Virus record (IMG/VR): IMGVR_UViG_3300003187_000161
Span: 1-26,322 of that record
DNA: 26,322 nucleotides
Source of the DNA: a virus
Direction: 5' to 3' (one strand)
The position numbers and the translations under genes were made by a program. Each line of letters starts with the position of its first letter. The first letter of the stretch is position 1. This document shows positions 1-26,322 of the stretch, one piece after another. The notes beneath the pieces were generated by a model. It ran no database searches. It was not told the origin of the DNA and was given only the letters and a program-made list of their open reading frames with translations.

Positions 1-678
1 TCATTTTCGCCTCAGCGCCAGCCAGACGATGATGGCGATCGCGGCCGTCGCGCCGCCGGCCAGTAGCAACCACCAGGGCAGCGCGGCGATCTCGCGGATG
101 ATCGGGATCGCCGGCGCCGCCGTCTGCAGCCCGTCGGTGACGGCGCCGACCAGCGCGATGCCGCCGCCGCCGGCGACAGCCGCCGTCTTGGCCACGCTTG
201 CAGCGCGGCTGGACAAGACCATGCCCGGCGGCTTCACCCCGGCGCGGAACAGCCCGTCGTCGATGGTCGCCTGACTGTAGATGCAGCGGCCGTTCTCATG
301 CGTGACGATCGCTCTGACCAGCGGGGCGAGATCGGCATAGCTGTGCAGGTCCAGGAGGGCGGAGGGTGCGAATCCGGTCAGCTTCGCGACATGGCCGACA
401 TAGGCGCCGGTGTCGTTCTCATGGCCCGGCGCCCAGCGATTGATGATGCCGCTGATGGTCCGCAGACCGTGCCGGTCCTGATACGCGATCAACAGCACGG
501 CCAGGGCTCGGATGCCCCATTCGACGGCCGAGAACACCTCGAAGCGAGCGCCGTTCCGCCGGTATTCGGTGGTATTGCGGTAGTCGGCGTCGGAGAGTCG
601 GCCCTGCCACTTGTTGGCCGAGCTCCGCTCGATGTTCCCAGGGTTCAGATTCCGCTCGCCGCGGGTCGGTCCAGCCAT
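1..678 (-). CDS. Endolysin: P5-like muramidase with C-terminal membrane anchor
   Basis: Predicted peptidoglycan-degrading lysis enzyme of 225 aa. The N-terminal ~120 residues carry the pattern of the phage structural protein P5 / lytic muramidase family: RGERNLNPGNIERS near the start, then WGIRALAVLLIAYQDRHGL and INRWAPGHENDTGAYVGHVA. The C-terminus has a strong membrane segment (PWWLLLAGGATAAIAIIVWL) closed by a basic LRRK tail, with a more weakly hydrophobic Ala/Gly stretch before it. The start at 678 is chosen because CAGGAG lies at proper spacing and the P5 domain begins there; the longer reading frame upstream is non-coding. It follows the holin on the minus strand, as expected for a lysis module. 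Family assignment is fairly sure; the single or double C-terminal membrane pass is inferred. Confidence 0.82.
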   Translation of the reverse strand: MAGPTRGERNLNPGNIERSSANKWQGRLSDADYRNTTEYRRNGARFEVFSAVEWGIRALAVLLIAYQDRHGLRTISGIINRWAPGHENDTGAYVGHVAKLTGFAPSALLDLHSYADLAPLVRAIVTHENGRCIYSQATIDDGLFRAGVKPPGMVLSSRAASVAKTAAVAGGGGIALVGAVTDGLQTAAPAIPIIREIAALPWWLLLAGGATAAIAIIVWLALRRK

Positions 679-694
679 AGCGATCTCCTGGATT

Positions 695-716
695 GAAAAA
701 GCCCGATCGAGGCGGG
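695..716 (-). terminator. Weak hairpin plus T-run upstream of the endolysin
   Basis: On the minus strand a short CCCG...CGGG stem is followed by CTTTTTC, immediately upstream of the endolysin ribosome binding site. The stem is only about 4 bp, so this may be a decayed terminator. It resembles the stronger hairpin at 1355-1376, which also sits just before a Shine-Dalgarno site. Confidence 0.4.
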
Positions 717-790
717 ACGGGTTGAAGGATTGTCGCTGCCGCTGCACCGTGGCGGTGTCGGGGTCGGCGAAACATCGAAGGGGAGCGGAC

Positions 791-991
791 ATGAACATGC
801 TGTCGAGGATCGTGGTCGCCGTGCTGCTGGCCGCGCTATCCGCATGCTCCGGTGAGCGGGGGCCGGCTCCCCTGCCGAAACCCAAGCAGCCCAGCGTGCT
901 CGACCGGGCCGCCGAACCCCTGGTGAAGGATCTCGGCGGCACCGTGGGCCCACAGGGCGGCATCGTGTTTCAAGGCCAGCCGCCGAAATAG
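791..991 (+). CDS. Small lipoprotein, plus strand, in the lysis module
   Basis: A 66-aa protein beginning MNMLSRIVVAVLLAALSACS, a classical type II signal peptide with lipobox LSAC at residues 16-19, so the predicted mature form is a lipid-anchored peptide of about 48 residues. The mature start is proline-rich (GPAPLPKPKQP) and the end is Gly-rich (GGTVGPQGGIVFQG). The ATG has GGGAGCGG upstream. It lies between holin and endolysin but on the opposite strand, converging with the holin stop at 996. Size, proline content and place recall Rz1-type outer spanins, but the orientation argues against co-expression with the lysis genes. A lysogenic surface lipoprotein is the alternative. Function not recognised. 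Confidence 0.6.
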   Translation: MNMLSRIVVAVLLAALSACSGERGPAPLPKPKQPSVLDRAAEPLVKDLGGTVGPQGGIVFQGQPPK

Positions 992-995
992 ATCT

Positions 996-1313
996 TCAGG
1001 TCGGATCCTGCCGGGCAATCCAGCGATAGAAGACGACCTCGACCACCTGGGGGCCGAGGTAGCCCAGCGTCGCCGCCAGGCCCCAGCGCACTGTCTCGGC
1101 CGCTCCGAGCCAGTCACCGAGAGCGCCTCCCATGATCCCGAGCCCGATCACCGACGGCAGTTCGAAGGATAGCCGTCGGATCGAGAACGGCTTGCCGGTC
1201 GCGGCCCGCTGGGCGTGGCGCATCAGGACGCCGACGCCGGCAGACACCATCGGCCCGATCAGAGTCATCAGAATCGCATACGGCCCGGGTTCAGGCAGGC
1301 TGGGGTCCGCCAT
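996..1313 (-). CDS. Putative holin (LydA / phage holin 3 type)
   Basis: A 105-aa membrane protein upstream of the endolysin. It has an N-terminal hydrophobic segment (ILMTLIGPMVSAGVGVLM), a basic linker (MRHAQRAATGKPFSIRRL), a second hydrophobic segment (LPSVIGLGIMGGALGDWLGA) and a third (WGLAATLGYLGPQVVEVVFY). This three-segment plan with a GYLGP motif near the end fits LydA-type holins, which form inner-membrane lesions that release or activate the endolysin. The start at 1313 has CAGGAGACC upstream. Two hairpins (1334-1351 and 1355-1376) lie just before it, so its translation or transcription may be independently controlled. The family is assigned by eye only. Confidence 0.68.
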   Translation of the reverse strand: MADPSLPEPGPYAILMTLIGPMVSAGVGVLMRHAQRAATGKPFSIRRLSFELPSVIGLGIMGGALGDWLGAAETVRWGLAATLGYLGPQVVEVVFYRWIARQDPT

Positions 1314-1333
1314 GACGGTCTCCTGATTGGGCG

Positions 1334-1351
1334 GCCCGCCGAGGGGCGGGC
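1334..1351 (-). promoter_or_regulatory. Hairpin in the holin 5' leader
   Basis: GCCCGCC and GGCGGGC form a perfect 7-bp stem around a 4-nt loop, a few bases before the holin Shine-Dalgarno site on the minus strand. It has no T-run, so it is not a terminator. It could influence access to the holin ribosome binding site; that role is inferred from position only. Confidence 0.4.
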
Positions 1352-1354
1352 ATC

Positions 1355-1376
1355 AAAAAGCCCGCTGGAGGCGGGC
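1355..1376 (-). terminator. Rho-independent terminator upstream of the holin
   Basis: Read on the minus strand, GCCCGC-CTCCA-GCGGGC is followed directly by TTTTTG: a 6-bp GC stem with a T-run. It lies between the O-antigen cassette and the holin. It could have ended the tailspike transcript before the plus-strand cassette was inserted, or it may now stop antisense transcription of the cassette. Confidence 0.65.
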
Positions 1377-1441
1377 GAAGGCACTGGCGTTCACCGCCGG
1401 GAGCGGCCAAGATCGGCCAGATTCACCATGGCGAATTGCAC

Positions 1442-2755
1442 ATGACCCGGCTTGCCGAGTACAGCCTGATCAACCCTCGCGCATTGACGCCCGCTAGCGT
1501 GCTGCTGTGGATGTGCCTGGCTTGGCTGGCCATTTACTGGCTTGCGCCGGTCGAGATGTACGCCTCAGCGACGAATGCCCCCTACCTTTTGCTCGGATCC
1601 TGTCTGGCGGCGCTTCTCGGAGGCTTGGTGCTGTTCGAATCCAAATCGCTTCCGACGCCAGCGGTTGATCGGGACGACGAGCACCGGCACCTCCGGTTGC
1701 TGTATCGGGTGGCGTTCGTTCTTGGCACTCTCGGCATTATCCTTCGAGTGGCCGACTGGGTCTTCCTGCGCGGCCTCACGATCGACACCGGGTTCATGGA
1801 AAACCGTGAGAAGATCGAGAGCGCCGGATCCAATGCGTTCTCGATGGCGTCGACCTTGTTGGTTCCATTCACTGTTGTCCCGTATATGCTCTACGCAGTC
1901 GCTCGGCGAAATGGATTGCAGGTCGGCAGGACGTGGACTGGCATTGGGCTCGCGCTTTTGTGGCCACTTCTCACGATCGTTATCGGCTCTCGGTCGAGTA
2001 TGTTCATGAGCATTGGCATGCTGGCGATCGCTCGCCTGATCATTTTTCGCCGAACATCCAAGCTGGCCGTGGCGGCTATCATTCTTGGATTTGTTGGCCT
2101 CATTTATGTCGGAGGCCTCCTTTTCATTGCCCGCCTCACAGAGATCGGCCTGAAAGTAGAAGGTGTCATCAAATTTTCCGCTTTCACACACTTGGTGCCG
2201 GTCACTAACGATTACTACCACTTCGTGTCAACGTTGCCGAACTGGCAAAATGATAGCGCATTTATAGCAACAACTTTTGCGCAATATGTATTGCATGGAG
2301 TTCCAGAATTTATTTACCTGACTGAACATTATACCAAAGGCGAACAATGGGGTCTGTATGGGTTCTCATTTTTTCCAAGACTCGCAGCCACTCTGTGGGG
2401 CGTCACATACGACGCGAATGTTTTGGTATTTTCTACACCACGTGTTGGGACGTACACTACGATGTTCGGTCCCTTTTATGTTGACTATGGACCATTGACG
2501 CCGATCTTCTGCCTTCTGCTTGGCGGCTTCATTTCATTCACTAGAAAGCGGGTTTTGCAAGGCGACATCGCTGCTCTTCCATTATATATTACCTTCGTGA
2601 TGCAGGTATCTGCTGCAATTATAGTAAATACATTTCTTGCAGCGTACGGCATTTTTTTCAATCTTGCGTTCATAGGCTTTTGGATCGGAGTGACGATGCT
2701 TCGATCAAGACCCAACAAAAGGCCTGTCTGGAGCGCACAAGGGGCTAAACCATGA
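1442..2755 (+). CDS. wzy: O-antigen / oligosaccharide repeat-unit polymerase (Wzy-like)
   Basis: A 437-aa polytopic membrane protein with roughly ten to twelve hydrophobic segments, for example VLLWMCLAWLAIYWLA and LLLGSCLAALLGGLVLFE. It has the GSRSSMFMSIGML motif and a large periplasmic loop of the Wzy-type polymerases that join lipid-linked O-antigen repeats in the periplasm. ATG 1442 is chosen over the in-frame TTG two codons upstream, although neither has a good ribosome site. A 5-codon ORF (1428-1445) ends in an ATGA overlap with this start. The acyltransferase follows with another ATGA overlap, so the two are translationally coupled. The segment from about 2200 to 2660 is visibly richer in A+T than its neighbours, which suggests horizontal origin. 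Function is known for the family; the specific linkage is unknown. Confidence 0.8.
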   Translation: MTRLAEYSLINPRALTPASVLLWMCLAWLAIYWLAPVEMYASATNAPYLLLGSCLAALLGGLVLFESKSLPTPAVDRDDEHRHLRLLYRVAFVLGTLGIILRVADWVFLRGLTIDTGFMENREKIESAGSNAFSMASTLLVPFTVVPYMLYAVARRNGLQVGRTWTGIGLALLWPLLTIVIGSRSSMFMSIGMLAIARLIIFRRTSKLAVAAIILGFVGLIYVGGLLFIARLTEIGLKVEGVIKFSAFTHLVPVTNDYYHFVSTLPNWQNDSAFIATTFAQYVLHGVPEFIYLTEHYTKGEQWGLYGFSFFPRLAATLWGVTYDANVLVFSTPRVGTYTTMFGPFYVDYGPLTPIFCLLLGGFISFTRKRVLQGDIAALPLYITFVMQVSAAIIVNTFLAAYGIFFNLAFIGFWIGVTMLRSRPNKRPVWSAQGAKP

Positions 2756-3864
2756 CGGCCGGCTCAAAGCCAAACCGCCTCGCCTATATCGATTCTCTCC
2801 GAGGCATCGCGGCCCTGATGGTGGTGCTGATGCACAACATCCAGCCGATCGCGACAGGCTCGGTCAGGGCGCTGATCTATGACGTCATCGATCCTGGGAA
2901 AGTCGGCGTGGTGGTGTTCTTCGCGATCAGCGGTTTCGTGATCCCATTCAGCTTTTCCAAGGGACCCGCTACGCTGCGGCGGTTCGCGATCTCTCGACTT
3001 TTCCGGCTGTACCCGGCCTACTGGCTTTCGTTGGTTGGATATCTCGCGCTCATGGCAATGGCCGGTGCATCTCTGCCGTCGCCCGCCACCATACTGGCCA
3101 ATGTAACGATGGCTCAGACCGCGCTCGGGCAACCCAACGTCATTGGCGTCTACTGGACCCTGTTCATCGAGCTAATCTTCTACATCTTGTGCGCGGCAGT
3201 CTTTGCCGCCGGTCTGTTGCGTGCTCCCCGCTTTACGCTCTGGGCGAGCCTCACTTGGCTGGGAGCCGCGGTCGTGTTCGCCATCGCCCGCTATTATCTG
3301 GAACGCAAGATTCCTGTAGCCATCCCCCTTTCGCTCTCGATCATGTTCTGGGGAACTCTATGGCGCGAGGCGACTGTGAACCGCTCCGAGGCCCACCTCC
3401 GCTACGCGATCTGGATGCTCCCGCTTTACGCCGCGGCCATTCCTGTCGTTAGCCTCCTGGGTTACTCCGTGGACCTCGGCCTGGAGGAGAATTGGGTCAG
3501 GTATGCGGTCTCCTATCTGGCGGCCATCGCGATCTTCGTCACGTTGACGACCGCGATCCGCATCTCCGGCCGCCTTCCGGTCTTGCTGGGCACTATCAGC
3601 TATAGCCTCTACCTTTTCCACGTTCATGCCAGGGAAGTCGTCGAAATGGCTTTCGCATTCGTTGGCGTGGAGCCCTCGCCCTGGATCGCAGTGCTGCTCT
3701 CAATTCTTAGCGCTGTCGCCCTGGCTTGGGTCATCTTCAGTTTGGTCGAGCGGTCAATGAACGCGGCTGGGCATCGTATTGCTGAGTCGCTTGCTGCGAG
3801 AGAGGCGCGACAGACATGCATGCGGGCGGTCGAGAAGAAGATCAGCGGCCAGGCATCGCCTTGA
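2752..3864 (+). CDS. Acyltransferase 3 family O-antigen acetylase
   Basis: A 370-aa integral membrane acyltransferase (AT3 family), which typically transfers acetyl groups to surface polysaccharide. The diagnostic N-terminus is YIDSLRGIAALMVVLMHN, with the conserved Arg (residue 17) and His (residue 27) region in the first membrane segment, followed by KVGVVVFFAISGFVI and YWTLFIELIFYIL. About ten hydrophobic segments follow, ending in a basic cytoplasmic tail. The start overlaps the polymerase stop (ATGA). In serotype-converting phages, a polymerase plus an acetylase changes the O-antigen that serves as phage receptor. That role is inferred from the pairing and from the adjacent tailspike. 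Confidence 0.88.
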   Translation: MTAGSKPNRLAYIDSLRGIAALMVVLMHNIQPIATGSVRALIYDVIDPGKVGVVVFFAISGFVIPFSFSKGPATLRRFAISRLFRLYPAYWLSLVGYLALMAMAGASLPSPATILANVTMAQTALGQPNVIGVYWTLFIELIFYILCAAVFAAGLLRAPRFTLWASLTWLGAAVVFAIARYYLERKIPVAIPLSLSIMFWGTLWREATVNRSEAHLRYAIWMLPLYAAAIPVVSLLGYSVDLGLEENWVRYAVSYLAAIAIFVTLTTAIRISGRLPVLLGTISYSLYLFHVHAREVVEMAFAFVGVEPSPWIAVLLSILSAVALAWVIFSLVERSMNAAGHRIAESLAAREARQTCMRAVEKKISGQASP

Positions 3865-3869
3865 CATAA

Positions 3870-3881
3870 GCGCTCGAGCGC
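3870..3881. repeat. 12-bp perfect palindrome between acyltransferase and methyltransferase
   Basis: GCGCTCGAGCGC is a perfect palindrome just after the acyltransferase stop. It lies in the only real gap (51 bp) within the cassette. It could be an operator or a chance GC palindrome. No matching promoter pair was found around it. Confidence 0.3.
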
Positions 3882-3915
3882 AACAGGGTGCCGTCGATTT
3901 CACAGGGCCATTGGA

Positions 3916-4722
3916 ATGATCAACGACACAGAGACGGCGGATGGCTCGACCACTAAGCACCGCCGGTCCCTGCGCCGTGCTTTGGTAAATTGGCTATGGC
4001 CGATCGTTAGCGACTTTCCACGCGAACTGCTCCGCACAAAGATGGTGCGCTTTATTGTCAGCGCAGTGCGCTACGTTTGGTTCGTGCTGATCCTGCGGCG
4101 ACTTCGGACAGTTTCGGGCACCGACGGCGTCGCTGCGAGCACCATCAAACACAACCTGCGGGGCATGCTGGACCTGCACGTCGAGCGATCGCTCCGGCTC
4201 ATCTATCCAATCTCGATGTGGGCGGCTGCACGGCGGCTCAGTCTCGCCGACCAGAAGGTTCTGACCATCGGCCCCCGGACCGAGGGTGAGATCTTCAATC
4301 TTGTGGCGCATGGCTTCCGGCGCCGCAACATTTCGGCGATCGATCTGATCAGCTACTCGCCGACCATCCAACTCGGCGACATGCACGAGATGCCGTTCTC
4401 AACTAACACCTTCGACGTGATCATCGTTGGCTGGGTGATCTCCTATTCCGACAGAAAGGACGTCGCCGCAGCGGAGATCGCCCGGGTGGCCAAGCCGGGC
4501 GCTGTCATTGCCATTGGAATCGAGTGGGGCCGGAAGTCGCCGGAGCAGGTCGCCGCGGAGAAGACCGGATACATCGTCGGCTCGGCCACGCGCCTGCCCA
4601 CCGCTCAGGCGATTCTGGACCTGTTCGGGGATCGCGTCGACCGGATCTATGCCAAGGTCGACGACCAGGATTTCGCGCCTGAGGAGGCGGGCGATCTCCT
4701 GGTCGTGTTCCGGCTGCGCTAG
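3916..4722 (+). CDS. SAM-dependent methyltransferase-like protein of the O-antigen cassette
   Basis: A 268-aa protein with a class I methyltransferase core in its C-terminal half. Motif I-like VLTIGPRTEGEIF is followed by ISAIDLISYSP and then by GDMHEMPFSTNTFDVIIVGW, the Methyltransf_11 post-motif block. EIARVAKPGAVIAIGIEW completes the fold. Motif I is GPRTEGE rather than GxGxG, which occurs in some sugar-associated relatives. The first ~80 residues are basic and hydrophobic (VRFIVSAVRYVWFVLIL), suggesting membrane association. The gene ends 18 bp from the convergent tailspike stop. Most likely it methylates a surface sugar, completing a polymerase-acetylase-methylase set; the substrate is unknown. 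The start codon has no strong ribosome site, so a nearby alternative is possible. Confidence 0.75.
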   Translation: MINDTETADGSTTKHRRSLRRALVNWLWPIVSDFPRELLRTKMVRFIVSAVRYVWFVLILRRLRTVSGTDGVAASTIKHNLRGMLDLHVERSLRLIYPISMWAAARRLSLADQKVLTIGPRTEGEIFNLVAHGFRRRNISAIDLISYSPTIQLGDMHEMPFSTNTFDVIIVGWVISYSDRKDVAAAEIARVAKPGAVIAIGIEWGRKSPEQVAAEKTGYIVGSATRLPTAQAILDLFGDRVDRIYAKVDDQDFAPEEAGDLLVVFRLR

Positions 4723-4740
4723 ATCAAAAGCTGCTATAGA

Positions 4741-7068
4741 TCAAAGATTGAAAGCGTCTCGTTTGGTGAAGGTCACTACACCATTGTCGTTGATGACCCT
4801 GGTACCGCTCGGGCGCTCAGTGGTGCACTCGACATACGTGGTTGTGAAGTCTGCGGGAATTGACGTGCGGCCAGAGACGGGATTCACGCCACCCCAAAGC
4901 TCGCCATTGACTGGTGTGCCGATGTGGACGCCCTTTATTTCGACAATTGCCTTGCCGCCCGCATAGCCCCCCGACAGATAGCCGTAGAGGCCGACGCCGC
5001 CGGGGTCTAGGTCGGTGCCCTCGACCGTACCGGCTGCAAACATCGCGATCTCGGCAGGAGCATTGGCACCGCCAATGACTTCGATTTGGGCGTTGGCGCA
5101 CCTGGCAATCTTACCACCAATGATTTTGAAGTCGCAGCTCGCGGGGACAATTCCGTCCTTCCCGCAGTCGACTATGTCTGGGTTGATCACGATCATCTTG
5201 GCCCGCAGGCCCACGCTCGATGCATGATTGGAAATGGCATCCCCGTTGATGCTCCGTTTCATCTTTGGATGATCATAGACAGATACCGGCGGCGCCAAGA
5301 GGGTTTCGGCATAGCCGGCCGGGAACGTGCGCGCTGCCAGGTCGTTCTGAGCCGCGTCCCACCAGCAGTCCTGATAGTAAGCGTTGCCCGCAGCGTCCTC
5401 GGTCCCATTCACCTCGGCCCATTCGAAGCCGCAATGACGGAATACCGCGGTTGCCCGGTCGAGATAGACGTTGTAGATGCCGCCCCGGCTGAACACGACG
5501 TTCTCGCACTCGATCTGCGGCGCGCCGATGCAGTATAGCGTGGCTTCGCTGATGTTGACTTCCATCGGCGTTGCGGCTGGCACGGTTCCCAGACTGTCGG
5601 GGATGCGGACGTAGAGGTTTCCCCCGGAGACGCGCCGCCCGCCCGCAGTCTCGGTCTCAAGAGTTGCGGGAGCAACACCCCTATATGGCAAGATGCTGTC
5701 AGGCAGGCTGTACCAGGGCCTAGGGTTCATGGCCACGCCGATCAAGTAAATCCCGCCCGAATTGGCTGTGTTGGCGTTGCCGGCCGCGTTTTTGTTAGGT
5801 CGGAAATAGACCTTGGTCGTGCCGCCGAGCAGGGTCCAGTCGGCGGGAGTGTGCTCAGCGCTGATGATCTTGGTCTGTGACCCACCCCGGCCCCGGATCC
5901 TGTACCGGGCGAACACCTTGTCATCCGCTACGATCGCGGCGCGCAACTCGGCCGACAGGATCCTCACATCGAGTGTCGACAGCCGGTTGGCGAGGGCGAT
6001 GGCGACCGCCTCGTCCCAGGTCTTGACTGGCGCCGACAGCATGCCGTTGCCGCTGATCGCGGCGCCGCTGTCGACGTGCACAACCGTGCCGTTGAAACCG
6101 ATCCGCTTCACGCTGATGAGCGTCGCTGAAGCACTGACCGGCGTAACGATGCCGACAACGACACGGCCAATCGGCAGCACGCCGGGCGCCGACACCTTGA
6201 CCTTGGAGATGCCGTTGACAAACATCTCCAGGTTCAGGCTCCGGTTCGAGAGCACCTGCGCCTTGATTTTCAAAACATCGTTGACGGCAAACGGCGCGGG
6301 CTGCGCATCCGTGCCTGCTTGCGGAACGGTGGCATAGCCTGAGACGATGCCGCCGACGCCTTGGTAGTTCTGGCCGTAGATTCCGGCGCCGGCCGCAGGA
6401 TTGCGCCAGTGATATAGGATTGCTCCGGTTGAGATATCGCCCGAAGTTGCGGTGTCGGTGCCGATGAACGGCCCACCGTCCCCGCCGATCGTGCCGGCGG
6501 TGAGTTTGAACTCAGCCTCGATTGTGTCTCCTGGGACCAGGTCATAAGGCATCTTTACCCCGACCGGCCATACCTGCGGCAGTGCCCCGGTCGTGTCGAT
6601 CTTATAGGAAGCTTCCGTCGCGGTGATAGTCCAGCGCGTGGCCGGATTCGAGATTGTCGTCCAGGTCTGCCCGTAACCGGTTTTCGCCTTGAAGTTGGCT
6701 CGAGCAGGCAGGCCAGGCACACCGGTCTTGATGTCGTCGATGTCGCCGTTGGTAACGTCGATCCGCGTTTCAATGGATGAGATTCGGTCTACGCCCGCGA
6801 TCCACTGATTCAGGGAGTCGTTGAACACCCAGACGGTCGGAAAATTGTTGGCCGCGGTCGGATCGGACCACAGCAGCGCGGGCGTGCCGTCCTCCTGCGT
6901 CAGGTCGGCATCCATGACCCCCTTGTTGGGATAGGTCTTCATGCCTGCGGCCGTGGCGATGGCCTCGAGGAACCGGCCCCAGCGGCGGACGTCCACCTTG
7001 TTCGGCTCGTGGACCGAGCCGTCGGGGTTGTAGTCCGCCCAGATCTCGTCAACATTCGGCGTGGCCAT
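4741..7068 (-). CDS. Tailspike / tail fiber with beta-helix domain
   Basis: A 775-aa receptor-binding protein. Residues 1-~100 form a virion-attachment head (MATPNVDEIWADYNPDGS onward, with NDSLNQWIAGVDRI near 83-96). Residues ~120-320 look like a beta-sandwich (carbohydrate-binding/concanavalin-like) domain. From ~330, VVHVDSGAAISGNGMLSAPV introduces a right-handed parallel beta-helix typical of polysaccharide-degrading or polysaccharide-binding tailspikes, running to ~740 through repeated short strands such as DFKIIGGKIARCANAQIEVI. It is the last virion gene before the O-antigen cassette, and its stop converges with the methyltransferase. Co-location suggests that its target is the same surface polysaccharide the cassette alters. 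Catalytic residues cannot be assigned by eye. Confidence 0.85.
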   Translation of the reverse strand: MATPNVDEIWADYNPDGSVHEPNKVDVRRWGRFLEAIATAAGMKTYPNKGVMDADLTQEDGTPALLWSDPTAANNFPTVWVFNDSLNQWIAGVDRISSIETRIDVTNGDIDDIKTGVPGLPARANFKAKTGYGQTWTTISNPATRWTITATEASYKIDTTGALPQVWPVGVKMPYDLVPGDTIEAEFKLTAGTIGGDGGPFIGTDTATSGDISTGAILYHWRNPAAGAGIYGQNYQGVGGIVSGYATVPQAGTDAQPAPFAVNDVLKIKAQVLSNRSLNLEMFVNGISKVKVSAPGVLPIGRVVVGIVTPVSASATLISVKRIGFNGTVVHVDSGAAISGNGMLSAPVKTWDEAVAIALANRLSTLDVRILSAELRAAIVADDKVFARYRIRGRGGSQTKIISAEHTPADWTLLGGTTKVYFRPNKNAAGNANTANSGGIYLIGVAMNPRPWYSLPDSILPYRGVAPATLETETAGGRRVSGGNLYVRIPDSLGTVPAATPMEVNISEATLYCIGAPQIECENVVFSRGGIYNVYLDRATAVFRHCGFEWAEVNGTEDAAGNAYYQDCWWDAAQNDLAARTFPAGYAETLLAPPVSVYDHPKMKRSINGDAISNHASSVGLRAKMIVINPDIVDCGKDGIVPASCDFKIIGGKIARCANAQIEVIGGANAPAEIAMFAAGTVEGTDLDPGGVGLYGYLSGGYAGGKAIVEIKGVHIGTPVNGELWGGVNPVSGRTSIPADFTTTYVECTTERPSGTRVINDNGVVTFTKRDAFNL

Positions 7069-7118
7069 GGCGGCATCGCTCCATCAGGTTATCGGGTAGA
7101 ACCGCCGTGGCGGCGGGA

Positions 7119-10100
7119 TCAAGCGGCGCCGACGCCGACCATGTAGCCGTTCAAGGCGGTGCGCAGCGCGGCGACCTCGGCACCGCTCAGGCCGCCGCCC
7201 CAGCAGGCGGCGGAGACCCTGGCATTCGAAAAGCCCGAACCGCCGCGCAGCACATGAAAGGCGCCGGAGGCCAACGCCGCGGACGCGCGGGTCACCGGCA
7301 TTGAATTGGCGTCCTGATAGGCGGTGTAGCCGGCCGAAGCCTGACGGCTCCAGGCGTAGAAACCGGTGCCGGCGCCGGTCTGGGCCGGAATGTCGGCGGC
7401 GGCCGCATTGGACATGCACCACAGCACCGCCGTCGGGTTCCTGCACGCGATCAGCGCCTGCCCTCCGCCAGCCTCGCGATAGGTGCCCTGCACGCTGCCG
7501 CTGGATGCCAGGTTGGTCCAGACCGCAAGATGCGAGCTGTCCTGGAGGAACTGGTTGGATCCGACGGTGGCGCTGAACGTCCCGGCGAGATAGCCGCCCG
7601 CCGTCGCGCCGGCGCCTCCGCCCTGCCAGCCGCGATCCGCGGTGAAGGTCGGCGCCGTGGTGACGGTGGTCGCCGTCAGCCCCGTCGCGTGACTCTTCCA
7701 CTCCAGCAGCGACGCCTGGCTGTCATGCGCCGCCAGGACGAACAGCCGGTCGATCCTGGTCCAGACGGCGGCCGACTTCAGCGCATCGACCAGGGTCTTG
7801 ATCAGGGACTGGCGCACGAAGTCCGGCCGGTTCGTCATGGCCGTGATGATCGCCCAGGCGTCGGCGTCGATCGCGACGACGGTGATCGCCACCGAGCCTG
7901 AAGCCACGCTCTCGTTGCCGCCGACGGTCTGCTTCGCCGTCATGGCGTTGGCGCCGATGCCGAGATCGGTCGAGGGCGTCACCGTCCAGCTGCCGTCGCC
8001 GGCGGCCGTGGCGGTGCCGACCTGCACCGCATTGGCGTAGAGCTTGATCGATGCTCCGGCCGTGGCGCCGTTGCCGGCCACCGCGGGCCGCTTGTCGTAG
8101 CTGCTGATCGGCCCGGCCGGGCTGGTGATCGCCGGCGCCGCCGGCGACACCTCCGCCAGGACGCCGCCAAGCGGCGCGCTCTCGACGTTGCTCCAGTTCG
8201 ACGACGTGGCAAAATAGTACCAGTCGCCGGCCGCCGGGGGCGTATCGACATGGGTCTGGGTCGACAGCGGCGCGCAATACAGCGGCCCGTCGATCAGCGT
8301 CGCCCCGGCGAAGCTGTTGCTGCCGTTCCGGAAGAAGCGCAGCGACAGGTGCCGCGGATCGTTCGGCGCCTTGGCGGAGACGGTCACCTGCCCCGTAGCC
8401 GGCACATTCGCCTGCGCGGTCAGGCTGATCGGGGATGCCGGCGCCACCGGATCGGCCACCGCGGTGAAGGTCGCGGGCGGCGCCGACCAGTCGCTGCCCG
8501 ATCCCCGTGGCCCGATGAACCGCACCTGCGCCTCATAGGCCGTGCCGTCCTCCAGCGGGAAGGTCTCGACCTGATTGTCGTCCTGCGCCACCGGCAGCGG
8601 CTGCCAGGGAGCAGCAGGATCGGTCACCGGCCGATAGCGGGCCTTCGCCACATAGACCGACCGCGGCGGCGGGTCCCAGGTGACGACGCCGACCGCGACG
8701 GGCGTCTGCGTGTTGTAGAGGCGATGCGCGATGGCGACCGTGACGTTTTCCGGTACCGGCACCTCGGCATCGTCGTCGCTGTTCGGCGGCGGGATGGCGG
8801 GGTCCTGCTCATCGGTCGCCGCGGTCCACTCCCACCAGGCGTCGTAGCTGGTCACCTCCAGGCTCACCGTCATGTCGGCCTGGTTGAGGCTCATGCTGGT
8901 GATCTCGAACAGCGCGTCGATGTCGAGCTCGGCGATCTGCAGCCGGATCCACCGCTCGCCCCAGGCATCGAGCCCGGCCAGCATCGTCCGGATGCGGCCG
9001 GTATGCGAGGGATTGCCGCGCCTCAGGACCTCCCTGGCGACGCGCTGGGCCTGGCTCTCGGACGGGACGAAGCGCAGCTTGACCTGGCTGCTCTCGACGC
9101 CGTTGCGGTCGATCGCCGCCTGGTCGAGCTGGATGCCGGCCTCGGTCTCCGTCCATTCCCAGGCCTGGCTGACATAGGTCGCCCGCACCTCGTTGATGCG
9201 CTCGATCGCGGGCTTGCCCTGGTTCAGGTCCCATTCGAGGATATGGTCCTCGGTCAGCGTGACCGCGGCGGTCGGCCCCGGCGCGCCGACCGTCAGGCCC
9301 AGCCTGCCGTCCGGTCCCTGGATGATCCGGCCGCCGCACGCGTCCAGCAGATCCTGCAGCACTGCCTTGCGGTCCTCGGTCAGCTCATAGGCGCCCCAGG
9401 CCCGCCAGCGCTTCTCGGTGCCGCCTGCCTTCAGCGGAATCTCCTGGTCGCAGATGTCGGCGGCGGCCGCGAAGCTGTCCAGGTCGATCCGGTCGAGCGC
9501 GATGCCGAAGCCGACCGGAACGCCCCGCTCCAGGCGCGTCATGTAGTCCAGGACCACCAGCGCCGCATTGTCCGACCAGGTCCAGGTCGCCTCGTCGTCG
9601 ATGTCCTGGTCTGCAGGACCGGTCCCCGCCGCGCGCGGGTCGAAGACCTTGGCGCCCCGCAGCACCGTCCGGTACGGCGGCGGCCCGGACGGGAAGACTT
9701 TGATCTGATCCTCGTCCTTGAGGTCGGCATACTTCACATAGGTGCAGCACAGGCCGCGGCCACGGTGATCCGTCGTCCAGAAATCGTCGTCGATGTCGGT
9801 GATGCTCTGGTCCGGCGCGCCGGGCCAATGCACGATCGTGACAACCTCGAACTTGCCCCATGGGTCATCGGTGACCACGCCGTCATCGACCTGCACCCGC
9901 TCGTCGTTCAGCCAATGCTCTTCCAGCGCGTCGCACTCATGCGCGGCATGGCAGATCAACGTCTTCAGATCGCCGTCCGGCGTGCTGTCGTAGTAGAGGA
10001 ACACGCCGCCCAGGCGCTGGCGGCCGTACAGACGCGTCCGCGGCGGGATGGCCTGTTTGACGCTGACATCGCCGTCCTGCATCTTCGGCTTGTCCGGCGT

Positions 10101-10277
10101 CTGGGCCAGCAGCGTCTGCGCCAGCGTCCCGGCGATCGACAGGCCGACGCCGATGGCCGTCCACCCGGTCACGGTCAGGCCGAGGAAGCCGGCCGCACCG
10201 GCCGCGCCGGCTGCCGCGCCGGCGGCCCCGACGAAGGCGCTGCCCGCACCGATCGCGAGAGGAAGTGCAGCCGGCAT
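7119..10277 (-). CDS. Central tail tip / host specificity protein (lambda J-like)
   Basis: A 1052-aa tail-tip protein. The N-terminal ~60 residues are Ala/Gly-rich and hydrophobic. They are followed by IPPRTRLYGRQRLGGVFLYY, the entry of the J / GTA gp15-type hub, which continues to ~490 (including SYDAWWEW). Fibronectin-like modules occupy about 500-615 and 616-710. A bacterial Ig-like domain follows at about 716-800 (SSYDKRPAVAGNGATAGASI). The C-terminal ~240 residues look like a LamG/concanavalin-type lectin. The start at 10277 overlaps the stop of the upstream peptidase-like gene (ATGA), which decides it over longer frames. It acts with the tailspike in adsorption. The added C-terminal modules suggest a modular receptor-recognition tip. 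Confidence 0.88.
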   Translation of the reverse strand: MPAALPLAIGAGSAFVGAAGAAAGAAGAAGFLGLTVTGWTAIGVGLSIAGTLAQTLLAQTPDKPKMQDGDVSVKQAIPPRTRLYGRQRLGGVFLYYDSTPDGDLKTLICHAAHECDALEEHWLNDERVQVDDGVVTDDPWGKFEVVTIVHWPGAPDQSITDIDDDFWTTDHRGRGLCCTYVKYADLKDEDQIKVFPSGPPPYRTVLRGAKVFDPRAAGTGPADQDIDDEATWTWSDNAALVVLDYMTRLERGVPVGFGIALDRIDLDSFAAAADICDQEIPLKAGGTEKRWRAWGAYELTEDRKAVLQDLLDACGGRIIQGPDGRLGLTVGAPGPTAAVTLTEDHILEWDLNQGKPAIERINEVRATYVSQAWEWTETEAGIQLDQAAIDRNGVESSQVKLRFVPSESQAQRVAREVLRRGNPSHTGRIRTMLAGLDAWGERWIRLQIAELDIDALFEITSMSLNQADMTVSLEVTSYDAWWEWTAATDEQDPAIPPPNSDDDAEVPVPENVTVAIAHRLYNTQTPVAVGVVTWDPPPRSVYVAKARYRPVTDPAAPWQPLPVAQDDNQVETFPLEDGTAYEAQVRFIGPRGSGSDWSAPPATFTAVADPVAPASPISLTAQANVPATGQVTVSAKAPNDPRHLSLRFFRNGSNSFAGATLIDGPLYCAPLSTQTHVDTPPAAGDWYYFATSSNWSNVESAPLGGVLAEVSPAAPAITSPAGPISSYDKRPAVAGNGATAGASIKLYANAVQVGTATAAGDGSWTVTPSTDLGIGANAMTAKQTVGGNESVASGSVAITVVAIDADAWAIITAMTNRPDFVRQSLIKTLVDALKSAAVWTRIDRLFVLAAHDSQASLLEWKSHATGLTATTVTTAPTFTADRGWQGGGAGATAGGYLAGTFSATVGSNQFLQDSSHLAVWTNLASSGSVQGTYREAGGGQALIACRNPTAVLWCMSNAAAADIPAQTGAGTGFYAWSRQASAGYTAYQDANSMPVTRASAALASGAFHVLRGGSGFSNARVSAACWGGGLSGAEVAALRTALNGYMVGVGAA

Positions 10278-10675
10278 CAGAACCTCCAGGCGAACGAAGC
10301 GTGCGGCGTGGTCGATAACTGGTCGCCGGTCTTGGCCATCCAGGCGAGCTGCCCGCGGATCGCCAGCGCCGGGCCCCTCCCGGTGACGATGATGCCGATG
10401 TCGCCGGCCCGGGCGTCCGGCGGCGCGACAAGCCTTGCACCGATGCGCCTCATGGCGCTCGCGGCGACACGGACCAGGCCGCCTTCGGCCAGCAGCAGCC
10501 GCACGTATTCGCGCTCGGTGCGATAGGCGCCACGCCAACTGGCCGCCGGATCAATTCCGGTCCGCTGCAGCACCCAGTCCGCCGCCCAGAGGCTGCAATC
10601 CATCCTGCCGAGCACGAACGGCGTCGTGTTGCCGACACGTTGGTGGACGGCGAGATCGGCGAGAAGCGAGGACAT
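10277..10675 (-). CDS. NlpC/P60-like tail assembly protein (DUF6950 type)
   Basis: A 132-aa protein in the position of the tail-tip peptidase, just before the J-like gene, as gp14 is in gene transfer agents. It has the N-terminal cysteine signature VLGRMDCSLWAADWV (Cys27), a GDIGIIV turn at 91-97 and a downstream His125, matching the reduced Cys-His arrangement of these NlpC/P60 relatives. Its start overlaps the stop of the 63-aa gene, and its stop overlaps the J start. It may process the tail tip or cut peptidoglycan during DNA entry. The order fits well; whether it is catalytically active is uncertain. Confidence 0.75.
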   Translation of the reverse strand: MSSLLADLAVHQRVGNTTPFVLGRMDCSLWAADWVLQRTGIDPAASWRGAYRTEREYVRLLLAEGGLVRVAASAMRRIGARLVAPPDARAGDIGIIVTGRGPALAIRGQLAWMAKTGDQLSTTPHASFAWRF

Positions 10676-10866
10676 CAGGAGAGCCGATTTCGATCCGCCA
10701 CGCTGATCGGCCTGCCGCCGCTGGGGCTGCGCGGGTTGACGGGCAGGCCGCTGCCGGTCGCGACGGTCTTCGCCTCGCGCTCGGCCCGCGCTTCCTCCTT
10801 GGCCTCCAGTTCGGCAACACGGGTCCGCAGCGCGCCGACGAGAGCGCATAATTCATCGAACTGCAT
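10675..10866 (-). CDS. Small coiled-coil protein in the tail-tip operon
   Basis: A 63-aa protein starting MQFDELCALVGALRTRVAEL with a heptad-like charged helix (ALRTRVAELEAKEEARAERE) and a Pro/Gly/Ser-rich tail. AGGAGA lies 8-9 bases before the start at 10866, and its stop overlaps the following start, so it is translated in the operon. Function not recognised; a small tail-tip assembly factor is plausible from position. Confidence 0.62.
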   Translation of the reverse strand: MQFDELCALVGALRTRVAELEAKEEARAEREAKTVATGSGLPVNPRSPSGGRPISVADRNRLS

Positions 10867-10880
10867 AGGTGTCTCCTGAG

Positions 10881-11507
10881 TCAGTGACGCGGCCACGCCA
10901 CGTCGCGGTCGACGAGCTTCGGCGGAAACTGGCAGCCGAGGTCGCCTGGGAATCGGCGCTGCTGGTCCCGGTCGGTCAGCAGCCCGAACGGCGCCCGGCT
11001 CCGCTGCGCGAACAGCGTCTCGCAGGGCAGCCTGATGGTCCGCAGCGTCGGGCCGGTCGCGGTGAAGCTGGGCTTCTGCATGGTCCAGATGCCGAGCGTG
11101 AGAAGTTCTCCGAGCGGCACCAGTCCCCCCGGGATGGTGGCGTCGTAGAACCCGATCTGCACCGTCAGGTCGCGTCCTTCGATCTTGTCCGGGTCCGTGC
11201 TCTTGGCCGCCGCTACGACGGTGGAGTCGACGCCGTTCAGCGTCAGGCTGAGCTGCGGCGCCGTGCCGTTGGCCGCCTGCTCCAGCCCGTCGATCGACTG
11301 CAGCGGATTGCCGCTGCCGTCGACCCGTTGCCCCATGCCGATCCAGTCGACGCCGCCGCGCCAGATCGGGCCGTCGCCCTCCCACACTTGCAGGGTGCCG
11401 CCACTGAAGGCGAAGGTCACGAACAGGGCGCAGACCACATGCTGGCCCCGCGCCTGGGCGCGGACCGGATCCTCGAGCGGCGGCGGAGGGGTCGGGAAGA
11501 AGGCCAT
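10881..11507 (-). CDS. Minor tail / baseplate hub protein
   Basis: A 208-aa protein directly after the 225-aa minor tail gene and two genes before the NlpC-like protein. The middle part is a beta-rich hub-like domain (WRGGVDWIGMGQ, LSLTLNGVDSTVV, LTVQIGFYDATIPGG). The C-terminus has LTDRDQQRRFPGDLGCQFPP followed by a closing WP, the R.D.DQ..R.PGD pattern seen in phage and GTA tail hub proteins. By gene order it corresponds to GTA gp13 (DUF2163-like), though I cannot confirm the family. The start at 11507 uses GAGGTG, shared with the end of the preceding gene. Confidence 0.68.
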   Translation of the reverse strand: MAFFPTPPPPLEDPVRAQARGQHVVCALFVTFAFSGGTLQVWEGDGPIWRGGVDWIGMGQRVDGSGNPLQSIDGLEQAANGTAPQLSLTLNGVDSTVVAAAKSTDPDKIEGRDLTVQIGFYDATIPGGLVPLGELLTLGIWTMQKPSFTATGPTLRTIRLPCETLFAQRSRAPFGLLTDRDQQRRFPGDLGCQFPPKLVDRDVAWPRH

Positions 11508-11508
11508 G

Positions 11509-12186
11509 TCACCACACCTCCACGAGGTCCAGCGTCGCCGTGCCGGTGCGAGCGAGCTGCAGCTCGAAGGCCCCGCTGTCGTCGGTCGACAGCCGCATCG
11601 GCGCCCGGGCACGGCACCATTCGACCGTAGCCCCCTCGGCGGCGCCGGCGCGCAGTTTCGGCCGGATGTCGAGCACCGTCTCCTCGTTCGGTTCCGGGTC
11701 GACGCCGACGACGACATGGAGATGGCCGCCAAGGCCGAGAAAGCTGCCTTCCAGCACCGGCAGCACGGTCGATCCGTTGACGATCCGGATCGTCGTGGCG
11801 CCGGCCGCGGCCGGCTCCGCCAAGGTCGGCGCGGCGCCGCCCTGCCTGAAACCGGAGCCGTCGCTGTGCAGCGACCGATCGCTGTAGGGGATGTCGTCCA
11901 CCACCGGAATCAGCCGGTTGCCGTTGCGGCAGTCGCAGGGCCCGACGCGGACCGCGTTGGTCCGGCCGTCGAGGCGGGCCAGCAGCGACCGCATGGCCCG
12001 GATCTTGGCCGGCGTGTGTAGTGGCACGGTCAGTTGCGCCACCCAGCGGCCGAGATTCGATGTCACGACCTGCTCGCGGCCGGAGATGGTCTCACCGCCG
12101 GAACGGGTGCGCGCGTCGATCCGGAAGGTCTCGGCATTGGCGATCAGGATCGCCGGCCAGTCGTAGATGATCATCGGCGTGCTCAT
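11509..12186 (-). CDS. Minor tail protein, intact copy of a duplicated gene
   Basis: A 225-aa protein starting MSTPMIIYDWPAILIANAET, with a distinctive GPCDCRNGNRLIPVVDD centre and a beta-rich C-terminus. No named family recognised; its place after a tape-measure end and before the hub gene suggests a distal-tail or minor tail role. The start at 12186 overlaps the mini tape-measure stop (ATGA), exactly as the broken copy at 13469 overlaps the main tape-measure stop. The first ~60 codons are nearly identical to that broken copy. As the intact copy, it is presumably the functional one, and it relies on translation coupling from the 52-codon mini gene. Confidence 0.75.
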   Translation of the reverse strand: MSTPMIIYDWPAILIANAETFRIDARTRSGGETISGREQVVTSNLGRWVAQLTVPLHTPAKIRAMRSLLARLDGRTNAVRVGPCDCRNGNRLIPVVDDIPYSDRSLHSDGSGFRQGGAAPTLAEPAAAGATTIRIVNGSTVLPVLEGSFLGLGGHLHVVVGVDPEPNEETVLDIRPKLRAGAAEGATVEWCRARAPMRLSTDDSGAFELQLARTGTATLDLVEVW

Positions 12187-12223
12187 GCGAAGCGGATCCG
12201 GTGCTGGCGGTTGATCTCGGGCA
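12007..12223. repeat. 217-bp direct repeat, copy 2
   Basis: Matches 13290-13506 without gaps, with 12 mismatches by my count. It covers the last codons of a tape measure and the first ~60 codons of the minor tail gene. The mismatches are mainly transitions at codon third positions, indicating that both copies were once under selection. It is a likely substrate for homologous recombination. Confidence 0.9.
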
Positions 12224-12341
12224 TTGGTGAGACCGCCGCCATGTTGCGGCTGGTGACGGCGGCGACCTGGACCATCGTCCGCTCGTACTGGTCGTACACC
12301 GCCGTGATTTCGACGGTGATCTGGTCGGCGGTGACGGCCAT
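12183..12341 (-). pseudogene. Mini tape measure: N-terminus fused to the last codons, core deleted
   Basis: A 52-aa ORF starting MAVTADQITVEITAVYDQYE, which aligns with the main tape-measure start MAIKTDGITVELRANTVPLE. It ends PEINRQHRIRFA, identical to the last 12 residues of the main tape measure. Everything between (about 590 residues in the main copy) is absent, yet the frame is open and GAGG precedes ATG 12341. It looks like an in-frame internal deletion of a second tape-measure gene. It cannot measure a tail, but it may survive because its stop overlaps the start of the intact minor tail gene, allowing coupled translation. The alternative is a new small protein; no other family recognised. 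Confidence 0.75.
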
Positions 12342-12430
12342 GGACACCTCGAAGCTGGACCCGGCTCGACATCCGGCCGGGACGTGTGGGACGCTGGATA
12401 GGATTTAAAGGTCGGCGCACCGTGTCAGCC

Positions 12431-12471
12431 GTCGAGGCGACCGATTCCGACCAGCCGGGAGAGGCCTCGAC
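12431..12471. repeat. Inverted repeat upstream of the secreted-protein gene
   Basis: GTCGAGGC and GCCTCGAC, 8 bp each, are separated by 25 bp in the divergent gap between the mini tape measure and the plus-strand gene at 12527. It could be an operator or an RNA stem. The gap otherwise holds an A+T-rich run (about 12495-12526) in which a promoter is plausible but not certain. Confidence 0.35.
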
Positions 12472-12526
12472 CCGCGGGCGGGAATGTGAGACAGTTCTTT
12501 TCTATTTTGGGGGGATGAATTTATGA

Positions 12527-12895
12527 ATGCACAACTTTCAACGACGCCGAGTGGCTATGCTCGCGATGCTGCTGGCGGCGGCCGTCTCTCTGCCGGCCGC
12601 CGGGCAGACCCCGCAGCAGTGCCAGGCGCTCTCCCTCGGGCTTAACGCCGGCATCACCGGGCAGATCGCCTCCCTCGAACAGATCAAGGCACTGAGTTTG
12701 CACGAGGCCCAGGTTGCCGCCCTGATCCTGCAGCTCGCCATTGCGAAAACGGTGAGCCCGGAGTTGAAGGCCTCGCTCGAGACGATCGCCGGCCGGTTCC
12801 GCGCGGTGAAAGAGGCCCTCGACAAAGGCTCGGATGAGCGGATCGCGCAGATCTCCGCCGCCGCCGACGCAGTGGAGGCGATCTGCCGACACTGA
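12527..12895 (+). CDS. Secreted two-cysteine helical protein (moron)
   Basis: A 122-aa protein with an N-terminal signal peptide (basic FQRRR, hydrophobic MLAMLLAAAVSLPAAG, cleavage near Ala-Gly-Gln). The mature part is almost wholly helical and has just two cysteines, one near each end (in QQCQAL and AICRH), so a disulfide closing a helical hairpin in the periplasm is likely. A purine-rich GGGGGGAT lies upstream of ATG 12527. It is read opposite to the late operon between a chaperone remnant and the mini tape measure. No family recognised. A periplasmic superinfection-exclusion factor is one possibility, inferred from place and topology only. Confidence 0.7.
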   Translation: MHNFQRRRVAMLAMLLAAAVSLPAAGQTPQQCQALSLGLNAGITGQIASLEQIKALSLHEAQVAALILQLAIAKTVSPELKASLETIAGRFRAVKEALDKGSDERIAQISAAADAVEAICRH

Positions 12896-12908
12896 ACGGC
12901 CTCGGCCC

Positions 12909-13090
12909 TCATCCCGCCAGAAACCCGGTCTCCCGGGCCATCGCCAGCATCACGTCGAAGGCGTCATCGGTCGGCGACGCCGCGGCCGGGGCACCGGCGG
13001 GATCCACGGTCCTGGCATAGGCCCGGCCGACCAGCAGGAACTCGGCCAGGCTCATGCGGCCGATGTCGAGCGGCGAGAGGCCGAGGGAGC
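12909..13090 (-). pseudogene. Remnant of a second tail-chaperone C-terminal (frameshift) domain
   Basis: About 60 codons reading LGLSPLDIGRMSLAEFLLVG then RAYAR and ending ARETGFLAG before a stop. This aligns with the -1 frame extension of the tail chaperone at 16657-16890 (LGLSPREIGGLSLAEFLIAG then RAYAR, ending RDIGMADVVV). No start codon or N-terminal chaperone part is present: at ~13090 the sequence switches to a fragment of the minor tail gene. It is therefore the 3' relic of a second chaperone gene, cut by recombination. Divergence between the two versions suggests an older duplication or a second phage donor. Confidence 0.8.
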
Positions 13091-13469
13091 TGCTTCGAGC
13101 ACTGGCAGCACGGTCGATCCGTTGACGATCCGGATCGTCGCGGCACCGGCCGCCGTTGGCGCCGCCATCTTCGGCGCGATACCACCCTGCCTGAACCAGT
13201 GCCGTCGCTGCATAGCGACCGGTCGCTATAGGGAATATTGCCAACCACCGGGATCAGTTTGCCGTCGCGGCAGTCGCGGGGCCCAACACGGCCGGCGTGC
13301 GCAGCGGCACGGTCAGCTGCGCCACCCAGCGGCCGAGATTCGATGTGACGACCTGCTCGCGGCCGGAGATGGTCTCGCCGCCGGAGCGGGTGCGCGCGTC
13401 AATCCGGAAGGTCTCGGCATTGGCGACCAGGACCGCCGGCCAGTCATAGATGATCATGGGCGTGCTCAT
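13090..13469 (-). pseudogene. Broken first copy of the minor tail gene
   Basis: Starts like the intact gene at 12186 (MSTPMIIYDWPAVLVANAET) with an ATGA overlap at the tape-measure stop. After codon ~58 (LTVPLRTPA) roughly 60 bp are missing relative to the intact copy, shifting the frame to an early stop at 13254. The old frame is still readable beyond the lesion as RVGPRDCRDGKLIPVVGNIP followed by YSDRSLCSDG. Homology to the intact gene ends at ~13090, where the chaperone remnant begins. The frame may still give a truncated ~71-aa peptide. It is one half of the duplicated tail block. Confidence 0.88.
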
Positions 13470-13506
13470 GCGAAGCGGATCCGGTGCTGGCGGTTGATCT
13501 CGGGCA
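13290..13506. repeat. 217-bp direct repeat, copy 1
   Basis: Partner of 12007-12223 (12 mismatches, no gaps by my count). It spans the real tape-measure 3' end and the start of the broken minor tail gene. Weaker homology continues from 13289 to about 13090, matching 11946-11743. Confidence 0.9.
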
Positions 13507-15388
13507 CGCTGGTCAGGCCCCGCTTGACCGCCGCCGCGGCGATCTCGGCGATGGTGCGGTCGCCATTGGCGCCGGCCATGGAGATGTTGAAGGTGATCGG
13601 CTGGCTCGATCCGCCGCCGCTCCCGGCCGCCGCCTTGACGACGTGGTTCGGGATCACCTGGCCCGGCACCGACGGGGCGAACCATTCCCGGCCGGTCTCG
13701 CCGACTTGGTAGAGCTTTCCGGGAAGCACCTGGCCGCCGCCGGCGCGGCTGCCACCGAACAGTCCCCCGAAGAGACTTCCGAAAAGGCTTCCGATCCCGC
13801 CCCACACCACGCCGCCGGCTGAACCGCCTGATGAAGCATCGGACGGCCCGGCGAGCCAGCTCAGCAGCCCGGCCCCGCCACTATCCACGCCGAAGAGCTG
13901 ATTGAACACGCCGCCGAGCGCGCCCTGCCCGAACAGCCCCTTGCCTGCGAGGTCCAGCAGGCCGAGCCCGATGCTGTCCAGCGCGTCGTTGAAATCCTTG
14001 GCCCCTTTGATGCCGTTGGTGAAGACGTCGCCGACGGCGGTGATGGCTTCAGCCACCTCCTTCTGTCGCGTCTTGGCCTCGTCTTGGGCCTTCGTGTGCT
14101 CCGCCTGCGTGATGATGCCAGCTTTCAGCTGTGCGTCGTGCACAGCCTCCTGGACGGTCAGCGCCTCCAGCTCGGCCCTATAAGTGGCGATCAGAGGCAC
14201 GGCCGCTTCCAGCAAGCCGGCGAATTTCTCCTGGTCGGACAGGAACAAGGAGGAACGGCCAACCGGTTCGATCTCGCCGGCCGAAGGACGACGCACCGCG
14301 CCCCCGGTCGCGCGATCGGGGCGAGGGGTCGGGACGATGGTGTAGTCGCTCTTGTCCCTGGCGGGGGTGGTCGGCGCGATTGTCGGCTGTACTGTCTCCG
14401 TCGTCTCTCCTCCCGTGTCGCCGGGTATCTGTGTTCCGTTCGCCAGACGGGCGGCAAGCACGGCCCTCTGCCCTTGGACCAAGCCCAACCACTCTCGAAA
14501 ATCTCTTTGCTTGTCCGCCGCCGCATAGATCGGAAGACCGGTGTCGCCTGGCGCTCTCCCGATCTTGGAATACAGATCAACAAAGTCGATATCCGCCAAA
14601 TCTTTACCGGCATTCTCGTCAAAGAATGCCACAACATCTTTTGTGTATTCAATACGCTTTAGATCTTCGTCATTACCATAAATCTGCTCCTGATTTTCTC
14701 CAAACATGTTTTTTCTGAATTGGACCTGTTCATTCTGCTTGTTCAGCAAATCTCGATAGAGAGGCAACTGCCAACCAAGATCCGAAAATAGATCTCTAAT
14801 CTCATTCTGATATTTGCCGCGTTCCGTCAGAATGGCGCTGTCCACCCGATCCCTTTCCAGTGTCGCTTCACTAGGCGACATGGCCGTAGCACGTTCTTCG
14901 GTCTCCGGGATCGAGTGTCCGAGCCGCTGCGCCACCGCCTCTCGGGTGAGGGCGCTTTGCGCCGGATTGGAACTGCTGGGAAAGAAATCTGAGAGGGAGG
15001 TCAAATCGGCGACGAAACCTATCCCGTCCTTCACCCAGTCTAAAGCGCTGGCTACCTGGATCCGAGACCGCGGATCCGACCGGATGCGCGCAGGTGACAG
15101 ATCCTCGACGCTGAACAGTCGCCGGGCTTCGGCCACCGACTGGGCTTTCAGCAGTTGAGTCCCCAGGCCCTGCATCCCGTCACGGGGCATTGCTCCAGTG
15201 TAAACGGCCTGCATTTTCGCAGCCGCCTTGCCGGCTTGCTGCGCCCGTATGTCGGCGCCGTTCCGAGCCGCTTGCGTCATGCGTCTTTCAGCGCGTTCCG
15301 TCGCGGCGCCGGCAGTTGCCAGGCCTCGCTCCAACGGTACAGTGTTCGCCCTGAGTTCGACGGTGATCCCATCCGTCTTGATGGCCAT
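13466..15388 (-). CDS. Tail tape measure protein
   Basis: A 640-aa protein that sets tail length and is ejected during infection. The N-terminus (MAIKTDGITVELRANTVPLE) and helical Ala/Arg/Gln-rich segments to ~60 are typical. A central charged helical region follows. The C-terminal third has hydrophobic Gly/Phe/Leu-rich stretches (SIGLGLLDLAGKGLFGQGAL, GSLFGSLFGGLFGGSRAGGG) and the classical tape-measure terminus YQVGETGREWFAPSVPGQVI. The start at 15388 has AAGGAGGC at good spacing. The length predicts a fairly short siphovirus tail. The DNA for residues ~195-270 (14580-14810) is clearly A+T-richer than the rest, suggesting an exchanged core. The 3' end lies in a direct repeat with 12007-12223. 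Confidence 0.9.
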   Translation of the reverse strand: MAIKTDGITVELRANTVPLERGLATAGAATERAERRMTQAARNGADIRAQQAGKAAAKMQAVYTGAMPRDGMQGLGTQLLKAQSVAEARRLFSVEDLSPARIRSDPRSRIQVASALDWVKDGIGFVADLTSLSDFFPSSSNPAQSALTREAVAQRLGHSIPETEERATAMSPSEATLERDRVDSAILTERGKYQNEIRDLFSDLGWQLPLYRDLLNKQNEQVQFRKNMFGENQEQIYGNDEDLKRIEYTKDVVAFFDENAGKDLADIDFVDLYSKIGRAPGDTGLPIYAAADKQRDFREWLGLVQGQRAVLAARLANGTQIPGDTGGETTETVQPTIAPTTPARDKSDYTIVPTPRPDRATGGAVRRPSAGEIEPVGRSSLFLSDQEKFAGLLEAAVPLIATYRAELEALTVQEAVHDAQLKAGIITQAEHTKAQDEAKTRQKEVAEAITAVGDVFTNGIKGAKDFNDALDSIGLGLLDLAGKGLFGQGALGGVFNQLFGVDSGGAGLLSWLAGPSDASSGGSAGGVVWGGIGSLFGSLFGGLFGGSRAGGGQVLPGKLYQVGETGREWFAPSVPGQVIPNHVVKAAAGSGGGSSQPITFNISMAGANGDRTIAEIAAAAVKRGLTSVPEINRQHRIRFA

Positions 15389-15661
15389 GAAGCCTCCTTC
15401 AGCCAGATCGTGGGTCTGGACTCTCGGCTGGAGTTCTGGAATTGTTCCGTCGGAAGGTTGGAGACCAGGACGCCTCACGGGCGCTCGCCGGTTGCTTTCG
15501 GTTGCTGGCTGAGCCGGCACGGTCCTCTGGACCGAGACGTGATGTCGCTATCCAGCCGCCAGGGCGACAAGGGCGGTCTGCCGTGACCCGCGGCAGCAGT
15601 TTGGAAGAGATATTGGAAGCCTTACCGGCGCTGATTGGATTCGATATTGAGGGAAACGACC

Positions 15662-16141
15662 GTGTCCGCTGAACGGCTCTTCATCCTGTTCTGTTTCGCC
15701 CTGGTCACTGCCATCGTGGCGTATATCCGAGGCAGAAATGTTGTCGGCTGGTTCATCCTCGGCTTTCTGTTCGGCTTCTTTCCTCTGATCATCCTGTTTG
15801 CGCTCAAACGGCTGCCGCGGGGTCCCGTCAAGACCTGCCCGCGCTGCGTCGAAACGGTCTCGGCAGCGGCCCTGGTCTGCCGCCACTGCGGTCACGAATT
15901 CGCGCTACCCCAGCCGTCTGGGGCAAAGCCGTGGCGATCAACGCCCGTCGTCATCGGGGCGCCCCGTGCATTCGCCTCTCGCAACAGCTATGGGCCTATC
16001 GGCTATTCGGTCTTCACCGACGGGTCGGTCGAGGCGACTCTGGACGGAACCCTATGGACCTGGGACAACATCGATGAGTTCCGCCGGGACATCGACCGCA
16101 GGACGCTGTCGGCTTCAGGCGGACGAGGCCGCGGCATTTGA
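15662..16141 (+). CDS. Two-pass membrane protein with zinc ribbon (moron)
   Basis: A 159-aa protein. Two membrane segments (residues ~5-22, LFILFCFALVTAIVAYI, and ~27-48, VVGWFILGFLFGFFPLIILF) are followed by a double-CxxC zinc ribbon with Cys59, Cys62, Cys73 and Cys76 (CPRC...CRHC). A small C-terminal domain reads YGPIGYSVFTDGSVEATLDG. GTG 15662 is preferred because GAGGG lies just upstream; the in-frame TTG at 15635 has no ribosome site. The next gene starts 1 bp after its stop, so the two form an operon. It is inserted opposite to the late genes between chaperone and tape measure. The zinc-ribbon membrane architecture is common in uncharacterised bacterial and phage proteins; function unknown. 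Confidence 0.72.
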   Translation: MSAERLFILFCFALVTAIVAYIRGRNVVGWFILGFLFGFFPLIILFALKRLPRGPVKTCPRCVETVSAAALVCRHCGHEFALPQPSGAKPWRSTPVVIGAPRAFASRNSYGPIGYSVFTDGSVEATLDGTLWTWDNIDEFRRDIDRRTLSASGGRGRGI

Positions 16142-16142
16142 C

Positions 16143-16631
16143 ATGGGTTTCGACTGGCAATCGCCCTTCGACACCGGACGATCCCTGAGCGTCCCGGGCG
16201 GGCGCGACGGCCCCGTCGGAAGAACGCGGAAAGCGGTGAACAAGATCGTGTTCGCCATTCTCCATCTATCACTCAGGATCCTGCTGATCGGGCTCCTCGG
16301 CCTGGTTTTCCTGTTCCTGCTCATTCTCTGGGGAGACGGCGCCTTCACGCCGTATCCGTCGCTACTGGCGAAGGAGTCGTCGAACTTCACTCGGGCGTCG
16401 GAGCCGGAGTTTCAGAGTCGCCTGGAGAGTTGGTACCCACCTGGATCGAGCGAAAGCGAGTTGGTCGCCGCGCTGGTCCGACATCGCTTCGAGACCAATC
16501 CGGGACGCCGGGCTGCCCTGTATCGCATCTCGTCGATCATCTGCGTCGATGAGGCAAACGTGGCCTGGGACGCGGATGAGGCGGGCCATCTGACGGGAAT
16601 ACGCGGATGGTTCGACAGCGTGTGTCTCTGA
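16143..16631 (+). CDS. Single-pass membrane protein, second gene of the moron operon
   Basis: A 162-aa protein with a basic cytoplasmic N-terminus (GRTRKAVNK), one long hydrophobic segment at ~35-62 (FAILHLSLRILLIGLLGLVF onward) and a ~98-residue soluble C-terminal domain probably facing the periplasm. That domain includes SWYPPGSSESELVAALVRHR and two cysteines near its end (IICVD and DSVCL). It starts 1 bp after the zinc-ribbon gene stop and ends 25 bp before the convergent chaperone frameshift stop. No family recognised. Tight pairing with another membrane protein suggests they act together at the inner membrane of the lysogen. Confidence 0.68.
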   Translation: MGFDWQSPFDTGRSLSVPGGRDGPVGRTRKAVNKIVFAILHLSLRILLIGLLGLVFLFLLILWGDGAFTPYPSLLAKESSNFTRASEPEFQSRLESWYPPGSSESELVAALVRHRFETNPGRRAALYRISSIICVDEANVAWDADEAGHLTGIRGWFDSVCL

Positions 16632-16656
16632 ACCACACGCCGCCGCGCCTCACACC

Positions 16657-16890
16657 CTAAACCACGACGTCGGCCATGCCGATGTCCCGCAACGCGTCCA
16701 CCATCGCCGCGAACCCCTCCTCCGACGGCGCCGCGGCCGGCGACGAATCCGACAGCCGGGCATAGGCCCGGCCGGCGATCAGGAACTCGGCCAGGCTCAG
16801 CCCCCCGATCTCTCGGGGGGAGAGGCCGAGAGCGAGTCCCTGGCCGTAGAAGGCCGCGACGTCGATCCGTCCTCCGTCGCGGCCTCCTCT
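16657..16890 (-). CDS. -1 frameshift extension of the tail assembly chaperone (G-T type)
   Basis: A 77-codon open frame with no plausible start codon, beginning at the slippery heptamer and reading GRIDVAAFYGQGLALGLSPR and then EIGGLSLAEFLIAGRAYAR to a TAG at 16657. Joined by a -1 slip to residues 1-134 of the upstream frame it gives a 211-aa fusion. This is the arrangement of lambda gpG/gpGT, in which the longer chaperone recruits the tape measure while the shorter form coats it. A diverged relic of the same domain at 12909-13090 supports its being coding. Confidence 0.78.
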   Translation of the reverse strand, partial: RGGRDGGRIDVAAFYGQGLALGLSPREIGGLSLAEFLIAGRAYARLSDSSPAAAPSEEGFAAMVDALRDIGMADVVV

Positions 16891-17291
16891 TTTCCCGGCT
16901 GATCCCCGCCCTCCCCGTCGCCGGCCTTGTCCTCGCCCAGGGCCTCGGCGACGCCGAAATAAGCGGCGCCCAGCACCGCCTGGGCAACCGCCAGCGCGTT
17001 GTTGGCGTCGCGCGGATCGGCGACGGGCCGGCCATCGACATAGGTCTCGACCAGCTCCCGCGCCCGCGCCGGCGGGAGGCCGCCGCCGATCAGGCCGAGA
17101 CGGATGGTCTCGACCACGTCGGCGGCGTACCAGCGGCCCGAGAACAGCCGCTGCGCGATCTCGCCCAGGCCGGCCCGGCAGAGTCGCTGAAGCTCCTCGA
17201 TCTGCTTCAGCTTCAGGGCGAACAGATAGTCCCCGTCCGCCCAGTTCAGCACCACCTCGGCGGCGATGTTAGGCTGCGTTCCCGTGGCCAT
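16797..17291 (-). CDS. Tail assembly chaperone (GTA-family / Phage_TAC_11 type), zero frame
   Basis: A 164-aa protein located between tail tube and tape measure. The N-terminus VVLNWADGDYLFALKLKQIE and the helical LFSGRWYAADVVETIRLGLI with GLPPARARELVETYVDGRP match the gene transfer agent family / TAC_11 chaperones. The C-terminal ~45 residues are low-complexity and acidic (GEDKAGDGEGGDQPGKEEAA), and the stop is reached after an out-of-character Ser/Arg/Pro tail. The slippery site at codons 132-134 lets some ribosomes leave this frame. The start at 17291 has GGAGAAG upstream. It acts in the cytoplasm during tail assembly and is absent from the virion. Confidence 0.85.
   Translation of the reverse strand: MATGTQPNIAAEVVLNWADGDYLFALKLKQIEELQRLCRAGLGEIAQRLFSGRWYAADVVETIRLGLIGGGLPPARARELVETYVDGRPVADPRDANNALAVAQAVLGAAYFGVAEALGEDKAGDGEGGDQPGKEEAATEDGSTSRPSTARDSLSASPPERSGG
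16890..16896 (-). other. Programmed -1 ribosomal frameshift site GGGAAAA
   Basis: On the minus strand the chaperone codons read CCG GGA AAA, giving X XXY YYZ = G GGA AAA in phase with the zero frame (GGA is codon 133). After a -1 slip the next codon is AGA, which leads straight into the conserved second domain. The heptamer closely resembles lambda's GGGAAAG. Confidence 0.8.
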
Positions 17292-17305
17292 CCTGCTTCT
17301 CCGGG

Positions 17306-17755
17306 TCAGGCGACTGCCGTCCAGGTCGGCTTGCCGTTAAGGGTGACGGCGATCTGCACCGTCACCCGCTGGCCGCGCTGGGCGGTGACCTGGTAGTTGG
17401 TCAGGATCGCCGGTGCCTGGTAATAGCCGCCGAAATCTGCCGCGGTAACGTCGTAGATCCAGCGCACGGTCTTCTCGACGCCGGAGAAGGCCCAGTCTTC
17501 CCAGGTCTTGCGCGCGTTCCGATCCAGGATGCCCTGGCCGGACAGCGTCATCTGCAGCGCGGAGATGTCGGTGATCTTCCAGGCCGGGTCGTCCGGGTTT
17601 TCGCAATCCGGGATGATGCTCTCATTGGTATCGGTGGCGATCGTCATGCCCAGCTCGGTCAGGCCGCAGGGCGCGGCGAAGGTCTCGGTCGGGGTCGCCC
17701 CGTCGCCGAGCAGGATCATGACGTCGCTGAACTTGAAGGTCTTGGCCTGAGCCAT
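17306..17755 (-). CDS. Major tail tube protein
   Basis: A 149-aa protein starting MAQAKTFKFSDVMILLGDGA, with the acidic ISALQMTLSGQGILDRNARK segment and a closing VTVQIAVTLNGKPTWT. The beta-rich pattern and the position directly before the chaperone are those of siphovirus / GTA tail tube proteins, which stack as hexamers around the tape measure. The start at 17755 has GAGGAGAT at good spacing. A terminator-like hairpin lies just upstream at 17776-17797, so this highly expressed gene may have its own 5' control. Confidence 0.85.
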   Translation of the reverse strand: MAQAKTFKFSDVMILLGDGATPTETFAAPCGLTELGMTIATDTNESIIPDCENPDDPAWKITDISALQMTLSGQGILDRNARKTWEDWAFSGVEKTVRWIYDVTAADFGGYYQAPAILTNYQVTAQRGQRVTVQIAVTLNGKPTWTAVA

Positions 17756-17775
17756 CTTGAAGATCTCCTCACATG

Positions 17776-17797
17776 AAAAACCCCGCACGCGGCGGGG
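17776..17797 (-). terminator. Rho-independent terminator-like hairpin before the tail tube gene
   Basis: On the minus strand CCCCGC-CGCGT-GCGGGG is followed by TTTTTC. It lies between the tail-completion gene and the tail tube ribosome site. Unless antitermination operates, it should reduce read-through and separate the head and neck genes from the tail genes. Confidence 0.7.
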
Positions 17798-17836
17798 TCG
17801 GGGCATGCCGGCGGGCGGCACGGAATGAACCGGGCG

Positions 17837-18250
17837 CTACAGCGCAGCGATGCCTTCAAACTCGATCACGCCGTGGGCGACACCCTGGTCGGCCGGGTCG
17901 TCGAGCAGGCGGGTCTGCCGCCATTGCAGCGACAGCAGGGTGGCCCCATCGAGATCGAGGTCGGCCTCGTCCAGCGCCGCGGCGACCGCGGCGGCGAGTT
18001 GCTCGGCCGTCGCCCGGCTGTAATCCTTGGTGAAGGCGTCGACCTGCACCGTCGATGTCGCCCCGCGGACCGCCCCGGTCGCCTCCCAGGGCGTCGCCGT
18101 CGCGACGGTGCAGCGCAGGAAGGGATAGGTCGGCGACGCCGCGACATAGTCGTAGACGCGCGTCCCGACCAGGGCGGTCACGCCCGGATCGGCCAGCAGG
18201 GCTGCGACGACGGCCTGGCGCAGCGGGCCGGACAGGTCACGGCCGCTCAT
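17837..18250 (-). CDS. Tail completion protein (DUF3168 / gp17-like)
   Basis: A 137-aa protein with LRQAVVAALLADPGVTALVG, then RVYDYVAASPTYPFLRC and FTKDYSRATAEQLAAAVAAA, ending in VIEFEGIAAL. This is the usual DUF3168 / tail-completion gp17 profile. These proteins join the completed tail to the neck. AAGGAGT lies 7 bases before the start at 18250, inside the end of the preceding 58-aa ORF, which overlaps this gene by 14 nt. Confidence 0.85.
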   Translation of the reverse strand: MSGRDLSGPLRQAVVAALLADPGVTALVGTRVYDYVAASPTYPFLRCTVATATPWEATGAVRGATSTVQVDAFTKDYSRATAEQLAAAVAAALDEADLDLDGATLLSLQWRQTRLLDDPADQGVAHGVIEFEGIAAL

Positions 18251-18413
18251 GCGCAGACTCCTTCGGCTTCAGCGTGCGCCGGCCGGCGCCGGCGGCTTCG
18301 GCGGCATCGGCCGCCGCGGTCGGGATCAGCAGCGTCGTCCCGGCGCGATAGGCCAGGATGATGCGGCGGGCCGGGCGGAAATCGAAATCGGTGGTGAAGG
18401 CGAACCAGGGCAT
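18237..18413 (-). CDS. Small 58-aa phage protein
   Basis: A short ORF reading MPWFAFTTDFDFRPARRIIL, then an Ala-rich middle and a basic end (RRTLKPKESAHERP). GGAG precedes the start at 18413, and the ORF overlaps the tail-completion gene. Short proteins beginning M-W-F-TxDFDFRP are common at this place in alphaproteobacterial prophages. Function unknown; the tight packing supports translation. Confidence 0.65.
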   Translation of the reverse strand: MPWFAFTTDFDFRPARRIILAYRAGTTLLIPTAAADAAEAAGAGRRTLKPKESAHERP

Positions 18414-18440
18414 CGTTGCGTCTCCGCTATGGTCTGTCTC

Positions 18441-18785
18441 TCACTGCGTCGCCTTCCGCACGGCGCGCGTGATCAGATCGTCGATATCGGCGCGAACGGC
18501 CTCGACCGCGGGGCGCAGAAAGGGCCGTGCGGCGGTCCCGGCGCTGCCGTATTCGAGCTCCACGGCGTCGGGTCCGGCGGCGACCACGTCCACCGCCAGT
18601 TCGCCCCGTCGTGACACTGTGACCTCGACCTCGACCCCGCCCGGCGTCTTCCGCAGGCGAGACCGCGCCTCGGCCTGGATGCGCCGCGCGGCTTCGGCCA
18701 ACGCCTTGTCGATCTGCATCCGCATGGCCGGCCCGATCCGGACCAGGCCGCGGAGACGGCTGCCCGTACCAGTGACCCGGGCCAT
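18441..18785 (-). CDS. HK97 gp10-like neck / minor tail protein
   Basis: A 114-aa protein with a helical basic N-terminal half (MRMQIDKALAEAARRIQAEA, SRLRKTPGGV), then a beta segment (DAVELEYGSAGTAARPFLRP) and a final helix (VRADIDDLITRAVRKA). The YGS...ARPFLRPA motif is characteristic of the HK97 gp10 family, which forms part of the tail terminator or neck. The start at 18785 overlaps the preceding stop (ATGA), fixing the start choice. Confidence 0.82.
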   Translation of the reverse strand: MARVTGTGSRLRGLVRIGPAMRMQIDKALAEAARRIQAEARSRLRKTPGGVEVEVTVSRRGELAVDVVAAGPDAVELEYGSAGTAARPFLRPAVEAVRADIDDLITRAVRKATQ

Positions 18786-19135
18786 CAGGCAGGCATCCCG
18801 GTCAGGATCCAGACGGCACCGGCCGGGTCGCGCTCGACCGTGCCGATCCGCCAGCGGCCGCCGGCCAGGGTGATCTCGTCGTCCGCCGTCGGCTCCGGCG
18901 TCACACCGGCCTGCAGCACGATCAGCCGAGCTGCCCGGTCCGGGATGTTCCAATCGGCCCGCTGCCGGTCGCCGACCTCGTCGCGATGGCCCTTGACCGG
19001 GATACCGGCGAAGACTGGCGGCCGGATCACCTGCCCGTCCGCGTCCTTGGCCGCGACATGCAGCGTGCCGTCGAGCAGCAGCGGCGCAAAGGCGGCGCCG
19101 AACGCTGCGCGCAGGGGTCCGTTCAGCAGGGACAT
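18785..19135 (-). CDS. Putative head-tail joining protein
   Basis: A 116-aa protein between the head-tail connector and the gp10-like gene, the usual place of a head-closure protein. Features seen are MSLLNGPLRAAFGAAFAPLL at the start, a beta-rich middle and ITLAGGRWRIGTVERDPAGA near the end. AAGGAGGG lies upstream of the start at 19135. Without a search I cannot name the family. It is the first gene after the toxin-antitoxin insert and its terminator. Confidence 0.62.
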   Translation of the reverse strand: MSLLNGPLRAAFGAAFAPLLLDGTLHVAAKDADGQVIRPPVFAGIPVKGHRDEVGDRQRADWNIPDRAARLIVLQAGVTPEPTADDEITLAGGRWRIGTVERDPAGAVWILTGMPA

Positions 19136-19154
19136 GGTGCCCTCCTTGAAAGAC

Positions 19155-19180
19155 CAGGGCCGCCTTGGAAGGCGGCCCTG
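19155..19180 (-). terminator. Strong hairpin after the broken Doc gene
   Basis: CAGGGCCGCC and GGCGGCCCTG form a perfect 10-bp stem with a 6-nt loop. On the minus strand it is preceded by TGAAA and followed by GTCTTTCA, which can extend the pairing. It likely ends the toxin-antitoxin transcript, although the T-run is short. Confidence 0.65.
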
Positions 19181-19201
19181 TTTCACGCGTGATTGAGATG
19201 G

Positions 19202-19544
19202 CTACGAAGGATCGACGACGCAGCCTCTGATCGCCTGTTCGAGCTGCTCGAGGTCGGCATTGTGCTCGATCACCGCCAGCACCAGCTCACCGAGCCAGGT
19301 CGTATCCTCGCCGAGATCCAGCGCGTATCCGTTGGCCTCGATGAACATGAGCGCAGCCGTCAACGCGGTACGCTTGTTCCCCTGCTCGAAGGCATGGTTC
19401 TGGGCGACGCCCATCAATAGATGCAGACCCAACCGGACGGTCTCGGAGAAGATGGGTTTCTCCGGTTTCCGAGACTTCGTCCTTGTTGGTCTCGATCAGA
19501 TCATCGGCGGTCAGCCAGATCGGCTCATTTGGCGAGGACGGCAC
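19202..19544 (-). pseudogene. doc: Doc (Fic/Doc family) toxin, frameshifted by internal deletion
   Basis: The first frame from GTG 19544 reads MPSSPNEPIWLTADDLIETN, then ETGETHLLRDR, the normal Doc N-terminus. At about 19440 the Doc reading moves to another frame, continuing GLHLLMGVAQNHAFEQGNKR with an intact Fic core (HxFxxGNKR) through LDLGEDTTWLGELVLAVIEH to a stop at 19202. Compared with family members, roughly 22 residues between RDR and the LGxHLLMG helix are missing and the frame is shifted, so the gene is inactive unless frameshifting occurs. The GTG start overlaps the antitoxin end by 20 nt, as in a normal toxin-antitoxin operon. Active Doc would phosphorylate EF-Tu. Confidence 0.82.
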
Positions 19545-19677
19545 GCGCGTCCTTTGTCATGCGCATCACCCGCTTGCGCAGGGCACCAAGATCCTGCGCC
19601 TTGCCCGACTTGGCCGGGTAGACGATCTTGCCCCCATCGCTCTTGCGCTTTTCGATCTTGTTCGCGGGTCCGCCCAT
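19525..19677 (-). CDS. Candidate antitoxin paired with Doc (50 aa)
   Basis: A 50-aa strongly basic protein, MGGPANKIEKRKSDGGKIVY, then PAKSGKAQDLGALRKRVMRM and TKDARAVLAK. AGGAG lies 8 bases before the start at 19677, and a promoter-like pair is upstream. Its stop lies 20 nt inside the toxin gene, the usual coupled antitoxin-toxin order. It does not resemble Phd in length or sequence as far as I can see, so it may belong to a less studied antitoxin family. It remains intact although its toxin is broken. Confidence 0.62.
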   Translation of the reverse strand: MGGPANKIEKRKSDGGKIVYPAKSGKAQDLGALRKRVMRMTKDARAVLAK

Positions 19678-19707
19678 GATCCGCTCCTGACATCGCTCGA
19701 TCGTGGA

Positions 19708-19736
19708 TTTGTATCATACGGGAAACACGCTGTCAG
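19708..19736 (-). promoter_or_regulatory. Promoter of the antitoxin-Doc operon with overlapping palindrome
   Basis: On the minus strand CTGACA (-35, 5/6 to consensus) and TACAAA (-10, 4/6) are separated by exactly 17 bp, about 30 bp before the antitoxin start. The palindrome GTATCATAC (19711-19719) overlaps the -10 region and could be an operator for autoregulation. It lies between two terminators, as in a classical moron. Confidence 0.5.
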
Positions 19737-19777
19737 AAAACGTGGGACGTCAGAACCAAGGTTTCCAGACGTCCCAC
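19737..19777 (-). terminator. Terminator after the DUF4054 head-tail gene
   Basis: GTGGGACGTC and GACGTCCCAC pair as a perfect 10-bp stem, with a nested AACC/GGTT pair inside the loop. On the minus strand the stem is followed by GTTTTC. It lies immediately after the DUF4054 stop and before the toxin-antitoxin promoter. Confidence 0.72.
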
Positions 19778-19783
19778 TCGCCG

Positions 19784-20152
19784 CTACACCACCGCGACGG
19801 CCGGCACGTTGCGCCGCATCAGCTCGAGGAAGCGGCGGCCGTAGCCGGTCGAGCCCAGCGCGCCGGGGCCGGCATCGGCCGTGTCGGCGCGCTCCAGCTC
19901 CAGCGCGCCGCTGCGCATCCGGCGGAACCCGCCGGCGGCGGCCGCTGCGGCCTCGGCGCCGCTGCCCTGCCCGTCCAGGGTCAGGATATGGGCGGCGAGG
20001 AGCAGCCGGCCGAGCCGGATATCGGCCCCGCCGGCCCAGTCGGCGCCGGCCTGCAGCGCCGCCTCGTCCAGCGCCGACTGCACCACGGCGTCGGCGACGG
20101 CGGCGAAGCCCGGGAAGCGGGCCTTGAGATCGGCGGGGGTCGGTTCGTCCAT
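19784..20152 (-). CDS. Head-tail connector (DUF4054)
   Basis: A 122-aa protein starting MDEPTPADLKARFPGFAAVA, with VVQSALDEAALQAGADWAGG and IRLGRLLLAAHILTLDGQGS, the standard DUF4054 profile, and a C-terminal STGYGRRFLELMRRN. Proteins of this family sit at the portal-neck interface. GGGAGG lies 7 bases before the start at 20152, two bases after the preceding stop, so it is translated with its upstream neighbour. Confidence 0.83.
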   Translation of the reverse strand: MDEPTPADLKARFPGFAAVADAVVQSALDEAALQAGADWAGGADIRLGRLLLAAHILTLDGQGSGAEAAAAAAGGFRRMRSGALELERADTADAGPGALGSTGYGRRFLELMRRNVPAVAVV

Positions 20153-20154
20153 CG

Positions 20155-20460
20155 TCAGCCTCCCTGCCCCAGAAGCCGGGCCAGCTCCGCCGCGGCCTCC
20201 TCCTTGCGCATCGGGCCGGCCAGGACATCGCCGCCGGCACCGATGATGTAGTGCCTGCCGAACCCTCGGTTCACCGCCTTCGGCCCTGCTGCCGCCGGCG
20301 GCTCGGCCCAGGCCAGCACCCCGGCCTCGACCTGCCGCCGCACGCCGGCCGCCTCCGCCGCGCTCAGCTCGAGCTCGGCGGTCTCGCCCGGCTCCAGCAG
20401 CCGCGCCTCGCCCTGCGCATGCAGAAAGCGCGGCCCGGGCGAGATGTTGGTGACGCGCAT
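20155..20460 (-). CDS. Small head-associated protein
   Basis: A 101-aa protein starting MRVTNISPGPRFLHAQGEAR, then LLEPGETAELELSAAEAAGV. The VTNxSPGPRxxxA...LxPGETxxxEL pattern is common to short phage proteins coded just after the capsid gene (gpFI-like or Mu gp35-like place). The C-terminal half is helical and ends KEEAAAELARLLGQG. GGAGAA lies upstream of the start at 20460. The exact role is unknown; a head-completion or DNA-packaging accessory is likely from context. Confidence 0.68.
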   Translation of the reverse strand: MRVTNISPGPRFLHAQGEARLLEPGETAELELSAAEAAGVRRQVEAGVLAWAEPPAAAGPKAVNRGFGRHYIIGAGGDVLAGPMRKEEAAAELARLLGQGG

Positions 20461-20493
20461 GACCGTTCTCCGAAGAATTGGGAAGAGATCGAA

Positions 20494-20633
20494 GCCTGTT
20501 CGAGCATGCGTTCGGGGTGAGTCGGCTGGCGGTGGTATCGAGAACCGGCGCGCAGCGGACGTTAAAGTCCGTGAGCACCGGAAGCGCAGAAACCGCCGTC
20601 AGACGGCCGCCCCGGGCGCATGATCGGACAGGC
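20494..20633. repeat. Structured intergenic element, copy B (after the capsid gene)
   Basis: A ~140-bp element bounded by 17-bp inverted repeats (20494-20510 and 20617-20633, 15 of 17 matching) that fills most of the gap between capsid stop and next gene. The inside closely matches the element at 24630-24763: a GGCGGT/ACCGCC stem, a CCGG/CCGG pair and a CGGAC/GTCCG hairpin whose loop differs between copies. No ORF in it looks real. Confidence 0.8.
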
Positions 20634-20636
20634 GGC

Positions 20637-21590
20637 TCAGATGCCGTCGGCGTAGCGGAAAGCCTTCGGCCGCCGGATCTCGACCCCGCCGGTGCGGAAG
20701 ATGCCCGGAACGTCGAATGTCAGCGGCCCGGACGGCGACGGCGCCAGGAACTGGTGCGGCATCGGCAGGTGCAGCCGGACCACCTGCGGGTCGCGGCGAT
20801 AGGCGACCATCCGCGCGGCGTTGCCGGCCCCGGCATTCTCCAGCCCGCGCACGGCCCGGATCGTCAGCGGCGCGCCGGTGATCGCGGTGTAGGTGTTGTT
20901 GCGGCGCAGATACTCGAGGATGGTCGTGTCGGAGAAGCCGCTCCGCGCCGTGTCGGCCAGGGCGGTGAACCGGGCCACCGGCAGCAGCAGCGTGTCCGCC
21001 ATCTCCACCGTGAGCGACCCCTGATAGACGCCGGTCAGCAGGGCGTTGATGTCGCGCAGGATCTGGTCGGGGGTCTTGTCGGCCCACAAGGTCGACGCCC
21101 CGCTGCCGTCATTGAGGACGAGGCCCGCGGTGACGTTCGGGTCGTTGATCAGGCCGGTCCAGCCCTTGACGACGCCGCTCGGCGGCACGCCGCGCAGGGC
21201 GAGGCCGTCCATGAACTCCTCATAGGCACGGACGGCTGCCGCGGCCCGATCCGCCGAAAGATTGGTGCCCGGCACCATCATCGCCTGGCCCAGCTCCTGC
21301 AGCGTGTAGCGGTAGCCGATCGCCGCCATCTCGATCGGACGGTCGTGCTGCGCGCGCTCCACATCGGCGAGCGGGATGTCCTTGGCCTGGTGGTTGATCC
21401 AGTCGGCCTGGCCGACCTTGTCGGTGGAGAAGAAGGTGACGCTCCTGGCCCAGGGATTGGCCGAGGTGTCGACCGGCAGCAGCGCCGGATACTGAATGTC
21501 GGGATACTGGATCTCGTAGACCTGCGCCTCGATGCTGGCGGTCTGGGAGACGAGGAAGCCCAGCGCCTGCTGGGCGTCGAATGCGAACAT
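20637..21590 (-). CDS. Major capsid protein (DUF2184)
   Basis: A 317-aa protein starting MFAFDAQQALGFLVSQTASI, then PDIQYPALLPVDTSANPWAR and DIPLADVERAQHDRPIEMAA, a canonical DUF2184 N-terminal pattern. The rest keeps the expected order: a YEEFMDGLALRG helix, GWTGLINDPNV, YLRRNNTYTAITG and a C-terminal GIFRTGGVEIRRPKAF. The start at 21590 uses AAGGAGCC. HK97-fold shells of this type pair with DUF2213 and DUF2190 proteins, both present upstream. A structured repeat element follows the stop. Confidence 0.92.
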   Translation of the reverse strand: MFAFDAQQALGFLVSQTASIEAQVYEIQYPDIQYPALLPVDTSANPWARSVTFFSTDKVGQADWINHQAKDIPLADVERAQHDRPIEMAAIGYRYTLQELGQAMMVPGTNLSADRAAAAVRAYEEFMDGLALRGVPPSGVVKGWTGLINDPNVTAGLVLNDGSGASTLWADKTPDQILRDINALLTGVYQGSLTVEMADTLLLPVARFTALADTARSGFSDTTILEYLRRNNTYTAITGAPLTIRAVRGLENAGAGNAARMVAYRRDPQVVRLHLPMPHQFLAPSPSGPLTFDVPGIFRTGGVEIRRPKAFRYADGI

Positions 21591-21630
21591 GGAAGGCTCC
21601 TTCGAAGGGCTGGGCGTCGGAAGGTCCGGA

Positions 21631-22104
21631 TCAGACCGAGGGCAGCGCGCCGCCCAGGCGCACCACGGCCAGGCCGCCATTGGCGGCGCCGGTCATCCAG
21701 CGGGCGCCGGCGATGGCGAAATGGGTGGCGTCGGCCGGCAGGCTGGACAGGATGCCGGTCGCGGCCTCGAACACGACATTGTCGCCGGCCGCGACGGCGC
21801 CGCCGGTCACCACCCAGATGTCGCCCTCGGTCAGCACGGCGCTGCTGGCGCCCTGCCGATAGATGTCGCCGTCGCGCGGGTCGAGCACGACGTCGCGGAT
21901 CGAGATGCCGACGAAGCCGGCGGCCGCGGCGGCGCCGAGCACGCCCCCCTTGGCTCCGGCGCCCTGGCCGACGGCGAGGCCGAAGCCGATGCCGGCGGAG
22001 GTCTCGACGATGCGGGTGTCGGCATCGGCATTGGTCAAGTTGGCAGCCATACCGGCCATGGCCGGGCGCATGGTCTCGCTGTAGCTGTTCTGCACGACGG
22101 CCAT
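21631..22104 (-). CDS. Capsid decoration / structural cement protein (DUF2190-like, Gp24)
   Basis: A 157-aa protein starting MAVVQNSYSETMRPAMAGMA with an Ala/Gly-rich beta pattern (GFVGISIRDVVLDPRDGDIY, GDIWVVTGGAVAAGDNVVFE). This matches the structural cement proteins coded just upstream of DUF2184 capsids. The start at 22104 is preferred over the ATG six codons upstream, because the family begins MAVVQNSYSE and GGAGAG is properly placed. It probably trims or stabilises the head after expansion. Confidence 0.85.
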   Translation of the reverse strand: MAVVQNSYSETMRPAMAGMAANLTNADADTRIVETSAGIGFGLAVGQGAGAKGGVLGAAAAAGFVGISIRDVVLDPRDGDIYRQGASSAVLTEGDIWVVTGGAVAAGDNVVFEAATGILSSLPADATHFAIAGARWMTGAANGGLAVVRLGGALPSV

Positions 22105-22136
22105 ATCCGTCTCTCCTCTCATTGATGGCAGGCGGC

Positions 22137-23147
22137 TCAGGCCGCGGTTGCTTTCCAGGCACCAGTCAGGCGGGCGTCGCGCCGGCGCAGCGCCTCGGCC
22201 CGGGCGTCGCCCGGGACCGGCCGCTCGGCCAGGACCTGCCGCAACGGGTCGGGCCGGGCGGAGCCCGCCGGGCCCGCGGGGCCGGCCGCGGCGGCCAGCA
22301 CCCGGAAGGCGCCCTCGACCGCGGCGTCGCTCATGTCGCGGACGGTGGCGTCGCCGATCCGGGCGGCCACGGCGGCGCGGCGGATCTCAGCCTCGCCGCG
22401 ACCCTCGACCGCCAGCGCCTCGCCGCCGACCCGCCGGGCCTCGGCCAGCAGGAGGGCGCGGGCGGCCACCGCCTGGTCCAGCCGGGCCGGGCTCAGTTCG
22501 GCGTCGCGCAAGCGGGCGGTCAGCGCCGCGATCTCGCCGTCCTTGGCCTCCAATGCGGCCCGCAACGCTGCGACCTCGTCCACAGGCGCTGCCGGCGGGA
22601 TGGGTGCCGCACCATTCCAGGCGTCGCCGATGCGGCAGGCCGGGCCGGCGCGGGCGGCGTCGACCACCGCCAGGTGGTTGGCGCGGATCCGGCGCTGCAC
22701 GGCGTCATAGGCCTCGCCCGCCGGCGTGGTGCCGGGGGTCCAGTCGATCTCGGCGGCGTAGCCGACGCTGAGCTGCCGCTTGCCGGCGACGACGGCGTCG
22801 ACGGCCGCATGGTCCATCAGCACCAGCGGCACGCGGATATAGTCGCCGTCCCGCGCCACCTCGCCGCCGACCTGGCCGACGCCGTGCGCCTTCCAGTTGG
22901 CGGCGGTGACCGGCTCGGCCGGGTGATCGAGCGTGACCGGGCGGTGCGCCATCGACGCCAGGGCGTCGGCGGCAAACACCTCTTCTTCGGGCCGCCAGAC
23001 CCGCACGGTGGCGAGGTCGGTGCGGCCCATCTCGGCGCCGCTGTAGGTCTGGACGCCGGTGCGGGCGACACGGGCGGCCGCGACCAGATAGCCGTCCTGC
23101 GTGGTGCGCCGGTCGCCGACCAGCGTCACCGTATCGGTGATGAGCAT
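22137..23147 (-). CDS. Prohead protease and scaffold (DUF2213)
   Basis: A 336-aa protein. Residues 1-~175 are the DUF2213 protease-like domain, with SMAHRPVTLDHPAEPV (His68, His75), the probable catalytic serine in KRQLSVGYAAEI (Ser127) and RANHLAVVD (His158). Residues ~185-245 are strongly coiled coil (EVAALRAALEAKDGEIAALT), as expected for a built-in scaffold, and the C-terminus is Ala/Arg-rich. The start at 23147 has AAGGAGAT; the longer frame upstream lacks a site. Proteolysis of scaffold and capsid during head maturation is the family role; catalytic residues are inferred by analogy. Confidence 0.85.
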   Translation of the reverse strand: MLITDTVTLVGDRRTTQDGYLVAAARVARTGVQTYSGAEMGRTDLATVRVWRPEEEVFAADALASMAHRPVTLDHPAEPVTAANWKAHGVGQVGGEVARDGDYIRVPLVLMDHAAVDAVVAGKRQLSVGYAAEIDWTPGTTPAGEAYDAVQRRIRANHLAVVDAARAGPACRIGDAWNGAAPIPPAAPVDEVAALRAALEAKDGEIAALTARLRDAELSPARLDQAVAARALLLAEARRVGGEALAVEGRGEAEIRRAAVAARIGDATVRDMSDAAVEGAFRVLAAAAGPAGPAGSARPDPLRQVLAERPVPGDARAEALRRRDARLTGAWKATAA

Positions 23148-23197
23148 GGGATCTCCTTGGGATGCGGGCGGGCGAAGCGGCTTCAGCCCTTCATCTG

Positions 23198-23283
23198 TCA
23201 TCACCGGGCTTGACCCGGTGATCCAGAGAATGTCGAGACCGGCACTGGTCGCCCCTGGATTGCCGGGTCAAGCCCGGCAATGA
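23198..23283. repeat. Paired alphaproteobacterial-type intergenic palindrome
   Basis: Two hairpins, ATCACCGGG-CTTGA-CCCGGTGAT (23200-23222) and ATTGCCGGG-TCAAG-CCCGGCAAT (23259-23281), lie within 29-bp outer arms (23198-23226 and 23255-23283) that are inverted repeats of each other at 25 of 29 positions. The four differences keep each hairpin paired. Such CCGGGCTTGACCCGG elements are widespread in alphaproteobacterial chromosomes. This one sits between portal and protease genes. Confidence 0.85.
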
Positions 23284-23307
23284 GAAAAGAAGGGGACGAA
23301 TCGGGCG

Positions 23308-24576
23308 TCAGGCGGTTGTCTCCGCGCCCTCGCCTGCCCCGCCGAAGGCCGCCTCGATGCCGGGATAGGTGCCGTCCTCGACGACCTGGTTGCGCACGGC
23401 CCGGGCCAGCACCTCGGGCGGGATCAGCCCGGACGCGGCGTAGAGCGCACTGGTCTCGGCCTTGGTCTTGCCAATCGCCGCCACCTCCCCCGCCCCGAGC
23501 TGCCACAGCGGCGCCCATTCGGACCGGATCTCCGGCGGCCGGCTCCCGAGCGCGCTCAGGATCAGCGCTTCGTCCAGCCGGCGCAGGGCCGGGCCCAGCG
23601 TCACCCGCTGCTCCGCCGCGATCCGGTCATAGTAGTTGCGGATGTCGCCTTCGCCGGTGGCGTTCAGCCCGGCCGGGGCTTGGCCCAGCAGCCTTGTGGC
23701 CGGGATGTCGGCGGCGCCGGCGGCGATCTGCAGGTATTGCTGCATGATCTCCGGCAGCTGGGCGAAGCTCAGCTGCTTGCGGTCCCACTCCTCCTCCTTG
23801 TCGATCACCAGGGCGTTGACCAGCCCCTTCATCGTGTTGGCCAGGGTGAAGCGGTCGACCAGCCGCTGGGCATAGTCGGCCTGCGCCAGGTTCTGGGTCA
23901 GCTGCGGGATGCGGATGACGTCGAGCTTGGCCTCGTGGATCAGCGTCGCCACGCCCTGGGCGGCCAGCCCGGCGTGGCGGATCGCGTCCATCACCGCCTG
24001 CAGCACGCTGTCGCCCCAGCCGTCGGTGCCCGCCCCGTCCGGCAGCTCGGCGCCGGCCAGGCGCACCACCCGGCTCGGATGCAGCCGCACGCCGCCCCGC
24101 CCTGCGGACGCGACCTGGTACCAGCCGGGCTCGCCGAAGCCGGGCGACAGCACGTCGCGATCGATCTCGCCGGGTGCGATCTCCCAGCGATGCATGACAT
24201 GCAGGTAGCGCAGCCCCCCGCGGCCGAGGGGCGGCAGCGGCTGCGCCGGGTCGCCGTCGCCGGCGCCCAGCACCAGGGCGGCGCCGCCATACAGCCGGGC
24301 CAGGCGCAACGCCCGCGCCACCTTGCGCTGGACGTCGAGCCGCGCCTCCTCCGCCTCGATCGCCGCGATCTGCTCCGGCGCGGCGTGCCAGCGCCGCCAT
24401 TCCCGGATCATGTCGAAGGGCGGCACGTCGATCACCTTGCGGGCGATCCAGTCGCCACGATAGGCGGCGTCGAGCTGGCCGCGATCCTGCGGCACCAGGC
24501 CGAAGCGGTCATGCGCCAGCTTGTCCTTGCCGGTGAACAGCCCGGCGACGAGGTTGGTCAGCGTGTCCAGGAACAA
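23308..24576 (-). CDS. Portal protein (DUF1073 / HI1409 family)
   Basis: A 422-aa portal, the DNA gate at the capsid vertex. DRFGLVPQDRGQLDAAYRGD, then WIARKVIDVPPFDMIREWRR and RALRLARLYGGAALVLGAGD are the usual DUF1073 N-terminal blocks. They are followed by QLSFAQLPEIMQQYLQIAAG and ATRLLGQAPAGLNATGEGD, the conserved C-terminal block. No ATG fits; TTG 24576 is chosen because CGGAGG lies 6 bases upstream and the product then starts FLDTLTNLVAGLF as the family does. It lies downstream of terminase, separated by a structured repeat element rather than the usual tight overlap. Confidence 0.9.
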   Translation of the reverse strand: MFLDTLTNLVAGLFTGKDKLAHDRFGLVPQDRGQLDAAYRGDWIARKVIDVPPFDMIREWRRWHAAPEQIAAIEAEEARLDVQRKVARALRLARLYGGAALVLGAGDGDPAQPLPPLGRGGLRYLHVMHRWEIAPGEIDRDVLSPGFGEPGWYQVASAGRGGVRLHPSRVVRLAGAELPDGAGTDGWGDSVLQAVMDAIRHAGLAAQGVATLIHEAKLDVIRIPQLTQNLAQADYAQRLVDRFTLANTMKGLVNALVIDKEEEWDRKQLSFAQLPEIMQQYLQIAAGAADIPATRLLGQAPAGLNATGEGDIRNYYDRIAAEQRVTLGPALRRLDEALILSALGSRPPEIRSEWAPLWQLGAGEVAAIGKTKAETSALYAASGLIPPEVLARAVRNQVVEDGTYPGIEAAFGGAGEGAETTA

Positions 24577-24629
24577 GGCCGGCCTCCGAACGTCGAACGG
24601 CGGTCGCTCGATGGGCCTCGCTGCGGAGG

Positions 24630-24763
24630 CCGTTCGAGACCGCGCCTGGGGTGAGTCGAATGGCGGTGGTTTCGAGAACCGGCGCGCAGCGGACATTGGT
24701 CCGTGAGCACCGGAAGCGGAGAAACCGCCGTCAGGCGGCCGCCCCGGGCGCGGTCTCGAACGG
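24630..24763. repeat. Structured intergenic element, copy A (after the terminase gene)
   Basis: A ~134-bp element bounded by perfect 17-bp inverted repeats (24630-24646 and 24747-24763). The inside shares most of its sequence with the element at 20494-20633, including the nested GGCGGT/ACCGCC, CCGG/CCGG and CGGAC/GTCCG pairs. The outer arms differ in sequence from copy B but are self-complementary in both. It begins 3 bp after the terminase stop. Confidence 0.82.
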
Positions 24764-24765
24764 TC

Positions 24766-26322
24766 TCAGACCCAGCGCATCGAGGCGTCGTAGGTGCTGT
24801 GCCTCCGGCTCTCGACGGCATAGCGCAGGGCGTCGATGACGTGGTTCTCGCGGTCCTCGAGCTGCCGCCGCAACTCGCCGGTGTGCCGGTCGGTGCGATA
24901 GCTGTAGAGGGCCAGCTCGTCGATCAGGTGCCGGCAGCGCGGATGCACCAGGATGTCGTGGTTCTGCAGGAAGGCGACACCCTCCTCCACCGACCCCGCC
25001 CCCTTCACCGCCGGCCGCAGGTTGCCGAAGCCATGACGCTGCAGGTAGTTGATCGTCTCGGGCCGGGCGCTGTCGGCGACGATCGGCCATGTCCGCGCCC
25101 CCGGGATGGTGTCGAACAGATCGGCCGTGCGGTCGATCTCGCAGCCGACGCGATAGGCCTCGTGGTCGACGAACAGGGTCCGCCCCACGACGAAGCATCG
25201 CACCAGCACCGTCGGGTCGGTGCTGAAGCCCCAATCGGCGCCGAACAGGAACCGGACGTCGGCTGGCGTCTCGAACGCCTCGACCCGCCAGTTCTTGAAC
25301 ACCTGGGCCTCGCTGACTCGGCGATAGCCGCCGAGCCAGACATGCTGGTGCTTGTCCGGGTCGCGCTGCCGGTCCCACTCCATCTCCGCCTGCAGCACAT
25401 CCGGGAAATGCGGATTCTCAGAATAATTGGCTTTTACCAGCAGGGCGTCGGGCGGCAGCACGGGGCCGCGGAACAGCGCGTCGACCGGATCGTTCGGCTG
25501 GGTCGGGTTCCAGGAGAACCACAGCTCCGACCCCGGCTTGCGGATGGTCGGGCGCAGCAGCTCCAGGCTGCGGGCCGACAGCGACTGCGCCTCCTCGACC
25601 CAGGCGATGTCGTAGCCCTCCAGCGACTTGATCGACTCCGCCGTGTGGTTCTGCATGCCCTGGAAGATGATCCGGCCGCCGGGCGTCAGGATCTGTTCCT
25701 GCTGCACCGTGAAACGGTCGCCGACGCCCAGCACCTGGATCTTATCCTCGATCAGCCGCTTGACCGACTGGTCGAGCGACCGCTGCACCTCGCGGATGCA
25801 CACCGCCCGGACGGGACCTTTGAGGCAGCGCCGCACCAGCAGTTCGGCGAAGAAATGCGACTTGCCCGAGCCGCGCCCGCCATAGGCGCCCTTGTACCGG
25901 GCCCGCGGCAGCAGCTTGGCGAAGACACCGAACTGCTCGGGCGGCGGATCGTCCGGCAGGCGGGGCGCCGCCGCCTTGGCCCGGCTGGTCTTGCCCCTGG
26001 CGGCCGGCACATGCAGGCGGCCGAGGCTCCGGCGCGCCTCCTTCACGGGTCGGCGGAATGCCTTGCCCATGCCGGGCACATCGACACGGCCGGCCAGCTT
26101 CAGCAGCACGCTTTGCACGCGCTTCTTGAGCCGCCCGCCCCTCTGCCGCCGCGCCACCGCCGCCTCAAGCACCGCGATGACCATCTCCGGATCTCGGAGC
26201 ATGCGGGACGCGGAAGAACTGGGGCTCTTGGGGCTGTATCCCGCCCGGATCGCCGCCCGGTCACCATAGCCGTCGACGAGAATCTCCTCGACGAACTTCA
26301 TTTGCTTGGCCGTGCGCTTCAT
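24766..26322 (-). CDS. terL: Terminase large subunit with small-subunit-like N-terminal domain
   Basis: A 518-aa packaging motor. Residues 1-~55 (QMKFVEEILVDGYGDRAAIR, AGYSPKS, SRMLRDPEM) are a Terminase_2-type small-subunit DNA-binding domain. A basic linker runs to ~125. The ATPase follows, with Walker A GGRGSGKS at 148-155 and Walker B DIAWVEEA at 238-245. A C-terminal nuclease has likely metal ligands Asp363 (GADWGFSTDP), Asp417 (VADSARPE) and Asp497 (HVIDALRY). Normally the two subunits are separate genes. The start codon is at the window edge, so extension upstream cannot be excluded, but the N-terminus looks natural. The ATPase/nuclease assignment is firm; the fusion is read directly from one uninterrupted frame. 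Confidence 0.92.
   Translation of the reverse strand: MKRTAKQMKFVEEILVDGYGDRAAIRAGYSPKSPSSSASRMLRDPEMVIAVLEAAVARRQRGGRLKKRVQSVLLKLAGRVDVPGMGKAFRRPVKEARRSLGRLHVPAARGKTSRAKAAAPRLPDDPPPEQFGVFAKLLPRARYKGAYGGRGSGKSHFFAELLVRRCLKGPVRAVCIREVQRSLDQSVKRLIEDKIQVLGVGDRFTVQQEQILTPGGRIIFQGMQNHTAESIKSLEGYDIAWVEEAQSLSARSLELLRPTIRKPGSELWFSWNPTQPNDPVDALFRGPVLPPDALLVKANYSENPHFPDVLQAEMEWDRQRDPDKHQHVWLGGYRRVSEAQVFKNWRVEAFETPADVRFLFGADWGFSTDPTVLVRCFVVGRTLFVDHEAYRVGCEIDRTADLFDTIPGARTWPIVADSARPETINYLQRHGFGNLRPAVKGAGSVEEGVAFLQNHDILVHPRCRHLIDELALYSYRTDRHTGELRRQLEDRENHVIDALRYAVESRRHSTYDASMRWV

Follow-up and report, generated by a model that had tools for sequence, protein, structure and literature searches.

A tandem double tail gene block in a temperate Inquilinus siphophage, probably an eroded scar of out-of-register recombination

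Introduction

Temperate phages undergo illegitimate as well as homeologous recombination and thereby evolve as mosaics (Martinsohn, Radman and Petit 2008, PMC2327257). In evolution, the tape measure protein (TMP) changes in length as internal sequence is duplicated or lost (Belcaid et al. 2011, PMC3271669), and the gpG/gpGT chaperone of lambda with its −1 programmed frameshift has been reviewed (PMC5009743). A direct precedent for duplicated tape measure genes or tail blocks was not found in the open literature. Here, we describe a virus in which the genes encoding the chaperone, the TMP and the distal tail protein (Dit) are present in two partial blocks in tandem (block 1, 17291-13090; block 2, 13090-11509). 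The virus is a temperate siphophage of the prophage type with Inquilinus as host, and the window, i.e. the whole stretch of DNA that was analysed, covers its IMG/VR record in full (26,322 bases).

As in the mosaicism of temperate phages (PMC2327257), sharp-bordered segments are found among related phages, and the window displays exchanges between diverged homologues in addition to a join over short homology. Unlike in usual mosaicism, the join connects positions of one module that are out of register and a decaying double block is seen, not a clean swap. The chaperone gene is similar to lambda G/GT (PMC5009743) with respect to the slippery G_GGA_AAx close to where the chaperone frame ends, the −1 extension and the position between the tube and TMP genes, but the protein is a member of the GTA-gp10 family (PF11836), a moron on the opposite strand lies between the chaperone and TMP genes, and a chaperone relic in block 2 has only part of the T-like end. 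Internal sequence was lost from the second TMP (TMP2), as described for TMP length evolution (PMC3271669), but here a redundant copy was deprived of essentially its entire ruler and the loss, thus, represents decay rather than an altered tail length. Overall, the locus displays the mosaicism that is common in phages, caught at an intermediate stage, together with one testable peculiarity.

Results

The minus strand of the window is predicted to encode a siphophage structural module in the order terminase, portal (PF06381), DUF2213, major capsid (PF09950), DUF4054, tail completion (PF11367), tail tube (PF06199), chaperone (PF11836), TMP, Dit, hub, DUF6950 and tail tip. The original prediction, made from the sequence of the window, was that a tail block is present twice in tandem, and every feature named in it was found at its place (Table 1). 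The 217 bp direct repeat on which it relied was recovered with 94% identity (12007-12223 and 13290-13506), followed by a repeat of 103 bp (85%, 11748-11850 and 13093-13195) and one of 108 bp in the chaperone extension (73%, 12978-13085 and 16723-16830). These three repeats, which link both blocks, exceed chance by far; an identical stretch of ~48 bases is common to both copies. Opposite-strand genes are present in the interval between chaperone and TMP in both blocks. No RNA family was found in the window by an Rfam scan.

Table 1 Features of the two tail blocks and their neighbours, listed along the minus strand.
Feature	Position	Strand	Remarks
Tail tube protein, neighbour upstream of block 1	17306..17821	-	PF06199, phrog_13196
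Block 1 chaperone, G-like part	16797..17291	-	PF11836 Phage_TAC_11, E 9e-23; GTA-gp10 family; phrog_8985
−1 slippery heptamer G_GGA_AAA (GGGAAAA)	16890..16896	-	X_XXY_YYZ register
Block 1 chaperone −1-frame extension, T-like part	16657..16887	-	open frame
Block 1 moron slot	15635..16631	+	opposite-strand ORFs
TMP1, intact tape measure, 640 aa	13466..15388	-	middle L005-like; last ~250 bp L009-like, 97-99%
Dit1 N-terminal stub, 71 codons open	13254..13469	-	ATGA overlap with TMP1 stop
Dit1 frame-broken remainder	13087..13253	-	cut at codon ~147; one deletion of 58 bp and further smaller ones
Seam J1, Dit1 to chaperone extension	13077..13086	-	joined over CCTCGGCCTC, 10 nt
Chaperone relic (−1-frame extension)	12909..13091	-	92% aa to L009
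Block 2 moron, small secreted-type protein	12527..12895	+	84% aa to L009
Mini-TMP, 52 codons	12183..12341	-	own Shine-Dalgarno; ATGA overlap with Dit2
Seam J2, TMP middle lost in frame	12222..12240	-	near GGCGGCGG
Dit2, intact distal tail protein, 225 codons	11509..12186	-	phrog_1302; L005/L024-like
Tail hub protein, neighbour downstream of block 2	10881..11507	-	phrog_2048; 92-95% aa to L009/L017

About a dozen relatives were obtained by searching IMG/VR viral contigs and Inquilinus genomes with Dit, TMP, chaperone and relic. The host genomes holding them are from Inquilinus limosus and close kin; one relative was recorded under 'Mycobacterium sp. KBS0706', but a genus search placed this genome with Inquilinus. 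A search of phage records with the Dit protein and a DNA search of plasmid records gave no match, and all relatives are thus from IMG/VR or Inquilinus genomes. The original prediction had pointed to relatives as a source of parents with a single or a double block. All eleven relatives that span the region (L007-L012, L015-L017, L024 and L044) contain a single complete block in the order chaperone, opposite-strand moron(s), TMP, Dit and hub, and none contains two. Chaperone and TMP, and not unrelated genes, are what the relic and the mini-TMP correspond to in every one of them. A widespread double block was thus rejected and, among the relatives examined, the double block is private to the record of the window.

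The chaperone gene of block 1 had been described as one gene at 17291-16657. The gene is there but it is not a single frame: the TAC_11 ORF is continued by an extension in the −1 frame. The heptamer lies at offset 395 from the chaperone start (third codon base), the −1 frame is then open to 16657, and all 12 relatives examined have GGGAAAA in the equivalent position. A chaperone domain encoded between the tube and TMP genes and a slippery heptamer in register that leads into an open −1 frame are features of G/GT genes, and the chaperone is predicted to use this conserved −1 frameshift site. The moron slot of block 1 encodes two membrane proteins, one with a zinc ribbon (15635-16141) and another that ends at 16631, and no DNA match was found for the slot among the relatives. 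TMP1 looks constrained (dN/dS of 0.33).

The 'minor tail gene' of the original prediction is present in both blocks, but it was identified as the gene encoding Dit (phrog_1302). As claimed, it is broken in the first copy and intact in the second: Dit1 consists of pieces that match Dit2 at codons 1-64, 76-113 and 112-147 in differing frames, and Dit2 is open over its full length. Private substitutions amounted to 19 in Dit1 versus 7 in Dit2. Judged from the dN/dS values (0.23-0.38 overall, 0.23-0.28 against L005/L024), Dit2 appears to be under purifying selection. The relic, which had been taken for a chaperone C-terminus, matches the chaperone C-termini of relatives with 54-92% identity and has neither the G part nor the slip site. 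Weak relatives of the block 2 moron occupy the same slot in other prophages. The mini-TMP holds only the two ends of a TMP, as proposed, with the N-terminal 36 aa (97% to L009) joined in frame to the last ~13 residues. The genes are also split as predicted, in that the one intact set comprises chaperone and TMP1 from block 1 and Dit2 from block 2.

At seam J1, the 10-mer CCTCGGCCTC is common to the Dit gene of L005 and the chaperone gene of L009, and the Dit side ends at about codon 147. The sides of the join are from different lineages: the stretch from relic to TMP front is L009-like, the 3′ part of Dit is L005/L024-like and the front of block 1 is foreign. The TMP middle that is absent from block 2 corresponds to ~2.1 kb of L009 (~6062-8161), and the product stays in frame. 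Searches for the patterns of J1 and J2 in the other viral contigs gave no match, and the event is represented by one record.

To determine the ancestry of the window, its DNA was compared with the relatives in a sliding manner. The region from 26.0 to 23.2 kb is L024-like and that from 23.0 to 19.8 kb mostly L017/L009-like (95-99%). No close relative was found for 18.7-14.9 kb, where tube and chaperone genes reached 73-91% and moron and TMP front were unmatched. This is followed by L005-like (14.9-13.7 kb) and L009-like DNA (13.7-13.4 kb, 97-99%; 13.09-12.2 kb, 90-98%), an L005/L024-like segment (12.2-11.6 kb) and again mostly L017/L009-like DNA (11.6-8.7 kb). The borders are sharp. The backbone that flanks the blocks (23.0-19.8 and 11.6-8.7 kb) is mostly L009/L017-like with ~90-99% identity, and 18.7-13.7 kb is foreign to it. 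Relic, moron and TMP start of block 2 are colinear with L009 5210-6062 (~90-98%). A donor of the block 1 chaperone, moron and TMP front was not found; for moron and TMP front, Inquilinus genomes and the wider family gave no match beyond that to the C-terminal half of TMP.

In the tree, the relic joins L009 (98/93), apart from the block 1 chaperone, whose best identity is 71%, but a forced clade of the relic and the block 1 chaperone was not rejected by the AU test (p 0.19). The Dit copies group as sisters with weak support (81/80) and have four private sites in common; within codons 2-22, copy 1 is L009/L017-like and copy 2 L024-like, based on few sites. After a duplication within one genome each part should be closest to the other copy, but the relic is nearest to L009, and moron and TMP front are wholly different. 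Because of the mosaic ancestry and the relic tree, the blocks are not part-for-part descendants of one duplicated block. The original claim that chaperone, tape measure and minor tail genes were all duplicated applies in the strict sense only from the TMP end to Dit, whereas the fronts of the blocks are alleles of different phage origin.

A Shine-Dalgarno (SD) site at the Dit start was absent in every genome tested (window and eight relatives), where anti-SD pairing amounted to −3.3 to −4.1 kcal/mol, a strength around the background median (−3.8) or below it. Pairing was −9.8 kcal/mol at the mini-TMP start (top 5% of background), −12.1 at the TMP1 start and −13.2 at the hub start. In eight of the 11 relatives, Dit start and TMP stop overlap as ATGA; in the other three (L010-L012), TMP does not adjoin Dit and a short SD-led ORF lies between them, ending on or a few bases before the Dit start. 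Since Dit has no SD of its own and starts on the stop of the upstream gene, which is characteristic of genes behind leader ORFs, its translation seems to require stop-start coupling to the TMP frame. The mini-TMP retains SD, start, open frame and ATGA, which is what coupling needs, and it has probably survived as a leader ORF to which the translation of Dit2 is coupled. We propose that it persists because Dit is without a ribosome-binding site and relies on the ATGA coupling. By dN/dS (0.62 over 37 codons), no amino-acid constraint was seen in the N-terminus of the mini-TMP. In-frame survival after a deletion is expected by chance in one of three cases.

Discussion

The doubled block is very likely a recombination scar with decay of the redundant parts, whichever of two mechanisms produced it. 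The explanation that we hold for fairly probable is an out-of-register recombination between two related temperate Inquilinus siphophages, with the mini-TMP probably acting as Dit2 leader. In the order of events that we infer, a join over a microhomology of ~10 nt, between a site inside the Dit gene of one genome and the chaperone extension in the second genome, would have produced two chaperone-TMP-Dit blocks in tandem, and the second chaperone would have been truncated by the join itself. During redundancy decay, TMP2 would have lost its ruler and Dit1 would have gained several disabling lesions, so that chaperone and TMP1 of block 1 together with Dit2 of block 2 would remain as the working set. 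The 52-codon ORF with the SD, start, frame and ATGA of the TMP gene may then serve as leader for Dit2.

The original prediction left the choice between recombination of two related phages and an old tandem duplication. The relic tree and the sharp mosaic borders speak for recombination, and a simple duplication in one genome is insufficient. A more elaborate version assumes a tandem duplication in one L009-like phage, by unequal exchange at the same microhomology, and a later exchange that replaced parts; in this exchange, the region from tube over chaperone and moron to the TMP front of block 1 and part of Dit2 would have come from other phages. The J1 microhomology suits this as well, the last ~250 bp of TMP1 are L009-like as is the front of block 2, and the Dit copies share their private sites. 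However, an additional replacement of ~5 kb is required, the relic goes with L009 and not with the block 1 chaperone, albeit with a joint clade not rejected in the AU test, and the Dit copies differ in ancestry over codons 2-22, at few sites. We consider this course of events possible but rather unlikely, and the two-phage cross is favoured because fewer steps are needed. The L009-like end of TMP1 keeps a duplication plus replacement alive, and the weak sister relation of the Dit copies also fits an in-genome duplication; such a step may have contributed to the history. That two co-occurring related phages were merged into one contig during assembly or amplification is improbable: the record is a single IMG/VR contig, related phages exist, the copies have the exact run of ~48 bases in common and the seams are unseen elsewhere, but the seams share ~10 nt or less, which is too short for an assembler join, and the lesions and private substitutions of the spare copies would not be created by an artefact.

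A maintained reserve by which the phage could switch the length of its tail or the type of its tail tip, the length switch having been part of the original prediction, is scarcely conceivable. The two blocks do contain different alleles, and the flanking 217 bp homology would permit recombination; however, such recombination would only delete one block, the second TMP is without its ruler (~2.1 kb compared to L009), Dit1 has breaks at several positions, G part and slip site are missing from the relic, and none of the 11 relatives has even two blocks. Switch-like features such as a second complete allele or invertible repeats were not seen in the window. Since there is no second ruler and the repeats can only delete a block, a reserve is not credible and was rejected. 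That, once the block had been doubled, the spare TMP was pared to a 52-codon ORF kept only as coupling leader for Dit2 is a tentative reading with a chance just short of even. Alternatively, and this is a serious possibility though somewhat below an even chance, the mini-TMP may be an unselected leftover without a role, and Dit2 may be translated independently or by chance coupling. The kept frame, which a third of deletions would give, and the dN/dS of the mini-TMP fit a leftover, but the Dit genes without SD in all genomes tested, the retained SD, start, frame and ATGA of the mini-ORF and the apparent purifying selection on Dit2 argue against it.

Out-of-register products should be frequent in illegitimate recombination of related phages and survivors are usually clean; a half-decayed double block is, therefore, a useful snapshot of an intermediate stage. 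If the leader function is true, obligate translational coupling dictates what remains of a dead structural gene, and the output of Dit2 is now uncoupled from that of TMP. Stop-start coupling between tail genes may, as suggested here, limit the deletions that are tolerated.

Tail genes in the window and in related loci

In this group of phages, the slot between the chaperone and the tape measure protein (TMP) gene nearly always holds a gene that lies on the opposite strand and encodes a small protein of secreted type; it was found in the window and in the related loci L007, L009, L011, L012, L015, L016, L017, L024 and L028. The protein has a signal-like N-terminus, followed by TPQQC or a similar motif. 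Block 1, the copy with the intact TMP gene (TMP1), carries membrane-protein genes in this slot instead, and these are unrelated to the small secreted-type protein. By the standard of the window, TMP1 has a strikingly A+T-rich middle, in which the GC content falls to 43% versus ~62–70% around it, as if this part had come from another source. In three related loci, a short ORF led by a Shine-Dalgarno sequence is inserted between TMP and the distal tail protein (Dit) gene; it ends on or just before the GTG start of Dit and the stop-start arrangement is kept. In the KBS0706 prophage, Dit is divided between two frames and, therefore, this copy looks broken, too.

Features of the window and of related loci
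Feature	Location	Remarks
GGGAAAA -1 slippery site, chaperone gene	16890-16896	same heptamer found in this position in 12 of 12 relatives
A+T-rich middle of TMP1	14400-15000	
Small secreted-type protein gene, block 2	12527-12895 (+)	
Short ORF between TMP and Dit	L010 9820-10001; L011 5400-5582; L012 9828-10001	
Dit, KBS0706 prophage (L017; G004)	L017 10001-10668	split at codon ~70
320-aa ORF, module end	1-963	two phrog matches: phrog_873 (endolysin); phrog_7182 (tail injection transglycosylase)
~130-bp element, copy after capsid gene	20490-20619	
~130-bp element, copy after terminase gene	24624-24751	
Long inverted repeat	23187-23294	between portal and DUF2213; CCGGGCTTGACCCGG-type arms, 40 nt, 83%

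Repeat elements

The ~130-bp element, present twice in the window, occurs at high copy number in Inquilinus genomes, with at least 40 matches in each of three genomes at 84–94% identity, and several related prophages likewise carry it 3' of the capsid gene. It is a MITE/REP-like element of the host, Inquilinus. The long inverted repeat between portal and DUF2213 was also found in L012 and L029.

Follow-up and report, generated by a model that had tools for sequence, protein, structure and literature searches.

Insertion sequences of the IS1031 group (IS12528-like), which occur in Acetobacteraceae and rhizobia, end in terminal inverted repeats (GAGnCCnTTTGGAAATTCGCT) and duplicate a 3-bp TNA target; IS12528 itself we take to be a member of the IS1031 group with TNA targets. 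Correia/NEMIS, RUP, and ERIC are small, non-coding elements with terminal inverted repeats, target duplications and long stem-loop transcripts, and NEMIS, RUP, and ERIC have TA termini (PMC2229807). REP/BIME sequences and the alphaproteobacterial repeats Br-REP1 and Br-REP2 are palindromes scattered over 3' regions, where they often separate two convergent genes (PMC5082802).

The element described here is found twice in a virus record of 26,322 bases, the whole of which was analysed and is called the window. It has the terminal inverted repeats and the TNA duplications of the IS12528-like insertion sequences, but is about 140 bp long and lacks a transposase where these are about 905 bp, the insertion-sequence ends that were inspected did not show its conserved hairpin core, and it lies exactly at stop codons. 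It is built like Correia/NEMIS, RUP, and ERIC, but differs from them in its stop-codon position, its fixed orientation, its strand-asymmetric fold and an invariant core common to copies with different ends, and these ends are unlike the TA termini. It resembles the REP/BIME type in being a dispersed palindrome of 3' regions, although size and sequence differ from those of the published Br-REP1 and Br-REP2 consensus (PMC5082802). Searching the open-access literature by name, context and sequence string, with RIME sequences outside the comparison, returned no description of the element. The MITE (miniature inverted-repeat transposable element) is already known as a kind, whereas the exact placement at stop codons, the biased orientation, the strand-asymmetric conserved core and its combination with different transposon ends are undescribed in the open-access papers found. 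We consider it likely, with a probability of roughly 0.8, that the two copies are MITEs of the bacterial host carried in a (pro)phage, with IS1031-type ends, placement at stop codons and one folded strand under constraint.

The two copies in the window and their relatives

The late genes of the window (terminase, portal, protease, cement protein and major capsid) all lie on the - strand, and copies A and B are near-palindromes of about 140 bp located 3' of the terminase and capsid genes (Table 1). The initial annotation had placed them at 24630-24763 and 20494-20633; they are real, with slightly wider approximate ends once these are guided by the insertion sequences, and its account of their anatomy holds, i.e., 17-bp outer arms that differ between the copies but each match their own partner (17/17 and 15/17), a conserved interior common to both copies, an inner CGGAC/GTCCG hairpin with an altered loop, and closeness to the stop codons of the two genes. 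A refinement is that both genes are on the - strand, so that the well-folding + strand is antisense to them. The + strand folds with -107.4 kcal/mol in copy A and -99 kcal/mol in copy B (z scores against shuffles of -12.0 and -10.1), and the - strand with -86.8 and -76 kcal/mol, respectively. The element is non-coding, as seen from its length and from loop-length changes between copies that shift every frame. At the terminase end, the L179 protein extends 11 residues beyond that of the window and the L204 protein stops at the same residue; the terminase combines a small-subunit-like N-terminus (Terminase_2) with a large subunit (Terminase_3, Terminase_3C) in a single chain.

Table 1. Coordinates of the element copies and adjoining genes in the window.
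Feature	Position	Strand	Remarks
Terminase gene (Terminase_3)	24766..26322	-	Stop abutted by copy A
Major capsid gene (PF09950)	20637..21680	-	Stop abutted by copy B
Element copy A (MITE)	24626..24767	+	Covariance model 24625-24763, 118.8 bits; end set by GAG..CTC terminal repeats
Element copy B (MITE)	20491..20636	+	Covariance model 20491-20631, 122.9 bits
Copy A left terminal inverted repeat, GAGGCCGTTCGAGACCGCGC	24626..24645	+	Compare IS12528-like ends GAGnCCGTTTGnGAAT
Copy A right terminal inverted repeat, last bases GGTCTCGAACGGTCTC	24748..24767	+	
Copy A conserved core, CGAGAACCGGCGCGCAGCGGAC(loop)GTCCGTGAGCACCGGAAGCGGAG	24673..24721	+	Near-invariant across family
Copy B conserved core	20539..20589	+	
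Terminase stop codon TGA	24766..24768	-	Shares last two bases of copy A
Major capsid stop codon TGA	20637..20639	-	Directly adjoins right end of copy B

Other repeats are present in the same record. A third palindromic intergenic element, unrelated to copies A and B, lies at 23187-23294 between the portal and DUF2213 protease genes, so that palindromic repeats occupy three spacers of the phage head-gene block; it has 40-nt arms that are 83% complementary and contains CCGGGCTTGACCCGG, a motif seen again in 8 of 180 host loci. Direct repeats of 217 nt that are 94% identical (12007-12223 and 13290-13506) lie between the tail-fibre and head genes, surrounded by weaker further repeats.

In total 232 distinct copies of the element were collected from Inquilinus, Mesorhizobium, Bosea, Phyllobacterium, and sphingomonads. 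A 19-nt piece of the core occurs in 24 viral stretches and in at least 120 stretches of bacterial genomes, and the bacterial matches are labelled alphaproteobacterial or unspecified Proteobacteria with the sole exception of 'Mycobacterium sp. KBS0706'. Five contigs of that record (L059, L073, L089, L102, and L118) contain elements of the Inquilinus type and can be aligned with strains of Inquilinus limosus, and going by its sequence the record looks misnamed. With a 54-nt core query 22 plasmid records were matched. A covariance model built from 68 relatives returned many chromosomal copies: at least 85 in Inquilinus limosus strain Inq, at least 67 in Bosea caraganae, at least 43 in Mesorhizobium AR07, and at least 39 each in one Phyllobacterium and one Sphingobium. 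As only 150 candidates were scored per genome these counts are lower bounds, and so is the range of 25-85 copies found in single genomes of Inquilinus, Bosea, and Mesorhizobium; a Methylorubrum had 0 copies among the candidates scored. A search of Rfam gave no family above its gathering score, the best chance match being VA RNA with 24.8 bits against a cut-off of 62. In four viral contigs (L008, L013, L017, and L027) another palindromic repeat (GAGCGCTGCGCGTCCAATTGGACGCGC...GGGGTCATGCGC) is inserted in the apical loop, which indicates that the loop tolerates large insertions.

The initial annotation had left a choice between a phage RNA acting in processing, attenuation or antitermination and a mobile palindromic element. 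A regulatory RNA between late genes would fit the strong fold, the fact that a single phage has it twice, each time behind a late gene, and the finding that four related (pro)phages of Inquilinus type (L004, L026, L028, and L089) have orthologous copies at these two positions. The 54-nt core is however without a match among 50,697 phage records, from which it follows that this is a host element carried by the (pro)phage; the element is absent from all 80 viral loci with a terminase that were fetched as relatives, including L179, which is 78% identical and has no element behind its terminase; dozens of chromosomal copies lie behind unrelated genes; the strand that folds is the antisense strand of the phage genes; and the element has insertion-sequence ends. 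As a general explanation the phage RNA is thereby refuted, and for the two copies at hand we regard it as very improbable.

Insertion-sequence ends and mobility

The other proposal, a mobile element, is borne out by the dozens of chromosomal copies per genome and by empty sites with a target duplication and insertion-sequence ends. When the element is removed from Inquilinus copies the joined flanks match contiguous DNA in sister strains. In the cleanest case, at 97% identity, the filled site in strain Inq (L071) reads GCGG-TCA-gagacc...ggtctc-TCA-GGCC and the empty site in MP06 reads GCGG-TCA-GGCC (GCGGTCAGGCC), i.e., insertion was precise and produced a 3-bp duplication. An identical TNA triplet (TCA, TTA, or TGA) is found on both flanks in 33 of 209 copies, the two copies of the window themselves having no intact target duplication. 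The element ends (GAGACCGTTTGGAAAT...) are those of insertion sequences of the IS5 family, IS1031 group (IS12528-like), and repeats resembling the outer arms flank the transposase genes of the DUF4096/DDE_Tnp_1 type that these bacteria possess; the best 18-nt match between insertion-sequence and element ends is 15-17 of 18, compared with 11-13 in control DNA. IS12528-like insertion sequences of the IS5 family in annotated plasmids have the ends GAGCCCTTTTGGAAATTCGCT, GAGACCGTTTGAGAATG, and GAGACCGTTTTGAAAATG and are flanked by the TNA duplications TAA, TCA, TGA, and TTA. A second subfamily of the element matches a different insertion sequence (L401) at 16 of 18 positions, and for a sphingomonad subfamily with CTAG-type ends no insertion-sequence match was better than control.

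Taken together, the insertion-sequence ends, the shared 3-bp TNA duplications and the empty sites identify the element as a MITE: it is short (below about 300 bp) and non-coding, its terminal repeats match those of an autonomous insertion sequence, and duplications and empty sites are found at the level of the family. It has the TNA duplication of the IS1031 group but no DDE transposase (DUF4096/DDE_Tnp_1), for which it is too short, and is therefore a derivative of that group and not a member. The enzyme that moves it in trans is very probably an IS1031-group transposase. The draft assembly of strain Inq, with its at least 85 copies, yielded no transposase of this group, and the loci inspected there for an intact insertion sequence with the exact ends of the element held only elements and one degenerate end.

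A REP-like element mobilised on single-stranded DNA by a REP-associated tyrosine transposase (RAYT) would likewise show a strand-specific hairpin and many intergenic copies, and would be found near stop codons as REPs are. The transposase type differs, since a Y1 transposase (PF01797) is present in only one of eight element-rich genomes, and such a mechanism is at odds with the 3-bp duplications and with terminal repeats of the insertion-sequence type, so that this origin is hardly credible. An integron attC site is expected to have conserved ends and a variable interior, whereas the element has a conserved interior and varying ends.

Covariation and strand asymmetry of the fold

The pairing first noticed in two copies is conserved in further ones. 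In the alignment of 68 relatives 93.3% of cells pair and 23 of 33 consensus pairs have double-sided changes; the covariation score is 0.425, whereas shuffles reach 0.162 and slid partners no more than 0.103. That pairing kept while sequence changes implies selection for structure is true of only part of the element. Since the outer arms are terminal inverted repeats, part of their covariation reflects the need for two matching ends, and in the last five pairs this need is the main constraint, with a ratio of G-T to A-C of about 1:1. Further in, strand-asymmetric covariation indicates selection on a folded single strand. To avoid bias, mismatches were counted in a strand-neutral alignment of the left arm with the reversed right arm that rewards Watson-Crick matches only. 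On the + strand this gave 1040 G-T and 112 A-C mismatches, with G-T in excess in 217 copies and A-C in 8; these counts are not independent because the copies are related. The ratio rises from about 1 in the outermost five pairs to 33 in the innermost stem (393 vs. 12). Orthologous sites (six in Mesorhizobium, four phage capsid sites, and others) show coordinated changes of both pairing partners within one and the same copy, and there too G-U is more frequent than A-C. The + strand is the more stable in 227 of 232 copies, by a mean difference of 16.8 kcal/mol. No U-tract follows the hairpin.

This asymmetry bears on a further possibility, namely that the element is an ordinary MITE without function, whose palindrome descends from a master copy and is kept neat by template switching and whose position merely marks harmless sites. 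Such an element would have the observed terminal repeats, duplications and empty sites, its outermost pairs would show no strand preference, and convergent or tandem gene ends would be harmless places for it. Template switching can mimic compensation in palindromes, but would remove G-T and A-C equally and would not favour G-U; moreover compensation is found within orthologous sites, and the exact stop position and the orientation bias described below exceed the null expectation. We therefore hold this explanation to be possible but not probable. The preferred reading, a MITE with one strand under constraint, takes the asymmetry of mismatches and stability to mean that selection acts on the strand that is antisense to the adjoining gene, be it as RNA or as single-stranded DNA.

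Position at stop codons and its possible cause

Gene neighbours were counted for the 209 unique copies that had a gene called on either side. Genes were called with a codon model trained by iteration, which finds the terminase, capsid and portal genes of the window and was compared with annotated plasmids in spot checks. Of the 209 copies, 189 have a right neighbour that runs antisense to the element, and in 161 its stop codon lies exactly at the right end of the element, against 9 copies in the mirror arrangement. The left neighbour is far less constrained (116 on the - and 91 on the + strand, all right neighbours counted). By the null expectation stop codons are 12% of non-coding TNA sites, or 35% within 60 nt behind a stop. 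Among tandem gene pairs the tolerated orientation of the element is seen 106 times and the opposite one 9 times, compared with a host background of 235 and 220; the rarity of copies between co-directional + strand genes fits harm caused by a + strand hairpin inside an mRNA. Among the annotated plasmids, 5 records representing 4 distinct loci have a stop at the end of the element and one more lies nearby, and the other records do not fit or are without annotation.

The placement may have arisen at the insertion step or by later selection. All 33 intact duplications are TNA triplets that read as a stop on one strand, which is true of any TNA since one of its strands always reads TGA or TAA; an element entering a stop codon would thus copy the stop and spare the protein. 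This explains why stop sites are harmless, but not why other sites are empty. If selection had removed insertions elsewhere, recent insertions off stops would be expected, yet 28 of the 33 copies with intact duplication are called exactly at the right-hand stop and 2 at the left-hand one (30/33), and this leans towards the insertion step. The behaviour of the parent insertion sequence leans towards selection, as only 1 of 21 autonomous copies is at a stop codon (1/9 and 0/12) and the transposase alone does not explain the precision.

Targeting without selection, by a transposition complex that prefers gene ends or by a step tied to translation termination, would account for the copies with intact duplication just mentioned and for boundary stops that are used as in the host (TGA/TAG/TAA 64/22/14% vs. 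68/19/13%, p = 0.75), with enrichment of a C before the stop (69% vs. 42%, p = 3e-5). Autonomous insertion sequences with the same ends are however not placed in this way, and we know of no enzyme that reads all stop codons in DNA. Targeting of this kind is in our opinion rather unlikely.

A different cause is suggested by the fold. In the RNA (or single-stranded DNA) that is antisense to the host gene, and only there, the inner hairpin would stay strong. Transcription running against the gene might then be stopped by this hairpin or the transcript cut by RNase III, transcription in the direction of the gene itself would meet the weaker hairpin and be tolerated, and insertions at other places or in other orientations would be lost. 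As a tentative proposal, about which we have more doubt than confidence, the hairpin is strong only antisense to the gene and most likely serves as such a one-way barrier to opposing transcription. It is tempting to go further and picture the elements as mobile RNA diodes, in which a conserved hairpin travels between different IS5-type ends, is set at any stop codon, nearly always antisense, and is selected as it shields gene ends from opposing transcription; this bolder model is speculative and we would not expect it to be correct in full. If confirmed, the element would be a transposon derivative that, unlike its parent insertion sequence, is placed at stop codons to the exact base and in a fixed orientation, and a natural test case for filtering or targeting of intergenic repeats. 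Its one-sided G-U pattern would then indicate, directly and measurably, that bacteria protect their gene ends against antisense transcription, and prophages carrying the element would be one route of its spread.

Two subfamilies of the element have also been found at the stop of what is apparently the same gene end, one in L005, L015, L024, and L135 and the other in L006, L018, and L021, apparently as independent insertions at one stop codon.
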